Source: Limnohabitans sp. MORI2 (GTDB lineage Bacteria > Pseudomonadota > Gammaproteobacteria > Burkholderiales > Burkholderiaceae_C). Taken from it: a stretch of 64,000 nt of DNA. Positions 1 through 64,000 of this stretch are shown piece after piece (positions within the stretch are counted from its first letter, which is position 1; every line of letters starts with the position of its first letter). Position numbers and translations under genes: made by a program. The notes beneath the pieces are model-generated. The model was not told the origin of the DNA and did no database searches. It saw only the letters and a list, made by a program, of their open reading frames with translations. The stretch is taken from NCBI RefSeq assembly GCF_027925025.1, contig NZ_AP027058.1:2046001-2110000 (forward strand), in the 5' to 3' direction.

Positions 1-2
1 GC

Positions 3-1364
3 GGCGGCGGCTTTGGCAAAGACCCAGACTTGCGCACCGTGGGCGAGCGCACCTACAGCGCGTTTGAGCGCGTGGCGTTTTCACCCAACAGCACCGCACC
101 GCGCCAGCGCGATTGGCGACACATTCCCTACGCGCTGTGGCTTGATGGTGAGCGTGGCCTACACACCCACACACCGCTGACTGATCGCTACTTTGACAAA
201 GCCGTGCCCGAGGCGCTGAATGCGCGCCGCCCACTCAAATGGGGCCGTGGTTTGCTGCACACGTATTTGCAAGGCTTCAACCCAGAGAGCCCTGTGTTCT
301 TAAAGTTGGCCCACACAGCTCGCGCATTCTTTTTAGACCCACGCGTGCTGGCCTCGTTGTCCGAGACCGAAGCCAATGGTTTGGAGCGGCTCATCACCAC
401 CCTTGATGTGTTGGACCCGCTCAATGGACCCGTGCATGTGGCCAATGACATTTTGGGTATGCCAGCCGACAAAACTTTGCAGCAATGGCAAGAGCGCCAT
501 GCGCTCACCCAAGGCTTTTGGCTGAACAACTTTTGCAAGCAAGCGTTTTTAGAAGCCTTGCAAGCGCCCGAAGAAATTCGCAGCACCATCGGCTATGTCA
601 TGCGCATGTGCGAATGGGCCATGCACGACATGGGCAAGCCCACGCAACGCCTGCGCTACCCGCTGTGCCGCGACGAGTTTGCCTACAGCCTGCTCTCGCC
701 TTGGTTTAAGCGCAACCCACCGCAAGACATCAAGAACGCGCTGTTATCAGAGCTGCTGCGCACCTTGGGCGACCCGCGCCACAACCACGCAGGCTGGCTG
801 GGCGTGCGCCGCGAAGCCATCGAGACGGCCAGCCGCTGGCTGACCAGCCGCACGATGGACGCGTTTTTTGAAATCTTGCGTCACACCGAAGACGAGATTG
901 GCCCTTACCGTCGCCGTTTTTGGGAAGCCTATTTCCACGCGGGCCACATCTTGGAAGCTTGGATTGCCTTGGGCGAGCAAGCTGTCACAGAACTGCAAAA
1001 AATTGACCCGACAGGCGAGCTGAGCTATGCCAAGATCTTGGGCAAGATCGCGCCCAACCAATGTGTGCTGATGCTGCGCATGGGCAATATCTTGTTTTGC
1101 GACTGGAGCCACCAAGGCCGCTTGCGCGCGATTGCATACAACGCCAAGCAAGCGCCAAAGCTCTACCAAAACGAGTACGAGCTGTTCCAGTTGCGTTTTC
1201 CCACCACGCTGGACTTCAACGATGGCCAACTGGATGACCCCGGCCTGTTGCACTACGAATCCGAACTGGGCGGCTGGCAGGACACAGCTCGCCGCTTCAT
1301 TGATCAGCACCTAGGGATTCACCTGAGTTTGGCTGACTTGATGCCAACTGACGCTCAAAATTAA
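3..1364 (+). CDS. EH-signature (ZorC-like) protein, 5'-truncated
   Basis: The reading frame is open from the left edge (GGGFGKDPDL before the first possible TTG start at 30), so the N-terminus lies outside the window; about 453 residues remain. The pattern resembles the EH-signature family, which includes ZorC of type I Zorya anti-phage systems: a helical N-terminal part with RRPLKWGRGLLHTYL, then LGDPRHNHAGW and FFEILRHTEDE in the middle, a RRRFWEAYF segment, and a C-terminal ILFCDWSHQGRL followed about 50 residues later by LLHYESELGGWQ. I take the D of CDWS and the H of LLHY as the signature positions; the acid would then be Asp instead of Glu. In Zorya, ZorC works with the ZorA/ZorB membrane motor. 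No zorD follows: the next gene is acs, 138 bp on. Family assignment is from memory of the pattern; the Zorya role is inference. Confidence 0.55.
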   Translation, partial: GGGFGKDPDLRTVGERTYSAFERVAFSPNSTAPRQRDWRHIPYALWLDGERGLHTHTPLTDRYFDKAVPEALNARRPLKWGRGLLHTYLQGFNPESPVFLKLAHTARAFFLDPRVLASLSETEANGLERLITTLDVLDPLNGPVHVANDILGMPADKTLQQWQERHALTQGFWLNNFCKQAFLEALQAPEEIRSTIGYVMRMCEWAMHDMGKPTQRLRYPLCRDEFAYSLLSPWFKRNPPQDIKNALLSELLRTLGDPRHNHAGWLGVRREAIETASRWLTSRTMDAFFEILRHTEDEIGPYRRRFWEAYFHAGHILEAWIALGEQAVTELQKIDPTGELSYAKILGKIAPNQCVLMLRMGNILFCDWSHQGRLRAIAYNAKQAPKLYQNEYELFQLRFPTTLDFNDGQLDDPGLLHYESELGGWQDTARRFIDQHLGIHLSLADLMPTDAQN

Positions 1365-1502
1365 ACCGCCTCTAGCCCGACTCTTTTGATTTAGCTCAAG
1401 GGCAAGGGTTTGTCAGAACTGTCTAAGTCAGACCCTTGTAAGAGCGCAGTTTCACAGTCGCAGGGTTTTGACAGATACCGCCATATAAGAGGAGACCGGT
1501 TC

Positions 1503-3467
1503 ATGAGCGACATCACCATTCACCAGCCATCAGCTGAATTCGTAAAACAAGCCAACGTGTCCGGCATGGCCGCCTACGAAGCCTTGTGCAAAAAAGCAGA
1601 AACAGATTACGAAGGCTTTTGGGCTGAGCAAGCACGCGAACTGCTGAGCTGGAAGACCCCATTCACCAAAGTGCTCGACGAGAGCAACGCACCTTTCTTC
1701 AAGTGGTTCGAAGACGGCACATTGAACGCCTCTTACAACTGCTTGGACCGCAACATTGAAAAAGGCCTGGGCGACAAGACCGCCATCATCTTCGAAGCCG
1801 ACGGCGGCGAAGTGACCAAAGCCACTTACAGCCAATTGCTGGCCAAGACTTGCCAATACGCCAACGCGCTCAAATCTGTCGGCGTGAAAAAAGGCGATCG
1901 CGTGATGATCTACATCTCGATGTCGATCGAAGGCGTAGCCGCGATGCAAGCCTGTGCCCGTATCGGCGCAACCCACTCGGTGGTGTTCGGCGGCTTCTCT
2001 GCCCAATCTTTGCGTGACCGCATTGAGGACACAGGTGCCGTGGCCATCATCACCGCTGACCAACAAGTGCGCGGCGGCAAGCACCTGCCCCTGAAGTCCA
2101 TCGTGGACGAAGCCATCGCCATGGGCGGTTGCGACTCTGTGAAAAACGTGTTGGTGGTCAAGCGCACAGGTGGCGACATTGCCATGGCCGCTGGCCGCGA
2201 CCAATGGTTGGGCGAGTTGGCAGACAAGCAAGCCACCACCTGCGAACCAGAATGGGTGGGCGCTGAGCACCCCTTGTTCTTGCTCTACACATCAGGCTCT
2301 ACCGGCAAGCCAAAAGGCGTGCAACACAGCACCGGCGGCTATTTGCTGCACGCAGCCTTGACCACCAAGTGGACGTTTGACTTGAAAGACAACGACGTGT
2401 TCTGGTGTACCGCCGACATCGGCTGGGTCACAGGCCACACGTACATCACCTACGGCCCCTTGGCTTTGGGCGGCACTGAAATCGTGTTCGAAGGCGTGCC
2501 AACCTACCCAGACGCTGGCCGCTTCTGGAAGATGATCCAAGACCACAAAGTCTCCATCTTCTACACAGCACCAACAGCCATCCGTTCACTCATCAAAGCT
2601 GCTGAAGCCAACGATGCTGTGCACCCCAAGAGCTTCAATCTCTCCAGCTTGCGCTTGCTGGGTTCGGTGGGCGAGCCCATCAACCCTGCCGCATGGGAGT
2701 GGTACTACAAGCATGTGGGCGGCAGCCGTTGCCCCATCGTGGACACCTTCTGGCAAACAGAAACTGGCGGCCACATGATCACCCCACTGCCTGGCGTGAC
2801 ACCGATGGTTCCCGGCTCTTGCACATTGCCCTTCCCTGGCATTCAAGCTGCCATCGTCAGCGAAACTGGCGAAGACATGCCCAATGGCCAAGGTGGTATC
2901 TTGGTCGTGAAAAAGCCATGGCCTTCCATGATTCGCACCATCTGGGGTGACCCAGAGCGCTTCAAGAAGAGCTACTACCCAGACGACTTCAAAGGCAAGT
3001 ACTACTTGGCTGGCGACGGCGCGATCCGTGACGAGAAAACCGGTTACTTCACCATCACCGGCCGTATCGACGACGTGTTGAACGTGTCGGGCCACCGCAT
3101 GGGCACGATGGAAATCGAATCTGCTTTGGTGAGCTGCACCGAGTTGGTGGCCGAAGCTGCGGTGGTGGGTCGTCCAGACGACACCACCGGTGAAGCCATC
3201 TGCGCGTTCGTGGTGTTGAAGCGTCCACGCCCCACAGGCGAGGAAGCCAAGCAAATCGCCAAGATCTTGCGCGACCACGTGGGCAAAGAAATTGGCCCCA
3301 TCGCCAAGCCCAAGGACATCCGCTTCGGCGACAACTTGCCCAAGACCCGCTCTGGCAAGATCATGCGTCGCTTGTTGCGTAGCTTGGCCAAGAACGAGGC
3401 GATCACACAAGACACCTCGACACTGGAAAACCCAGCGATCTTGGATCAGCTGACAGACAACCACTGA
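1503..3467 (+). CDS. acs: Acetyl-CoA synthetase (acetate-CoA ligase)
   Basis: Cytosolic enzyme that activates acetate to acetyl-CoA through an acetyl-AMP intermediate. The 654-residue length is normal for Acs. The adenylation P-loop [11 protein letters not shown] is at about residues 262-272, and the C-terminal [11 protein letters not shown] carries the catalytic lysine (about K619), the site acetylated by Pat-type enzymes in other bacteria. The ATG at 1503 is chosen because an AGGAG ribosome site lies about 9 nt upstream and the protein then begins [10 protein letters not shown]; the frame is open back to a TTG at 1410 with no such site. It is monocistronic, ending at a strong terminator. 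Confidence 0.96.
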
Positions 3468-3484
3468 TCAGCCTAAAAGCTCTG

Positions 3485-3512
3485 AAAACCCGCCAATTTG
3501 GCGGGTTTTTTT
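3485..3512 (+). terminator. Rho-independent terminator of acs
   Basis: Inverted repeat AAAACCCGCCA / TGGCGGGTTTT around an ATT loop, followed by T residues, 18 nt after the acs stop codon. Confidence 0.92.
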
Positions 3513-3591
3513 ACGCCCAACTAGGGTTTTCAATGCTTTGCTTACAATTTGTGTAACTTAAAATCAATCTCGACCATCTCCGAGAACAGCC

Positions 3592-3948
3592 GTGCCCACG
3601 ATTTCGTCACACCTTGCGCCCGCTCAAGCTGTGCCTGCCATCAAGCAAGCACCGGCGAAGGTGAGCGTGGGTAACGCACAGCAGGCCTCGGCAGAGCCTG
3701 CGGTCAAAAAAGTAGATCCTGTGCAACAAATGCAAGCCGACAAGGAAGTGCGTGTACAGCGACTCAACCAATCACTGGACCGCAGTCAACTGAACTACTC
3801 ATTTGACAAGCGATCCAGCACACTCTCCGTGAAAGTGGTGAACAAGCAGTCGGGTGAGTTCATCCGTGAAATTAACTTCCACGGTTTTCAAGCCATGGCG
3901 TTCAGCACACACGGCTACAAAGGTCGCTACGTCGACAACGCGGCTTGA
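3592..3948 (+). CDS. FlaG-like small protein
   Basis: 118 residues starting at GTG. The first 45 residues are Ala/Pro/Gln-rich and probably disordered. Residues 65-105 (LNYSFDKRSSTLSVKVVNKQ, then SGEFIREI) match the beta-rich FlaG core, whose usual form is phi-x-F-x-phi-D followed by VKVVD-x2-TGE-phi-IRQIP. FlaG proteins affect flagellar filament length in some bacteria. The usual IRQIP ending is replaced by IREINFHGF, and no flagellar gene is near, so this is an orphan and the function is uncertain. The start is weakly supported (poor ribosome site). Confidence 0.55.
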   Translation: MPTISSHLAPAQAVPAIKQAPAKVSVGNAQQASAEPAVKKVDPVQQMQADKEVRVQRLNQSLDRSQLNYSFDKRSSTLSVKVVNKQSGEFIREINFHGFQAMAFSTHGYKGRYVDNAA

Positions 3949-3972
3949 ACTTGACGCAACTGCTGACGCAGC

Positions 3973-4599
3973 TCAGCGCTGATCGAGCCAGTGACAGATA
4001 GGCTCCCACTGCTCCAAATCTTTTTCAATTTGTGTGGGTGTGATGTCAAACATGGACAAACCGTGAGCCGCCATGTGAACGTAGTACTGGGTGTCGCGCA
4101 AGTACCCTAACACTGGCACATCCAAGGCTTGGGCAAACTCTTTCAAACGACCACTGGCCAACGTTCGCGCATCGACACGGTTGCTAACCACCCCAACTCG
4201 GGCGGGTAATTTGCGTGTGAGTTGGGTCAGTTCCATCAAGAACGCATGGGTCGCCTGCATGTCAAACACGCTGGGCATCAAGGGTACGATCACGTTGTCA
4301 GCCCGTTGCACCAACTCCTTGAGGGCTGAACCACCCAAGCCAGCAGGCGTGTCAATCACCACATGGGTTGTGCCTTTGGGCGGCTTAGCTGTGGGTACTT
4401 TGCCAGCTTCGATTTCCCACGTCACGATGGGTGGCAAACGGCTAGGCCGCTGCTGCAACCAAAACCTGGAGGACTGCTGGGTGTCTGCATCGCCCAACAT
4501 CACATGGTGACCGCGGGACGCAAAGTACCCGGCAATATTGGTCGCCAAAGTAGATTTGCCAGCACCGCCTTTGGGGTTCGCGACAACAACAACTTTCAT
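3973..4599 (-). CDS. ParA/MinD-family ATPase, orphan
   Basis: 208-residue deviant Walker ATPase. MKVVVVANPKGGAGKST opens the protein with the Walker A' box (K10 signature lysine and K15); DADTQQSS follows at about 37 and the Walker B segment VVIDTPAGL near 77-85. The ATG at 4599 is preferred over an upstream in-frame ATG because GGAGG lies just before it and the P-loop then falls at the usual position. Proteins of this compact type position plasmids, chemoreceptor arrays, carboxysomes or chromosomes on the nucleoid. There is no ParB, parS-like repeat or cargo gene beside it. It is divergent from a bactofilin gene, which could be a partner (inference). Confidence 0.85.
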   Translation of the reverse strand: MKVVVVANPKGGAGKSTLATNIAGYFASRGHHVMLGDADTQQSSRFWLQQRPSRLPPIVTWEIEAGKVPTAKPPKGTTHVVIDTPAGLGGSALKELVQRADNVIVPLMPSVFDMQATHAFLMELTQLTRKLPARVGVVSNRVDARTLASGRLKEFAQALDVPVLGYLRDTQYYVHMAAHGLSMFDITPTQIEKDLEQWEPICHWLDQR

Positions 4600-4658
4600 A
4601 TACCCGACCTCCAAAAAATTCAATGATGACAAAAACATACACCGAAAAGCGTATTTAT

Positions 4659-4686
4659 TTGTTTAAATTCACAATAGCAATATAAA
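4659..4686 (+). promoter_or_regulatory. Probable sigma-70 promoter of the bactofilin gene
   Basis: TTGTTT (4659-4664), 16-nt spacer, TATAAA (4681-4686) in the AT-rich 121-bp gap between divergent parA-like and bactofilin genes. This would give a 5' UTR of about 30 nt containing the AGAGGA ribosome site. Confidence 0.5.
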
Positions 4687-4720
4687 CTATATCCAGCAAT
4701 CACTTTTAGAGGATTTCAAC

Positions 4721-5047
4721 ATGAGCGAAGGCACCAAAGACAAAAGCATTTTCATTGGCACCGGTGTGGTGTTCAAAGGCTCTATCACTGCGCCCAACCA
4801 AGCCATTATTTCAGGTACGGTGGAAGGTGATTTGGTCGCCAAAGATGTGTTGATTGGCGCATCGGGCATCGTGACCGGCACCACCGAAGCTGACTTCATC
4901 GACGTCAAAGGTGAGTTGAACGAGTCCATCACCAGCAAAAATGTGTTGATTGTGCGCAACACTGGCAAAGTCACAGGCGATGTGACTTATGGCGAAATTG
5001 AAATCGAACGTGGCGGCAAGATCAAAGGCGCCATGAAGCAGGTCTAA
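4721..5047 (+). CDS. Bactofilin family cytoskeletal protein
   Basis: 108-residue protein with the bactofilin beta-helix pattern: repeated short strands with glycines and alternating hydrophobic residues (IFIGTGVVFKGSI, AIISGTVEGDL, VLIGASGIVTG, VLIVRNTGKVTGDV, IEIERGGKIKG). Bactofilins polymerise without nucleotides and scaffold cell-shape, stalk or chromosome-positioning proteins at the inner membrane. The short flanking tails are typical. AGAGGA lies 8 nt before the ATG. In other bacteria bactofilins can work with ParA-type ATPases (BacNOP with PadC/ParA in Myxococcus), which makes the divergent parA-like neighbour notable. Confidence 0.9.
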   Translation: MSEGTKDKSIFIGTGVVFKGSITAPNQAIISGTVEGDLVAKDVLIGASGIVTGTTEADFIDVKGELNESITSKNVLIVRNTGKVTGDVTYGEIEIERGGKIKGAMKQV

Positions 5048-5061
5048 GGTTTCACCGACTC

Positions 5062-5088
5062 ACGGCCTTTGCCCCTAGCAAAGGCCGT
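5062..5088 (+). terminator. Hairpin after the bactofilin gene, no T-run
   Basis: Perfect 10-bp inverted repeat ACGGCCTTTG / CAAAGGCCGT with a 7-nt loop, starting 14 nt after the stop codon. No run of T follows on either strand, so it may be a weak or Rho-dependent terminator or an mRNA 3'-end stabiliser. Confidence 0.5.
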
Positions 5089-5093
5089 ATCAC

Positions 5094-5795
5094 TTGAGGC
5101 TGCTGCATACAGCGAGAGATGCAGCCCGCCTAGAATTAGTGAAACTTTCAGAGCTACCTCGTTTGTCTCACTCGTCTTTCACCCACAGCGCGTCTGCAGC
5201 GTCAAATTTGGCGTCTTCGCCCTATGCGGCGCGCCAACGCTCCCCTCGCAAACACTTAACCGGCATTGGACTGGTTGTGTTGCTGCACGCTGTGTTGCTG
5301 TGGGCGATTTCGTCTGGATTGGCTCGTCAAGTCGTACGCATGACCGAGAACACGGTGGAAGCGGTGTTGATGTCGGAAGCGCCACCGCCTGCCCCACCAC
5401 CTAAAGCGCCGCCCCCCAAAACACCTGCACCGCCCCCTCCTGCACCTACCACCAACGCGCCAGCCATTACGCAGCCCGTCGCACCACCAGCTGCTGCACC
5501 TGCTGCGCCAGCCATCCGCACTGGGGCGATCATCCAAGCAGGTGCATCTTGCGCTAAGCCCGATTACCCAAGCGCCTCAAGGCGCATGGAGGAGGAAGGG
5601 ACCGTCACGCTTAAGTTTTTGATTGGCATCGACGGCAAAGTACTCCAAGCCGAGATTGAAAAATCATCCGGCTTCACACGCTTAGACGAAGCCGCTCGCA
5701 ATGCGCTGTCGAAATGCCAGTTCCGCCCCGGCACGGTGGACGGCAAGCCTGAGCAAAGCTGGGCCAGCATCAAATACACCTGGCGCTTGGAATAA
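5094..5795 (+). CDS. tonB: TonB family energy transducer
   Basis: Periplasm-spanning protein that passes energy from the ExbB/ExbD proton channel to TonB-dependent outer-membrane receptors. It has one N-terminal membrane anchor (about residues 59-78, LTGIGLVVLLHAVLLWAI), a proline/alanine-rich spacer (about 98-145) and a C-terminal TonB domain (about 150-233) with YPSASRRMEEEGTVTLKFLI and the final FRPGTVDG...Y-x-W-R. First gene of an operon with exbB and two exbD genes. The start is uncertain: TTG at 5094 gives the longest form, while GTG 5139 and TTG 5163 are alternatives; none has a strong ribosome site. Confidence 0.88.
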   Translation: MRLLHTARDAARLELVKLSELPRLSHSSFTHSASAASNLASSPYAARQRSPRKHLTGIGLVVLLHAVLLWAISSGLARQVVRMTENTVEAVLMSEAPPPAPPPKAPPPKTPAPPPPAPTTNAPAITQPVAPPAAAPAAPAIRTGAIIQAGASCAKPDYPSASRRMEEEGTVTLKFLIGIDGKVLQAEIEKSSGFTRLDEAARNALSKCQFRPGTVDGKPEQSWASIKYTWRLE

Positions 5796-5834
5796 GCGCC
5801 GCCCCCACACAAAGTCAGTCACAAGGAAACACCC

Positions 5835-6572
5835 ATGTTGCAACACATCTTCACACGCGCCGCTGCGGCACTCTCAACACTGGTATTTAGCGCCAGCGTC
5901 ATGGCTGAAGAAGTCGTTGAGAACCCCTACGGCTTGTCCGCTCTGTGGGCGCAAGGCGATGTGGTAGCCAAGGCCACGCTGCTGATTTTGGTCATCATGA
6001 GCATGGGCAGCTGGTATGTGATCTTCACCAAACTGGCCGAGCAAAACCGCGTGATGCGTTATGCCCAAACAGCGCAAAACAATTTTTGGAACGCAGGCAA
6101 TGTACGCCAAGGTGCAGACGGTTTGGAAGAGGACAGCCCGTTTCGCTTCATCGCCGAAAAGGGCTTGGAAGGTGCGAGCAAGCACACGGGTTTGCTTGGC
6201 AGCATTAACTTCAACGACTGGGTGACCATGAGCATCCAACGCGCCATGAACAATGTGCAAAGCCGCATGCAGGATGGCTTGGCAGTGTTGGCGACTGTCG
6301 GTTCAACAGCGCCCTTTGTTGGTTTGTTCGGCACGGTCTGGGGCATTTACAACGCGCTGGTGAAGATTGGCATGTCAGGCCAAGCCAGCATCGACAAAGT
6401 GGCAGGCCCTGTGGGCGAATCGCTCATCATGACCGCCATTGGTTTGGCCGTGGCTGTGCCTGCGGTGTTGGGCTACAACTGGCTGGTGCGTCGTAACAAA
6501 GTGGCGATGGAAGAAGTGCATGCCTTTGGCGCTGACTTGCATGCGGTGTTGTTGGGTTCGGCTCAGAAATAA
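5835..6572 (+). CDS. exbB: ExbB/TolQ-type proton channel subunit
   Basis: 245-residue inner-membrane protein of the MotA/TolQ/ExbB family. A hydrophobic N-terminal segment (about 7-23, possibly cleaved) precedes three transmembrane helices at about 46-65, 150-175 and 193-215, with the cytoplasmic loop carrying the usual SIQRAMN and GLFGTVWGIYNAL motifs. With ExbD it harvests the proton gradient for TonB. It is 39 nt after tonB, with AAGGA before the ATG, and 2 nt before the first exbD. Confidence 0.93.
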   Translation: MLQHIFTRAAAALSTLVFSASVMAEEVVENPYGLSALWAQGDVVAKATLLILVIMSMGSWYVIFTKLAEQNRVMRYAQTAQNNFWNAGNVRQGADGLEEDSPFRFIAEKGLEGASKHTGLLGSINFNDWVTMSIQRAMNNVQSRMQDGLAVLATVGSTAPFVGLFGTVWGIYNALVKIGMSGQASIDKVAGPVGESLIMTAIGLAVAVPAVLGYNWLVRRNKVAMEEVHAFGADLHAVLLGSAQK

Positions 6573-6574
6573 CC

Positions 6575-7021
6575 ATGGCCATGAACCTCGGCCCCAGTGA
6601 GGGCGACGATGAATTGCTAACCACCATCAACACCACGCCTTTGGTGGATGTGATGCTGGTGCTGCTCATCATTTTTCTCATCACCATTCCGGTAGTGACC
6701 ACCTCTGTCAAAGTGGAACTGCCACACGAGGTGCAACAGCCACGTGAAACAAAGCCCGACAACATCATCTTGTCGGTCAATGCGCAAGGCCAAGCCTATT
6801 TGTATGACGCACCGGTGCGCAGCAATGCGGACTTGATCAAGCAGCTGCAAAGCTTTGCCGAGAAAACGCCGCAGCCCGAAGTGCAAATTCGCGGTGACGC
6901 CAAAACCGACTTTGAAGCGGTAGGCCGTGTGCTGTATGCCGCACAAGTAGCGGGCTTGACCAAGGTGAGGTTTGTCACCGACCCGCAAGGGGCTGCCACA
7001 CAAGCGCCGCAAGGGAAATAA
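6575..7021 (+). CDS. exbD: ExbD-type biopolymer transport protein, copy 1
   Basis: 148-residue single-pass inner-membrane protein. A short cytoplasmic N-terminus is followed by the ExbD signature TTPLVDVMLVLLIIFLITIP; the Asp in LVDVML is the conserved proton-relay residue in the membrane helix. A periplasmic domain follows, ending VGRVLYAAQVAGLTKVRFVT. It begins 2 nt after exbB and ends 2 nt before a second exbD, so the genes are almost certainly co-translated. Confidence 0.92.
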   Translation: MAMNLGPSEGDDELLTTINTTPLVDVMLVLLIIFLITIPVVTTSVKVELPHEVQQPRETKPDNIILSVNAQGQAYLYDAPVRSNADLIKQLQSFAEKTPQPEVQIRGDAKTDFEAVGRVLYAAQVAGLTKVRFVTDPQGAATQAPQGK

Positions 7022-7023
7022 GC

Positions 7024-7458
7024 ATGGCGATGAACCTGCCCTCTTTGACCAACGGCCAAGACGAACCCGAAGTGATGATGGACATCAACACCACGCCGTT
7101 GATCGACGTGATGTTGGTGTTGCTGATCATGCTCATCATCACCATCCCCGTGCAGCTGCATTCGGTCAACCTCGACATGCCGCAAAGCGCCACACCGCAA
7201 ACCAAAAAGCCCAATGTGGTTCGCATCGAAGTGGATGCACGCAGCGTGGTCAACTGGAACGGCAAGCCTTTGGCTGACCGTGCCGCACTCGACGCTTTGT
7301 TGCTAGAAGCCAAAGCCCAAGAGCCGCAACCCGAGCTGCACATCAAAGCGCAAGGTAAAGCCAAATACGAAGCGGTCGCCGGTGTGTTGGCCAGTGCGCA
7401 ACGCCAAGGCCTGACCAAGATTGGCATTGTGGGCACGGAGCAATTTGCTGCGCCTTAA
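7024..7458 (+). CDS. exbD: ExbD-type biopolymer transport protein, copy 2
   Basis: 144-residue paralogue of the preceding gene, with the same layout: MDINTTPLIDVMLVLLIM including the membrane Asp, then a periplasmic domain ending SAQRQGLTKIGIVGT. The two copies are clearly related but not recent duplicates. A tonB-exbB-exbD1-exbD2 order is known from Xanthomonas, where the second ExbD has a separate role from iron uptake. Last gene of the operon; the next gene is convergent 15 bp away. Confidence 0.92.
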   Translation: MAMNLPSLTNGQDEPEVMMDINTTPLIDVMLVLLIMLIITIPVQLHSVNLDMPQSATPQTKKPNVVRIEVDARSVVNWNGKPLADRAALDALLLEAKAQEPQPELHIKAQGKAKYEAVAGVLASAQRQGLTKIGIVGTEQFAAP

Positions 7459-7473
7459 CGCCAAGTGAGCGAC

Positions 7474-8691
7474 TTAGGCCACGATGCCTTTGTCTTTGAG
7501 CGCTTGAATCTGCTCAGCACTCAACCCAATTTCATGCAACACGGCATCTGTGTCTTGCCCAATGGTGGGCGCGTTGCGGCGGTGGCTGCCGGGTGTGCGT
7601 GATAGTTTCGGAATGATGCCGGGCACCGCCAATGATGTGCCGTCATCCATCTGCACCTGTTGAATCATGCCGCGTGCTTGGTAGTGCGGGTCAGCCGCAA
7701 TGTCGGCCACGGTGTAGATACGGCCTGCGGGCACGTCGGCTTTATCCAAAGCCTCCAGCACTTGTGCCACAGTCAGTTGCGCGGTCCACATGCCAATCGC
7801 AGCATCAATCTCGGCCACACGCTGGACGCGCCCGGCGTTGTCACTTAGTGCTGGGTCGTTGCCCAAATCATCGCGGCCCATGGTGTGCATGAGGCGTTTG
7901 AAGATGCTGTCGCCATTGCCCGCAATCAACACGTAGCCCTCGTCTTTGCAGCGGTAGGCATTGCTAGGTGCGATGCCAGGCAAGGCGCTGCCCGCAGCTT
8001 CGCGCACCGCGCCAAACGCGCTGTACTCAGGCAGCAAACTTTCCATGCAGTTGAAGACGGCTTCGTACAAAGCCACGTCAATCACTTGGCCTTGTCCGCT
8101 TTTCTCGCGCTCGTGCAAGGCCATCAAAATGCCAATCACGCCATGCAACGACGCCAGCGTATCGCCAATGCTCACCCCCACGCGCACAGGCACACGCCCT
8201 GGCTCGGCGGTGAGGTGGCGCAAACCACTCATGGCCTCAGCCACCACGCCAAAGCCTGGCTTGTCGCGATACGGCCCAGTTTGCCCATAGCCACTGATGC
8301 GCAACATGATGAGGCGCGGGTTGAGAGCCAACAAATCATCGGGGCCGAGGCCCCAGCCTTCCATCGCGCCTGGGCGAAAGTTCTCGATCAACACATCCGC
8401 GTCTTTGACGAGTTGACGCACGATGTCTTGGGCTTCATTGTCTTTGAGGTCCAACGCCACCGAGCGCTTGTTGCGCGACTGCACTTGCCACCACACCGAT
8501 GTGCCATCTTTGAGCAAGCGCCATTTGCGCAGCGGGTCGCCTGTTTTGGGTGTTTCAATCTTCACCACATCGGCACCAAAGTCGGCCAGTGTTTTGGCGG
8601 CAAAAGGTCCTGCGATGAGCTGGCCGAGTTCGACCACGCGCAGGCCGTCAAGAGGGGTTTGAGTTGTGCTTGGAGTCGCTGGATTTTTCAT
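7474..8691 (-). CDS. CaiB/BaiF family (class III) CoA-transferase
   Basis: About 405-residue family III CoA-transferase, which moves CoA between carboxylic acids through a mixed anhydride on an aspartate. The N-terminal motif GLRVVELGQLIAGPFAAKTL, ADFGADVVKIE, and RSKRS-like NRSVAL (RNKRSVALDLK) are family hallmarks; the Asp of VIDVALYEAV sits where the catalytic residue is expected. The acid substrate cannot be read from sequence; formyl-, succinyl- or citramalate-type activities are possible. ATG 8691 is preferred, with in-frame ATGs at 8700 and 8739. It stands alone, convergent with the exb operon. Confidence 0.87.
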   Translation of the reverse strand: MKNPATPSTTQTPLDGLRVVELGQLIAGPFAAKTLADFGADVVKIETPKTGDPLRKWRLLKDGTSVWWQVQSRNKRSVALDLKDNEAQDIVRQLVKDADVLIENFRPGAMEGWGLGPDDLLALNPRLIMLRISGYGQTGPYRDKPGFGVVAEAMSGLRHLTAEPGRVPVRVGVSIGDTLASLHGVIGILMALHEREKSGQGQVIDVALYEAVFNCMESLLPEYSAFGAVREAAGSALPGIAPSNAYRCKDEGYVLIAGNGDSIFKRLMHTMGRDDLGNDPALSDNAGRVQRVAEIDAAIGMWTAQLTVAQVLEALDKADVPAGRIYTVADIAADPHYQARGMIQQVQMDDGTSLAVPGIIPKLSRTPGSHRRNAPTIGQDTDAVLHEIGLSAEQIQALKDKGIVA

Positions 8692-8772
8692 GCTTGGCAT
8701 TGTGCCGAATGCATGCGAGGTGCGCACGCGTGTCTTCACGCAGGTGACAGCGCCAGCCGCCCATCGAGGCAG

Positions 8773-10137
8773 TTAGAACTCAGCGTGAAAGCGCAGCGCA
8801 TACACATTGACCGGCCCACGGTCCGCGTTATATGCAGGGTTTTGGATGCGTTGGTAGTCGGTGGTGAGCCACGTGCCGCGCGTCATTTGAAAACTGTAGA
8901 AGGCTTCCAAAATTTGCTCTGGTTTGTAGCTCAGCGTTTGCGTGGTGCTGGCAGCGTCACCAATGAAATACGACATGCCGCCAGCCGCCAAGAAACCACG
9001 ACGCTCGGGCGACAAGGTGTTGTGCATGAAGGCAACACCCACTGCATCGTCAGCTCGGCCCCACAACCCGCCTTTGAAAACCAAACCCGTTGAGAGTGAG
9101 CCATCGGCTTCGGTGAAGGCGTAGGTTTCGGTTTTGCCATCGGCCTTCATGGCGCGCAAGAAAAAGCCCACGCTGGTGTTGATCGCTTGCTCGATGTTGA
9201 CGCCCAAGCCGTACTTGATTTTTTCGCCACCACGCACATCGACCAAAGCTTGCGGTGTGGTCTGCACGCCATATTGTGTTTGCAACCCATGCGTTGCGTC
9301 GCTGAAGCTCGCCAATTGCGCGCGGTTGCGCCACGCCAACACACGCACCTTGCCTGGCTGATCAGCCAATATGTGGCCGCGTTCAATTTCTACTTGGTCA
9401 CCATAGTGTTTGCCAATGGCAAAGTCCACAGGCAACCCATTGGGGGTTTTAGGGCCGGTCATGCGGCCAAAGCGCAGCACCCAGTTGTCTTGGTACCACT
9501 CGCCCGCAAAACCCCAGCCAAAACCACGCGCATCCGCTGCATAGTCGTAGGAGGCATACGTCCAGTTACCCCAGTTCATGAACTGGGTGCGTGGGTCTTT
9601 GGCATAGGCGTTGTCGTCAAACACGTCGAGCGTAGAAAAGTTACCCGCCGTCAACACAAAGCGGTTTTTGTCGACTAGCCCTGCCATTTGGTTGAAATCG
9701 GGCTCGATCTGCTCTTGTTCGCCGCCGTGGTTCCAAGTTTGTCGCAAGAACAGTCGCTGGCGGTACAACTTGGGCGTGCTACCGCCCGCACGGGTGATCT
9801 CGCCATTGGTGAAGCCGCCTAGGCCCACCAAATTACCCGAGAACGGCACGCCTGCTGCCACCTCTGGGTTGAAATACAGCTCACCGTCTTGCCATGGGCG
9901 AAAGCCCCAGTGTGCGGTGGTGCTGAAGGTGTACATCTGCTCGCTTTGAGAAGACAAACTGTTAGCACCCGAATATGACGCGCGAAATGAATCGTGGTGC
10001 TGCCAGTTGTAGGTCAGCTGATAGCGAGCGCTGGTGTCTTCCATGTCAAACGTTTGGGCCTGTTGCGCCCACGCGCATACTGCAGCCAAGCTGCTCGTCA
10101 CAAAAACTGCAAGTCGTTGGCGCGGAAATTGAAGCAT
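8773..10137 (-). CDS. Carbohydrate-selective porin, OprB family
   Basis: About 454 residues. The ATG at 10137 gives a canonical signal peptide (MLQFPRQRLAVFVTSSLAAV, cleavage after AWA); in-frame ATGs at 10179 and 10212 would put an awkward extension before it. The mature part is a beta-barrel with alternating aromatic strands and ends in Phe (ALRFHAEF), as outer-membrane barrels do. The motifs AGNFSTLDVFDDN and DPRTQFMNW and the tail LTTDYQRIQNPAYN...GPVNVYALR are typical of OprB, which admits sugars. It is divergent from a general porin gene. Confidence 0.85.
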   Translation of the reverse strand: MLQFPRQRLAVFVTSSLAAVCAWAQQAQTFDMEDTSARYQLTYNWQHHDSFRASYSGANSLSSQSEQMYTFSTTAHWGFRPWQDGELYFNPEVAAGVPFSGNLVGLGGFTNGEITRAGGSTPKLYRQRLFLRQTWNHGGEQEQIEPDFNQMAGLVDKNRFVLTAGNFSTLDVFDDNAYAKDPRTQFMNWGNWTYASYDYAADARGFGWGFAGEWYQDNWVLRFGRMTGPKTPNGLPVDFAIGKHYGDQVEIERGHILADQPGKVRVLAWRNRAQLASFSDATHGLQTQYGVQTTPQALVDVRGGEKIKYGLGVNIEQAINTSVGFFLRAMKADGKTETYAFTEADGSLSTGLVFKGGLWGRADDAVGVAFMHNTLSPERRGFLAAGGMSYFIGDAASTTQTLSYKPEQILEAFYSFQMTRGTWLTTDYQRIQNPAYNADRGPVNVYALRFHAEF

Positions 10138-10326
10138 CGAGTAGACAAAAAGACAAAGTGGATGTACTAGATCAGTCATTGTAGGAAGGCTTTGTGTCAC
10201 TCCTGTGAACATTTATCAGACTCGAGCACATGATCGTGTAGCAAAAACTTCAAAAAAACTTAATACCTACGTCACGAAACAAACCAAAACTACCTAGGTC
10301 TATTTAACCAACTAGGAGTATCTCTC

Positions 10327-11445
10327 GTGAAAAAAAATGTAGCTTTGGCTTTGGCTATCGGCACGATCGCCGTATCAGTACAAGCACAATCGAACACCAT
10401 CAAAACTGCTGGTAATTGGGAGTTTTATGGACGTGCGCACCTCGCCTTGGAAAATCAAGATGATGGCAGCAAATACAAACAAACCAACTTGTCTAGTAAC
10501 TCGTCTCGCTTAGGTTTGCGTGGCGACAAAAGCTTTGGCGATTTGAAAGGCATCTGGCAAATTGAATCAGAAATTCAATTCAACCGCACAGAAGCTGTTG
10601 CTGGCACAGCACCTACAACCCAAGCAGCTGACAAAGCCGGAACGAATACATTTGCCTCTCGTGACACTTTCGCTGGTGTTGAAGGCAGCTTTGGTCAAGT
10701 CAAAGTAGGTAAATTTGACACCCCAATGAAAGTGGCCCGAGCAGCTGCAGACTTGTTTGGTGACCAATTGGGTGACATGCGCAACATCACTCGCGCAGGT
10801 GCGAAATTTGATGAACGTCCCAACAACATCATCCAATATCAATCGCCTGATATGAGTGGTGTGCGTTTGGCTTTAGCCTACTCACCGCAATCCACGGGTG
10901 TCGCAGACGTGAACACAACAACAGGCGTAGTTAAAGAGACTGCGATGACCAGCATGTCCGTTACCTACAACTCAGGCGATATGTCAGCTGCTCTGGCACA
11001 AGAAAGCTATCAAAAAGATCATGCAGATGGGAAACGTGATGCCGTACGCTTGGCCTTGTCATATAAGTTGATGAATGACCTCAAATTGGTCGGATTCTTC
11101 CAAGACGCTTCATACATGAAAGCTGCAAACGATGACCAAGGCAGCAAAGTGACAGGGTTTGGTGCTGAATATCAAATTATTCCTAATCACACAGTATTGC
11201 GTGCACATGTCATGGATCGCAAAGCCAACAAGGCTAACTCTGACTCAAAGATGACAGCCATCGGTATCGACCGCATCATCAGCAAAGAACTCCGCTTCTA
11301 TGCGAACTACGCCATGGTGACAAACGGCTCTGCAGCAAAAGTTGCCCCTTGGTCTGAGGGTAAAGCAGATGGAAGCAAGGTAACTCCAAGTGCTAGTGGA
11401 ACAGAGACAAAAGGCTTTGCTTTAGGGATGCGCTACGACTTCTAA
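10327..11445 (+). CDS. General Gram-negative porin (trimeric, OmpC-like)
   Basis: 372 residues starting at GTG with a clear TAGGAG ribosome site 9 nt upstream. Signal peptide MKKNVALALAIGTIAVSVQA, then a 16-strand-type barrel of the Burkholderiales porin family: SRLGLRGDKSFGDLKGIWQIE, the constriction-loop region around FAGVEGSFGQVKVGKFDTP, and a C-terminal GFALGMRYDF ending in Phe. It should form the main non-specific diffusion pore. The gene is clearly more AT-rich than its neighbours, common for highly expressed porins; transfer is not needed to explain it. The 114-bp gap to the OprB gene must hold divergent promoters that I could not place. Confidence 0.93.
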   Translation: MKKNVALALAIGTIAVSVQAQSNTIKTAGNWEFYGRAHLALENQDDGSKYKQTNLSSNSSRLGLRGDKSFGDLKGIWQIESEIQFNRTEAVAGTAPTTQAADKAGTNTFASRDTFAGVEGSFGQVKVGKFDTPMKVARAAADLFGDQLGDMRNITRAGAKFDERPNNIIQYQSPDMSGVRLALAYSPQSTGVADVNTTTGVVKETAMTSMSVTYNSGDMSAALAQESYQKDHADGKRDAVRLALSYKLMNDLKLVGFFQDASYMKAANDDQGSKVTGFGAEYQIIPNHTVLRAHVMDRKANKANSDSKMTAIGIDRIISKELRFYANYAMVTNGSAAKVAPWSEGKADGSKVTPSASGTETKGFALGMRYDF

Positions 11446-11532
11446 AGTCACTCCCACGATCTTGGCTTGCAGCCAGCTACAAGCCAAGCTTCCAATTGAA
11501 TTCTCTAAGGTAGGTGGTTATTCGCCTTTCAC

Positions 11533-11557
11533 AGCCGCTTTTAAAAGCGGCTTTTTT
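11533..11557 (+). terminator. Rho-independent terminator of the porin gene
   Basis: Inverted repeat AGCCGCTTTT / AAAAGCGGCT with almost no loop, followed by T6, about 90 nt after the porin stop codon. Confidence 0.88.
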
Positions 11558-11631
11558 ATGCCTAGTTCACTTTTAACCCTTCTTACTGCGTGCTCCCGCA
11601 TAAAATCTAAGGCTGCACAAAAGGAACACGC

Positions 11632-13053
11632 ATGGGACGCACCCTTTACGACAAAATTTTTGATGAACACGTTGTTCACACCGAAGAGGACGGCACGTCC
11701 ATCCTCTACATCGACCGCCACTTGGTTCACGAGGTGACCAGCCCCCAAGCGTTTGAGGGCATTCGCCAAGCGGGCCGCAAGGTCTGGCGCGTCAGCTCCA
11801 TCGTCGCCACCGCTGACCACAACACCCCCACCACCGGCTGGGAGCTGGGCTACGACGGCATTGCCGACCCCATCAGCAAAGAGCAAATCACCACGCTGGA
11901 CAGCAACATTGCCGAATTTGGCTCGGCCGCGTTCTTCCCCTTCATGTCCAAGCGCCAAGGCATCGTGCACGTGATTGGCCCTGAAAACGGCGCCACCCTG
12001 CCCGGCATGACCGTGGTGTGCGGCGACAGCCACACCTCCACCCACGGCGCGTTTGGCGCGCTGGCCCACGGCATCGGCACCTCTGAGGTCGAACACGTCA
12101 TGGCCACGCAAACACTGCTGGCCAAAAAAGCCAAAAACATGTTGGTGAAAGTTGAAGGCCAAGTGGCCAAGGGCGTGACCGCCAAAGACATCGTGCTAGC
12201 CATCATCGGCAAAATCGGCACCGCTGGCGGTACGGGCTACACCATTGAGTTTGCAGGTTCGGCCATTCGTGCCTTGAGCATGGAAGGCCGCATGACCGTG
12301 TGCAACATGGCCATCGAAGGCGGCGCACGCGCTGGCTTGGTGGCGGTGGACGACAAAACCATCGAGTACGTGAAAGGCCGTTTACTCTCCCCAACGGGCG
12401 TGGAGTGGGACCAAGCCGTGGCGTACTGGAAAACTTTGCACTCTGACGCCGACGCCAAATTTGACGCGGTGGTGGAGTTGAAAGCCGAAGAGATCGAACC
12501 GCAAGTTACCTGGGGCACCTCGCCCGAAATGGTGCTGGGTGTGAGCGCCGTGGTGCCCGACCCCGACAAAGAAAAAGACCCGAACAAACGTGGCGCGATT
12601 GAGCGTGCCCTGACCTACATGGACCTCACACCCGGCAAGGCGCTGAGCGACATCCATGTGGACAAAGTGTTCATTGGCTCATGCACCAACAGCCGCATTG
12701 AAGACATGCGCGAAGCCGCTGCCGTGGTCAAAAAACTCGGCCAAAAAGTGGCGAGCAACATCAAGCAAGCCTTGGTCGTGCCTGGCTCGGGCTTGGTCAA
12801 AGAGCAAGCCGAAAAAGAAGGCCTGCACGAAATTTTCAAAGCCGCTGGCTTTGAGTGGCGTGAGCCCGGTTGCTCCATGTGCTTGGCCATGAACGCCGAT
12901 CGCTTGGAGCCCGGCGAACGCTGCGCGTCCACCAGCAACCGCAACTTTGAAGGCCGTCAAGGCAATGGTGGTCGCACCCACTTGGTCAGCCCAGCCATGG
13001 CCGCCGCTGCGGCCATTCACGGCCACTTTGTGGACATTCGCAAATTCGCCTAA
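11632..13053 (+). CDS. leuC: 3-isopropylmalate dehydratase large subunit
   Basis: 473-residue aconitase-fold enzyme that, with LeuD, isomerises 2- to 3-isopropylmalate in leucine synthesis. The [4Fe-4S] ligands are the Cys of [14 protein letters not shown] and the two of [25 protein letters not shown] is another family signature. AAGGAA precedes the ATG. First gene of leuCDB; leuA is not in the window, as usual in this order. LeuD begins 11 nt after the stop. Confidence 0.97.
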
Positions 13054-13064
13054 GAGAGACGCAC

Positions 13065-13709
13065 ATGCAGAAATTCACCCTCCACAAAGGCATCGTGGCC
13101 CCGATGGACCGCGAGAACGTCGACACCGACGCGATCATCCCAAAACAATTTTTGAAGTCCATCCGCAAAACCGGCTTTGGCCCCAACTTGTTTGACGAGT
13201 GGCGATACCTCGACCACGGCGAGCCTGGCGTGCCTGAGTCTGAACGCAAACCCAACCCCGACTTTGTACTCAACCAGCCGCGCTACAAGGGTGCCTCGGT
13301 CTTGTTAGCCCGCAAGAACTTTGGCTGTGGCTCGTCACGCGAACACGCACCTTGGGCGATTGACCAATACGGTTTTCGCGCCGTGATTGCGCCGAGCTTT
13401 GCCGACATCTTTTTCAACAACTGTTTCAAAAACGGCTTGTTGCCCATCGTGTTGCCCGAAGCCACCGTGGACTTGCTGTTCAACGAAGTGCACGCCTTCC
13501 CCGGCTATGAGTTGACGATTGATTTGGAACGCCAAGTCATCGTGCGCCCCCAAGGCGAAGAAATTCCGTTTGAGGTGCAGGCCTTCCGCAAATACTGCTT
13601 GCTCAACGGCTTTGACGACATTGGCCTGACCCTGCGCCACAAAGACAAAATTGCCGCCTTCGAAGCCGAGCGCTTGGCCACCAAGCCTTGGTTGGCACAC
13701 ACCGTGTAA
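13065..13709 (+). CDS. leuD: 3-isopropylmalate dehydratase small subunit
   Basis: 214-residue swivelling subunit of isopropylmalate isomerase. The [15 protein letters not shown] opening and the [14 protein letters not shown] motif (substrate-recognition loop) are diagnostic. Full length for the proteobacterial form. It lies between leuC and leuB with gaps of 11 and 18 nt, so the three are one transcription unit. Confidence 0.97.
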
Positions 13710-13727
13710 TTCAGAAAGAAAAGAAAA

Positions 13728-14798
13728 ATGAAAATCGCAGTTTTGCCCGGCGACGGCATTGGTACCGAAATCGTCGCAGAAGCCGTCAAGGTCTTGAATG
13801 TCCTCGACTTGAAGTTTGAAATGGAATCGGCCTTGGTCGGCGGCGCCGCGTTTGACGCGCACGGCCACCCCCTGCCCGAAGCCACTTTGAAACTCGCCAT
13901 GGATGCCGACGCCGTGTTGTTTGGCGCCGTGGGCGACTGGAAATACGACACACTCGACCGCCCCCTGCGCCCCGAGCAAGCCATTTTGGGCCTGCGCAAA
14001 AACATGGGCCTGTTTGCCAATTTCCGCCCCGCCATTTGCTACGAGCAGCTGGTGGGCGCATCGAGCTTGAAGCCTGAGCTGATTGCGGGCTTGGACATTT
14101 TGATCATCCGCGAACTCACGGGCGACATTTACTTTGGTCAGCCCCGTGGTCGCCGCACCGCCGTGGACGGCCACTTCCCCGGCGCGCTGGAAGCGTTTGA
14201 CACCATGCGCTACAGCAAGCCCGAAATCGAGCGCATTGCGCATGTGGCTTTCCAAGCCGCGCAAAAGCGCAACAAAAAGGTCACCAGCGTGGACAAGGCC
14301 AACGTGCTCGAAACCTTCCAGCTCTGGAAAGACGTGGTCACCGAAGTGCACGCCCAATACCCCGACGTGGAGCTGCAACACATGTACGTGGACAACGCGG
14401 CCATGCAACTGGTCAAAGCGCCCAAGGCGTTTGACGTGGTGGTGACCGGCAATATGTTTGGCGACATCCTGAGCGACGAAGCCTCCATGCTCACCGGCTC
14501 CATCGGCATGTTGCCCTCGGCCTCGCTCAACAGCAAAAACCAAGGCCTGTACGAACCCAGCCACGGCAGCGCCCCCGACATCGCCGGCAAAGGCGTGGCT
14601 AACCCGCTGGCCACCATCTTGTCTGCGGCCATGATGCTGCGCTTCTCGCTCAATCAGCCCGAAGCCGCCGAGCGCATTGAAACCGCCGTCAAAGCCGTGC
14701 TGGCTCAAGGCCTGCGCACCCCCGACATTTACAGCGAAGGCACCACCAAAGTGGGCACCGCGCAAATGGGCGATGCGGTGGTGAAGGCGTTGCGTTAA
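13728..14798 (+). CDS. leuB: 3-isopropylmalate dehydrogenase
   Basis: 356-residue NAD-dependent decarboxylating dehydrogenase, third step of leucine synthesis. [16 protein letters not shown] opens the fold, [14 protein letters not shown] holds substrate contacts, and [26 protein letters not shown] is the metal/substrate motif; [18 protein letters not shown] binds NAD. AAAGAAAAG precedes the ATG. Last gene of leuCDB, followed by a terminator. Confidence 0.97.
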
Positions 14799-14820
14799 TT
14801 CGCTTCCTGTCCCACCCTAG

Positions 14821-14850
14821 AAAACGCGCCTTCGGGCGCGTTTTTCATTT
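14821..14850 (+). terminator. Rho-independent terminator of leuCDB
   Basis: Perfect stem AAAACGCGCC / GGCGCGTTTT closed by a stable TTCG tetraloop and followed by T. It lies 22 nt after the leuB stop, so asd downstream needs its own promoter. Confidence 0.93.
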
Positions 14851-14905
14851 CAGCGCACTGACTTGAACCTCTAAATTTGTCAGCCAGCCACAAGCCCCCA
14901 TCCAC

Positions 14906-14911
14906 TACAAT
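14906..14911 (+). promoter_or_regulatory. Candidate -10 element of the asd leader transcript
   Basis: TACAAT, 7 nt before the leader ATG at 14919. A TTGTCA at 14877-14882 is 23 nt upstream, too far for an ordinary -35, so the -35 is unclear. If used, transcription would start at about the leader ATG and the leader mRNA would be leaderless, in keeping with the missing ribosome site. Confidence 0.4.
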
Positions 14912-14918
14912 AGTTGTC

Positions 14919-15020
14919 ATGTTTCACGCCCGCTCGTTCTCTCTGAACTTCGCTGCCACCGCACTGGTGGCTGTTGGCGCGCGTGCAATCACCATCAAAA
15001 CCACGACCATTAAGGGCTAA
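14919..15020 (+). CDS. Putative asd leader peptide, Thr/Ile/Lys-rich
   Basis: 33-codon ORF in the leuB-asd gap. The last part reads AITIKTTTIKG: four Thr, three Ile and two Lys codons in a run (14988-15014) just before the stop. These are end products of the pathways fed by Asd, the enzyme of the next gene. There is no ribosome site before the ATG, which lies at about the predicted transcription start. A stop codon 7 nt before a strong alternative stem is the layout of ribosome-mediated attenuators such as thrL or leuL. The ORF and codon run are seen directly; the regulatory role is inferred. Confidence 0.7.
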   Translation: MFHARSFSLNFAATALVAVGARAITIKTTTIKG

Positions 15021-15026
15021 TCAGCT

Positions 15027-15092
15027 CCGGTTCGTCGTGCGCCACCCCGGCCAGACGAGCCGGGCAAACAGTCAGGTCTGGCACTGTTTTCT
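15027..15092 (+). promoter_or_regulatory. Putative attenuator with alternative hairpins upstream of asd
   Basis: Overlapping complementary segments: stem A 15027-15036 with 15054-15063 (CCGGTTCGTC / GACGAGCCGG, one G-U pair); stem C 15050-15056 with 15076-15082 (GCCAGAC / GTCTGGC), followed by ACTG and TTTT; stem B 15046-15051 with 15059-15064; stem D 15066-15072 with 15083-15089 (AAACAGT / ACTGTTT). A and C cannot coexist. A ribosome stalled on the Thr/Ile/Lys codons leaves A free (antiterminator); one reaching the stop at 15020 covers the left arm of A and allows C (terminator). The C terminator is weak on paper because its T-run is short and set back by 4 nt. Confidence 0.6.
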
Positions 15093-15114
15093 ACATTTGA
15101 AAAGGCGTTGAAAA

Positions 15115-16245
15115 ATGAGCAAGTTAGTAGGTTTAGTCGGTTGGCGCGGCATGGTCGGCTCGGTGTTGATCGACCGCATGATTCAAGAGAAAGACTTCGA
15201 TCTGATCGAACCCGTGTTCTTCTCCACGTCTAACGCTGGTGGCAAAGCCCCCGCGCAAGCCAAGAACGAAACCACGCTCCAAGACGCCAACAACATTGAC
15301 GCACTGAAGCGTTGCGAAATCATCATCACTTGCCAAGGCGGCGACTACACCAAAGAGGTGTACCCCAAGCTGCGCGCAGCGGGCTGGAACGGCCACTGGA
15401 TTGACGCAGCCTCTAGCCTGCGCATGGCAGACGATGCCGTGATCATCTTGGACCCCGTCAACCGCAACGTGATCGACAGCGCCTTGGGCAAAGGCGGCAA
15501 GAACTGGATCGGCGGCAACTGCACCGTGAGCTTGATGCTCATGGGCTTGGGCGGCTTGTTCCAACACAACCTGGTTGAGTGGGTCAGCGCGATGACTTAC
15601 CAAGCGGCTTCAGGTGCAGGCGCACAAAACATGCGCGAGTTGCTCAGCCAGATGGGCGCTTTGCACGCCGCCGTCAAAGACGACTTGGCCAACCCCTCTT
15701 CTGCCATCTTGGACATCGACCGCAAAGTGTCAGCCACCATGCGCAGCGCCGAGTTCCCCACCAAAAACTTCCGCAATACCGCCTTGGCTGGCAGCTTGAT
15801 CCCTTGGATCGACGTGCCTGTTGAACACGGCCAAAGCAAGGAAGAGTGGAAGGGCGGCGCTGAGTGCAACAAGATCTTGGGCAACCCAGCATTCCGCACA
15901 GCGGGTTCGATTCCTATCGACGGTTTGTGCGTGCGCATTGGCGCGATGCGCTGCCACTCACAAGGCTTGACCATCAAGCTGAAAAAAGACGTGCCGATGG
16001 ACGAGATCGAAAGCATCTTGGCCAGTGCAAACGACTGGGTCAAAGTGGTGCCTAACGTGCGCGAAATCAGCGAACGTGACCTGACACCCGCAGCCGTGAC
16101 CGGTACTTTGACAGTACCAGTGGGTCGCTTGCACAAAATGGCCATGGGCAACGACTACTTGGGCGCGTTCACCGTCGGTGACCAGCTCTTGTGGGGCGCT
16201 GCCGAGCCTTTGCGCCGCATGCTGCGCATCCTGCTCGAAGCGTAA
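15115..16245 (+). CDS. asd: Aspartate-semialdehyde dehydrogenase
   Basis: 376-residue NADP-dependent enzyme making aspartate semialdehyde, the branch point to lysine/diaminopimelate, threonine, methionine and isoleucine. The N-terminal [17 protein letters not shown] is the Gram-negative Asd nucleotide-binding motif; [16 protein letters not shown] carries the catalytic Cys; [16 protein letters not shown] carries the His. AAAAGGCG lies 9 nt before the ATG. It sits between leuB and fimV, the usual Burkholderiales place, and is preceded by a putative amino-acid-sensing leader. Confidence 0.97.
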
Positions 16246-16266
16246 AACAAAGTAATATCTCTGGGT

Positions 16267-17964
16267 ATGAAAAAAGCCTACTGCTCTGCTTCCCATTTGT
16301 TCAAACGAACTGCGCTATGTGCCGCTTTATCACTGTCGGTTTTCGGCAGTGCGCAAGCGCTCACCTTGAGCCGACCCGTCGTACAAAGCAAGCAGGGCGA
16401 GGCTTTGCGCGTTGAGATTGATGTCAGCGAGATCACCATCGCTGAACAAATCGAGCTCGAAGCCAAAATCGCCAGCCCCGAGGTTTACAACGCGGCAAAG
16501 ATGGATGTGCCGATGGTGAACGGCCAACCGCTCGATGTTCAGGTGCAACTGTTGCGCCGAGACCACGGTTGGCCCTATTTGAAGATCACCAGCAAACAGC
16601 CCGTCACCAGTAATTTCGTTGATTTGTTGATCGATTTGAGCTGGGCCACGGGTCGCATGCTGCGCGATGTCACGCTGTCGATCGACAACACGGGCAGCAA
16701 AAAACCCACTGCACCTTTGATGCCAAGCCTGAGCGAGCGCACAGCGACGCAGGTCGAAAAACCAGCGTCCAAGAGCAAAAGCGCAAGCGAACAAGACGGC
16801 AAGATCCTCGTCAAGCGAGGTGACACTGCCAGTGAGCTAGCAGCTGGCCAAACCCCAGAAGGCGTTTCGCTTGAGCAAATGTTGGTGGCGCTGCTTCGCA
16901 GTAACCCAGATGCGTTTGTCGAGTCCAATGTCAACCGCATGAAGGAAGGCGCTTTGCTCACCTTGCCTTCTGAAGCAGAAGCCAAAGCCGTTTCACGCGA
17001 AGACGCTCGCCGTGAAATTCAAGTGCAAGCCAAAGACTTTGAAGCCTACCGCGCTGAGCTGGCTGCACGCGCCCCTGGCGGAGTGGTCCCCAAAGTAGCG
17101 CGCGACAGCGCCGGCAAGCTTGAGGCAAAGGTCCAAAACAAGAATGACAAAGCCAACCAAGACAAGTTGACTTTGGCAAAACCCGGCAGCAAAGAATCGG
17201 TTGCCGAAGAAAAAATTGCACAACAACGTGAAGCTCAAGATGTAGCGAGCCGTGCAGCTGAACTCAGCCGCAACATTGCAGAACTAGGCAAAATTGCAGC
17301 GGCCACAGTGGGTGGTAACGCCAGTCCTGCCGCTGAGTCTGCGTCAACACCAGCATCTTCCACCGGCGTATTGCCCGTTGATGTGCCAGCGAGCGCCGCT
17401 GAGGCCAATGGCGAGTGGCTCAACGAACTACGTGACAACAGCCTCACGCCCATCGCTGCAGGCAGCTTGATCGCCTTGTTGGTGCTGATTGGCTTGTGGC
17501 GACGCAGTGCGCAAAAGAAAGAAGCAGACAACATTGAGGGCCTGCCTCCTCTCAACGTCAAGTTCAACCTTGACTTGCCCGACCATGATGCCCAAGAGCC
17601 TGTCGAGCGCGCCTACATCCACGATGTCGCCACGCACACACACGATGTGCACGAGCATCCCCATGACCACGCACACACAAGCCATGGGCATGATGAAGAT
17701 GATCTGAAAGAAGAAGATCATCCACATCATGAAGCAACTAGCTTGCGTCCTACCTTAGAAATGCCCAATATTTCTTTGGATTTAGATCTCGACGAAGCAA
17801 CAGCCGCTCCCGCCAGCCCCTACCAAGTACGCATGGACTTGGCTGACGAACTGTGGAACCTAGGCCAGCTGCACACCAGCAGAGCGCTCATGGAAGAAGT
17901 GGCGATGGAAGCCTCTGGCGAAGACGAGCAAAAAGCCCTCAAGTGGCTGGCTGAACGAGGCTAA
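16267..17964 (+). CDS. fimV: FimV/TspA family inner-membrane protein with His-rich insert
   Basis: 565 residues, short for FimV (often 700-1000). Signal peptide to about residue 32 (FGSAQA), then the FimV N-terminal domain (LTLSRPVVQSKQGEALRVEI) with HGWPYLKITS and a peptidoglycan-binding LysM-like part near 180-245. One transmembrane helix lies at about 396-412 (AAGSLIALLVLIGLW), then a cytoplasmic acidic stretch with a histidine-rich segment at about 449-490, and the C-terminal FimV helix pair (VRMDLADELWNLGQLHTSRA). FimV positions type IV pilus and polar proteins. The His cluster is unusual. It lies 21 nt after asd and 5 nt before truA. Confidence 0.9.
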   Translation: MKKAYCSASHLFKRTALCAALSLSVFGSAQALTLSRPVVQSKQGEALRVEIDVSEITIAEQIELEAKIASPEVYNAAKMDVPMVNGQPLDVQVQLLRRDHGWPYLKITSKQPVTSNFVDLLIDLSWATGRMLRDVTLSIDNTGSKKPTAPLMPSLSERTATQVEKPASKSKSASEQDGKILVKRGDTASELAAGQTPEGVSLEQMLVALLRSNPDAFVESNVNRMKEGALLTLPSEAEAKAVSREDARREIQVQAKDFEAYRAELAARAPGGVVPKVARDSAGKLEAKVQNKNDKANQDKLTLAKPGSKESVAEEKIAQQREAQDVASRAAELSRNIAELGKIAAATVGGNASPAAESASTPASSTGVLPVDVPASAAEANGEWLNELRDNSLTPIAAGSLIALLVLIGLWRRSAQKKEADNIEGLPPLNVKFNLDLPDHDAQEPVERAYIHDVATHTHDVHEHPHDHAHTSHGHDEDDLKEEDHPHHEATSLRPTLEMPNISLDLDLDEATAAPASPYQVRMDLADELWNLGQLHTSRALMEEVAMEASGEDEQKALKWLAERG

Positions 17965-17969
17965 CCCTC

Positions 17970-18767
17970 ATGCGCATTGCGATGGGCTTGAGCTACAACG
18001 GCCAAGCCTACGAAGGCTGGCAAAGCCAGTCCTCGGGTAAAACGGTACAAGACAAGCTTGAACAAGCGCTGTCCAAGTTCACCCAAACCCCTGTCTCTAC
18101 ATTGTGTGCAGGCCGCACCGATGCCGGTGTGCATGGCCTCATGCAAGTGATTCACTTTGACACTGAGCTCGAGCGTACGCCCTACTCGTGGGTGAGGGGC
18201 ACCAACCGCTATTTGCCGCTCGACATTGCGGTGCAGTGGGCGCGTGAAATGCCCCGTGAATTTCACTGCCGTGGCAGCGCCATTGCGCGCCGCTATGCCT
18301 ATGTGGTGCTGGAATCGGCCATTCGCCCCAGCGTCGAAGTGGGCCGCGTGGGCTGGGTATACCGCCCGCTCAACCTTGAAGCCATGCAAAAAGCCGCGCA
18401 GTATGTGATGGGCGAGCACGACTTCACCTCGTTTCGCGCCTCCAGCTGCCAAGCGCTCACGCCCGTCAAAACCATGACGCGCATCGACATCACCCGCAAA
18501 AGCACACAGCCCGGCTCGGCCGTGTGGCGCTTTGAGTTTGAGGCCAGCGCGTTTTTGCACCACATGATTCGCAACCTGATGGGCTGCTTTGTGAAGATCG
18601 GCAGTGGCGACAAACCGCCGGAGTGGATGGCCGAAGTGCTGGCCGCCCGCGACCGCGATGCCGCCGCCCCCACCTTCAGCCCCGATGGTTTGTATTTCTT
18701 GGGCCCCCGCTATGACGCACAGTGGGATTTGCCTGACCGTACCCCTGCGTATGATGGATTGCCATGA
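17970..18767 (+). CDS. truA: tRNA pseudouridine(38-40) synthase
   Basis: 265-residue enzyme modifying U38-U40 in the tRNA anticodon arm. The motif CAGRTDAGVHGLMQVIHFD contains the catalytic aspartate (GRTDAGVH); NQRYLP-like TNRYLPLDIAV and HHMIRNLMGCFVKIG are family markers. Starts 5 nt after fimV and overlaps trpF by 4 nt (ATGA), so it is translationally coupled to it. Confidence 0.96.
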   Translation: MRIAMGLSYNGQAYEGWQSQSSGKTVQDKLEQALSKFTQTPVSTLCAGRTDAGVHGLMQVIHFDTELERTPYSWVRGTNRYLPLDIAVQWAREMPREFHCRGSAIARRYAYVVLESAIRPSVEVGRVGWVYRPLNLEAMQKAAQYVMGEHDFTSFRASSCQALTPVKTMTRIDITRKSTQPGSAVWRFEFEASAFLHHMIRNLMGCFVKIGSGDKPPEWMAEVLAARDRDAAAPTFSPDGLYFLGPRYDAQWDLPDRTPAYDGLP

Positions 18768-19444
18768 ACCGCACGCGTATCAAAATTTGTGGACTCACCC
18801 GTGAGCAAGACGTCGACGCCGCCGTGGCCGCTGGCGTGGATGCCATTGGCTTTGTCATGTACGCACCTAGCCCCCGTGCCGTGACGGTGGAGCGTGCCGC
18901 CGAGCTGGCCTTGCGATTGCCCGCCTTCGTCACACCCGTGCTGCTGTTTGTGAATGAAACTGCTGAGGCCATTGCCCACGCCTGTGTGCAAGTGCCAGGC
19001 GCGTGGCTGCAGTTCCATGGCGATGAAACGCCCGATCACTGCCGCAAAATTGCCCGCACCTTAGGCCGCCGCTGGATTCGCGCTGCCCGCATCCCGCTAG
19101 AAACCCCTGAAGGCGAAGAACCTTTCGACCTTCTAAAATACGCCCAAGATTACTCAGACGCCCAAGCTGTGCTGCTCGACGCTCATGTTGACGGTTATGG
19201 CGGCGGCGGCAAAACATTCAATTGGTCACAGCTTCCTCCAAACGTCAACGCTCACCTCGTCTTGTCTGGTGGACTCAACGCTGCCAACGTGACCGATGGC
19301 ATTCGCGCGCTGCGTAACCACGGCCATTCATTGGCAGTGGACGTGAGCTCTGGCGTGGAATCAGCCAAAGGCATCAAAGATGCTCACCTGATTCGCGAGT
19401 TTGTCCGAGCCGTGCGCGCCGCAGACGCCGAGCATCCGCTCTAA
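18764..19444 (+). CDS. trpF: Phosphoribosylanthranilate isomerase
   Basis: 226-residue TIM-barrel enzyme of tryptophan synthesis. RIKICGLTREQDVDAA contains the catalytic Cys (KICG), and LLDAHVDGYGGGGKTFNW holds the catalytic Asp and phosphate site; LSGGLNAANV completes the phosphate loop. Overlaps truA by ATGA. A 57-nt gap with a hairpin separates it from trpB. Confidence 0.96.
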   Translation: MNRTRIKICGLTREQDVDAAVAAGVDAIGFVMYAPSPRAVTVERAAELALRLPAFVTPVLLFVNETAEAIAHACVQVPGAWLQFHGDETPDHCRKIARTLGRRWIRAARIPLETPEGEEPFDLLKYAQDYSDAQAVLLDAHVDGYGGGGKTFNWSQLPPNVNAHLVLSGGLNAANVTDGIRALRNHGHSLAVDVSSGVESAKGIKDAHLIREFVRAVRAADAEHPL

Positions 19445-19470
19445 GCCCTCTCTCCCCTTTTTTGTTTTCA

Positions 19471-19495
19471 GCCCAACGCCTGTGGGCCATTTTTT
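19471..19495 (+). terminator. Terminator-like hairpin between trpF and trpB
   Basis: GCCCA / TGGGC 5-bp stem with 7-nt loop followed by CATTTTTT, in the 57-nt gap between co-directional trpF and trpB. Short stem, so partial termination or attenuation is the most it could give. Confidence 0.4.
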
Positions 19496-19501
19496 CAAGG
19501 C

Positions 19502-20791
19502 ATGTGTATGTCCACTTACCAACAACCCGACGCCAAGGGGCACTTTGGCATTTACGGCGGCAGCTTCATCAGCGAAACGCTCACCCACGCGATTGAAGAG
19601 CTCAAAGACGCGTACGCCAAATACCAACACGACCCCGAGTTCATCGCCGAGTTCAAAAAAGAGCTCGCGCACTTTGTGGGCCGCCCCTCACCCATCTACC
19701 ACGCCGACCGCATGAGCCGCGAAATGGGCGGCGCGCAAATCTTCTTGAAGCGCGAAGACCTCAACCACACCGGCGCGCACAAAATCAACAACACCATTGG
19801 CCAAGCTTTGCTTGCCAAGCGCATGGGCAAGCCCCGCGTGATTGCAGAAACCGGCGCAGGCCAACACGGCGTGGCCACCGCCACCATTTGCGCACGCTAC
19901 GGCTTGGAATGCGTGGTCTACATGGGCGCGGAAGACGTGAAACGCCAAAGCCCCAATGTGTACCGCATGAAGCTCTTGGGCGCGACCGTGGTACCCGTTG
20001 AATCAGGCAGCCGCACCCTCAAAGACGCGCTGAACGAAGCCATGCGCGACTGGGTGGCCAACGTAGATAACACCTTCTACATCATCGGTACGGTGGCTGG
20101 CCCACACCCCTACCCGATGATGGTGCGCGATTTCCAAAGCGTGATTGGCGAAGAGTGCCTCACGCAAATGCCAGACATGTTTAAGAGCCTGAAGATGGCA
20201 GAGCAACAACCCGATGCCGTGGTGGCCTGCGTTGGCGGCGGCAGCAACGCCATGGGCATCTTCTACCCCTACATCCCGTTCGAGAAAACGCGCCTCATTG
20301 GCGTCGAAGCAGCAGGCGAAGGCATGGACAGTGGCAAGCACTCCTGTTCGTTGCAGCTGGGTGCGCCCGGCGTGTTGCACGGCAACCGCACTTACATCTT
20401 GCAAGACGAGAACGGCCAAATCACCGAAACGCACAGCGTGAGCGCGGGCCTAGACTACCCGGGCGTGGGCCCCGAGCACGCTTTCCTCAAAGACATTGGC
20501 CGCGCCGAGTACGTGGGCATCACCGACAAGGAAGCGCTCGAAGCCTTCCATTACCTGTGCCGCACCGAGGGCATCATCCCCGCGCTCGAATCGAGCCACG
20601 CTTTGGCCTACGCCATGAAGCTGGCCAAGACCATGCGCGCTGACCAATCGATCTTGGTCAACCTCTCAGGTCGTGGCGACAAAGACATTGGCACCGTGGC
20701 CGATTTAAGCCAAGCCGACTTTTACTGTCGCCCCAGCTGCCGAGGCCAATCGGTCAAAGGTGGCGAGCAAACCATCCAAATCAAGAAGTGA
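19502..20791 (+). CDS. trpB: Tryptophan synthase beta chain
   Basis: 429 residues. PLP enzyme that joins indole to serine. [17 protein letters not shown] contains the Schiff-base lysine (about K94), [12 protein letters not shown] is the adjacent loop, and [10 protein letters not shown] binds the PLP phosphate. Two ATGs, at 19502 and 19508, are possible; the second gives [11 protein letters not shown]. It is 8 nt before trpA, with which it forms the alpha2-beta2 complex. Confidence 0.97.
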
Positions 20792-20798
20792 GCGCACC

Positions 20799-21608
20799 AT
20801 GAGTCGAATTGACGCCACCCTCTCCGCCCTCAAGGCCCAAGGCCGCAAAGCCCTCATTCCTTATGTGATGGCGGGCTTCCCCAAAGCCGACATCACCCCT
20901 GCTCTCATGCATGGCATGGTGAAAGCGGGCGCTAACATCATCGAACTCGGGGTCCCTTTTAGCGACCCCATGGCCGATGGCGCAGTGATTCAAAAAGCGG
21001 GCGAAACCGCGCTGAGCTTTGGTATTGGCACAGCCCAAGTGCTGGACATGGTGCGTGAATTCCGAAAGACAGACAACACCACCCCCGTGGTGCTCATGGG
21101 CTACGCCAACCCCGTGGAGTGCTACAACCTCAAGCACGGCGCTGATTCGTTCGTCAAAGACGCCTCCGCCGCTGGCGTGGACGGCGTGCTCATCGTGGAC
21201 TACCCCCCTGAAGAGTGTGAAGAGTTCGCCGCCACCTTGCGTGCGCACCACATGGACTTGATCTTCTTGCTCGCGCCCACCAGCACCGACAAGCGCATGG
21301 ACCAAGTGGCACGCGTGGCCAGCGGCTATGTGTACTACGTGTCCCTCAAGGGCGTGACCGGCGCAGGCAACCTCGACACTGATGCCGTGGAAGCCATGCT
21401 GCCGCGCATTCGCCAGCATGTGCACATCCCCGTGGGCGTGGGCTTTGGCATTCGCGATGCTGCCACCGCCAAAGCCGTGGGCCGCGTAGCCGATGCGGTG
21501 GTGATTGGCAGCCGCATCATCCAGCTGCTCGAAGCCGCACCGGCAGGTCAAGAAGTGGCTGCGGCGCAAGACTTTTTGGCGGGCATTCGTGAGGCTTTGG
21601 ACGCTTAA
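20799..21608 (+). CDS. trpA: Tryptophan synthase alpha chain
   Basis: 269-residue TIM barrel that splits indole-glycerol phosphate and channels indole to TrpB. Catalytic Glu49 and Asp60 are in place in [15 protein letters not shown], and [12 protein letters not shown] is the phosphate site. ATG 20799 ([11 protein letters not shown]) is chosen because it fits the family start and follows trpB by 7 nt; the frame is open further upstream inside trpB. Confidence 0.97.
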
Positions 21609-21682
21609 GGCGCTCTGCCTAGCCACCACCACCCCGCCCGTTAAAATCACGGCATTCCAAAAGAATTGACGAAAGGCTCACC

Positions 21683-22555
21683 ATGAGTTGGCTCGAAAAA
21701 CTGCTTCCCCCAAAAATTCAACACACCGAACCCTCTGAGCGCCGCAGCGTGCCCGAAGGCGTGTGGGTGAAGTGCCCCAGCTGCGAGACCGTGCTCTACA
21801 AGAGCGACTTGCAAGCCAACCACAACGTGTGCCCCACTTGCAGCCACCACCACCGCATGAGCGCCCGCGATCGCTTGGACATGTTCCTCGACGCCGAAGG
21901 CCGCTACGAAGTGGGCCAAGAAGTGTTGCCCGTGGACGCCTTGAAATTCAAGGACAGCCGCAAGTACCCCGAGCGCATCAAAGAAGCCATGCAAAACACC
22001 GGCGAAACAGACGCCTTGGTGGTCATGGGCGGTGCGGTGCACAACATCAATGTGGTCGTGGCCTGTTTTGAATTCGACTTCATGGGCGGCTCGATGGGCT
22101 CTGTGGTGGGTGAGCGCTTTGTGCGCGGCGTGCACACTGCCATCGAACAAAAAGTACCTTTCATTTGCTTCACCGCCACCGGTGGCGCACGCATGCAAGA
22201 GGGCTTGCTCTCGCTCATGCAAATGGCCAAAACCAACGCCTCGCTCACTCGCTTGGCCAAAAAAGGTTTGCCCTACATCGCCGTGTTGACCGACCCCACC
22301 ATGGGTGGCGTGTCAGCAGGTTTTGCGTTTGTGGGTGATGTGGTCATTGCCGAACCCAACGCCCTGATTGGCTTTGCCGGTCCGCGCGTGATTGAAAACA
22401 CTGTACGCGTCACCTTACCCAAAGGCTTCCAGCGCGCCGAGTTCTTGCAAGAAAAAGGCGCAGTGGACATGATTTGCGATCGCCGCGAACTGCGCAAAAC
22501 CATTGCCAGCACATTGGCCATGTTGCAGCGCCAACCTGCAGACGCTGTGGCTTGA
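21683..22555 (+). CDS. accD: Acetyl-CoA carboxylase carboxyltransferase subunit beta
   Basis: 290 residues. With AccA it transfers CO2 from biotin to acetyl-CoA, giving malonyl-CoA for fatty acids. The N-terminal zinc ribbon is complete: CPSC and CPTC, spaced as usual, at about residues 30-52. The crotonase-fold core has [20 protein letters not shown] and [20 protein letters not shown] precedes the ATG. The place after trpA is conserved in Burkholderiales. Confidence 0.97.
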
Positions 22556-22630
22556 AATATCATGTAGGCCTTGGTTGATGCACTTTGTAGCCTTGGATGA
22601 TTGCATTGGGTGCTAGGCTAAGTTGGATGG

Positions 22631-22658
22631 GCCACCGCTGAAAAGCGGTGGCTTTTTT
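22631..22658 (+). terminator. Rho-independent terminator of accD
   Basis: Stem GCCACCGCT / AGCGGTGGC with a GAAA tetraloop followed by TTTTTT. Also placed to stop the convergent transporter gene. Confidence 0.93.
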
Positions 22659-22668
22659 CTTGGGGGCT

Positions 22669-23535
22669 TTAACTTGAGCGCTTGCCCCAAATCACCAGCG
22701 CAATCCCGCCGAGCGTGGCCACCGAGGCCAACACAAACTGCTCATTCATCACCTCGCCCAGCAAAACAACCCCACCCAAAGCAGCGATCACGGGCACGCT
22801 CAGTTGAATCGTGGCGGCTTGCGTAGCCTTCAACGCGGGCAGTACCGAATACCAAAGCGCGTAGCCAAGGCCCGATGTGACCGCGCCCGAGGCCACGGCA
22901 TAAACCAAGCCTTCGGCATCCCAGCTTGCATCTAAAACTGCGCTGACTTGCATCACTGCACTCAGCGCCAAAGCCAGCACCGCCGCACGCCAAAAGTTAC
23001 CCGCTGTGACCAGCGTTGGGTCACCCGCGCCTTTGCCGCGCAACGAATACTCGCCCCACGCTGCACCGGCCAACACCATCAGCGCGGCACCCAGCAATGG
23101 GGGCGCGGCCAAACCCGGCAGCATCAATCCCACCAAACCCGCCAGCGCCAGCACAAGGCCCAGCCACTGCAAACGCGCCAAACGCTCACCCTGCCAAATG
23201 CCACGGCCAATCATCGTGGCCTGCACAGAGCCAAACAACAGCAATGCCCCCGTGGCCGCACTGAGACTGACATACGCCAACGAAAACCCCGCCGCATACA
23301 CAAACAAAGCCAGCGCCGACCACCAATTGCCAGCGCCCGCGCGTCCCGCAGGCGCAAAGCGAACGATCAACCCAAGCACCACCGCACCCGACACCAAGCG
23401 GATCGATGTAAACGTGGCCGCATCAATCGTGGTGTGCTTCAACGCCATGCGGCAGAGCACCGAATTGCCGGCGAAGGCGATCATCGTCACGAGGGTGAGG
23501 CAAGCGGTACGCAGCAATGTGAAACGAGAAAGCAT
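22669..23535 (-). CDS. EamA/DMT-superfamily transporter
   Basis: 288-residue, strongly hydrophobic protein with about ten transmembrane helices in two EamA repeats; the N-terminal repeat opens TLVTMIAFAGNSVLCRMAL and the second contains YALWYSVLPALKATQAATIQLSVPVIAALGGVVLLGE, the classical EamA end signature. Such proteins export metabolites or amino acids; the substrate cannot be told. Single gene, convergent with accD and divergent from lysS. Confidence 0.88.
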   Translation of the reverse strand: MLSRFTLLRTACLTLVTMIAFAGNSVLCRMALKHTTIDAATFTSIRLVSGAVVLGLIVRFAPAGRAGAGNWWSALALFVYAAGFSLAYVSLSAATGALLLFGSVQATMIGRGIWQGERLARLQWLGLVLALAGLVGLMLPGLAAPPLLGAALMVLAGAAWGEYSLRGKGAGDPTLVTAGNFWRAAVLALALSAVMQVSAVLDASWDAEGLVYAVASGAVTSGLGYALWYSVLPALKATQAATIQLSVPVIAALGGVVLLGEVMNEQFVLASVATLGGIALVIWGKRSS

Positions 23536-23686
23536 GAGATTGAATTGGTGTAGCTGTCGAACCGCTCAAGGGTAGTACGTGCGGCACTGCCTACAGGCCA
23601 TAAACAGCTAGGGCTTCCACTTAAAATAAGCGGTTTGCTGCTTTTCACGTTGGAGGCAGCCCCTCTCCCTACTCACGCCTCTTTAG

Positions 23687-25228
23687 ATGTCTAACAACAA
23701 CACCCCCGCCACGCCCGAAGCCGCTCCCGTCGACGAAAACCAACTCATTGCCGAGCGCCGCGAAAAACTCAAGGTCATGCGCGAGCGTCAAGCTGCGGGC
23801 CAAGGCGTTGCCTTCCCCAACGATTTCAAACCCGCGCACCACGCAGCCACCTTGCACGAGTTGCATGGCGACAAGACCGCCGAGGTGTTGACCGAAGAAG
23901 GCCAGTTCGCCAAAGTGGCGGGCCGCATGATGCTCAAGCGCGTGATGGGCAAGGCCAGCTTTGCCACACTGCAAGACAGCACAGGCCGCATTCAGATTTA
24001 CGTGACACGCGATGACGTGAGCGAAGACCTCTACGCCGATTTCAAACACTGGGATTTGGGCGACATCGTGGCATGCGAAGGCAGGCTGTTCAAAACCCGC
24101 ACAGGCGAACTGTCGATCCACGCCACCAGCATCCGCATGCTGACCAAGAGCCTGCGCCCCATGCCCGATAAGTTCCACGGCGTGGCTGACCAAGAGATCA
24201 AATACCGCCAACGCTACGTCGATTTGATAACGGACGAGACCGCACGCAAACGCTTCATGGCACGCAGCAAAGCAGTCAGCGGCATTCGCGAGTTCATGGT
24301 GCAACACAACTTCCTCGAAGTTGAAACGCCCATGCTGCACCCCATCCCCGGCGGCGCCAACGCCAAGCCCTTCATCACCCACCACAACGCGCTCGACCAA
24401 GAGATGTACCTGCGTATTGCGCCAGAGTTGTACTTGAAACGCTTGATCGTGGGCGGCTTTGAGCGCGTGTTTGAGATCAACCGCAACTTCCGCAACGAAG
24501 GTATCTCGGTGCGTCACAACCCCGAGTTCACCATGATGGAGTTCTACGCCGCGTATTGGAACTACCAAGACCTGATGCACTTCACCGAAGAGCTGGTGCG
24601 CGACGCCGCCATGAAGGCGGCTGGTACTACGCTGCTCACCTACGGCGGCAAGCCAGTGGACTTGAGCCAGCCGTTTGAGCGCTTGACCATCCGTGAAGCT
24701 ATTCTGAAGCACACCGAAGCGGGCGACAACGTGGACAACGCCACTTGGTTGATCAACGCCTTGCAAAAACTCGGTTTCAAAGAAGAGAAAGACAAACTCA
24801 GCACACGCAGCTTGGCCAGCTTGCAAGTGATGTACTTTGAAGAAACCGTGGAAGAAAAGCTGTGGCAGCCCACCTTCATCTGCGAACATCCCGTCGAGAT
24901 TTCACCTTTGGCCCGCGCCAGCGACAGCAAGCCCGATGTGACTGAGCGCTTTGAGCTCTACATCACTGGCCGCGAGTTCGGCAACGGCTTTAGCGAGTTG
25001 AACGACGCCGAAGACCAAGCGGCGCGTTTCCACGCCCAAGTCGAAGCCAAAGACAGCGGCGACGACGAAGCCATGTTCTACGACCATGACTTTGTGCGCG
25101 CCCTCGAATACGGCATGCCACCCACCGGCGGCTGCGGCATTGGTATTGACCGCTTGATGATGTTGCTAACCGACAGCCCCAGCATCCGCGACGTCATTCT
25201 GTTCCCTGCTTTGCGCCGCGAAGCTTAA
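23687..25228 (+). CDS. lysS: Lysyl-tRNA synthetase, class II
   Basis: 513 residues, normal length. An OB-fold anticodon-binding domain (about 70-180, with [22 protein letters not shown]) is followed by the class II catalytic core: motif 2 around [21 protein letters not shown] and motif 3 [22 protein letters not shown]. It charges tRNA-Lys. The N-terminal 25 residues are variable, so the ATG at 23687 is likely but has only a distant GGAGG. Ends at a strong terminator. Confidence 0.97.
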
Positions 25229-25247
25229 ACAAGTAGCCCTAGCTTCC

Positions 25248-25284
25248 AACGCCTCCTAGTGAATTCACTAGGAGGCGTTTTTGT
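25248..25284 (+). terminator. Rho-independent terminator of lysS
   Basis: 14-bp perfect stem AACGCCTCCTAGTG / CACTAGGAGGCGTT with an AATT loop followed by T5. Confidence 0.94.
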
Positions 25285-25323
25285 TTATGCTTGTGGCAAT
25301 TTCTCACGAACACACACACACTG

Positions 25324-26292
25324 ATGAAACTCTCTCGCATCTTCCTGTCCTGGTTGCTCATTGCCAGCTCCGGCTTAGCGACCGCACAAACCACATTTCC
25401 AACCAAACCCATTCGCGTGGTAATTGGTTTCCCAGCGGGTGGCCCCTTAGACCAGCATGCACGGCTGCTGAGCGAGCGTTTGCAACAGGTGCTAGGCCAA
25501 CCCATCATCATTGACTACAAGAGCGGTGCAGGCGGCACAGTGGGCGCGCAAGACGTGATGAAAGCCGCACCCGATGGCTACACCCTCATGTTGGCCAACA
25601 CGGGCGTCATGGTGATCAACCCTGCGCTGTACAGCAAGTTGCCTTATGGCACGCTGAAAGACTTTGTGCCCGTGGCACGCACCGCCATGCAACCGTTGGC
25701 CCTGTTGGTCAACCCTAACGTGCCTGTGAACAACCTCAAAGAATTCATCAGCTACGCACGCGCCAAGCCTGGGCAAATCAACTACGGCTCGGCGGGCAAT
25801 GGCGGCATCAGCCACTTGGTGCCTGAGATGTTCAAAACAGCCACGGGTTTGTTCATGGTGCACATTCCCTATCGTGGCAGTGCACCTGCGTTCACCGACT
25901 TGATGGCGGGGCAAGTGCAGTTCATGGCCGAGTCCATTCCGCAAGCAGCAAACTATCACAAACAAGGCAAGGTCAAGGCCTTGGCCGTGACCAGCAAAGA
26001 GCGCAACCCCGCCCTACCCGATATACCCACGGTGATCGAGTCTGGCGTGCCCAACTTTGACGTGGTGGGCTTTTATGGCTTCTTAGCGCCTGCAGGCACA
26101 CCACCCGATGTGGTAGCCAAGCTCAGCAACGCATTCCAACAAGTGCTGAACACACCGGAGGTGCGCAACAAAATGGTGACGCAAGGCGCAGACCCTGCTT
26201 TCTTAGGTCACGAGGCATTTGCGAAGTTTTTAAATGCAGAACTGCCGCGCTGGGCGGCAGTTGCAAAAGCGTCCGGCGCGAAGCTGGACTGA
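25324..26292 (+). CDS. Bug-family tripartite tricarboxylate receptor (periplasmic)
   Basis: 322 residues. Signal peptide MKLSRIFLSWLLIASSGLATAQ, then the Bug fold: PIRVVIGFPAGGPLDQHARLL, then IIIDYKSGAGGTVGAQDV (ligand loop), and IPYRGSAPAFTDLMAGQV. Bug receptors bind carboxylates or related small molecules for TctAB transporters, but most are orphan and no tctA/tctB is near. The ATG at 25324 is chosen because it opens the signal peptide directly. Confidence 0.92.
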   Translation: MKLSRIFLSWLLIASSGLATAQTTFPTKPIRVVIGFPAGGPLDQHARLLSERLQQVLGQPIIIDYKSGAGGTVGAQDVMKAAPDGYTLMLANTGVMVINPALYSKLPYGTLKDFVPVARTAMQPLALLVNPNVPVNNLKEFISYARAKPGQINYGSAGNGGISHLVPEMFKTATGLFMVHIPYRGSAPAFTDLMAGQVQFMAESIPQAANYHKQGKVKALAVTSKERNPALPDIPTVIESGVPNFDVVGFYGFLAPAGTPPDVVAKLSNAFQQVLNTPEVRNKMVTQGADPAFLGHEAFAKFLNAELPRWAAVAKASGAKLD

Positions 26293-26308
26293 TCAGCATA
26301 AGGCAGAT

Positions 26309-27271
26309 TTACTGAGGCTGAAAACCGCTGCTCTTGATGAGCTTGGTCCACACTTGTGTGTATGCACGTTCGCGCTGCTCCAACTGATGTGAGTTCATGT
26401 AGCCCACGGTCAAGCCCATTTTGGTGAGCTGCTCATGCACATCAGACATGGCCAACACTTTGGACAAGGCTGAGCCAAAGTGGTTGATGGTGGCTTGTGG
26501 TGTGCCGGTGGGCGCGAAGATGCCGTAGTAAGGCATGTCCTCTAAGCCGCTCAGACCCAGCTCGGCAAAGGTAGGCACATCAGGCAATGCCGCTTGACGC
26601 TTAGCGCCCAATACCGCCACCACACGCACCTTACCTGCCTTGTGGTTCTCGATGAAGTCTGGCACAGAGCCCACACCAGCAGCGATTTGATTACCCAACA
26701 TGTCGGCCATCATGGGTGCGCTGCCGCGATACGGTGCAGAGACCAAATCGAGCTTGAACTTGTCACCCACCACTTTCACCAAAAACTCTGGCGTGGAAGC
26801 TGGTGCAGGAATACCCACTGAACCTTTGCCGCCTTGGGCTTTCACCCATGCCACGTATTCGCTGAACGTTTTGGCAGGTGTGCCGCCCGACACAGCGTAG
26901 GCGTTCACAAAGGTGGCAAAACCCGCCACAGGGGCAAAGTCTTTCGCGGGCTCGTAGCCTGGGTTCTTAACCACCAAAGGCAAGATGGAAATGGTGTGGT
27001 CATGCGAGAGGAACAACACAGTGCCATCTGCAGGCGCTGCCTTCAAAGCCTGTGCTGCCAACTGGCCGCCCGCACCTGGTTTGTTCTCCACCACCACTGG
27101 GGCCCCCAACTCGTCTTTGAGTTTGTCAGCCAAGATGCGCGCCACCGCATCGGTGCCGCCACCTGGGGGGAAACCAACCATCAGCTTGATGGGTTTTGCG
27201 TTTTGTGCAGAAGCTAAGCCGCAGCTCAGGACCAAGGCTAAGAGGGCAAAGTGACGACGGGAAGGAAACAT
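26309..27271 (-). CDS. Bug-family tripartite tricarboxylate receptor (periplasmic)
   Basis: 320 residues, second Bug receptor, convergent with the first (16-bp gap). Signal peptide MFPSRRHFALLALVLSCGLASA; core motifs PIKLMVGFPPGGGTDAVARIL, VVVENKPGAGGQLAAQAL and APYRGSAPMMADMLGNQI. The two are diverged, so this is not a recent tandem copy, and they probably bind different ligands. No membrane components are adjacent. An 18-bp gap separates it from the Lys-rich small gene upstream, so those two may be co-transcribed. Confidence 0.92.
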   Translation of the reverse strand: MFPSRRHFALLALVLSCGLASAQNAKPIKLMVGFPPGGGTDAVARILADKLKDELGAPVVVENKPGAGGQLAAQALKAAPADGTVLFLSHDHTISILPLVVKNPGYEPAKDFAPVAGFATFVNAYAVSGGTPAKTFSEYVAWVKAQGGKGSVGIPAPASTPEFLVKVVGDKFKLDLVSAPYRGSAPMMADMLGNQIAAGVGSVPDFIENHKAGKVRVVAVLGAKRQAALPDVPTFAELGLSGLEDMPYYGIFAPTGTPQATINHFGSALSKVLAMSDVHEQLTKMGLTVGYMNSHQLEQRERAYTQVWTKLIKSSGFQPQ

Positions 27272-27289
27272 GGCTGAACTCCTAAAAGA

Positions 27290-27493
27290 TCAAGTTTGGG
27301 TTGGGCTAGCTACTGGAGCTTCGCCATCTGGGCTTTGGGTGTGGTCTGGCTCAAGGTCCATACTTGGATTTTGGCCGAACTCGCCATCAGGCGAATTTTT
27401 GCGCGCATCACGTTCGCGCAGCTTTTCTTCTTTTTTCTTTTTTTTGGCTAATTCGCGTTGACGTTTTTCGTAGTTGTAGTTGGGCGTTGCCAT
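27290..27493 (-). CDS. Small Lys/Glu-rich hypothetical protein
   Basis: 67 residues: MATPNYNYEKRQRELAKKKKKEEKLRERDA forms a highly charged, probably helical half; the C-terminal half is Pro/Ser/Asp-rich and likely disordered. Small proteins with the same MxxPNYxxEKRQRELAKKKK opening occur widely in Burkholderiales, so it is real, but the function is unknown. The basic half suggests nucleic-acid or ribosome contact (inference only). It lies between nagZ and a Bug receptor on the same strand. Confidence 0.75.
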   Translation of the reverse strand: MATPNYNYEKRQRELAKKKKKEEKLRERDARKNSPDGEFGQNPSMDLEPDHTQSPDGEAPVASPTQT

Positions 27494-27530
27494 TGCGGCT
27501 TTCGTGAAAAGTGGTGGACGTGTGTGCGGT

Positions 27531-28613
27531 TTAAGGCAACAAGTCCAAAGCCCGCAAATATGCGGGGTGAGTCATCAGCGCGTCCCAAGCTAGCGGCGAA
27601 GTTTTGGGCAGCAGTGCGCGACGGCGTTGTTCGCTCGCGTCACTGGCATGCCATTGGTTTTTAACGAGGCGTTCGGTCAGGCCTTCGAGCATCTCGTCCA
27701 CCGCATGGCCATCGCCAATGCTTTGGTTGCACAAGAGCACAAGGTCGCAGCCTGCATTGAGTGCGGCCACTGCAGCCTCGGCAAAGCTGACCGAGCGGCC
27801 TTCGATGCGACGTGCGCCTTCCATCGACAAATCGTCGCTGAAGATCGCACCGTTGAAATGCAACCGACCACGCAAGATGTCTTGCAACCAGCGCGGCGAG
27901 AAGCCTGCGGGCAGTGCATCGACCTTGGGGTAGATGACGTGAGCGGGCATCACGCTGGTGAGCGTGGTGGTGAGCCATTGGTAAGGCAAGGCGCAGTCGT
28001 TGAGCACGGCCTTGAGGCTGCGCTTGTCCACAGGAATGTCTACATGCGAATCGGCTTTGACAAAGCCGTGGCCGGGAAAGTGTTTGCCGCAATTGGCCAT
28101 GCCCGCTTGCAACAAACCATGCATGACGCTCTTAGCCAGCGCGGTCGCCACGCGGGGGTCGCGGTGGAATGAGCGATCACCAATCACGCCGCTTTCGCCG
28201 TGATCGAGGTCGAGCACGGGGGTGAAGCTGAAGTCCACACCGCAGGCACGCAGCTCGCTGGCGAGCACGTAGCCACTGGCCGTGGCGGCGTCCATCGCGG
28301 CCATGGCCCCGCTGCCAGGCTGGCCTTTTTTGTCTTTCATCCACAACTCGCCCAAGGCGCGCATGGGTGGGATGTGCGTGAAACCATCGTTGCGAAAGCG
28401 CTGCACGCGCCCGCCTTCGTGGTCTACGCAAATGAGCAAGTCAGAGCGCACGGCTTTGATGTCGGCGCATAGCTGGGTGAGCTGTTGGCGGTTGGCCCAG
28501 TTGCGGCCAAACAAAATCACGCCGCCTACCAGCGGGTGTTTGAGACGTTGACGGTCCACCGCCGTGAGCGTGGTGCCTGCAACGTCCAAGATAAGAGGGG
28601 CGTGGTGGGACAT
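27531..28613 (-). CDS. nagZ: Beta-N-acetylhexosaminidase (family GH3)
   Basis: 360-residue cytosolic enzyme that removes N-acetylglucosamine from anhydro-muropeptides in cell-wall recycling. ICVDHEGGRVQRFR, CGKHFPGHGFVKADSHVD (with the catalytic His-containing loop) and the nucleophile region GAIFSDDLSMEGA, whose Asp is in SDDLSM, are all present. Twelve nt after acpS; last housekeeping gene of the lepA-nagZ run. Confidence 0.95.
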   Translation of the reverse strand: MSHHAPLILDVAGTTLTAVDRQRLKHPLVGGVILFGRNWANRQQLTQLCADIKAVRSDLLICVDHEGGRVQRFRNDGFTHIPPMRALGELWMKDKKGQPGSGAMAAMDAATASGYVLASELRACGVDFSFTPVLDLDHGESGVIGDRSFHRDPRVATALAKSVMHGLLQAGMANCGKHFPGHGFVKADSHVDIPVDKRSLKAVLNDCALPYQWLTTTLTSVMPAHVIYPKVDALPAGFSPRWLQDILRGRLHFNGAIFSDDLSMEGARRIEGRSVSFAEAAVAALNAGCDLVLLCNQSIGDGHAVDEMLEGLTERLVKNQWHASDASEQRRRALLPKTSPLAWDALMTHPAYLRALDLLP

Positions 28614-28625
28614 ATCGTGTGTATT

Positions 28626-29021
28626 TCAGTTCTTTGTTTCAACCACCACGTAGCTGGTGGCATAGTCGCTTTCATCGCTCACGCTCACATGGGCGGTGAG
28701 GCCTTTGGCTTCAAACCATTCTTTGAGCACGCCGTGCAGCACGAGGGTGGGCTGGCCGCTGGGCAGCTTGGCCACTTCGCACAAGCGCCAGGTCATCGGC
28801 ATGCGCATGCCCATGCCAATGGCTTTGCTGAACGCCTCTTTGGCCGAAAAGCGTGTGGCCACATAGCGCACACCGCGCTCGGGCCAGCGCTCGCTGCGGG
28901 CGCGATAGGTTTGCATTTCGGCATCACTCAGCACTTTTTGCGCAAAGCGTTCGCCGTGCTTTTCCAAAGACGCACGAATGCGGCGAATGTCGCAAATGTC
29001 TGTGCCGATGCCGTAAATCAT
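28626..29021 (-). CDS. acpS: Holo-[acyl-carrier-protein] synthase
   Basis: 131-residue enzyme that attaches 4'-phosphopantetheine from CoA to acyl carrier protein. The [12 protein letters not shown] start with the Mg-binding Asp and the [13 protein letters not shown] motif are diagnostic. The ATG at 29021 overlaps the pdxJ stop (ATGA), so it is preferred to the in-frame ATG at 29033. Its target acpP lies 10 kb away in the same window. Confidence 0.95.
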
Positions 29022-29764
29022 GCAGGCATGCACGCGTTGTAGGCGCGAACAGTTTCTGTGTAGCCCATCTCCAGCGCATCGGCGATGAGGGCATGGCCAA
29101 TCGACACCTCTTGCACACCGGGCACGGTGGTGAGGAAGGTGTGCAGGTTGTCGCGGTTCAAGTCGTGGCCGGCGTTGATGCCAAGGCCCACTGCCAAAGC
29201 CGCTTCGGCGGTGGCTTTGAAGGCAGCCAGCACCTCGGTTTGTTTGGGTGTGCCATAGGCCGAGGCATAGGTCTCGGTGTACAGCTCCACACGATCAGCG
29301 CCTACTGCTTTGGCGGCAGCCATCGCTTCTGGGATCGGATCCATAAAGAGACTCACGCGCGCACCCAAGGCTTTGGCTTCGGCAATCAGGGGCTTCAAGC
29401 GTTCGGCATCTTGCGGAAACGTCCAGCCGTGGTCGCTGGTGAACTGGCCTTCGCTATCGGGCACAAAGGTCACCTGATGGGGGCGTACTTGGCGCACAAA
29501 GTCCATGAGGTTGTGAAACGGGTTACCTTCAATGTTGAACTCGCGGTCAGGCCACGCTTTGAGCAAGGCCGCCAGATCATGCACATCGCCGGCGCGGATG
29601 TGGCGCTCATCAGGGCGCGGGTGCACGGTGATGCCCGCAGCGCCCGCCTCTAGGCACAGCGTGGCCGCACGCGTGACGCTGGGAATGCCCAAATGGCGCG
29701 TGTTACGCACCAAGGCCACTTTATTGAGGTTGACGGACAGCGCGGTGTGGGTGTGTTCAGACAT
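29018..29764 (-). CDS. pdxJ: Pyridoxine 5'-phosphate synthase
   Basis: 248-residue TIM barrel that condenses deoxyxylulose phosphate with 3-amino-2-oxopropyl phosphate in vitamin B6 synthesis. [15 protein letters not shown], then [14 protein letters not shown] (catalytic region) and [14 protein letters not shown] are family motifs. ATG 29764 ([10 protein letters not shown]) fits the family start and follows recO by 8 nt. Overlaps acpS by 4 nt. Confidence 0.96.
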
Positions 29765-29772
29765 GACGTGGT

Positions 29773-30540
29773 TCAAAGCGATTGCATGTCAATCATCATC
29801 TGGCGTGTGCGCAGTGTGTTGACCCCGCAATGGTAGTGCAGCAAGGCGCGTAGCTGACCCTGCAAGGCGTTGCGTTGCTCTGGGGGCATCTCGGCACACA
29901 AACGCAGCGTGGCGGTGAATGGTGCGTCTGTAGAGAGGCTGTCATGCAGCTGCAGCCACACGCTACCGGCTAGGCCTGTGCGGTCTTGCGCGTTGTGGGT
30001 GCGCAGGCCACCTTCGGCCACCAGCACATACAAGGCATCGGGCTGCAAAGGGCTGAGAGTAAGGGTTTGCGCATTGAGCTCGGGCAAAAAGCCAATGTCG
30101 CGCAACAGCAGCAGCTCAAAGGCACGCAGCGCAGGGGCAATCGTGCCCTCATGGCCAGAGGCCAGCACCTGCACCACTTGGCGGTACAGGTCGAACAAGC
30201 CAGGGTGCGGGTCGTCACGCGCCAGCAGGCGCAGCAGCAACTCGTTGATGTAGTAGCCCGACAGCAGCGCCTCACCCGTGGGCATGATGTGACCACCCAC
30301 CCATTCAGCGCCCTTCAAAGTGCGAATTTCGGCATCGCCCGAATAGCTGACGTGCAGCGGCTGCAAAGGCAGCAACACGGGGCGAAAGTTAGAGGTAGGT
30401 TTTTTAGCGCCTTTGGCCACCAAGGCCACCCGACCAAAGTGGCGGGTGAAGGTTTCCAAAATCAGGCTGGACTCGCTCCAGTCGTAGCGGTGCACCACGA
30501 ACGCAGGCTCGTCCTGAATGCGGGGAATGCCCCGCGACAT
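29773..30540 (-). CDS. recO: DNA repair protein RecO
   Basis: 255 residues. RecO helps load RecA on SSB-coated gaps with RecR. An N-terminal OB fold ([19 protein letters not shown], then [15 protein letters not shown]) leads into a helical C-terminal part; the zinc-finger cysteines of some RecO proteins are absent, as in many betaproteobacteria. ATG 30540 lies 16 nt after the era stop; a longer form from 30591 would overlap era and is less likely. Confidence 0.93.
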
Positions 30541-30556
30541 CGTGAAGGTGCTGGAC

Positions 30557-31564
30557 TTATTCGTAGCCAAAGCTACGCACCCGCGCTGCATCGTCGGCCC
30601 AACCCGAGCGCACTTTGACCCACAGCTCTAAAAACACCTTGGCATCGTAGATTTTTTCGAGCTCGGTGCGCGCTTCCATGCCCATGCGCTTCAAGCGCTC
30701 GCCCTTGTCACCAATGACCATGGCTTTGTGGCCTTCGCGCTCGACCACGATGGTGGCGGCAATACGCACCATGCGTTTGACGCCTTTGGTTTTGCCTTTT
30801 TCTTCTTCGAATTTGTCGATCACGACGGTCGATGTGTAGGGCAATTCGTCACCGGTGAGGCGGAACAATTTTTCGCGCACCATTTCAGCAGCCATGAACT
30901 TTTCGCTGCGGTCGGTCAGCTCGTCAGCGGCGTACATCCACGCTTGCTCGGGCAGGTATTTTTCGGCGATGCCCAAGAGGCGCTGCACGTCTTTGTCGTT
31001 CTTTGCCGACATGGGCACGATCTCAGCAAAGGGGTGACGGTCTTGCATGGATTGCAACCACTGCATGATCTCGTCACGGTTTTTCATCGAGTCGAGCTTG
31101 TTGGCAATCAAGATCGTGGGGATGCCTTTGGCCAACAAAGACAACACTTTCTCGTCAGCGGGCGTGAAGCTGCCCGCCTCGACCACCAAGAACACCACGT
31201 CCACATCGCCCACTGCCCCTTGCACGGCTTTGTTGAGCGACTTATTCAAGGCATTGCCGTGGATGGTTTGAAAACCGGGTGTGTCCACAAACACATATTG
31301 CGATGCACCTTGCGTATGCATGCCCGTGATGCGATGCCGCGTGGTTTGCGCTTTGCGTGAGGTGATGCTGATTTTTTGGCCGACCAAGGCATTGAGCAAG
31401 GTGGACTTGCCCACGTTAGGCTTGCCCACGATGGCAATCAGGCCGCAGCGCTGGTCCGCAGGTGCTACCACGGCTTGGCTAGCGACGACACGGTTGCCTT
31501 TGCTGGCAGCGAGCATGGCGTCGATGTCTTGCAGGGTTTGTGGTTTGTTGTCAGAGGAAGCCAT
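30557..31564 (-). CDS. era: GTPase Era
   Basis: 335 residues. Ribosome-associated GTPase that checks 16S rRNA 3'-end maturation. G1 P-loop GKPNVGKST at about 47-55, G3 DTPGF and G4 NKLD, then a C-terminal KH domain with [17 protein letters not shown]. The N-terminus is about 35 residues longer than in E. coli. The ATG directly abuts the stop codon of rnc, the usual era neighbour. Confidence 0.96.
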
Positions 31565-32284
31565 TTATTTGAGTTCTTTAATCACTTGGAGCATGGCTGC
31601 TGCGGCGGCTTGCTCTCCGGCGCGGCGCGAGCCGCCAATGCCACGCTCGCAGCGGGCCAGTTCTGGAACTTCACATTCCACATCAAACGTTTGTTTGTGC
31701 GCGGCACCCAAAGTGCCCACCACTCGGTAAATGGGCAGCTTGAACTTGCGTGCTTGCAGCCATTCTTGCAATTCGGTTTTGGCGTCTTTGCCAACCGCTT
31801 GCATTTCAGGGTTGATTTCAACCTTGGCAAAAATGCGTTGAACCAACGCGTCAGCCGTGGCGTAACCCGCATCGAGGTACACCGCACCCAACACGGCCTC
31901 TAAGGCATCGGCCAAGATGGAGGGGCGCTTTTGGCCACCAGAGTTCATTTCGCCCTCGCCCAAGCGCAAGATGCCCGACAAGCCCAACTCGACAGCCAAG
32001 TGGTGCAAGGTATCTTGCTTGACCAAGTTGGCGCGCACGCGTGAGAGGTCGCCCTCGGGCAAGGTGTTCAACCGTTTGTAGAGCAAGTTGGCAATCGCCA
32101 AGTTGAGCACTGAGTCGCCCAAAAACTCCAAGCGTTCGTAGTGGTCAGCGCTGAAGCTGCGGTGCGTCAAGGCCTGCGTGAGCAACGCAGGGTTTTGAAA
32201 CGTGTATTCCAAGCGGGCTTGGAGTGTCTCAATGATTTGTTGTTGAGACAGGCTCGGACGGACTGTGCGTGCGCGTGATGTCAT
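31565..32284 (-). CDS. rnc: Ribonuclease III
   Basis: 239 residues. Cuts double-stranded RNA, including the 30S rRNA precursor. The RNase III signature ERLEFLGDSVLN at about 50-61 carries the acidic metal ligands, and DALEAVLGAVYLDAG carries the second set; a double-stranded-RNA-binding domain follows (about 160-235). Overlaps lepB by ATGA and touches era, so lepA-lepB-rnc-era is tightly coupled. Confidence 0.96.
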   Translation of the reverse strand: MTSRARTVRPSLSQQQIIETLQARLEYTFQNPALLTQALTHRSFSADHYERLEFLGDSVLNLAIANLLYKRLNTLPEGDLSRVRANLVKQDTLHHLAVELGLSGILRLGEGEMNSGGQKRPSILADALEAVLGAVYLDAGYATADALVQRIFAKVEINPEMQAVGKDAKTELQEWLQARKFKLPIYRVVGTLGAAHKQTFDVECEVPELARCERGIGGSRRAGEQAAAAAMLQVIKELK

Positions 32285-33279
32285 TGAAATGCGCCGATGC
32301 GCGAGAGGCTGCCAAAGTTCATCCAGACAAAGAAGGCTTTGCCCACGATGTTTTTCTCTGGTACGAAGCCCCAGTAGCGCGAGTCGAGTGAGTTATCGCG
32401 GTTGTCGCCCATCATGAAGTAGTGACCTTCTGGCACTGTGCAGGTCACACCCTCGACGGTGTAGCGACAGTTGTCTTTGAACACAAAGTCATCAGCACCT
32501 GGAATGAATGCAGGGCGATCTTTGTCGTTCAACACGTTATGCGTACGCATGCCAGTCATCTCAGTTGGCTTGCTGCCCAGAGGCAACTTTTCTTCAAACT
32601 GGGTGATGTAACGCATGCTGTCTTGATCGAAGAAATCGGTGCGCGGCGTCTTAGCCACGGGTTGCCCATTGATGGTGAGCTGCTTGTTCAAGTAAGCCAC
32701 TTCATCACCGGGAACGCCTACAACACGCTTGATGTAGTCCAAGCTAGGTTTGGGGGGGTAACGAAACACCATCACGTCGCCGCGCTGCACTGGGTTGCCC
32801 TCAGTGAGTTTGATATTGAGAACAGGCAAGCGCACGCCGTAGTGGTATTTGTTCACCAAGATCAAGTCGCCTACCAGCAAGGTGGGGATCATCGAACCCG
32901 ATGGAATTTTGAACGGCTCAAATAAAAACGAGCGCAGCACAAACACCACGGCGATGACGGGGAACAAGCCCGCTGTCCAATCCAGCCACCAAGGCTGCAT
33001 GTACAAACGTTCTTTGGCTTCAGCCACATTCACATCGGTTTGGGTGATACCTTGTGCATGCAACTCTGCTGTGCGTTTATCGGCTTGGGCTTGCAGCGCG
33101 TCAGCCGCAGCTTTGCGTTGTGGCAAGAAGTAGAACTGCTCGGCCAACCAGTAAATACCAGTCACCACGGTGGCCATGAACATGAGCAAGGCAAAGTTGC
33201 CTTCGATCATGCCCACATACCAAAAACCGGCGTAGCCCACAAAGGCGGCCAGCACAAATGCGGTCAACGTTGCCATCAT
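32281..33279 (-). CDS. lepB: Signal peptidase I
   Basis: 332 residues. Inner-membrane serine/lysine protease that removes signal peptides. Two N-terminal hydrophobic segments (about 5-22 and 29-47) and a third at 101-116 anchor it; the catalytic Ser129 is in [10 protein letters not shown] and Lys184 in [29 protein letters not shown] is the conserved box E. Two adjacent ATGs (33279 and 33276) follow GGAGG; the second has better spacing. Overlaps the lepA stop. Confidence 0.96.
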
Positions 33280-35084
33280 TCCTCCACTTGCAAAATAGCC
33301 AAGAAGGCTTCTTGCGGCACTTCCACCGAGCCAATTTGCTTCATGCGTTTCTTACCTGCTTTTTGCTTCTCAAGCAGTTTGCGTTTACGGGTGATGTCAC
33401 CCCCGTAGCATTTTGCCAGCACGTTCTTGCGCAGAGCCTTGATGGTTTCGCGCGCAATGATGTTGGAGCCGATGGCGGCTTGAATGGCCACGTCATACAT
33501 CTGACGGCTGATGATCTCGCGCATCTTGGCCACTACCGCGCGGCCACGGTACTGAGACTGTGAGCGGTGCACGATGATGGACAAAGCATCCACCTTCTCG
33601 CCGTTGAGCAAGATGTCAACCTTCACCACGTCAGACGCGCGGTACTCTTTGAACTCATAGTCCATCGAGGCATAGCCGCGTGACACCGATTTGAGCTTGT
33701 CAAAGAAGTCGAGCACGATCTCGCCCAGCGGCATCTCGTAGGTCAGCATGACCTGACGACCGTGGTAGGCCATATTGATTTGCACACCACGCTTTTGGTT
33801 GGCTAGCGTCATCACGGGGCCCACATAGTCTTGCGGCATGTACAAGTGCACGGTCACGATGGGCTCGCGAATTTCGTGCAGCTTGCCTTGGTCAGGCATC
33901 TTGGATGGGTTTTCCACCATGATCACTTCATCACCGGGCATGACCACTTGGTACACCACGCTCGGCGCAGTCGTGATCAAGTCTTGGTCAAACTCGCGCT
34001 CCAAGCGCTCTTGCACGATTTCCATGTGCAAGAGCCCCAAGAAGCCGCAACGGAAACCAAAGCCCAAGGCTTGCGACACTTCTGGCTCGTATTGCAACGA
34101 GGCGTCATTGAGTTTGAGTTTTTCCAGCGCGTCGCGCAGGCCGTCGTATTGATTCGCTTCGGTGGGGTACAACCCAGCAAACACTTGGGGCTGAATTTCT
34201 TTAAAGCCAGGCAACGCTTCTTCGGCAGGGCCCAGGTTGTTAGGCAGCTTCTTTTCCAAAGTGATGGTGTCGCCCACTTTGGCCGCTTGCAGTTCTTTGA
34301 TGCCAGCAATGATGTAGCCCACTTGACCGGCTTCGAGCGACTGACGTGGCTCGTTGGCGGGGGTAAACACACCCAAGTTATCGGCGTTATAGACGGCATT
34401 GGTCGCCATCATCTTGAAGCGTTCGCCTTTGGCCAAACGCCCATCGACCACGCGCACCAACATCACCACGCCGACGTAACTGTCGAACCAGCTGTCAATG
34501 ATCATGGCGCGCAACGGTGCATCTTTGTTGCCTTTGGGGGGCGGCACTTTGGCCACAACGGCTTCTAAGATTTCTTCAATGCCCATGCCTGTTTTGGCGG
34601 AGCAAGGAATTGCATCGGTGGCATCAATGCCAATCACGTCTTCCACTTCGGCTTTGGCATTGTCTGGATCTGCGTTGGGCAAATCCATTTTGTTGAGCAC
34701 AGGCACCACTTCCACACCGAGGTCGAGTGCGGTGTAGCAGTTCGCAACCGTTTGCGCTTCCACACCTTGCGACGCATCGACCACCAACAACGCACCTTCA
34801 CATGCTGAGAGCGAACGCGACACCTCGTAGGAGAAGTCCACATGCCCCGGTGTGTCGATCAAATTCAGGTTGTAGACCTGTCCATCTTTCGCTTTGTATT
34901 GCAGCGCAGCGGTCTGCGCCTTGATAGTTATCCCACGCTCTTTCTCGATGTCCATCGAGTCGAGAACTTGCGCTTCCATGTCGCGCTCTTCTAGTCCGCC
35001 GCAACGTTGAATCAAGCGATCTGCGAGCGTTGATTTGCCGTGATCGATGTGGGCAATGATTGAAAAGTTTCTGATGTTGTTCAT
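33276..35084 (-). CDS. lepA: Elongation factor 4 (LepA)
   Basis: 602-residue translational GTPase that back-translocates or aids ribosome biogenesis. G1 AHIDHGKST at 11-19, switch [20 protein letters not shown]3 [15 protein letters not shown] and G4 NKMDLP are followed by EF-G-like domains and the LepA-specific C-terminal domain ([24 protein letters not shown]). ATG 35084 gives the canonical [12 protein letters not shown] start; GTG 35096 is also in frame. A terminator-shaped hairpin lies 46 nt upstream on the same strand. Confidence 0.96.
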
Positions 35085-35129
35085 CAACGGGAGCACTTAA
35101 GTGATTGAATTCAAAGGGGCAGCGCCAAG

Positions 35130-35160
35130 AAAAAAGGGCGCGTCATCTGCTGACGCGCCC
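35130..35160 (-). terminator. Terminator or attenuator hairpin upstream of lepA
   Basis: On the minus strand GGGCGCGTCA / TGACGCGCCC with a GCAGA loop, followed by TTTTTT. It ends only 45 nt before the lepA ATG, with no convincing promoter in between, so it may attenuate lepA rather than only end an upstream transcript. Confidence 0.75.
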
Positions 35161-35271
35161 AGAACCAACAAGCAATGGCAACTGCATAAGTTGGGAGTTC
35201 ATTGTAGGCAAAAACCCCGAATTGCACAGTGATCTAAACGCAACCACGGCCTCGTTGCGGGTTCGCAACAT
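35143..35271 (-). CDS. Possible leader ORF upstream of lepA, 42 codons
   Basis: Minus-strand ORF beginning MLRTRNEAVV and ending LLVGSGRVSR, whose stop codon falls inside the terminator hairpin (35130-35160). Internal ATGs at codons 24 and 29 allow shorter forms. There is no ribosome site before the first ATG. The geometry is like that of a leader ORF whose translation would open the hairpin; the coding assignment is weak. Confidence 0.25.
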   Translation of the reverse strand: MLRTRNEAVVAFRSLCNSGFLPTMNSQLMQLPLLVGSGRVSR

Positions 35272-35322
35272 GAATCTATCCACAACTTATTAACAATTTG
35301 ACAAAGGGGTTATGGGACAACT

Positions 35323-35349
35323 TGTGGGCGATCTGTGGAGCACCTGTGG
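35323..35349. repeat. Three TGTGG repeats at exact 11-bp spacing
   Basis: TGTGG at 35323, 35334 and 35345 on the plus strand, the last two within CTGTGGAG. The 11-bp period puts them on one face of the helix, as for a multimeric DNA-binding protein. Confidence 0.6.
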
Positions 35350-35430
35350 AGTTGAGCAACCAATCCCGTATCGTGGAGTTTTTGGCTTGCGATATATCGC
35401 AAAAACGCATTCAACCCCCCGATTCTATAC

Positions 35431-35494
35431 AAAAAGGGCTTGAACACATTTCTTAAGTTAGCAAGCGCCAACTTGAGAAATATTTTTCAAGCCC
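35431..35494 (-). terminator. Long-stem terminator of mucD
   Basis: Minus-strand hairpin: outer arms GGGCTTGAA (35436-35444) and TTCAAGCCC (35486-35494), inner arms TTTCTCAAGTT and AACTTAAGAAA with one mismatch, 10-nt loop, then TTTTT (35435-35431). It starts 26 nt after the mucD stop. Confidence 0.85.
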
Positions 35495-35520
35495 CAGATT
35501 CCCGACTTCCACAAAGGGGT

Positions 35521-36993
35521 TTAACGCGCAGGTCGAATCACCGTGTATTGCGCCCACTCACCGCGACGCACCAACAAACTCACAGGCTTGCTGCGATCCA
35601 ATTTCGCCGTCAGCGTCTCTAGCACTTGCACATTGGGTGTTTCGATATTAGCCAACGCCAAAATCACATCGCCTTCTTGGATGCCAGCACGAGATGCAGG
35701 CTCAGCGACTGCATCCACGCGCACACCACCGCGCAATTTGAGTTCTTTTTTCTGCGCATCGGTTAACTCACTGACGGTCAAGCCCAGCACCTTGGCGACT
35801 GCGTCAGAGGATGACTTGTCGGGAGCAGATGCTTTTTTGACTGGCTTCTCCGATTCGAACTCACCCACCGTGATGTGCATCTCTTTGACACTGCCACGAC
35901 GCCACACTTGAATAGCGCTACGTGTACCTGGTTTGGTATTGCCCACCATCCGTGGCAAGTCGCTCGACTTCTCAATGGTCTTACCTTCAAACTTCAAGAT
36001 GATGTCACCCGGCTCTAAGCCTGCCTTCTCTGCAGGCGAGCCCTGCTCAACACCACGCACCAAGGCCCCTTGCGCCTTGGACAAACCTAAAGACTCAGCC
36101 ACTTCTTTGCTGACTTGGTCAATTTGCACCCCCAAGCGCCCGCGTTGCACCTTGCCTGTGGCACGCAGTTGCTCGCTCACGCGCACCGCTTCGTCAATCG
36201 GGATGGCAAATGAGATGCCCATGAAACCACCTGAGCGCGAATAAATTTGACTGTTGATGCCTACCACCTCGCCACGCATGTTGATGAGTGGGCCACCAGA
36301 GTTGCCAGGGTTGATCGCCACATCGGTTTGAATGAACGGCAAGTAGTCACCCGTATCACGCTGCTTGGCACTCACGATGCCTGCCGTCACAGAGTTATCA
36401 AGACCAAACGGCGACCCAATCGCCATGACCCACTCGCCCACTTTGAGTCGGCTCACATCGCCAACCTTCACTGCGGGCAAGCCTGTGGCATCGATCTTCA
36501 CCACAGCCACATCGGTTCGCTTGTCTGAACCCACGATACGGGCTTTGAATTCACGCTTGTCTGGCAAGGTGACCACCACTTGGTCCGCACCATCCACCAC
36601 GTGTGCATTGGTCATCACAAAACCGTCTGCAGACAAGATGAAGCCGGACCCCACACCTTTGGGCTGAGCCTCTTCTGGCTGACCACGGTTAGGGCGTTGC
36701 TGTCGAGGCATATTGGGCGTCGGCAGCGGCACACCAAAGAATCGACGAAAGAACTCTTGCATCTCGGCATCGGGTTCGTTGCCTTGCACCTCGCGCGCAG
36801 CTGCTTTCTCTAGCGTGCGAATGTTCACCACAGAAGGCCCCACTTGTTCGACCAACTCTGTGAAATCGGGCAAACCCTTCACCACTTGCGCAGCAGCAGG
36901 TTGCACGACAACCAGCTGCAAGCCAACGCTCCACAAAGAGGCGCACAACAAACCGATAGAGATCGAACGTTTCATTGCCAACGGACGTGTCAT
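35521..36993 (-). CDS. mucD: DegP/MucD-type periplasmic serine protease
   Basis: 490 residues. Periplasmic HtrA-family protease and chaperone for misfolded envelope proteins. Signal peptide to about residue 36 (PAAAQ), protease domain with triad His131 (TNAHVVDGAD), Asp161 (RTDVAVVKI) and Ser232 (GNSGGPL), then two PDZ domains (about 265-355 and 395-480). ATG 36993 is chosen because AAGGAAAG lies about 7 nt before it; in-frame ATGs at 37008 and 36975 are alternatives. In related genomes rpoE-rseA-rseB sits just upstream; here it is missing. Confidence 0.94.
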   Translation of the reverse strand: MTRPLAMKRSISIGLLCASLWSVGLQLVVVQPAAAQVVKGLPDFTELVEQVGPSVVNIRTLEKAAAREVQGNEPDAEMQEFFRRFFGVPLPTPNMPRQQRPNRGQPEEAQPKGVGSGFILSADGFVMTNAHVVDGADQVVVTLPDKREFKARIVGSDKRTDVAVVKIDATGLPAVKVGDVSRLKVGEWVMAIGSPFGLDNSVTAGIVSAKQRDTGDYLPFIQTDVAINPGNSGGPLINMRGEVVGINSQIYSRSGGFMGISFAIPIDEAVRVSEQLRATGKVQRGRLGVQIDQVSKEVAESLGLSKAQGALVRGVEQGSPAEKAGLEPGDIILKFEGKTIEKSSDLPRMVGNTKPGTRSAIQVWRRGSVKEMHITVGEFESEKPVKKASAPDKSSSDAVAKVLGLTVSELTDAQKKELKLRGGVRVDAVAEPASRAGIQEGDVILALANIETPNVQVLETLTAKLDRSKPVSLLVRRGEWAQYTVIRPAR

Positions 36994-37004
36994 TTTTCTT
37001 TCCT

Positions 37005-37442
37005 TCATCGCATAGCACCGCGTTGATACACAGCGCGACGTAAATTTTGCCAATGGTTGTCAGAGTCATGCATACCCAACCACAACCACTGTGGCTTGGC
37101 GTGCAGTGTGTCAGATGCGGGCAGCCATCGCAAAAGCAAGGCTTTTTGTACATCCCACATCACATGAACTTCACCCAAGGCGTCTTCATGGTTAGCACCT
37201 TGGTCATGCAAGCACCACACCTGCCCATCCCAAGTGAGCACGCCTAGCGCCTTCAGCGCGCGCCAACCTTGCCACACACCAGCTGCAGTTGCACTTGCGG
37301 CGATACACCAAACCCATGACAAGCCAAGGTTCAACGCCCAAGCCCACAACACCGCTGACGTCAGCACAGTCAACCCAGCGTAAAGCCAACACTGAAAAGC
37401 ACAACGCCCCACCGGATAAGACACCGATGGGGCGTTGTGCAT
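37005..37442 (-). CDS. Small two-helix membrane protein (YgfX-like architecture)
   Basis: 145 residues. Two hydrophobic helices near residues 18-35 and 41-57 separated by a short turn (LSWVWC), then a Trp-rich cytosolic part (LTWDGQVWCLHDQG, LLLRWLPASD) ending WQNLRRAVYQRG. A similar protein between fabF and the rpoE/mucD genes is common in Comamonadaceae; YgfX/CptA proteins share the architecture, but homology is not certain. It is 12 nt after fabF and 11 nt before mucD. Function unknown. Confidence 0.7.
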   Translation of the reverse strand: MHNAPSVSYPVGRCAFQCWLYAGLTVLTSAVLWAWALNLGLSWVWCIAASATAAGVWQGWRALKALGVLTWDGQVWCLHDQGANHEDALGEVHVMWDVQKALLLRWLPASDTLHAKPQWLWLGMHDSDNHWQNLRRAVYQRGAMR

Positions 37443-37454
37443 GAGGCTAAGACC

Positions 37455-38699
37455 TTAAACGCGTTTGAATACCAAGGCACCGTTGGTGCCGCCGAAGCCA
37501 AAGTTGTTCTTCAAAGCCACGTCGATCTTCATATCGCGCGCAGTATTGGCGCAGTAATCCAAGTCGCACTCGGGGTCTTGGTTGAAGATGTTGATGGTGG
37601 GTGGGCTCTTTTGGTGGTAAACGGCCAGCGCCGTGAACACGCTTTCGATACCGCCAGCACCACCCAACAAGTGGCCCGTCATCGACTTGGTGGAATTCAC
37701 CACGGTCTTCTTGGCGTGATCGCCCAAGGCAGCCTTGATGGCGTTGGTTTCGTTCACATCACCCAATGGGGTGGAAGTGCCGTGGGCATTCAAGTAATCC
37801 ACTTGATCAGGGCTCACGCCAGCGTTGCGCAGGGCGCTCAACATGGCGCGACGTGGGCCGTCCATGTTGGGGGCTGTCATGTGGCCCGCGTCAGCGCTCA
37901 AGCCATAGCCACCCAATTCGGCGTAAATTTTGGCGCCGCGTTTTTTGGCGTGTTCGTACTCTTCGAGCACCAACACACCTGCGCCCTCGCCCAGCACAAA
38001 ACCGTCGCGGTCTTTGTCCCAAGGGCGTGAAGCAGTAGCGGGGTCGTCATTGCGGGTCGACAAAGCGCGCATGGAGGCAAAGCCACCCACGCCCAATGGC
38101 GACATGCAGGATTCAGCGCCGCCTGCAATCATCACGTCGGCATCGCCGTACTCAATGTGACGACCGGCTTCGCCGATGCTGTGCAAGCCTGTGGTACAGG
38201 CTGTGACCACGGCCAAGTTAGGGCCCTTAAAGCCGTAACGCATGGACACGTGACCAGAAATCATGTTGATGATGGACGCTGGCACAAAGAATGGGGAAAT
38301 GCGACGCGCACCCTTATTCAGGTATTCGCTGTGCATGTCTTCGATGAGCGGCAAGCCGCCAATGCCAGAGCCAATCACGACGCCAATGCGCGTCGCTTCT
38401 TCTTCGCTCAAGGCCTCGCCAGTGGCGAGACCTGAGTCTTGGACCGCTTGCACCGCCGCAGCAATGCCGTAATGAATGAACTTGTCCATGGCACGCGCCT
38501 CTTTCGGGGCGATGTATTGGTCAAGGTCTAAATCTTTGACTTCACCGGCAAAGTGACAATTGATGCCAGACGCGTCGAAACGCGTGATGTTGGCAATGCC
38601 AGATTTACCAGCCAAAAGATTGGCCCAAGCGGTATCAACCGTGTTACCCACGGGGCTGATACAGCCAAGGCCGGTCACGACAACGCGACGACGGCTCAT
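37455..38699 (-). CDS. fabF: 3-oxoacyl-ACP synthase II
   Basis: 414 residues. Elongating condensing enzyme of fatty-acid synthesis (KAS II). The nucleophile is Cys168 in [14 protein letters not shown]; the two histidines are in [12 protein letters not shown] and [12 protein letters not shown], and [11 protein letters not shown] ends the fold. It is 19 nt after acpP, its substrate carrier. Confidence 0.97.
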
Positions 38700-38718
38700 G
38701 CGAAATTTCCTAGCTTAA

Positions 38719-38967
<249 letters not shown>

Positions 38968-38984
38968 CTAAGGGTTGTTAAATA

Positions 38985-39010
38985 AGGTTGTTATTTTAAC
39001 CGGACAACCT
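38985..39010 (-). promoter_or_regulatory. Hairpin in the acpP 5' leader
   Basis: Perfect 7-bp inverted repeat AGGTTGT / ACAACCT with a 12-nt AT-rich loop, 27 nt before the acpP ATG. Without a T-run it is not a terminator; an mRNA-stability or translation role is possible. Confidence 0.35.
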
Positions 39011-39051
39011 AACCGTATTGATTTTGTTCGCAGGCTACTATTTCAATGGCT

Positions 39052-39795
39052 TTACGCCATGAACATACCGCCATTGACGTGCAATTCTTGTCCCGTCACA
39101 TAGCTGGCTTTTTCGCCTGCCAAGTAAGCCACGGCATGCGCCACATCAGAGGGCTTACCCAAGTGGCCCAATGGAATTTGACCCAGCAAAGCTTTTTGTT
39201 GCTCTTCTGGCAATGCGGCGGTCATGTCGGTTTCGATGAAGCCTGGGGCCACGCAGTTGACGGTGATGCCACGGCTGCCCAGCTCACGCGCCAAAGCGCG
39301 GGTCATGCCGGCCACGCCAGCTTTGGCCGCTGCGTAGTTGGCTTGACCAGGGTTACCCGATGCGCCCACCACGCTGGTGATGCTGATGATGCGGCCATAG
39401 CGTTGCTTCATCATGGGACGAATCACAGCGCGCGACACGCGGAACACGGCTTTGAGGTTGGTGTCGAGCACAGCGTCCCAGTCGTCATCTTTCATGCGCA
39501 TGGCCAAGGTGTCGCGGGTGATGCCAGCGTTGTTGACCAACACATGCAATGCGCCGTGGTCTTTGACGATTTGATCAATCAAGGCTTCCACAGCCGCGCC
39601 GTCATTCACATTCAAGTTCGCACCACGGCAACCTGCGTGGGCAGACAAGGCTTGAGAAATTTTGGCTGCGCCATCATCCGATGTAGCCGTACCAATGACG
39701 AGGTAGCCTTCGTTGGCGAGTTGCTGGGCAATCGAAGCACCGATGCCGCGCGAAGCGCCGGTCACCAAGGCCACGTGTTGTTTGTTTTCAGACAT
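39052..39795 (-). CDS. fabG: 3-oxoacyl-ACP reductase
   Basis: 247-residue NADPH-dependent SDR enzyme, first reduction of the elongation cycle. TGASRGIG at 12-19 binds the cofactor, VNNAGITRD follows at about 88, and the catalytic Ser141, Tyr154 and Lys158 are in place (YAAAKAG). The C-terminal VNGGMFMA is typical. Eleven nt after fabD. Confidence 0.97.
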   Translation of the reverse strand: MSENKQHVALVTGASRGIGASIAQQLANEGYLVIGTATSDDGAAKISQALSAHAGCRGANLNVNDGAAVEALIDQIVKDHGALHVLVNNAGITRDTLAMRMKDDDWDAVLDTNLKAVFRVSRAVIRPMMKQRYGRIISITSVVGASGNPGQANYAAAKAGVAGMTRALARELGSRGITVNCVAPGFIETDMTAALPEEQQKALLGQIPLGHLGKPSDVAHAVAYLAGEKASYVTGQELHVNGGMFMA

Positions 39796-39806
39796 CTTGT
39801 TTCCTA

Positions 39807-40757
39807 TCAGGCCAGAGCCGCTTTGACTTCGGCCAAAGAAGCGGGATCGAATAAAGGCAAACCATTGAGCTCAGCGTCAATGCGCTTGGCCATGCCAGCC
39901 AACACCTTGCCTGGGCCGCACTCGACCAAAGTGGTCACACCACGGGCTTTGATCGCGCCCACACATTCGACCCAACGCACAGGGCCAAAGGCTTGGCGAT
40001 ACAGCGCATCGCGAATGCGGTCAGCATCAGTTTCCACCGTCACGTCAATGTTGTTGACCACGGGAATCTGCGCAGCGGCAAATGTGGTGGCTGCCAGTTT
40101 TTCTTTCAGGCGTTCCGCCGCAGGCTTCATCAAGCTGGAGTGGAAAGGCGCAGACACGGGCAAAGGCAAGGCGCGTTTCGCACCATTGGCTTTGAGCACT
40201 TCACAGGCTTTTTCAACCGCCGCTTTGCTGCCTGCAATCACGGTTTGGCCGGGGTCGTTGAAGTTCACAGCCTCCACCACTTCAGCAGAACCTGCGCCAA
40301 ACGTGGCTTGCGCCTCGGCGCAACCGGCAATCACTTTGTCAGCAGGCAAGCCAAGAATAGCGGCCATGGCACCTGTGCCCACGGGCACCGCTTCTTGCAT
40401 GGCTTGGGCGCGGAAACGCACCAGCGGCGCTGCTTGAGCCAGCGTCAATACGCCAGAAGCGACCAAAGCTGAGTACTCACCCAAAGAGTGCCCCGCCACC
40501 ACTGCAGGCTTGGCACCGCCTTCGGACAACCACACGCGGTAAGCGGCCACAGCAGCCACCAACATGACGGGCTGAGTGTTGGTCGTCAAAGCCAGAGCTT
40601 CTTTAGGGCCTTCGTGAATGAGCTTGCCAATGTCTTCGCCCATGGCGTCAGACGCCTCGGCCAAAGTTTGGGCAACCACAGGGTTATCGCCCCAAGCGTC
40701 AAGCATGCCGACGGATTGCGAGCCTTGACCTGGAAATACAAATGCAAATGAAGTCAT
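39807..40757 (-). CDS. fabD: Malonyl-CoA:ACP transacylase
   Basis: 316 residues. Moves malonyl from CoA to ACP. The FVFPGQGSQSVGML start, nucleophile Ser91 in AGHSLGEYSAL, and His206 in PVSAPFHSSLM match the family. It lies between fabH and fabG with gaps of 40 and 11 nt. Confidence 0.97.
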   Translation of the reverse strand: MTSFAFVFPGQGSQSVGMLDAWGDNPVVAQTLAEASDAMGEDIGKLIHEGPKEALALTTNTQPVMLVAAVAAYRVWLSEGGAKPAVVAGHSLGEYSALVASGVLTLAQAAPLVRFRAQAMQEAVPVGTGAMAAILGLPADKVIAGCAEAQATFGAGSAEVVEAVNFNDPGQTVIAGSKAAVEKACEVLKANGAKRALPLPVSAPFHSSLMKPAAERLKEKLAATTFAAAQIPVVNNIDVTVETDADRIRDALYRQAFGPVRWVECVGAIKARGVTTLVECGPGKVLAGMAKRIDAELNGLPLFDPASLAEVKAALA

Positions 40758-40797
40758 AACGTGTTTAGAAGTTTGTCACTGCAAGCCTTGCGCAGGC

Positions 40798-41799
40798 TTA
40801 CAGCTTGACGAGAACAGCACCCCAAGTGAAGCCACCACCCACGCCTTCGAGCATGAGGTTTTGACCTTTCTTCACTTGGCCGGAGCGCACTGCTTTGTCC
40901 AATGCCAAAGGAATGGACGCTGCAGACGTGTTGCCGTGGTCGTGCACCGTCAACACCACCTTGTCCATGGAGAGCTTGAGCTTTTTAGCCGTGCTTTGGA
41001 TGATGCGGATATTGGCTTGGTGCGGAATCAACCAATCAATGTCGCTGTCTTGCAAGCCAGCTTTATCGAGCACATTGCGGGCAGCACCTTCGAGCAAGCC
41101 TACGGCCAGCTTGAACACGGCTTGACCGTCCATTTGCAACATGGGCGTACCCAAAATTTCACCGTTTTTCACATGGCCGGGCACGCACAAGATGCCCACA
41201 TGTTTGCCATCGGCATGGATGTCAGTGGCCAACACGCCGGGCGTTTCAGAAGCCTCAAGCACCACAGCACCCGCACCATCACCAAACAACACACAAGTCG
41301 TGCGGTCTTGGAAATTGAGCAAACGCGAGAAAAGTTCTGAACCCACCACCAACGCACGTTTGACGTTGCCCGCACGAATCATGGCGTCAGCCACGGTCAG
41401 TGCATAAATAAAGCCGCTGCACACTGCTTGCACGTCAAACGCGGGAGCGCCAGCAATACCGGCCGCGTCTTCGTCCAACTGCGCCAGCTTGTGCTGCAAG
41501 ATAGCGGCAGTAGAGGGAAACACCATATCGGGCGTGGACGTGGCCACGATGATGAGGTCAATGTCTTGGGGGCGACGACCAGCTGCGTCTAAAGCTTGCT
41601 TGCAAGCTTCAAAGGCCAAGTCGCTGCTGCTCACGTCAGCGCCAGCAAAGTGGCGGGCACGGATGCCTGTGCGCTCAACAATCCATTCGTCAGAGCTTTC
41701 CACACCCAGTGTGGCCAGTTCCGCAACCAAGTCTGCGTTGGTCAACCGGCGAGGAGGAAGAAAACTACCAGTGCCAGTGATTCGGGAGAAAAGGGTCAT
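40798..41799 (-). CDS. fabH: 3-oxoacyl-ACP synthase III
   Basis: 333 residues. Starts fatty-acid synthesis by condensing acetyl-CoA with malonyl-ACP. The triad is Cys127 ([12 protein letters not shown]), His260 (IPHQANIRI) and Asn290 ([13 protein letters not shown]); [13 protein letters not shown] ends the protein. ATG 41799 follows plsX by 12 nt with AGGAGG-like sequence upstream. Confidence 0.97.
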
Positions 41800-41811
41800 T
41801 AATCAGGAGGC

Positions 41812-42843
41812 TCAGGCCGAGGCGTCTGATTGTCCTAGGGCTAACAAAGGAGCCGCATGGGCAATGCGAGAACGCACACGTTCGAGCAAGTTATGGTGGG
41901 CTGCATCATACGCGCGGTTCAAAGCAGTACCAAAGGCCACATCATCGGCTGATCCATGGCTCTTAAAAACAATGCCATTGAGACCCAGCAGCGCAGCACC
42001 GTTGTAGCGACGGTGATCCACCTTATCCTTAAAGTCAGAAAGAACAGGATAAGCAAAGATGGCTGCAATTTTCGTAAAGATATTGTGTGTAAACGAATTT
42101 TTAAGCGTTTCACTGATCTTATGCGCCAGGCCCTCGCTGGCTTTCAAGGCCACATTGCCGACAAAGCCATCGCACACAATCAAATTGACCGTGCCTTGGT
42201 AAATGTCTGTACCTTCCACATTCCCAAAGAAGTTCAAATCACCGGAGTTCGCAGCAGTTCGCAGCAGTTCACCTGTTTTTTTGATGACTTCGTTGCCTTT
42301 GATATCTTCTTCGCCAATGTTCAACAGGCCAACCGTGGGGCTTTCGATGTTGTCGAGCACTGACACCAAGGCTGAGCCCATGACCGCAAATTGCAACAAA
42401 TGCTGCGGCGTGCAATCCACATTGGCACCCAAATCGAGCATGGTTGTGCCGCCGCCTTTGAAGTCGGGCATGCGGCCCGCAATAGCTGGACGATCGATAC
42501 CGTCAATAGTTTTTAGAAGATAGCGTGCGATCGCCATTAATGCACCCGTGTTGCCAGCAGATACCACCGCTTGAGCAGCACCTGTCTTGACTTGTTCAAT
42601 CGCCACACGCATGGACGAGTCTTTTTTGCGGCGCAAGGCGACTTCGATGGGGTCATCCATAGCCACCACTTCGGAAGCTGCGACTACTTGAGCACGGGGA
42701 TGCGAGAAAGACGATAGCGCATCGGGCAGGCCAACCAACAAAAGCTTGGCGTCTGGGTGCGTGTCTAAGAAACGGCGACAGGCCACCAGCGTGACACGCG
42801 GGCCATGGTCGCCACCCATGCAATCAACAGCCAGAGTGGTCAT
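41812..42843 (-). CDS. plsX: Phosphate acyltransferase PlsX
   Basis: 343 residues. Makes acyl-phosphate from acyl-ACP for phospholipid synthesis. [16 protein letters not shown] is the diagnostic start; [19 protein letters not shown], then [18 protein letters not shown] and [16 protein letters not shown] are conserved. The middle of the gene is more AT-rich than its neighbours, without any break in the frame. The conserved rpmF-plsX-fabH order is kept. Confidence 0.96.
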
Positions 42844-42860
42844 GCAGGTTTCTTCTCGTC

Positions 42861-42900
42861 AAAAAAACAAAAGCCCGAGGCGCCAAAGACAGCCACGGGC
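42861..42900 (-). terminator. Terminator-like hairpin between rpmF and plsX
   Basis: Minus strand: GCCCGTGGC / GCCTCGGGC (one T-T mismatch, 10-nt loop) followed by TTTTGTTTTTTT. It lies 18 nt after rpmF and 17 nt before plsX, so it can lower plsX-fab transcription relative to the abundant ribosomal protein. Confidence 0.65.
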
Positions 42901-42918
42901 CAATGAGGTATGAAGTAA

Positions 42919-43101
42919 TTAGGCTTCAGACTTGGTCTTCAACACTTTGCGACCACGGTAAAAACCGTTGGGGCTGATGTGATGACGCAAGTGAACTTCA
43001 CCAGTTGTTGGCTCAACGGCTGTACCGGGAGCTGTCAACGCTGCGTGAGAGTTGTGCATGCCGCGCTTGGAAGGAGATTTTTTGTTTTGCTGAACAGCCA
43101 T
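42919..43101 (-). CDS. rpmF: Large ribosomal subunit protein bL32
   Basis: 60-residue basic protein: [20 protein letters not shown] is the bL32 signature start, with [18 protein letters not shown] at the end. The zinc-binding cysteines of some L32 proteins are absent, the usual betaproteobacterial form. Strong AGGAG-type site (GGAGCC) before the ATG. Confidence 0.97.
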
Positions 43102-43202
43102 GATTGGCTCCTGAAACTAAATATGGGTTAACCGTTGGGCCACAAACCAACTCAGGGTCAGCGTGACACGAAGCCTAAGATTATAGCCCAACTCACCCGC
43201 TC

Positions 43203-43742
43203 TTAGTGCTTACGTGTTTTGAGCGATGCCAGCACGGCAAATGGGTTGGGTTTGGCTTCAGCCAAGATGGCCTCTTCCTCTTTTGAAGTTGGCGCCTGCT
43301 CACTCAGACAAGTCGGATGCATGGGCACCAACGGCAAAGCCATCAACAACTCATCTTCGATCAAGGCCAACACATCGAAGTGATCTTCTAACACCAACAA
43401 ATCCTCTTCGGACTCATCATCTTCGGCCACCGCCGTGGCCTCATCGGCCACGAAACGGAAATCTTGCTCGATCAGCAACTCGACCGGCACGGGGTGCAAG
43501 CAACGCTGACAGGTCAGCGGCACGTTGGCTTTGGCTTCCAGATGGAGCCAAATCGCATCTTTACCACTGGCATCTGGTTGCACGGCCCCTTCAACGGACC
43601 AAATAACTTGGCCTGTCACATCGCCCACACAGTCTTCAGCCAAGCGCTCAAACTCAACCACGGGAGTTTCGCCCTCAAGACGCATTTGCGCTTTGGCAAA
43701 GGCTTTGACATCAAGGCTTCGGAGGTTCTTTGGTTTTTGCAT
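43203..43742 (-). CDS. yceD: YceD family (DUF177) protein, 23S rRNA accumulation
   Basis: 179 residues. YceD/DUF177 proteins are needed for normal 23S rRNA levels and are usually encoded directly upstream of rpmF, as here. LTCQRCLHPVPVELLIEQDFRFV is the family core with two cysteines; an acidic stretch (EDDESEEDLLVL) follows, and NPFAVLASLKTRK ends it. ATG 43742 is preferred to a GTG at 43766 that would nearly meet the divergent maf start (2-bp gap). Confidence 0.88.
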   Translation of the reverse strand: MQKPKNLRSLDVKAFAKAQMRLEGETPVVEFERLAEDCVGDVTGQVIWSVEGAVQPDASGKDAIWLHLEAKANVPLTCQRCLHPVPVELLIEQDFRFVADEATAVAEDDESEEDLLVLEDHFDVLALIEDELLMALPLVPMHPTCLSEQAPTSKEEEAILAEAKPNPFAVLASLKTRKH

Positions 43743-43768
43743 GTGCGGCAGTGTAAGAGAATCCACCC

Positions 43769-44386
43769 ATGTCCCAAGCCTCCCACGTCATCTCACGCCC
43801 CCTCATTTTGGGCTCCACCTCGAAATACCGCCGCGAACTGCTACAACGCCTGCGTGTGCCATTTGACGTGGTCAGCCCCGAAGTGGACGAAACCCCCCAC
43901 CCCCACGAAGCCCCAAGCGACTTGGCCATGCGCCTCGCTTTGGCCAAAGCGCAAGCTGTGGCGGCACAGCACCCCAACGCCGTGGTGATTGGCTCCGACC
44001 AAGTCGCCGATTTGAACGGCGAGCCACTGGGCAAACCCGGCACCCACGAACGCGCCGTACTGCAACTGCAAAAAATGCGCGGCCAAACCGTGGTGTTTCA
44101 AACCGCCGTGTCCGTGGTGTGCCAAGCCAGCGGCTTTGCGCAAACTGAACTCGCGCAAATCAAAGTGCGCTTTCGCGACTTGAGCGATGCCGAAATCGAA
44201 GCCTACCTTCGCGCCGAAGAACCGTACGACTGCGCTGGCAGCGCCAAAAGCGAAGGACTAGGCATTGCCCTGCTCGACGCCATCGACAACGACGACCCCA
44301 CCGCCCTCATTGGCCTGCCCATGATTCGCACCGCCCGCTTGCTACGCGCCGCTGGCGTTGACTTGCTGGGAGCTTTGCAAAAATGA
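43769..44386 (+). CDS. Maf-family nucleotide pyrophosphatase (YceF type)
   Basis: 205 residues. Maf proteins hydrolyse non-canonical or methylated nucleotides; the YceF branch, usually next to yceD-rpmF, prefers 7-methyl-GTP. LILGSTSKYRRELLQRL is the substrate loop, VDETPHPHE and VIGSDQVADL hold the acidic catalytic residues, and YDCAGSAKSEGLGIAL is conserved. Divergent from yceD; overlaps the next gene by 4 nt (ATGA). Confidence 0.92.
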   Translation: MSQASHVISRPLILGSTSKYRRELLQRLRVPFDVVSPEVDETPHPHEAPSDLAMRLALAKAQAVAAQHPNAVVIGSDQVADLNGEPLGKPGTHERAVLQLQKMRGQTVVFQTAVSVVCQASGFAQTELAQIKVRFRDLSDAEIEAYLRAEEPYDCAGSAKSEGLGIALLDAIDNDDPTALIGLPMIRTARLLRAAGVDLLGALQK

Positions 44387-45147
44387 CCGCGAACAAAGGC
44401 ACCCTCTACCTCGTCCCCACCCCACTGGACTTTGGCTGCGACACCCAAGCGCCCATCACCGATGTGCTGCCGCAAGAGACTTTGCGCGTGGCTGCGGGCG
44501 TGACCCACTGGATCACGGAAAACGCCAAAAGCACCCGCGCGTTTTTAAAGCGCGTCGACGCCCAAGTTCCGCTTGCCAAAACGATTCAAGAAAACACCAT
44601 CACCGAGCTGCCACGCGAGGTTCACAAAAAAGGCGATCACACCAGTGGCTTTGACGCCAAACCCCTGCTCAAGGCTGCATTGGCGGGTCACGATGTGGGC
44701 TTGGTCAGCGAAGCGGGCATGCCTGCCGTGGCTGACCCCGGTTCGTCGGTGGTTCGTGCTGCGCACGAACTAGGGATTCGTGTCGTGCCTTTGATCGGGC
44801 CTGTGTCGTTGCTACTGGCCTTGGCGGCCAGCGGTTTGAACGGTCAAAACTTTGCGTTTGTGGGCTACTTGCCGCAAGACGCTGCAGCCCGCACGCAGCG
44901 CTTGCGCGAGTTAGAAAACCTCGCAGCCAAACACGGGCAAACCCAACTGTTCATTGAAACACCCTACCGAAACCAAGCCCTGTGGGACGCGCTGGTGAAT
45001 GGCCTGCAAGGCAACACCCGGTTGGCACGCGCCAGCGGCTTGACCCTGGCCAGCATGCAAGTGCACTGCAAAACTGTGCAAGCCTGGCGCAGTGCAAGCA
45101 AGGTGCAAATCTCAGGAGAGCCAACCGTGTTTTTGATTGGCAAATAA
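44383..45147 (+). CDS. SAM-dependent methyltransferase, RsmI-like (tetrapyrrole methylase family)
   Basis: 254 residues with the TP-methylase fold: GTLYLVPTPLDFG at the start, LVSEAGMPAVADPGSSVVRAAHE and VVPLIGPVSLLLALAASGLNGQNFAFVGYLP match RsmI (16S rRNA C1402 ribose methylation). It is a paralogue-like form: the N-terminal loop is longer and the C-terminal part short. The true rsmI is usually elsewhere, so the substrate is open. Coupled to maf by an ATGA overlap. Confidence 0.85.
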   Translation: MTANKGTLYLVPTPLDFGCDTQAPITDVLPQETLRVAAGVTHWITENAKSTRAFLKRVDAQVPLAKTIQENTITELPREVHKKGDHTSGFDAKPLLKAALAGHDVGLVSEAGMPAVADPGSSVVRAAHELGIRVVPLIGPVSLLLALAASGLNGQNFAFVGYLPQDAAARTQRLRELENLAAKHGQTQLFIETPYRNQALWDALVNGLQGNTRLARASGLTLASMQVHCKTVQAWRSASKVQISGEPTVFLIGK

Positions 45148-45164
45148 CGCGCACAGGCACCATG

Positions 45165-45191
45165 AAAAAGGCTCCTTTCGGAGCCTTTTTC
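45165..45191 (+). terminator. Bidirectional terminator
   Basis: AAAAAGGCTCC / GGAGCCTTTTT with a TTTC loop; A and T runs on both sides let it work for the methyltransferase (plus) and for sppA (minus). Confidence 0.9.
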
Positions 45192-45243
45192 TGTTGCAGC
45201 CATGCGTGAAAGTCGCTAGCCATCTCTGAAATATCAAAGCAAA

Positions 45244-46212
45244 TCAGCGAACTTGAGGCATCGTTTGTAACGCACGCACCGCCCCCTCGCCCATTGCCGC
45301 GCCAAAGCGCTTGGCCAAACGCTCGGCCACGTTTTCGTGACGGGTGTAGTCAATCACGTCTTCGGCTTTCACAATTTCGCGGGCCACATAGTCAAGGTTA
45401 CCCAAGCCGTCAGCCAAACCAAGTTCCACCGCTTGCTCACCGCTCCAGAACAAACCGCTGAACAACTCTGGCGTTTCTTTCAAACGCTTGCCGCGTCCAT
45501 CGCGCACCACCTGAATGAACTGCTTGTGAATTTGGTCTAACAACGTTTGCGCGTGAGCACGCTGGGGTTTGGTTTGCGGGCTGAACGGGTCCAAGAAACC
45601 TTTGTTTACGCCAGCGGTCATCAAGCGGCGTTCCACGCCGAGCTTGTCCATCAAACCGGTGAAGCCAAAACCGTCCATCAGCACACCAATGCTGCCCACG
45701 ATGCTGGCCTTGTCCACATAAATTTCGTCGGCGGCTACAGCGATGTAATACGCCGCTGAGGCGCATGATTCTTCCACCACAGCGTACACAGGCTTTTTGT
45801 GCTTTTCTTTCAAGCGACGGATTTCGTCGTTGATGATGCCCGCTTGCACAGGGCTACCGCCAGGTGAATTGATTTGCAACACCACGGCTTGCGAGCCTTC
45901 GTCTTCAAACGCGGCTCGCAAAGCGGTCACGACCCACTCGGCACTGGCATCGGCGCCATCGGCGATTTCGCCTTTGATGGCCACCACTGCGGTATGTGGC
46001 TGGCTAGGGTTAGAGCCACCCATGCCGCCTTTGTGAGCACCTGTCCACAGCAACACGATGATCAAAGCCAACCATGCAAAGCGGAAAAAGATGCGCCAGC
46101 GGCGGTTGGCGCGTTGCTCGGCCAACGTGGCAAACGCCAAGCGCTCGAGGGTGTCGCGCTCCCAAGCCGTTTTGTGGCTGGGTTTTTCATGGTTTTCGTG
46201 ATGTTCTGACAT
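45244..46212 (-). CDS. sppA: Signal peptide peptidase, S49 family (short SppA)
   Basis: 322 residues. Membrane-anchored Ser/Lys protease that degrades cleaved signal peptides. One transmembrane helix at about 41-58; QINSPGGSPVQAG is the oxyanion region, the nucleophile is about Ser152 (ESCASAAYY) and the general base about Lys204 (VNKGFLDPFS). Their 52-residue spacing equals that of Ser147/Lys199 in Bacillus SppA. Followed upstream by a Rieske-protein gene on the same strand. Confidence 0.93.
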   Translation of the reverse strand: MSEHHENHEKPSHKTAWERDTLERLAFATLAEQRANRRWRIFFRFAWLALIIVLLWTGAHKGGMGGSNPSQPHTAVVAIKGEIADGADASAEWVVTALRAAFEDEGSQAVVLQINSPGGSPVQAGIINDEIRRLKEKHKKPVYAVVEESCASAAYYIAVAADEIYVDKASIVGSIGVLMDGFGFTGLMDKLGVERRLMTAGVNKGFLDPFSPQTKPQRAHAQTLLDQIHKQFIQVVRDGRGKRLKETPELFSGLFWSGEQAVELGLADGLGNLDYVAREIVKAEDVIDYTRHENVAERLAKRFGAAMGEGAVRALQTMPQVR

Positions 46213-46229
46213 GACAGTGATTTTGGAGA

Positions 46230-46622
46230 TTAATCTAGAAATTCGAAAGGTTTCAAGTTGTACGCAGTATGCCAGTGGACAACGCCATCGGCCTCGCTCA
46301 ATTCAATTTTGACCAAGCCCCCTCGGCAAGGCCCACCTGCACACTCACCCGTGTCAGGCGCGTACTCGGCACCGTGGGTGGCGCACAGCAGCCAGCGTCC
46401 TGAGGCATCAAAAAACTGGTCTGGCTGAAAGTCCATTTCCATCGCCACATGGGTGCAGCGGTTGAGGTAGGCGTGGGGCTGACCTTCAAAGCGAATGGCA
46501 AACGCACGGCAGGTTTGTCCGGCATACACCACGTCAAACGGCACAGCGCGGCCACCTTCAGCCAAATCGGCGCTGTTGCAAAGAGGAATGATGGGCGAAG
46601 CGAGGTCAGTCATGGCGGTCAA
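46230..46622 (-). CDS. Rieske [2Fe-2S] domain protein
   Basis: 130-residue soluble ferredoxin-like protein. The two cluster boxes are complete: Cys56-x-His58 (NRCTHVAMEMD) and Cys80-x2-His83 (LLCATHGAEYAPDTGECAGG). There is no membrane anchor or oxygenase partner. The same trio (HAD phosphatase, Rieske protein, sppA) downstream of rluC recurs in Burkholderiales, but the electron-transfer partner is unknown. Overlaps the HAD gene by ATGA. Confidence 0.9.
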   Translation of the reverse strand: MTAMTDLASPIIPLCNSADLAEGGRAVPFDVVYAGQTCRAFAIRFEGQPHAYLNRCTHVAMEMDFQPDQFFDASGRWLLCATHGAEYAPDTGECAGGPCRGGLVKIELSEADGVVHWHTAYNLKPFEFLD

Positions 46623-47284
46623 GCGTGGGCTAACAACCAGTCGTGCAACTCCTTCACAGAGTGCGCGACAAAGCGTGGATTCAGGGGTTCAAACTGGCCG
46701 TGGTCGTGTGCGCCGTAGCTCACACCCACGCTGGCGCAGCCTGCATTCACGGCCATTTGCAGGTCGTGTGTGGTGTCACCAATCATCAAGGTGCGCTCGG
46801 GCTCCACCCCAAACTCGCGCATCAGCTCGTGCAACATCCGTGGGTGAGGTTTGCCTGCCGTTTCGTCTGCGGTGCGCGAACCATCGAACACGCCTTTGAG
46901 TTCGGCGGTGTGCAAAGCGTCATCCAAGCCTCGGCGGCTTTTGCCCGTGGCCACGGCCAGCCAGTGGTGGCGCTCCCGCAAAGCGGCCAGCAAAGGCAAG
47001 ACGCCATCAAACAAGGCGATGTCATTGGCGTGCTTCATGTAGTGAAAGCGGTAGCGCTCGCCCAACAGCGGGTATTTGTCTTGCGGCACATCGGGCGCGG
47101 CATGCGCCAGCGCAGGCATAAGGGCCATGCCAATCACATACGAAGCCGCTTCTTGGGTGGGCTTGACGCCACCCACATCCACCACCGCATCTTGAATGCA
47201 ACGGGTGATGATTTGCGTGGAGTCAAACAGCGTGCCGTCCCAATCGAAGGCAATCAAATCAAACTGGCGTGGGCGTGTGCTCAT
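46619..47284 (-). CDS. HAD-superfamily hydrolase, phosphoglycolate-phosphatase-like
   Basis: 221 residues. IAFDWDGTLFDST is motif I with the nucleophile Asp; VATGKSRRG is motif II; KPHPRMLHELM supplies the Lys; MIGDTTHDLQMAVNAG is motif IV. The helical cap resembles Gph/pyrophosphatase PpaX types, so phosphoglycolate or pyrophosphate are likely substrates. ATG 47284 overlaps the rluC stop (ATGA); the frame is open upstream within rluC. Confidence 0.9.
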   Translation of the reverse strand: MSTRPRQFDLIAFDWDGTLFDSTQIITRCIQDAVVDVGGVKPTQEAASYVIGMALMPALAHAAPDVPQDKYPLLGERYRFHYMKHANDIALFDGVLPLLAALRERHHWLAVATGKSRRGLDDALHTAELKGVFDGSRTADETAGKPHPRMLHELMREFGVEPERTLMIGDTTHDLQMAVNAGCASVGVSYGAHDHGQFEPLNPRFVAHSVKELHDWLLAHA

Positions 47285-48294
47285 ACGTCGAGGTGCGGTT
47301 GATGAATGGGAGGTTGCACGCCGTCCACAAAGCTTTTCAACTCGGGCGGCAACGGGGCCTGCAAACTCACAGGGCGATGGCTTTGCGGGTGCTGGAACTT
47401 GAGCTGCCACGCATGCAAGAACATGCGCTTGAGTCCCATCTTCTGCAAAAGTTTGTTGTGCTCGAAGTCGCCGTATTTGTCGTCACCCGCAATTGGGTGA
47501 CCTTGGCTGGCCAAGTGCACGCGAATTTGGTGGGTGCGGCCCGTTTTGATGGTCACTTCCAGCAGCGTGTACGGGCCCACTGTGCGTGCCACACGCACGA
47601 GCGTGATGGAGCGCATGCCGTTCGGGTCGTCCTTGCCCACCACTTTGACGCGGCGCTCGCCCTCGCCCACCCCATTTGGAATGGTGTACTTCATCAAAGG
47701 CGAGTCAATCACCTTCTTGTTCGATGGCCACAAACCCAGCACCAAAGCCAAATAGGTTTTGCCCGTTTCGCGATCACGGAACTGGTCTTGCAAGTTTTTA
47801 AGGGCACTGCGTTTTTTGGCCACCAACAGCACGCCTGAGGTTTCGCGGTCCAAACGATGAACCAACTCAAGGTTGGCCAAAGCAGGTCGGGCGCGACGCA
47901 GTTGCTCAATCACGCCAAAGCTCACACCACTGCCGCCGTGCACGGCCACGCCAGCGGGTTTGTCGATGGCCATCAAGGCCTCGTCTTCCATCAGAACGGG
48001 GAATTCACGGGCTGGGGCCGGTGCTTCGGCTTTGGCCTGCACTTGGGCGGACACGCGCACGGGCGGCAAACGCACCAAATCGCCCGCTTCCACGCGCTGC
48101 TCTGCCGAGGCCCGACCTTTGTTGACCCGAACCTCGCCGGAGCGAATGATGCGGTAGACGTGGGTTTTCGGCACGCCCTTCAAGTGGCGCATCAGAAAGT
48201 TATCGAGGCGCTGACCCGCCGAGTCTTCATCGACTGTGAGAGTTTTGACCGAGGGGGTGGGGGTGGGGTTTGAAACCCCTATAATGTGATTCAC
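47281..48294 (-). CDS. rluC: 23S rRNA pseudouridine synthase RluC
   Basis: 337 residues starting at GTG. S4-like RNA-binding domain (about 26-80, RLDNFLMRHLKGVPKTHVYRII) and RluA-type catalytic core with HRLDRETSGVLLVAKK, in which about Asp149 is catalytic. RluC makes pseudouridines 955, 2504 and 2580 of 23S rRNA in E. coli. It is divergent from rne, the classic rne-rluC arrangement, which supports RluC over RluD. Confidence 0.93.
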   Translation of the reverse strand: MNHIIGVSNPTPTPSVKTLTVDEDSAGQRLDNFLMRHLKGVPKTHVYRIIRSGEVRVNKGRASAEQRVEAGDLVRLPPVRVSAQVQAKAEAPAPAREFPVLMEDEALMAIDKPAGVAVHGGSGVSFGVIEQLRRARPALANLELVHRLDRETSGVLLVAKKRSALKNLQDQFRDRETGKTYLALVLGLWPSNKKVIDSPLMKYTIPNGVGEGERRVKVVGKDDPNGMRSITLVRVARTVGPYTLLEVTIKTGRTHQIRVHLASQGHPIAGDDKYGDFEHNKLLQKMGLKRMFLHAWQLKFQHPQSHRPVSLQAPLPPELKSFVDGVQPPIHQPHLDV

Positions 48295-48314
48295 CAGCGT
48301 TTTGCTCTAAGTGC

Positions 48315-48343
48315 TTGATTTAACACAGATTAGACCATGTACT
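48315..48343 (+). promoter_or_regulatory. Probable rne promoter
   Basis: TTGATT (48315-48320), 17-nt spacer, TGTACT (48338-48343). It would start a leader of about 495 nt before the rne ATG, the length class seen for autoregulated rne in enterobacteria. Confidence 0.45.
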
Positions 48344-48844
48344 GACGAACGCGGTAAGGTCGATGCCCCTTTTGTGCTCGAGACGCAGACACCGTACCCA
48401 AGAGACGGTGTGGCACTCGCCCCAGAAGTTGAGCCGACGCTTAAGAAAACACTGAAACGGAATACCCCAAGTTGTGGAGGCTCTTTTTGAAAAGCCTTCA
48501 TGACGGATCACTGCGAGAAGCAAAAACGATGGTTGTGGCAATGTTGATGTTGATGGAACTCTGCACAGAGTGGCTTTTGCCACCAACTGTGTGCAGCGTT
48601 GCGCGTCGCACCCTTGCCAGCTGGACCAGCCCTGTCTCCCCTGCACCGGCTCATCAAGCCACGCACACGACCACAGGACAACCGCGACTTCTTGCCCTTA
48701 TCCACGCGCCCAACCACCACACCACTGCGCTTCTTTGAGCACAGTGGCTGCGGTTTCAGCGGCAATTCCCTTCGTTTTCTAGCGTCCCTCTGGCATCGTT
48801 GGCCCGTCATGGGCCTGTGATGTTTTACGTGAAGGAGCCGCATC
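48344..48844 (+). promoter_or_regulatory. Long 5' leader of rne
   Basis: No credible gene fills these 500 bp. The plus-strand RNA can form hairpins, for example ACACCGT (48389-48395) with ACGGTGT (48405-48411), and a short AGGC/GCCT stem near 48477-48500. In E. coli the rne leader is the feedback target of RNase E; a similar role here is inferred from position and length only. AAGGAG lies before the ATG. Confidence 0.5.
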
Positions 48845-51667
48845 ATGAAACGGATGCTTATCAATGCAACCCAGTCGGAAGAACGCCGCCTGGCCATCGT
48901 CGACGGTCAAAAACTGCTCGACTATGAAATCGAAATCGAAGGTCGCGAACAACGCAAAGGCAATATTTACAAAGCCATCGTGACCCGCGTCGAGCCCTCG
49001 CTCGAAGCCTGCTTTGTGGACTACGGCGAAGACCGCCACGGATTCTTGCCCTTCAAAGAAATCTCCAAGCAGTACTTTGCTGAAGGCGTCTCGCCGAGCC
49101 AAGCTCGCATTCAAGACGTCATCAAAGAAGGCCAAGAGCTCTTGGTGCAAGTGGAAAAAGAAGAGCGTGGCAACAAAGGCGCGGCGCTCACCACCTTCAT
49201 CAGCTTGGCTGGCCGCTATGTGGTGCTCATGCCCAACAACCCACGTGGTGGTGGCGTTAGCCGCCGTATCGAGGGCGACGACCGCGCTGAACTCAAAGAA
49301 GCGATGGACCAACTGGAATACCCCAAGGGCATGTCCATCATCGCGCGCACTGCTGGCATTGGCCGCAGCGCCCCTGAGTTGCAATGGGACTTGAACTACT
49401 TGCTCAAGCTCTGGAGCGCCATCGACGGCGCCAAGGGTGCCAAAGGCGCATTCTTGATTTACCAAGAATCCAGCCTCGTCATTCGCGCCATCCGCGATTA
49501 CTTCAACCATGACATCGGCGACATCTTGATCGACACCGATGACATCTATGAGCAAGCGCACCAGTTCATGGCCCACGTCATGCCTGAGCACGCTGCCCGT
49601 GTGAAGCGCTACAGCGACGAAACCCCGTTGTTCAGCCGCTTCCAAATCGAACACCAAATCGAATCGGCCTATGCCCGCACCGTCAACCTGCCCTCGGGCG
49701 GCGCGATTGTGATTGACCACACCGAAGCCTTGGTGTCGGTGGACGTCAACTCGGCCCGTGCCATCAAAGGTGGCGACATCGAAGAAACCGCCACCCGCAC
49801 CAACCTCGAAGCCGCCGACGAAGTGGCCCGCCAAATGCGCTTGCGCGACTTGGGTGGCCTCATCGTCATCGACTTCATTGACATGGACGAAAGCAAGAAC
49901 CGACGCGAAGTGGAAAACCGCTTGCGCGAAGCCTTGCGCCATGACCGTGCCCGCGTGCAGTTTGGCACCATCAGCAAATTCGGCTTGATGGAAATGAGCC
50001 GCCAACGCTTACGCCCAGCGCTTAGCGAAGGCGCGTCCATCCCCTGCCCACGCTGCGGTGGCTCAGGCCACGTGCGCGACACCGAAAGCTCGGCACTGCA
50101 AATCTTGCGCATCATCCAAGAAGAGGCCATGAAGGACAACACCGCCGCCGTGCACGCCCAAGTGCCGGTGGAAGTGGCCTCGTTCTTGTTGAACGAAAAA
50201 CGTACCGAAATTGCGAAGATCGAAATTCAACAACGCTTGAACGTCTTGCTCGTGCCGAACAAGACGCTCGAAACCCCCAACTACAAGTTGGAGCGCTTGA
50301 AGCACGACGACCCACGTTTGGACAAGATCGAAGCCAGCTACAAAATGGCCGAGGAGTTCGAAGATCCAACCGCCGTGACACGTCGCTCGCAAGAGCCAAC
50401 CAACAAGCAAACGCCCGTCATCAAAGGCGTGTTACCCGATGCACCCGCACCGGCCCACGAACCCAAGCCCGCGGCACCTGCCAAAGCACACGCCAAGGCC
50501 AAGCATGCGGACAAGAAAGAAGCCAAATCTGGCGGCTTGTGGGGCTGGTTCACATCGCTCTTCAGCAGCGATGACGACAAAAAAGCCAAACCCGTCGCTG
50601 GCGACAAAAAGCCAGGCGAACGCGGCGAGCGCCGTGATGGCCGCAACGCCAATGGCCGAGGCGGCCGTGGTGGTCGCGGTGGCCGTGGTGGTGACCGCGC
50701 CGAACGCGGTGAGCGTCAAGAAGGCCGCAACGAACGCAACGCTGAAAGCGTGGAAGCCCGTGGCGAACGTCCCGCACGCGGTGAACGTGCTGAGCGTGGT
50801 GAAGGCACTCGCAACGAAGGTCGCGGCCCACGCCAAGACCGCAACCGCGGTGGTCGTGGTGAGCCACGCAACACCGAAGGCCAAGCAGCGCTCGACAACA
50901 ACGCTTCTCCAGAAGCCCAAGCCGAAGCACGTGCCAAAGCACGCAACGAGCGCATCGCCCGCGAAGAACGCAGTGAAAACGGCGAACAACGCAGTGAAGG
51001 TGGCCAAGGCCGTCGTGAACGCAGCCCACGCGGCGAGCGCAACGACAACCGACGAGAACGCGCCCCTCGCGCTGACGAGAACGGCACACAAGAAGTCTTG
51101 CCACTCGACAACGCAGCAGCCGTGGAAGGCCAAGCACCGCAAACCGACGAGAACGGTGGCGAGCGTCGTGAGCGCCGCTCACGCGACCGCTACGGCCGTG
51201 ACCGCCGCGAGCGTGGCGACCGCGCACCGCGTGAAGAAGGTGCAGCAGAACACGCCGATCAGGCCCATGCTGCTGAGCACGACCACGCTTCACAAGAGCA
51301 AGCCCCTCAAGAAGCCCGCGAGCCACGTGAACCACGTCAACCGCGTGAGCCTCGTGGTGAGCGTCAAGATCGTACCCCACGTCATACAGCGCGCGACGAA
51401 GCACCACAAGCTGAACCTTCAACGCAAGCCCCTGCACGCACGGGCATGCCACGCATTCAAGCGTTCACCTTGCCCGTGGCCGACATGCAAGCCGTGGCCC
51501 AAAGCAGTGGCTTAGAGTGGATCAACTCCAACCCTGAGCGCATCGCTGCTGTACAAGCCGCCATCGCCGCCGAACCCAAACCTGTGCATGTGCCTCGCGA
51601 GCGCAAGCCTTTGGTGATCGTGGATGAAGGCCCCTTGGTGTTGGTTGAGACCCGCAAGGATCTATAA
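48845..51667 (+). CDS. rne: Ribonuclease E
   Basis: 940-residue endonuclease of mRNA decay and rRNA/tRNA processing, membrane-associated degradosome core. S1 domain (about 35-120), 5' sensor and DNase I-like catalytic part with LVSVDVNSARAIKGGDIEETA (metal ligands in DVN and later IDFIDMD), and the Zn-link Cys401/Cys404 in CPRCGGSGH. After about 510 the protein is a long disordered Arg/Glu/Gly-rich arm with RGGRGG and GER repeats, ending with a conserved segment (PRIQAFTLPVADMQAVAQSS). Divergent from rluC. Confidence 0.97.
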   Translation: MKRMLINATQSEERRLAIVDGQKLLDYEIEIEGREQRKGNIYKAIVTRVEPSLEACFVDYGEDRHGFLPFKEISKQYFAEGVSPSQARIQDVIKEGQELLVQVEKEERGNKGAALTTFISLAGRYVVLMPNNPRGGGVSRRIEGDDRAELKEAMDQLEYPKGMSIIARTAGIGRSAPELQWDLNYLLKLWSAIDGAKGAKGAFLIYQESSLVIRAIRDYFNHDIGDILIDTDDIYEQAHQFMAHVMPEHAARVKRYSDETPLFSRFQIEHQIESAYARTVNLPSGGAIVIDHTEALVSVDVNSARAIKGGDIEETATRTNLEAADEVARQMRLRDLGGLIVIDFIDMDESKNRREVENRLREALRHDRARVQFGTISKFGLMEMSRQRLRPALSEGASIPCPRCGGSGHVRDTESSALQILRIIQEEAMKDNTAAVHAQVPVEVASFLLNEKRTEIAKIEIQQRLNVLLVPNKTLETPNYKLERLKHDDPRLDKIEASYKMAEEFEDPTAVTRRSQEPTNKQTPVIKGVLPDAPAPAHEPKPAAPAKAHAKAKHADKKEAKSGGLWGWFTSLFSSDDDKKAKPVAGDKKPGERGERRDGRNANGRGGRGGRGGRGGDRAERGERQEGRNERNAESVEARGERPARGERAERGEGTRNEGRGPRQDRNRGGRGEPRNTEGQAALDNNASPEAQAEARAKARNERIAREERSENGEQRSEGGQGRRERSPRGERNDNRRERAPRADENGTQEVLPLDNAAAVEGQAPQTDENGGERRERRSRDRYGRDRRERGDRAPREEGAAEHADQAHAAEHDHASQEQAPQEAREPREPRQPREPRGERQDRTPRHTARDEAPQAEPSTQAPARTGMPRIQAFTLPVADMQAVAQSSGLEWINSNPERIAAVQAAIAAEPKPVHVPRERKPLVIVDEGPLVLVETRKDL

Positions 51668-51696
51668 ACTACCCACGGGGTGGTGAACCCCAAAAG

Positions 51697-51728
51697 AAAA
51701 CGGCCTAGAGAAATCTAGGCCGTTTTTG
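51697..51728 (+). terminator. Bidirectional terminator between rne and hemY
   Basis: 13-bp perfect stem AAAACGGCCTAGA / TCTAGGCCGTTTT with a GAAA loop; T-rich on both exits, so it serves the convergent hemY operon as well. Confidence 0.92.
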
Positions 51729-51785
51729 TTTGTTGCGTCGACGCGCTGCTTGTGCGTCTCTTACTGCACCGCAAGTGCAGCCACT

Positions 51786-53084
51786 TTATGCCACCACCTC
51801 CGCTGCTCGCTTCCAGCACAACTGGGCGCGTCCCGCGTCTTCTTTTTGCTCAGCCAATTGGGCCAAAGTGCGCCACGCTTGGCGTTGCATGTCTGCGTTG
51901 GTGAGTTGGGGGGCAGCTTGCTCCAGCATTTGCTGCGCTTTGCCCCACAGCGCATGATGCCAACACACCATGCCTGCCAAATACTGCAACTCCACCCAAC
52001 GTGGGTAAGTTTGACGCGCACGGTCAATGCTGGCCAGCCACTCGGGATCGGTGGGCAACATCAACAAAGCACGGGCCAAGGTTTGCGCCACACGCTCGCG
52101 AATGGCGGGCGCGCAGCTGTCGGGCTGCTGCACCATGCGGTTCCACAAGGGCGTCAGCCAAGGCATGACAGCTGTGGCTTCACCACTGAGTTTGAGCATG
52201 CGCTGCGCTGCATGCAGCACCACTTCAGGTTGTGAGCGTTCGCTGGTCTCTAACCCCTCCCACGCGCGTTGCAGCTGGGCGCTGTCGTGCGCGTCGTTCA
52301 AGCTGGCCACAGCCAGCTCACGCAACAGGCTTTGGCCGGCGGCATCGGAGAACGCACCGTGCTTGGCCAACAAGCGCGTCGTTTCAAGCGCCGTCGCATG
52401 TTGCTGGTTCAAGCGTGCGGCTTTGAGACGCATGCGCAAAGCCAACATGCGGCGTGCAGCGCCGTGGCGTAAACCATCCAACCATCGCATCGCCTCGGGC
52501 GCATCGCGATCGCTCATGGCCCAACGCGCTGCAGCAAGGTAGGCGGACTCCATGGTTTCTTCCACCGTCTCACCCGCTTCGTCTCGGTTCATGGCCATCA
52601 CAGCTTGCAAGTGCGTCACACGTGTGTCGCGATCACGCAAGGCGTGTGCGCTTTCAGCAGCTACCAAATGAGCCACCGCACGCAGTTGATGCGCATGACG
52701 TGGCGCAGGGTCATCTGCTGTGCGCACCGAAGCGAGCAATTCTTCCAAGGCCAAAGCTTTTTCAGCCGACTTCACAGCACGCACATAGCGACCGCTCCAC
52801 AACTCAGACAAAGCGTCGAGCAACGCAGCATGCATGGCGCGCTCTTTTTGTTGCAAGCGCCAGCGGCGGGCTTGATGCGGCAATTCAAACAAGGCCGACA
52901 TGGCACGCCATGCCAAGTGCAGCATGACAAACAACACCACCAACACCAACAACACCAAATTCAGCGACAGGTCGACACGGTAAGGCGACCAAAACACTGT
53001 GACCGTGCTTTGGTTGCCACCAGCCAACAAGGCCGAAGCGACGGCAACACCAAACAAGCCCACCAACCAAAGAGCGGCTTTCAT
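51786..53084 (-). CDS. hemY: HemY (TPR-containing heme-biosynthesis-associated protein)
   Basis: 432 residues. Two N-terminal membrane helices (about 3-22 and 42-62) with the HemY_N domain, then TPR-like helices (LWSGRYVRAVKSAEKAL, WARALLMLPTDPEW-type repeats). It is not the protoporphyrinogen oxidase of the same name in Gram-positives; its role in heme synthesis or envelope is unclear. ATG 53084 is 1 nt after the hemX stop; the frame is open upstream inside hemX. Confidence 0.9.
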   Translation of the reverse strand: MKAALWLVGLFGVAVASALLAGGNQSTVTVFWSPYRVDLSLNLVLLVLVVLFVMLHLAWRAMSALFELPHQARRWRLQQKERAMHAALLDALSELWSGRYVRAVKSAEKALALEELLASVRTADDPAPRHAHQLRAVAHLVAAESAHALRDRDTRVTHLQAVMAMNRDEAGETVEETMESAYLAAARWAMSDRDAPEAMRWLDGLRHGAARRMLALRMRLKAARLNQQHATALETTRLLAKHGAFSDAAGQSLLRELAVASLNDAHDSAQLQRAWEGLETSERSQPEVVLHAAQRMLKLSGEATAVMPWLTPLWNRMVQQPDSCAPAIRERVAQTLARALLMLPTDPEWLASIDRARQTYPRWVELQYLAGMVCWHHALWGKAQQMLEQAAPQLTNADMQRQAWRTLAQLAEQKEDAGRAQLCWKRAAEVVA

Positions 53085-53085
53085 A

Positions 53086-54180
53086 TCAGCGCCCCGCTGC
53101 AGCTGTGGTGAGTGCCGCGATGGTGTCGTCCACGCGCGGAATCTCGATTTGTTTGGATTGCGCCAGCACCTCGCGCGCCAACGCCAAGGTGGTTTGGCCT
53201 TGGCGGGTTTGCATGTCGAAGTAACGCACCAAGTCATCGTTGGCTTGCTTCATGTCGGACTGCACCGCATCAAAGTGGCGAGCCAACAAACCCAAGCGGG
53301 CATTGAGCAAACGCAGCTTCAAGTTTTCGCGCACAAAGTAGCTTTGGTCTGGGGCGAGCATGCTGGCCTCTGGTTTGTCGATGCGGCTCACACGAATGAG
53401 GCTTTGCGCATCACTCCAAATGTCAGACCACACCTTCTCCCACCAGCTCATGCTGATGGCTTTGGCCCAACTGGTGGCAGGCACGGGTTGCGCTACTTTG
53501 GGTTGAGGTACGTTGCCCACGGCATTGAGCAAGGGCAAGGTATCCACCACACGCACCAGCTCGTCGAGCTTGAACAGCAACGCAGGCGTATCCGCCACGG
53601 CTGTGGCTTTGATGCGTTCAATGTCACGGGTGACAGCACGCAGCACGGGGGCAAGGCGCGGCTGCGCGACTTTGGTCAAACGTTGCTCGGCTGAATTGAG
53701 TGCAGCCAACAAAGGCTGCACGCTGCCCGTGAGCTGGGCTTGTTGCTGCGCCAAGCGGATGGCTGACTCGATGTCGACCACCAAGTTTTCGTCGCGTGAG
53801 CGTGAGAGGCTTTGCATCAGCTCTTCGAGCTGGCTGCGTTGCAGAGCCACTTCGCTGAGCTTGGCATCGGTCACCGACAAACGGGCGGCGGTTTCGCGTG
53901 CCAGTTCTTCGGCTTGTTTGGACGTCACACGCGCTTCCACAGCTTGACTACCCGTGTCAGCACTTTGGCGTGCCAGTTGTTCTTGAATGCCTGAGAGCTT
54001 GGCCCACATCAGGCCCGAACCGACCACACCTAAGACGGCCAACACGCCAATGCTGCGCATGAGCCACTGACTATGGCCCGCTGCGTTCGGAGCTTGCGCG
54101 AGATCGCTGACGTTGGCCAACGGTTCGGTGGTAGGCCCCAAGGGCGGGAGATTGGAAGTGTCGTCGTGATCTGGCTTCAT
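53086..54180 (-). CDS. hemX: HemX family membrane protein
   Basis: 364 residues. A disordered N-terminus, one transmembrane helix (about 41-58, IGVLAVLGVVGSGLMWAK), a coiled-coil stretch (about 60-125), then a helical periplasmic HemX domain (LAQQQAQLTGSVQPLLAALNSAEQRL, LRLLNARLGLLARHFDAVQSD). Encoded with hemC-hemD; its function is unsettled and the methyltransferase once ascribed to it is not supported by any motif here. ATG 54180 overlaps the hemD stop (ATGA). Confidence 0.9.
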   Translation of the reverse strand: MKPDHDDTSNLPPLGPTTEPLANVSDLAQAPNAAGHSQWLMRSIGVLAVLGVVGSGLMWAKLSGIQEQLARQSADTGSQAVEARVTSKQAEELARETAARLSVTDAKLSEVALQRSQLEELMQSLSRSRDENLVVDIESAIRLAQQQAQLTGSVQPLLAALNSAEQRLTKVAQPRLAPVLRAVTRDIERIKATAVADTPALLFKLDELVRVVDTLPLLNAVGNVPQPKVAQPVPATSWAKAISMSWWEKVWSDIWSDAQSLIRVSRIDKPEASMLAPDQSYFVRENLKLRLLNARLGLLARHFDAVQSDMKQANDDLVRYFDMQTRQGQTTLALAREVLAQSKQIEIPRVDDTIAALTTAAAGR

Positions 54181-55007
54181 GCCAGACATTCTAATGAGCC
54201 AAGCACATGGGCCACGCTGGGGCGAGACAGGTGAATTCCCCCAAAGCCCAAGGCCTGCGCGGCTTGGGCAATGCGCTCATGCGTCACGATGCAACGTGCG
54301 GTTGACCAGTCTTGCTGAGGACACAGCTGTGCGAGGTGTTGAATCGCTTGCGAGCTGCTGAAACACCACACGCTGCCATCGACGGCGGCTTCACGGCATT
54401 GCGCGATTTGTTCGGCAGACCACAGCGGCACTCGGCGTTCATACGCCACCACAAAGTGCACCGAGGCACCCGCAGCTTGCAACTGCTGCGCGAGCCAATC
54501 GCGTCCCGTCCCGTTTGCCGATTCGTCACTCTTAGCGGCATCACGCACATCATGGCCTCGCACAATCAACACGGGTTGCTTGGTTTGAACTTGCGAAGCC
54601 ACCCGTGCCCACAGGGCTTCCGAGTCAAACTGCATGGCATCTGCGCTGGGACTGTCAATGCAAGCCTCCGGCACACCCGCCTGTAGCAAGGCTTTGTGCG
54701 TGCCAGGGCCTGTGGCCCAACAGCGGGGCGCATGGGCCCATGTTGCACGCGCGGCATCGCCCGCATGAGAGCGCATGTGGTCGGGTTGACGTTCAAAAAA
54801 ATAACGCACGGCTTGGGCGCTGACAAACATCACCGCTTGCCACTGAGGCCATTGCGCCCAAGCTTGCAAAGTGGGTTCTGCATGGTGTGCAGGCCCGACG
54901 TCAATCAATGGCAACACAAGGGCTTCATACCCTGCCGTTTGCACCGCCTCGCGCCATGCGGAGGCATCGCCTGCGGGGCGGGTGATGACAACGCGCATGG
55001 TCGTCAT
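54177..55007 (-). CDS. hemD: Uroporphyrinogen-III synthase
   Basis: 276 residues. Closes hydroxymethylbilane to uroporphyrinogen III with inversion of ring D. MRVVITRPAGDASAW is the usual start; VMFVSAQAVRYFFE, then ATGPGTHKALLQAGV and SVWCFSSSQAIQHL match the two-lobed family, which has few strictly conserved residues. ATG 55007 lies 5 nt after hemC; a second ATG at 54998 is possible. Confidence 0.92.
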   Translation of the reverse strand: MTTMRVVITRPAGDASAWREAVQTAGYEALVLPLIDVGPAHHAEPTLQAWAQWPQWQAVMFVSAQAVRYFFERQPDHMRSHAGDAARATWAHAPRCWATGPGTHKALLQAGVPEACIDSPSADAMQFDSEALWARVASQVQTKQPVLIVRGHDVRDAAKSDESANGTGRDWLAQQLQAAGASVHFVVAYERRVPLWSAEQIAQCREAAVDGSVWCFSSSQAIQHLAQLCPQQDWSTARCIVTHERIAQAAQALGFGGIHLSRPSVAHVLGSLECLA

Positions 55008-55012
55008 GCAGT

Positions 55013-55951
55013 TCAGTGCGCGCCTTGCTCTCGCAAACGCGTCGCCACCAGCAAGCCCAACTCTTCCGCCTGTTGGCGAGCATTCGCTGCGGCCAAATCT
55101 ATCGCCTGCGCCACTTCAGCCCGAAGCAACACAGGCTCACCCGATGGGTCGCCCCACGCAGCACGCAAATGCAATGTGCCATTGGCAAACGTGGCGTGCG
55201 CGGCCAGCGGCATGGAGCAGCTACCGCCCATGGCGCGGCTCACCGCACGCTCGGCCGTCACGGTCAGCCACGTGGCGGCATCGGCCAGTGGGGCCAAAGC
55301 TTGGGCCACATCGGCGCGATTGCTGCGCACTTCAATGCCCAACGCACCCTGCCCTGCAGCGGGCAACATTTCGGTGGTTTCAAAAATGTGGCGAATGCGT
55401 TCACCCAAGCCCAAACGCTTCAAGCCCGCAGCGGCCAACACAATGCCGTCGTACTGGCCTTCGTCGAGCTTGCGCAAACGGGTATCGAGGTTGCCACGCA
55501 GGGGTTCAATCTTCAAATCGGGGCGCATGGCGCGCAGCAGCACGGTACGGCGCAGGCTAGACGTGCCCACTACCGCGCCTTGCGGCAAATCATTGAGGTG
55601 TGCGTATTTGGACGACACCCAGGCATCACGCGGGTCTTCGCGTTCCATCACGCAAGCCAAATCAAAGCCTTCGGGCAAATCCATCGGCACGTCTTTGAGC
55701 GAATGCACGGCCAAGTTGGCGCGGCCTTCTTCGAGCGCCACTTCGAGTTCTTTCACAAACAAGCCCTTGCCGCCTACCTTGCTGAGACTGCGGTCCAAAA
55801 TTTGGTCGCCCTGCGTGGTCATGCCCAACAGCGTCACGCTGTGGCCCTGGGCCTTGAGCAAGGCCTGCACATGCTCGGCCTGCCACATGGCCAAACGGCT
55901 TTCGCGGGTGGCGATGGTCAAGAAAACAGGGGATGTGAGGGCAGTAGACAA
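55013..55951 (-). CDS. hemC: Hydroxymethylbilane synthase (porphobilinogen deaminase)
   Basis: 312 residues starting at TTG. Polymerises four porphobilinogens. [16 protein letters not shown], then [25 protein letters not shown] and the cofactor cysteine, about Cys245 in [13 protein letters not shown], are diagnostic. No ATG is available near the start. First gene of hemC-hemD-hemX-hemY, divergent from argH with a 166-bp gap. Confidence 0.95.
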
Positions 55952-56117
55952 AACAAAACTCGCTTTTCTGGGACCACGCGGTACGTGGCGAAATCAATTG
56001 CGGCAAATGTTAGCAGGCGTATCTCTGCAATGACCGCGCCGATCTTGCAATAAGCAAACAGGAAAGCTGAGTCCCCCCAGCAGCAAGCGGCTGCCAGCCC
56101 GATAAAATCTAGCCTAT

Positions 56118-57566
56118 ATGACAAACCAACTCGACAAAAAATCCCAAGCCTGGTCCGCCCTGTTTTCTGAACCCATGAGCGAGTTGGTCAAGCGCTACAC
56201 CGCCAGCGTGTTCTTTGACAAGCGCTTGTGGCAAGCCGACATCACTGGCAGCTTGGCACACGCCGAAATGCTGGCTCATCAAGGCATCATCGGCAAAGAC
56301 GACCATGCAGCCATTCAAAAAGGCATGGCGCAAATTTGGGCCGAAATTGAAAGCGGCCAGTTCGAGTGGAAGCTCGACCTCGAAGACGTTCACCTCAACA
56401 TCGAAGCGCGCCTCACCCAACTCGTGGGCGATGCGGGCAAACGCCTGCACACCGGCCGCAGCCGCAACGACCAAGTAGCCACCGACGTGCGCCTGTGGTT
56501 GCGAGGCGAGATGGACCTGATCATCGACTTGCTAGTTGACTTGCAAAAGTCACTCGTCGAAGTGGCCGAGAAAAACGTCGACGTCATCTTGCCCGGTTTC
56601 ACTCACTTGCAAGTGGCGCAGCCCGTGAGCTTTGCACACCACTTGCTGGCCTACGTCGAAATGTTCAGCCGCGATGCCGAGCGCTTCAGCGATGTGCGCC
56701 GCCGCACCAACCGCTTGCCCCTCGGATCAGCCGCCTTGGCAGGTACCACCTACCCGTTTGACCGCGAACGCGTGGCCCGCACCCTAGGCATGGTGGACGA
56801 GCACGGCCACCCACAGGTTTGCCAAAACAGCCTGGACGGCGTGAGCGACCGCGACTTTGCCATCGAGTTCACCGCCGCCGCTTCGCTGTGCATGGTGCAC
56901 ATCAGCCGCATGTCCGAAGAGTTGATTTTGTGGATGAGCCAAAACTTTGGCTTCATCAAAATTGCCGACCGCTTCACCACCGGCTCGTCGATCATGCCGC
57001 AGAAGAAAAACCCTGACGTGCCCGAACTCGCACGCGGCAAAACTGGCCGTGTGGTGGGCCACTTGATGGGCCTGATCACCCTGATGAAGGGCCAGCCACT
57101 GGCCTACAACAAAGACAACCAAGAAGACAAAGAGCCTTTGTTTGACACGGTGGACACGCTCAAAGACACGCTGCGCATCTTCAGCGAAATGGTGGGTGGC
57201 CAAGTCAACCCAGCTACGGGCCACAAAGAAGGCGGCATCACCGTCAACGCCCAAGCCATGGAAGACGCGGCCAAAAAAGGCTTTGCCACCGCCACCGACT
57301 TGGCCGACTACTTGGTCAAAAAAGGTCAACCCTTCCGCGATGCGCATGAGACTGTTGCGCACGCGGTGAAGGCAGCTGCCAGCCACAACTGCGACTTGTC
57401 GGAGTTGCCACTGGAAGTGCTGAAAAGCTTTCACCCAGCCATCGAAAAAGATGTGTACGACTGCCTGAGCCTGCATGGCTCGCTCAATGCACGCAACACT
57501 TTGGGCGGCACTGCACCTGTGCAAGTGCGGGCGCAGATTGAGCGTCATCACAAACGTCTTGCCTGA
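56118..57566 (+). CDS. argH: Argininosuccinate lyase
   Basis: 482 residues. Last step of arginine synthesis: splits argininosuccinate to arginine and fumarate. [20 protein letters not shown], then [27 protein letters not shown] (the mobile signature loop with the catalytic Ser) and the helical core are intact. There is no ribosome site; a TAAAAT (56103-56108) so close to the ATG suggests a leaderless or very short leader. The next gene starts 1 nt after the stop. Confidence 0.96.
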
Positions 57567-57567
57567 C

Positions 57568-58047
57568 ATGCCCGAAGTCAAAGATCAGCGCAGCGCCCTC
57601 CACGCCATCGCGATCTTTGAAGCGACCAAAGGCTTGGCCGCGTTGGCGGGTTTGATTGGCGTGCTCGACTTGCTGCACCACGATGCGCGTGCGGCCATGA
57701 TGACACTCATTGGCCGCTTCGGCCTCGACCCCACCGCCCATTACCCCTCGCTGTTACTGCATTACGCTGATTTGCTTCCAGAGACCGATGTGCCAATGCT
57801 CGTCGCGCTGGGCTCGGCCTACATTACGCTGCGCTTCATTGAAGCCACGGGCTTGTGGCTTTGTAAAGTGTGGGGCGAATACTTGGGCGCACTGTCGGGC
57901 GGCATCTACATTCCGTTTGAAGTGGTGCACTGGGTGCGCGAGCCTTCGTGGTTGAATGCCTTCATCGTCGTGTTGAATGCCGTCATCGTGGGCTACCTCA
58001 CGCATGCTTTGTGGCGACGCCATCAACAAAATCAAACGCATGACTGA
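57568..58047 (+). CDS. DUF2127 family inner-membrane protein
   Basis: 159 residues. LHAIAIFEATKGLAALAGLIG at the start and RFIEATGLWLCKVWGEYLGALSGGIYIPFEVV in the middle are the DUF2127 pattern, with about four hydrophobic helices and an internal repeat of FEATKG/FIEATGL. Function unknown. ATG 57568 is 1 nt after argH; it overlaps the following kinase gene by 8 nt (ATGACTGA), so the three are probably one transcript. Confidence 0.85.
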   Translation: MPEVKDQRSALHAIAIFEATKGLAALAGLIGVLDLLHHDARAAMMTLIGRFGLDPTAHYPSLLLHYADLLPETDVPMLVALGSAYITLRFIEATGLWLCKVWGEYLGALSGGIYIPFEVVHWVREPSWLNAFIVVLNAVIVGYLTHALWRRHQQNQTHD

Positions 58048-58972
58048 CATTCTCACCATCACCCTCAACCCCGCCTTGGATGTGTTGACCACCATCGACA
58101 AAGTGAGCGACACACACAAGATGCGTTGCGGTCCCACGCTCAAACACCCTGGGGGTGGCGGCGTCAACGTGGCGCGCGTGCTGCACCGCTTGGGTGCAAA
58201 CTGCGTGGCTTTGTATTTGGCAGGCGGTGTGACAGGAGAACGCCACCACAAGCTGATGAGCGCCGAAAAGGTGCGCTGCCATGTGATGCCCATCACGCAG
58301 GAGACTCGCGAAAGTTTTACCGCACACGAAACCTCAAGCGGCAACGACTTTCGCTTTGTGCTTCCCGGCCCCAATGTGTCTGCCACCGAATACGAAGCTT
58401 GCTTTGACTATGTAGCACAGCACATGCCCAAGAAGTTTTTGGTCATCAGCGGAGGCTTAGCGCCTGGCGTGCCTGAGAACTTTTATGCCCGCTTGGCCAG
58501 CTTGGCGAAACAACACGGTGTGCGCGTGGTGCTAGATGCCAACGGCCCCGCATTGGCCGAAGCACTGAAGGTAGGCGTGTATTTATTCAAACCGAGCTTG
58601 CGTGAACTGCGCGAGCTCACGGGCCACCCCTTACCGGATGAAGCCAGCCAAATGGCGGCCGCTCAAGAACTGATTCAAAGTGGACAGGCCGCCGTTGTGG
58701 CCATTTCATTGGGCTCTGAGGGGGCGATGGTGGTCAGTGCCACCGAGCATTGGCGAGCACAAGCCCTCCAGGTCGATGTGCAAACCACTGTGGGCGCAGG
58801 CGACAGTTTTGTCGCTGGCATGGTGTGGGCCCTGGCGCGAGGCGATAGCTTGCTCAAAGCGTTTCAATTCGCCATGGCATCTGGCGCAGCCGCTTTGCTG
58901 GCCCCCGGCACATCACTCAGTCAGGCTGCAGATGTGCACAGATTAGTTCCAGAATTGATGGTGAGTTCATAA
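58040..58972 (+). CDS. PfkB-family sugar-phosphate kinase (6-phosphofructokinase II-like)
   Basis: 310 residues. Ribokinase-fold kinase. MTDILTITLNPALDV and GGGGVNVARVLHRLG are the PfkB signature 1 region, and TVGAGDSFVAGMVWAL is signature 2 with catalytic Asp255; KPSLRELRELTG is typical of 1- and 6-phosphofructokinases and tagatose-6-phosphate kinases. 6-Phosphofructokinase II is likely because no fructose PTS gene is near, but 1-phosphofructokinase cannot be excluded. Confidence 0.88.
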   Translation: MTDILTITLNPALDVLTTIDKVSDTHKMRCGPTLKHPGGGGVNVARVLHRLGANCVALYLAGGVTGERHHKLMSAEKVRCHVMPITQETRESFTAHETSSGNDFRFVLPGPNVSATEYEACFDYVAQHMPKKFLVISGGLAPGVPENFYARLASLAKQHGVRVVLDANGPALAEALKVGVYLFKPSLRELRELTGHPLPDEASQMAAAQELIQSGQAAVVAISLGSEGAMVVSATEHWRAQALQVDVQTTVGAGDSFVAGMVWALARGDSLLKAFQFAMASGAAALLAPGTSLSQAADVHRLVPELMVSS

Positions 58973-58975
58973 GAT

Positions 58976-59006
58976 TTGACAAATAAATCTTTATGACTCA
59001 TAAAAT
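58976..59006 (+). promoter_or_regulatory. Probable promoter of the outer-membrane protein gene
   Basis: Consensus TTGACA (58976-58981), 19-nt spacer, TAAAAT (59001-59006). The start site would fall at about 59013, the A of the ATG, so the mRNA may be leaderless. The -10 runs into the palindrome at 59004-59021. Confidence 0.5.
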
Positions 59007-59021
59007 GAGCAAATGCTCATT
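59004..59021. promoter_or_regulatory. 18-bp palindrome, putative operator
   Basis: AATGAGCA-AA-TGCTCATT: perfect 8-bp arms around two bases, covering the end of the -10 element and the ATG at 59013. Size and symmetry fit a dimeric repressor, for example of the TetR type; the regulator is not encoded nearby. Confidence 0.55.
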
Positions 59022-60257
59022 GAATATCAGAAATTAATACAAATTAATCGCCATGAATTTGCTCGGCTTGTGAGCCTCTTCGGTCTTTTCGTATGTCAAA
59101 GCATTCATGCCGCAGAAGACCTAGAGATTTCCAAATGGTCTTATCAGCTTGGCGTAGACACATGGCAATTGAACGCTTCCGTTGCGCAAGACCCTGCGCC
59201 ATGGAATGCACAAAACACGAATCTGTTACTCCCCAATGCCGCGACCAAGTGGCGCTATGCCGACACATCGCCCTATGCGGCCGTCATCGGCAATCAATAC
59301 ATTCAAAACAACACATTTTTCAGCCTGAAAGCGAAAGCAGATCAAACCAAAGGGCTCCGCGTCGATGAAGCCATGGTGCAACACGACATCTCCCCGTCTT
59401 TTGGCGTTCGAGCCGGGGTTGTGAATTACAAAACAAGTTGGTGCCGAACCTACGAGCCAGACAACGGATGGATACGTGAGGTGGAAACCGTTTGTTTGAC
59501 AAAGAGCTTGCGTGATGTCACTGGCGGTGCCCCCGGGGCTCAAGCATTCACTAGCACCCGATGGGGCAACTACTTGGTTCAAAACCAAATTGGCCTCTAC
59601 CGACCGCTGGCGTTCAACTATGCACCACGAGAATTTGGCAACTACACCCCGAGCCCCAACTTTCAAGTGACGCAAAATCACAAGCTGGGATTCAACATCA
59701 ATGTGCTGCATTTGGACAAAGCCTTTGAGACACGCTTGTCCTACATTCGTGCCAATCAACGCGCCACATTGCCCGAGGAAAACATACGTGGCACAGCGCC
59801 ACAAACATCAGATCTTTGGTACCTCGGTGTTGCAGCCCCGATCACGAATAGGCTGCATGTGCGACTCACGCAATTCATGCAACACCAAAACATTGAATGC
59901 TGGTCACAGCTAGAGTCAGATCCTTGGTGCAACACGCGCGTCACACAGCAAAAAACTGCCACAGCCTTAGAGTTGTCCTATCGAGCGACCTCCGCTGACT
60001 TGTGGTCCATTGGCATGAGCGAAACCAAGTTTGATACCGATCGGCGTTTTTACACCGCACAACGCACATTCGCAGCCCAGGACGCTCCGTTTTACATTCG
60101 AACCCGACAGTTCAGTGCAGCCTGGCGGCACGACTGGCCAAACGGCATGTTTGGCATTGCCCAAGTTTTATGGGCAAGGCAAAAAAATGGCTTTGACGAC
60201 ATGGACTTTTCATCCCACGGCAATGGGCTTGGACTTCGAATGGGCTATCAGTACTAG
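59013..60257 (+). CDS. Putative outer-membrane beta-barrel protein
   Basis: 414 residues. A likely signal peptide (RHEFARLVSLFGLFVCQSIHA) is followed by a barrel-like sequence of alternating hydrophobic and polar strands with many aromatic residues and a final GLGLRMGYQY ending in Tyr. YQLGVDTWQLNASV, then TKWRYADTSPYAAVIGNQYI do not match a porin family I know; two Cys pairs (SWCRTYEPD/VETVCL, IECW/PWCNT) may form disulphides. The gene is more AT-rich than its flanks. Probably a specific porin or alginate-export-like channel; function unknown. Confidence 0.6.
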   Translation: MLIEYQKLIQINRHEFARLVSLFGLFVCQSIHAAEDLEISKWSYQLGVDTWQLNASVAQDPAPWNAQNTNLLLPNAATKWRYADTSPYAAVIGNQYIQNNTFFSLKAKADQTKGLRVDEAMVQHDISPSFGVRAGVVNYKTSWCRTYEPDNGWIREVETVCLTKSLRDVTGGAPGAQAFTSTRWGNYLVQNQIGLYRPLAFNYAPREFGNYTPSPNFQVTQNHKLGFNINVLHLDKAFETRLSYIRANQRATLPEENIRGTAPQTSDLWYLGVAAPITNRLHVRLTQFMQHQNIECWSQLESDPWCNTRVTQQKTATALELSYRATSADLWSIGMSETKFDTDRRFYTAQRTFAAQDAPFYIRTRQFSAAWRHDWPNGMFGIAQVLWARQKNGFDDMDFSSHGNGLGLRMGYQY

Positions 60258-60350
60258 CGTGTAATTTTTTTCATCTCAGCTGTCGCACTCTTCACAGGGC
60301 GTCTTGCCAACCTCGAGCTACCATCGGTTTCAAATTTAGGAGACCTGTTC

Positions 60351-61505
60351 ATGCCCGTGATTACCAACATTGAAGACCTGCGCGTTTTGGCCGAAAAGCG
60401 TGTGCCCCGCATGTTCTACGACTACGCCGATTCCGGCAGCTGGACCGAGGGCACTTACCGCGCCAACGAAGCGGACTTTCAAAAAATCAAGCTGCGCCAG
60501 CGCGTGGCGGTGAACATGGAAAACCGCACGACCGCCACCAAGATGGCGGGCTTGGATGTGAAGATGCCCGTGGCTATTGCGCCCGTGGGTCTCACCGGCA
60601 TGCAAAGCGCCGATGGCGAAATCAAAGCCGCACGCGCTGCCGAAAAATTTGGCATTCCTTTCATTTTGTCCACGATGAGCATTTGCTCGATGGAAGACGT
60701 GGCGGCGCACACCACCGCGCCTTTCATGTACCAGCTCTACATGATGCGCGACCGCGAAGCCATGGCCAACATGATTGAGCGCGCGCGCAAAGCCAAGTGC
60801 AGCGCCTTGGTGCTCACCCTCGATTTGCAAGTGATTGGCCAGCGCCACAAAGACCTGAAAAACGGCCTGACCGCGCCCCCTAGCCCCACCATCGCCAACA
60901 TCATCAACCTCATGACCAAGCCCCGCTGGTGTTTGGGCATGGCGACCACACGCCGCCACACCTTTGGCAACTTGGTGGGCCACGTCAAAGGCGTGAGCAA
61001 TATGAAGTCGCTCTCCTCCTGGACCAACGAACAGTTTGACCCTCGCCTCTCGTGGGAAGACGTGGCTTGGGTCAAAGCGCAATGGGGCGGCAAGCTCATC
61101 TTGAAAGGCATTCAAGACGTGGAAGACGCGGTGCTGGCCGCACGCAGCGGCGCTGACGCGATTGTGGTGAGCAACCACGGTGGCCGTCAGTTGGACGGTG
61201 CGCAGTCGAGCATCGAAGCGCTGCCCGCCATCGTGGCTGCCGTGGGCGACCAAATTGAGGTGTGGATGGACGGCGGCATTCGCTCCGGTCAAGACGTGCT
61301 CAAGGCTTGGGCCTTGGGCGCACGCGGCACACTCATTGGCCGCGCCATGGTCTATGGCTTGGGCGCTATGGGCGAAGAAGGCGTGAGCAAGGCGCTGCAA
61401 ATCATCCACAAAGAGTTGGACGTGACCATGGCTTTCTGCGGCCACACCAACATCCAAAACGTGGACAAGGGCATCTTGATTCCCGGCACGTTTCCCGTCG
61501 CCTAA
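60351..61505 (+). CDS. FMN-dependent alpha-hydroxy-acid dehydrogenase (L-lactate dehydrogenase type)
   Basis: 384-residue TIM barrel that oxidises 2-hydroxy acids. FYDYADSGSWTEGTYRANE and APVGLTGMQ are the substrate/FMN entrance, about Lys252 (LILKGI) contacts FMN, and VVSNHGGRQLDG contains the catalytic His276; DGGIRSGQDVLKAWALGA binds the phosphate. LldD is likely, but mandelate and glycolate oxidases share these motifs. TAGGAG precedes the ATG. Single gene. Confidence 0.9.
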   Translation: MPVITNIEDLRVLAEKRVPRMFYDYADSGSWTEGTYRANEADFQKIKLRQRVAVNMENRTTATKMAGLDVKMPVAIAPVGLTGMQSADGEIKAARAAEKFGIPFILSTMSICSMEDVAAHTTAPFMYQLYMMRDREAMANMIERARKAKCSALVLTLDLQVIGQRHKDLKNGLTAPPSPTIANIINLMTKPRWCLGMATTRRHTFGNLVGHVKGVSNMKSLSSWTNEQFDPRLSWEDVAWVKAQWGGKLILKGIQDVEDAVLAARSGADAIVVSNHGGRQLDGAQSSIEALPAIVAAVGDQIEVWMDGGIRSGQDVLKAWALGARGTLIGRAMVYGLGAMGEEGVSKALQIIHKELDVTMAFCGHTNIQNVDKGILIPGTFPVA

Positions 61506-61559
61506 GTCAAGCTTGAGCTAAGTCAGCGCGGCCCCTGCGGGGTCGGGGATACTTGGGGG

Positions 61560-62072
61560 ATGACTGACACCACATCCCCCTCTTCCACCGGCGTCAGTGC
61601 TTGGTGGCGCGCCCTGAGTATTTTTCTGGCCCTCGTCGTCTTGCTCGGTTGGGCCTTGGGCGCCAGCATGTACGAGCAGTTCAAAGCGCAAATTCATCAC
61701 CTTGAAGCCAAGCTGGTGGAGATTCCGCAAGTGCGTGAAGTGGCCGTGTTGCTTGACGACGCGCAAGCCCCCGCCATGCTGATGACTTACGACCCAAAAA
61801 ATCAAAAGCTGCAAGTCCAGCGTTTGAACGATGTGAAAGAGGGCCGTGAACAAGCCCTGCACGTGTGGGCGCTGACCGAGGGTGATGCGCCGCGCATGTT
61901 GGGCGTGCTCACCAACAAATACAAAACACAGCAGCTTGAAGTGCCAGCGCAAGCCTTAGAAGGCGCGCAAAGCTTGGCCATCAGCGTGGAAAACAAAGAC
62001 AACGGCCCACGCGATGGCAAGCCGCGCCAGCCTTTGCTCTTCAAAGGCTGGTTGGTGCAAAAAGCAATTTAA
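61560..62072 (+). CDS. Orphan RskA-type (anti-sigma-K C-terminal domain) membrane protein
   Basis: 170 residues. A short cytoplasmic tail, one transmembrane helix (about 17-36, ALSIFLALVVLLGWALGAS), then a periplasmic domain with EQALHVWALTEGDAPRMLGVLT and QSLAISVENKDNGPRDGKP, which follows the RskA C-terminal pattern (phi-W-x-phi, phi-G-x-phi, phi-AVS-x-E-x2-GG). The usual N-terminal zinc-binding anti-sigma domain is missing and there is no ECF sigma gene beside it. Stops of this gene and the convergent tautomerase share the TTAA at 62069-62072. Confidence 0.6.
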   Translation: MTDTTSPSSTGVSAWWRALSIFLALVVLLGWALGASMYEQFKAQIHHLEAKLVEIPQVREVAVLLDDAQAPAMLMTYDPKNQKLQVQRLNDVKEGREQALHVWALTEGDAPRMLGVLTNKYKTQQLEVPAQALEGAQSLAISVENKDNGPRDGKPRQPLLFKGWLVQKAI

Positions 62073-62257
62073 AGTTTCTCGCTCCAAGGCACACCACCCG
62101 TGGCCCAATCGTGACGCGGAATGTCAAAGAACAACACGTCCACACTCTCGGGCTTGCTGCCCAGCTTGTCAGCACATGCTTGGGTGATGGCTTGGGCCAG
62201 TTGTTTTTTCTGCTCGGGCGTGCGGCCCTCGATGAGTTCAACGCGGATGGTGGGCAT
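62069..62257 (-). CDS. 4-oxalocrotonate tautomerase family protein
   Basis: 62 residues, the canonical length. After loss of Met, Pro1 (MPTIRVELIEGRTPEQKKQL) is the catalytic base; the Arg residues of the family are partly conserved. These enzymes interconvert unsaturated keto acids in aromatic degradation, but no meta-pathway genes are near, so this is an orphan tautomerase. Divergent from dinB with a 32-bp gap, overlapping nothing upstream. Confidence 0.9.
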   Translation of the reverse strand: MPTIRVELIEGRTPEQKKQLAQAITQACADKLGSKPESVDVLFFDIPRHDWATGGVPWSEKL

Positions 62258-62289
62258 GGGTTCTCCTTGGTTTGAAAGTGGCTGCGATT

Positions 62290-63552
62290 ATGAGTGAAGC
62301 CCTCACCCGCCGCATTGCCCACCTCGACATGGACGCGTTTTACGCCTCGGTCGAGTTGCTGCGCTATCCGCAGCTCAAGGGCTTGCCCGTGGTGATTGGC
62401 GGAGGACGGCGCAAGGTGGACGACATGCTGGGTCGGCTGCGTGCCGAGCAGCCCGACTACAACTGGTCTGAAGACAAGCTGCACGAAATTCCGCTGGACT
62501 TTTTCCCGCGCATCTCGGGCTACACAGGGCGCGGCGTCATCACCACGGCCACCTATGCGGCGCGGCAGTTTGGCGTGGGCTCGGCCATGGGGGTCATGAA
62601 AGCGGCCAAGCTGTGCCCCGATGCGATATTGCTGCCCGTGGACTTTGATCAATACCGCCATTACTCGCAACGCTTCAAAAACATCATCACCGACATCGCG
62701 CCCGTGATGGAAAACCGTGGCGTGGACGAGGTGTACATCGACTTCACCCACGTGCCCGGCGGCCAGCGCGAGGGCGGGCGTGTGTTGGCGCGGCTGATTC
62801 AAAAAGCCATCTATGACGACACGGGCCTCACCTGTTCGGTGGGCGTGGCCCCCAACAAACTGCTGGCCAAGATGGCGAGTGAGTTCAACAAGCCGAACGG
62901 CATTTCCATCGTGCAGCCCGAGGATTTGCAAAGCATGATCTGGCCCCTGCCCTGCCGCAAGATCAACGGCATTGGCCCCAAGGCCGAGGCCAAGCTAGCC
63001 GCGCATGACATACACACCATTGGCGAGTTGGCGCAGCGCGACCGCGTGTGGCTGATGCAGCACTTTGGCAAAAGCTATGGCGCGTGGCTGTTTGACGCCG
63101 CCCACGGCAAAGACGACCGCCCCGTGGAAACCGAAAGCGAGCCCGTGAGCCTGAGCCGCGAAACCACCTTTGAGCGCGACTTGCACGCCGTGGCCGACCG
63201 TGAAGAGCTAGGCCGCATCTTCACCCGCTTGTGCGAGCAAGTGGCGAGTGACCTCAAGCGCAAAGGCTATGTGGGCAAGACCATTGGCATCAAGCTGCGC
63301 TATGACAACTTTCAAAGCGTGACGCGTGACCAAACGCTGGACCACTACATTGACCAAGCCGACGCCATTCGGGCCACAGCGGGGCTGTGCTTGAAGCGTG
63401 TGGACCTCAAGCGCCGCTTGCGTTTGCTAGGTGTGCGTGTGGGCTCGCTGATGAAGCATGAAGACTGGCAAGCGCAGGGGCAACAAGCCCACGAAAGCCC
63501 GCAACACCCCTATACCGAATCGTTGTTTGGGGATAACCAAACCTCAAATTGA
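62290..63552 (+). CDS. dinB: DNA polymerase IV (Y family)
   Basis: 420 residues. Error-prone polymerase for lesion bypass. IAHLDMDAFYASVELL carries the first catalytic Asp, and NRGVDEVYIDFT the pair at about Asp146/Glu147; GVAPNKLLAKMASE and the little-finger domain follow. About 42 extra residues (40-81, GRRKVDDMLGRL to ISGYTGR) sit between VVIGGG and GVITTATYAA, an insert I also associate with other Burkholderiales DinB. ATG 62290 is preferred to a TTG at 62272. No LexA box is seen in the short upstream gap. Confidence 0.93.
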   Translation: MSEALTRRIAHLDMDAFYASVELLRYPQLKGLPVVIGGGRRKVDDMLGRLRAEQPDYNWSEDKLHEIPLDFFPRISGYTGRGVITTATYAARQFGVGSAMGVMKAAKLCPDAILLPVDFDQYRHYSQRFKNIITDIAPVMENRGVDEVYIDFTHVPGGQREGGRVLARLIQKAIYDDTGLTCSVGVAPNKLLAKMASEFNKPNGISIVQPEDLQSMIWPLPCRKINGIGPKAEAKLAAHDIHTIGELAQRDRVWLMQHFGKSYGAWLFDAAHGKDDRPVETESEPVSLSRETTFERDLHAVADREELGRIFTRLCEQVASDLKRKGYVGKTIGIKLRYDNFQSVTRDQTLDHYIDQADAIRATAGLCLKRVDLKRRLRLLGVRVGSLMKHEDWQAQGQQAHESPQHPYTESLFGDNQTSN

Positions 63553-63606
63553 GAAATGGTTTGCGTGCGCCAAAATAGCAAAACCAACAAAACTAGGGTT
63601 TGATCT

Positions 63607-64000
63607 ATGCGCATGCTGACTTCACTTTTTCTTCGGCTAGGAACCTGCGCACTGCTGCTGGCCGGCAGCGCCCATGCTGCCTGCCTAGGCGAGCAAAACA
63701 CCACCCAAACTTATTCTTTCGAAGTCGTGCCTCAATTCACTGCGGCCAAGGTCTACAGCTCTTGGTCGCCCTTGCTGCAACGCATTGGCCAAGACACAGG
63801 GCTTTGCTTTGATCTGCGCGTGGCCCCCACCATTCCTGAGTTTGAGCAACGTTTGCTCAAAGGCGACCCGCAGTTTGTGTACCTCAACCCCTATCACGCG
63901 GTGCTGGGCTATCAAAAGCGCAAGTACCAGCCCTTGCTGGCCGACAGCGAAGATTTGCTCACCGGCATTTTGGTGGTGCGTGCAGACAGCCCCATCAAAA
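63607..64000 (+). CDS. PhnD-like phosphate/phosphonate ABC transporter binding protein, 3'-truncated
   Basis: The first 131 residues are in the window; the gene runs off the right edge. Signal peptide MRMLTSLFLRLGTCALLLAG with cleavage after AHA, then SFEVVPQFTAAKVYSSWSPLLQRIGQDTG and FEQRLLKGDPQFVYLNPYHAVLGYQ, the pattern of PhnD-family periplasmic binding proteins (PF12974 type). Two extra Cys (ACLGEQ, GLCFDL) may form a disulphide. Ligand unknown; such proteins also act as sensors beside signalling proteins. Confidence 0.8.
   Translation, partial: MRMLTSLFLRLGTCALLLAGSAHAACLGEQNTTQTYSFEVVPQFTAAKVYSSWSPLLQRIGQDTGLCFDLRVAPTIPEFEQRLLKGDPQFVYLNPYHAVLGYQKRKYQPLLADSEDLLTGILVVRADSPIK

Follow-up and report, generated by a model that had tools for sequence, protein, structure and literature searches.

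We have found a leader upstream of asd that is a real, family-wide peptide-leader switch, undescribed as far as we have searched, and that probably acts on translation. Judged from its sequence, it is very probably an attenuator that senses threonine (T), isoleucine (I) and lysine (K), and we lean towards a mode of action in which asd would be freed when any of the three is short, mainly at translation start. The product of asd is the shared precursor of lysine, threonine, isoleucine, methionine and diaminopimelate. Reading three end products, probably at translation start, and often being built into the end of an enzyme of another pathway, such a leader would widen the notion of the leader peptide, and an ordinary-looking LeuB tail and odd synonymous codons would gain regulatory meaning.

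Among the matches listed (titles and abstract starts) in the open-licence full-text literature, a body outside which most subscription papers lie, there was neither an asd leader in this group nor a LeuB tail of the kind described below, and asd goes unmentioned in the portions of main text available for PMC2965389, PMC1262725 and PMC6429828. At gathering level, Rfam returned no match for the window (the whole 64,000-nucleotide stretch of DNA that was analysed) or for six relatives.

Leader reading frame and its distribution

In the window, asd (15115-16245; all features lie on the forward strand) is preceded by a leader open reading frame of 33 codons and TAA (14919-15020; ATG at 14919, stop at 15018-15020), which is translated as MFHARSFSLNFAATALVAVGARAITIKTTTIKG and ends in AITIKTTTIKG. 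The preliminary description had placed this frame, its stop and a set of mutually exclusive stems 5' of asd, and its coordinates were confirmed. The sensor codons, I-T-I-K-T-T-T-I-K, occupy 14988-15014, and nine of the last 12 residues are T, I or K; asd is therefore preceded by a short reading frame that ends in codons for pathway end products, as is looked for in an attenuator. The best tails in 800 mononucleotide-shuffled upstream regions of stand-alone leaders never reached seven T/I/K in the last 12 residues, and loci from other families reached five at most (four loci with leaders being excluded).

The family was taken as Comamonadaceae-type by inference, the named contigs with the nearest Asd including Limnohabitans, Curvibacter and Hylemonella. 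Of 100 genomes sampled from this family, 98 yielded an Asd, and the locus set of 97 consists of 95 of those genomes (G041, G043 and G057 were left out because of contig ends) and two family genomes from a search of the order. The leader is present at 86 of the 97 loci, fused to leuB in 44 (L030 and L123 counted among them) and stand-alone in 42, and 11 loci are without it. Statistics on tails, T-runs and promoters refer to the 84 members filed automatically (44 fused, 40 stand-alone), in which the end of the tail lies 69-147 nt from asd; four mis-called asd starts among them were corrected for the RNA comparisons. The two members outside these are L040, with a stand-alone leader 170 nt before asd, and L044, in which leader and hairpin precede another reading frame (GNAT acetyltransferase-like by eye) with asd behind it. 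T, I and K are each represented in all 84 filed members (in the tail of the fused form and the last 12 residues of the stand-alone form), and together make up 59% of the residues of fused tails and 67% of the last 12 residues of stand-alone leaders; the corresponding share is 6% of the last 12 residues in 61 LeuB proteins of other families.

A covariance model of the stop plus hairpin (R1), built from 44 sequences, matched 210 of 250 family genomes and has a single match in the window, at 15010-15065. At least 11 genomes among the matches listed have two matches and the others one. In the locus set R1 matched 86 of 97 loci, three of them weakly (22-28 bits); the negatives are ten of the 11 leader-less loci and one filed member, L086, which has a tail, and the remaining leader-less locus, L089, gave a weak match. 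Across the order, 14 of 300 genomes matched, ten of which belong to the same family and four to other families at 26-30 bits, approximately chance level. An alignment across the family had been proposed in the preliminary description as a check, and the conservation that it anticipated, both of the leader and of its T/I/K codons, was borne out.

In another family of the order, a T/I/K leader was found before asd at 19 of 30 loci fetched and not at the other 11 (57 genomes with Asd). These leaders (L098, L161-L176, L178 and L180), for example ...ITPKTITKR*, have a different stem; those printed show by eye an extended -10 element (TGTATATT or TGTAGACT) 6-8 nt 5' of the ATG, and they are probably leaderless too. 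Further T/I/K-rich frames before asd, with yet other hairpins, were seen in a small family (L102, L137 and L138) and in Parvibium lacunae (L233). The window Asd itself (15115-16245) is approximately 72% identical to most Asd proteins of its own family and 80-86% identical to those of Polynucleobacter/Rhodocyclaceae type. Possibly, the asd coding region was exchanged in situ while the family-type leader was retained. All 13 matches in a plasmid search fell in the stretch around or after the asd start.

Promoter elements and the LeuB-fused form

Upstream of the leader in the window lies leuB (13728-14798), which by comparison of tails ends in ...VVKALR* without a sensor tail. The leuCDB terminator that had been proposed behind it is visible as a terminator-like perfect inverted repeat at 14821-14844, although it is absent from the list of an automatic terminator scan. 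A TACAAT sequence at 14906-14911, seven nt 5' of the leader ATG and unmentioned in the preliminary description, is a likely -10 box; an automatic scan of 14700-15300 listed no sigma-70 promoter. A box of this type precedes an in-frame start at 32 of 40 stand-alone loci, with a spacing of 6-9 nt in 29 of the 40. Such spacing suggests that transcription begins on the ATG or close to it, and stand-alone leaders are probably carried on leaderless mRNAs.

In 44 of the 86 family leaders the sensor tail is the in-frame C-terminus of LeuB, a form that the preliminary description did not include. Behind the usual LeuB end (MGDAVV...) the fused tails read ITTTKTIKG, ITGKTITKS, ITKKTTKG and SKTITKTITTS, among others; elsewhere in the order, in the families examined, most LeuB proteins have no such tail and stop at ...AAL or within a few residues after it. 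In a large protein collection, T, I and K stand behind the conserved LeuB end in 117 of 120 relatives among the matches listed, a count that is not a frequency, as the relatives were listed in order of their similarity to a tailed query; the 117 include Roseateles, Paucibacter, Ideonella and Variovorax paradoxus. Twenty tailed LeuB proteins are 85-95% identical to the first of them, yet their tails vary in length and order. In a quick IQ-TREE phylogeny of LeuB (93 rows; six of 90 inner branches well supported), fused and stand-alone members are clustered but interleaved, with at least nine changes between the forms. An AlphaFold model of a tailed LeuB, made from a narrow alignment of 20 sequences, had a mean pLDDT of 57, so that its low-scoring tail is little informative; the best match among solved structures, 4iwh, aligns as far as residue 355 of 367, where 4iwh ends.

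The fused form, too, is accompanied by a promoter-like box, which is likewise absent from the preliminary description. TACAAT occurs inside leuB at 41 of 43 fused loci, 0 of 28 stand-alone loci, 2 of 11 loci filed without a leader and in 0 of 57 other-family genomes. It lies at synonymous sites, 13 nt 5' of a conserved Met-Met in the fused examples read, and the codons at this position in non-fused leuB are mostly GCC/GCG-ACC/ACG. We read this distribution as selection on leuB DNA linked to the fused leader, and the box is presumably a second promoter for the sensor mRNA. L036 and L089 retain TACAAT inside leuB though no sensor tail was filed for them; these could be recent leader losses.

We consider it rather likely that in approximately half of the family the LeuB C-terminus itself senses amino acids for the next gene; besides the T/I/K tail on the enzyme, a promoter maintained at synonymous sites in leuB would yield a second short mRNA with the same sensor. 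On this reading, the window could carry a shortened leuB end, detached from the enzyme, as its stand-alone leader. Stand-alone leaders often start MFAARPFALN (14919-14950 in the window), somewhat resembling the in-gene start MMLRFSLN of leuB. This likeness is a hint that the stand-alone leaders could descend from the end of leuB.

RNA structures between the leader stop and asd

Arm B (CCGGTTCGTC, 15027-15036) pairs with arm C (15054-15064, of which 15054-15063 is GACGAGCCGG), with 94.8% of cells paired across 44 sequences and at most 48.1% in slid controls. According to the family alignments, arm C is common to this hairpin and to an alternative one, in which 15046-15051 pairs with 15059-15064 (paired in 88.1% of cells, against no more than 52.8% in slid controls). 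Mutually exclusive RNA structures therefore lie behind the sensor codons in the window and are kept in the family. None of 200 dinucleotide shuffles folded as well as 15015-15095 (z -3.12), and the longer stretch 14920-15120 was unremarkable against shuffles (z -1.42). Of the covarying stems that the preliminary description had named as support, the first was found to be conserved; a tree-based covariation test (R-scape-like, 95 rows) gave no significant pair, with a poor tree from the short alignment. The arms hardly vary, and covariation therefore proves neither stem.

Behind the CGTC of arm B, the segment that follows the stop, often GCGCCCU or CGCCCC, matches the Shine-Dalgarno (SD) sequence of asd, often AAAGGGCG. 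In the window this anti-SD segment is GCGCC (15039-15043), complementary to 15104-15108 within the SD region AAGGCGT (15102-15108) and not named in the preliminary description; such complementarity to the SD of its target gene is what a translational attenuator calls for. Over 90 of 100 rows (four near-copies, two rows without an anchor and four with a mis-called asd start were removed), the mean for the native anti-SD:SD duplex was -10.77, compared with -9.93 when partners were swapped between loci and -10.17 when they were swapped within the two forms only, and in neither test was any of 300 swaps as low as native. The swaps ignore kinship and tree, save for the one made within forms. The longest Watson-Crick run averaged 5.28 in native pairs, 4.78 in swapped pairs (0 of 200 as high) and 3.94 in shuffled ones, so that the native value exceeds all 200 swaps and all 200 shuffles. 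Individual loci show the two partners changing together: GUGCCCU with AGGGCA (L018), GUGCCCCU with AGGGGCA (L020), AUGCCCU with AGGGCAU (L200) and GCCCCU with AGGGGU (L026).

Folding predictions were made with the bases next to the stop masked, as by a ribosome. With nine post-stop bases masked, opening the SD became costlier by over 1 kcal/mol for 40 of 48 stand-alone members (two fell by more than 1) and 19 of 46 fused members (one fell), and the median opening energy went from 2.6 to 6.2 kcal/mol and from 3.8 to 5.8 kcal/mol, respectively. In 160 shuffled controls with 12 bases masked, the opening energy rose in 16% and fell in 17%. The OFF fold predicted under nine-base masking pairs what remains of arm B with the asd start (15030-15035 with AUGAGC, 15115-15120). 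With 72 nt of upstream RNA left free to pair, a comparison of the stop with codon -5 gave a rise of more than 1 kcal/mol in 14 of 47 stand-alone (four down) and 14 of 46 fused members (five down), and no SD-opening effect in the window. The opening energy in the window was 1.2 unmasked and 2.3, 1.0, 3.5 and 4.1 with 9, 12, 15 and 18 bases masked. Ribosome-free RNA is predicted to be in the ON fold, a default that a good attenuator should avoid. Taken together, the duplex and folding results lend moderate support to a translational switch, the folding effect being weak when the upstream RNA is free and small in the window.

In the mechanism that we propose, a leaderless mRNA would start near 14919 and be translated immediately. 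A shortage of charged Thr-, Ile- or Lys-tRNA would stall the ribosome on 14988-15014 and leave the RNA past the stop free; arms B and C would pair, locking the anti-SD segment inside the hairpin and leaving the asd SD open (ON). With ample supply, the ribosome would reach the stop codon and shield approximately nine further bases, part of arm B among them. Arm C would then fold with 15046-15051, and what is left of arm B would pair, together with the anti-SD segment, with the asd SD and AUG (OFF). In approximately half of the family, the sensor would be the LeuB C-terminus, translated by ribosomes that complete LeuB and, presumably, also on an mRNA from a promoter inside leuB. The preliminary description had likewise left the first stem free under a stalled ribosome, and its direction of control fits this switch.

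Alternative readings and known systems

Classical transcription attenuation would use 15027-15036/15054-15063 as antiterminator and, as terminator, either 15050-15056/15076-15082 or an A+T-rich 7-bp hairpin (AAACAGT...ACTGTTT, 15066-15072/15083-15089), followed by TTTT. All of these elements exist in the window: the second stem of the preliminary description, GCCAGAC at 15050-15056 with GTCTGGC at 15076-15082, is present, it overlaps the first stem so that the two exclude each other, and TTTT follows at 15087-15090. An A+T-rich hairpin at this place (15066-15089 in the window, not named in the preliminary description) is also frequent in stand-alone members, and a run of five T occurs before asd in 25 of 84 family members. 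The reading is nevertheless unlikely in our view, because the automatic scan of 14700-15300 listed no terminator, the long T-run is missing in most members, the A+T-rich hairpin is not common to the whole family (in the alignment the short members L198 and L200, among others, have no hairpin plus T-run before asd), and the anti-SD swap result is left unexplained. Nor is the second stem conserved across the family, and the terminator assignment is less well supported than the leader. Rho-dependent attenuation, in which the leader ribosome would hide or expose a C-rich Rho site past the stop, is equally compatible with the leader and sensor evidence and could use the C-rich post-stop region; we hold it to be improbable, as the Rho site is putative and the reading does not call for SD complementarity.

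The sensor itself might be a fixed nascent-chain arrest peptide, and the stand-alone form does often end in an identical KTTTIKG. The 44 fused members, however, have 42 different tails, with composition but not order in common, and varied order with constant T/I/K fits amino-acid supply better, making an arrest peptide highly improbable. To the idea that reading frame and hairpin arose by chance, or that the LeuB tail serves the enzyme alone, we give hardly any credence. The middles of seven related leaders compared lack codon-position bias and the case for the leader is computational, but the shuffles, the family-wide conservation, the restriction of TACAAT in leuB to the fusion and the occurrence of the same tail apart from LeuB at 42 loci all speak against it. 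The translational switch is thus the reading that we prefer. From the earlier proposal of a leader attenuator for the Asd pathway, the T/I/K leader, the exclusive structures and the conservation stand, and the terminator becomes the weaker alternative.

In gammaproteobacteria, the thr operon is preceded by thrL (Thr_leader in Rfam), a short leader with many Thr and Ile codons. The asd leader resembles it in being a short, Thr/Ile-rich frame before an aspartate-family gene with competing stems, and differs in also containing Lys codons, in preceding asd alone, in its bacterial group, and in having SD complementarity instead of a clear terminator. In the translational attenuators of erm genes, a drug is sensed through a ribosome that stalls on the leader, which changes the pairing of the RNA and exposes the SD. 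A stalled leader ribosome would open the SD here as well, although the codons indicate that amino-acid supply is sensed. In SecM-secA, ribosome stalling at the end of a longer protein encoded upstream controls the gene that follows; SecM has a fixed arrest motif and itself acts as a sensor. The fused form is similar in using the end of the upstream protein for control, but LeuB is a metabolic enzyme and its T/I/K tail is variable. In the LEU element before leuA in Actinobacteria, as presented in the available part of its description, a run of Leu codons pairs with the SD and a pseudoknot was proposed (PMC1262725). Unlike the element presented there, the asd leader would pair its post-stop segment with the SD, and it lies between leuB and asd.
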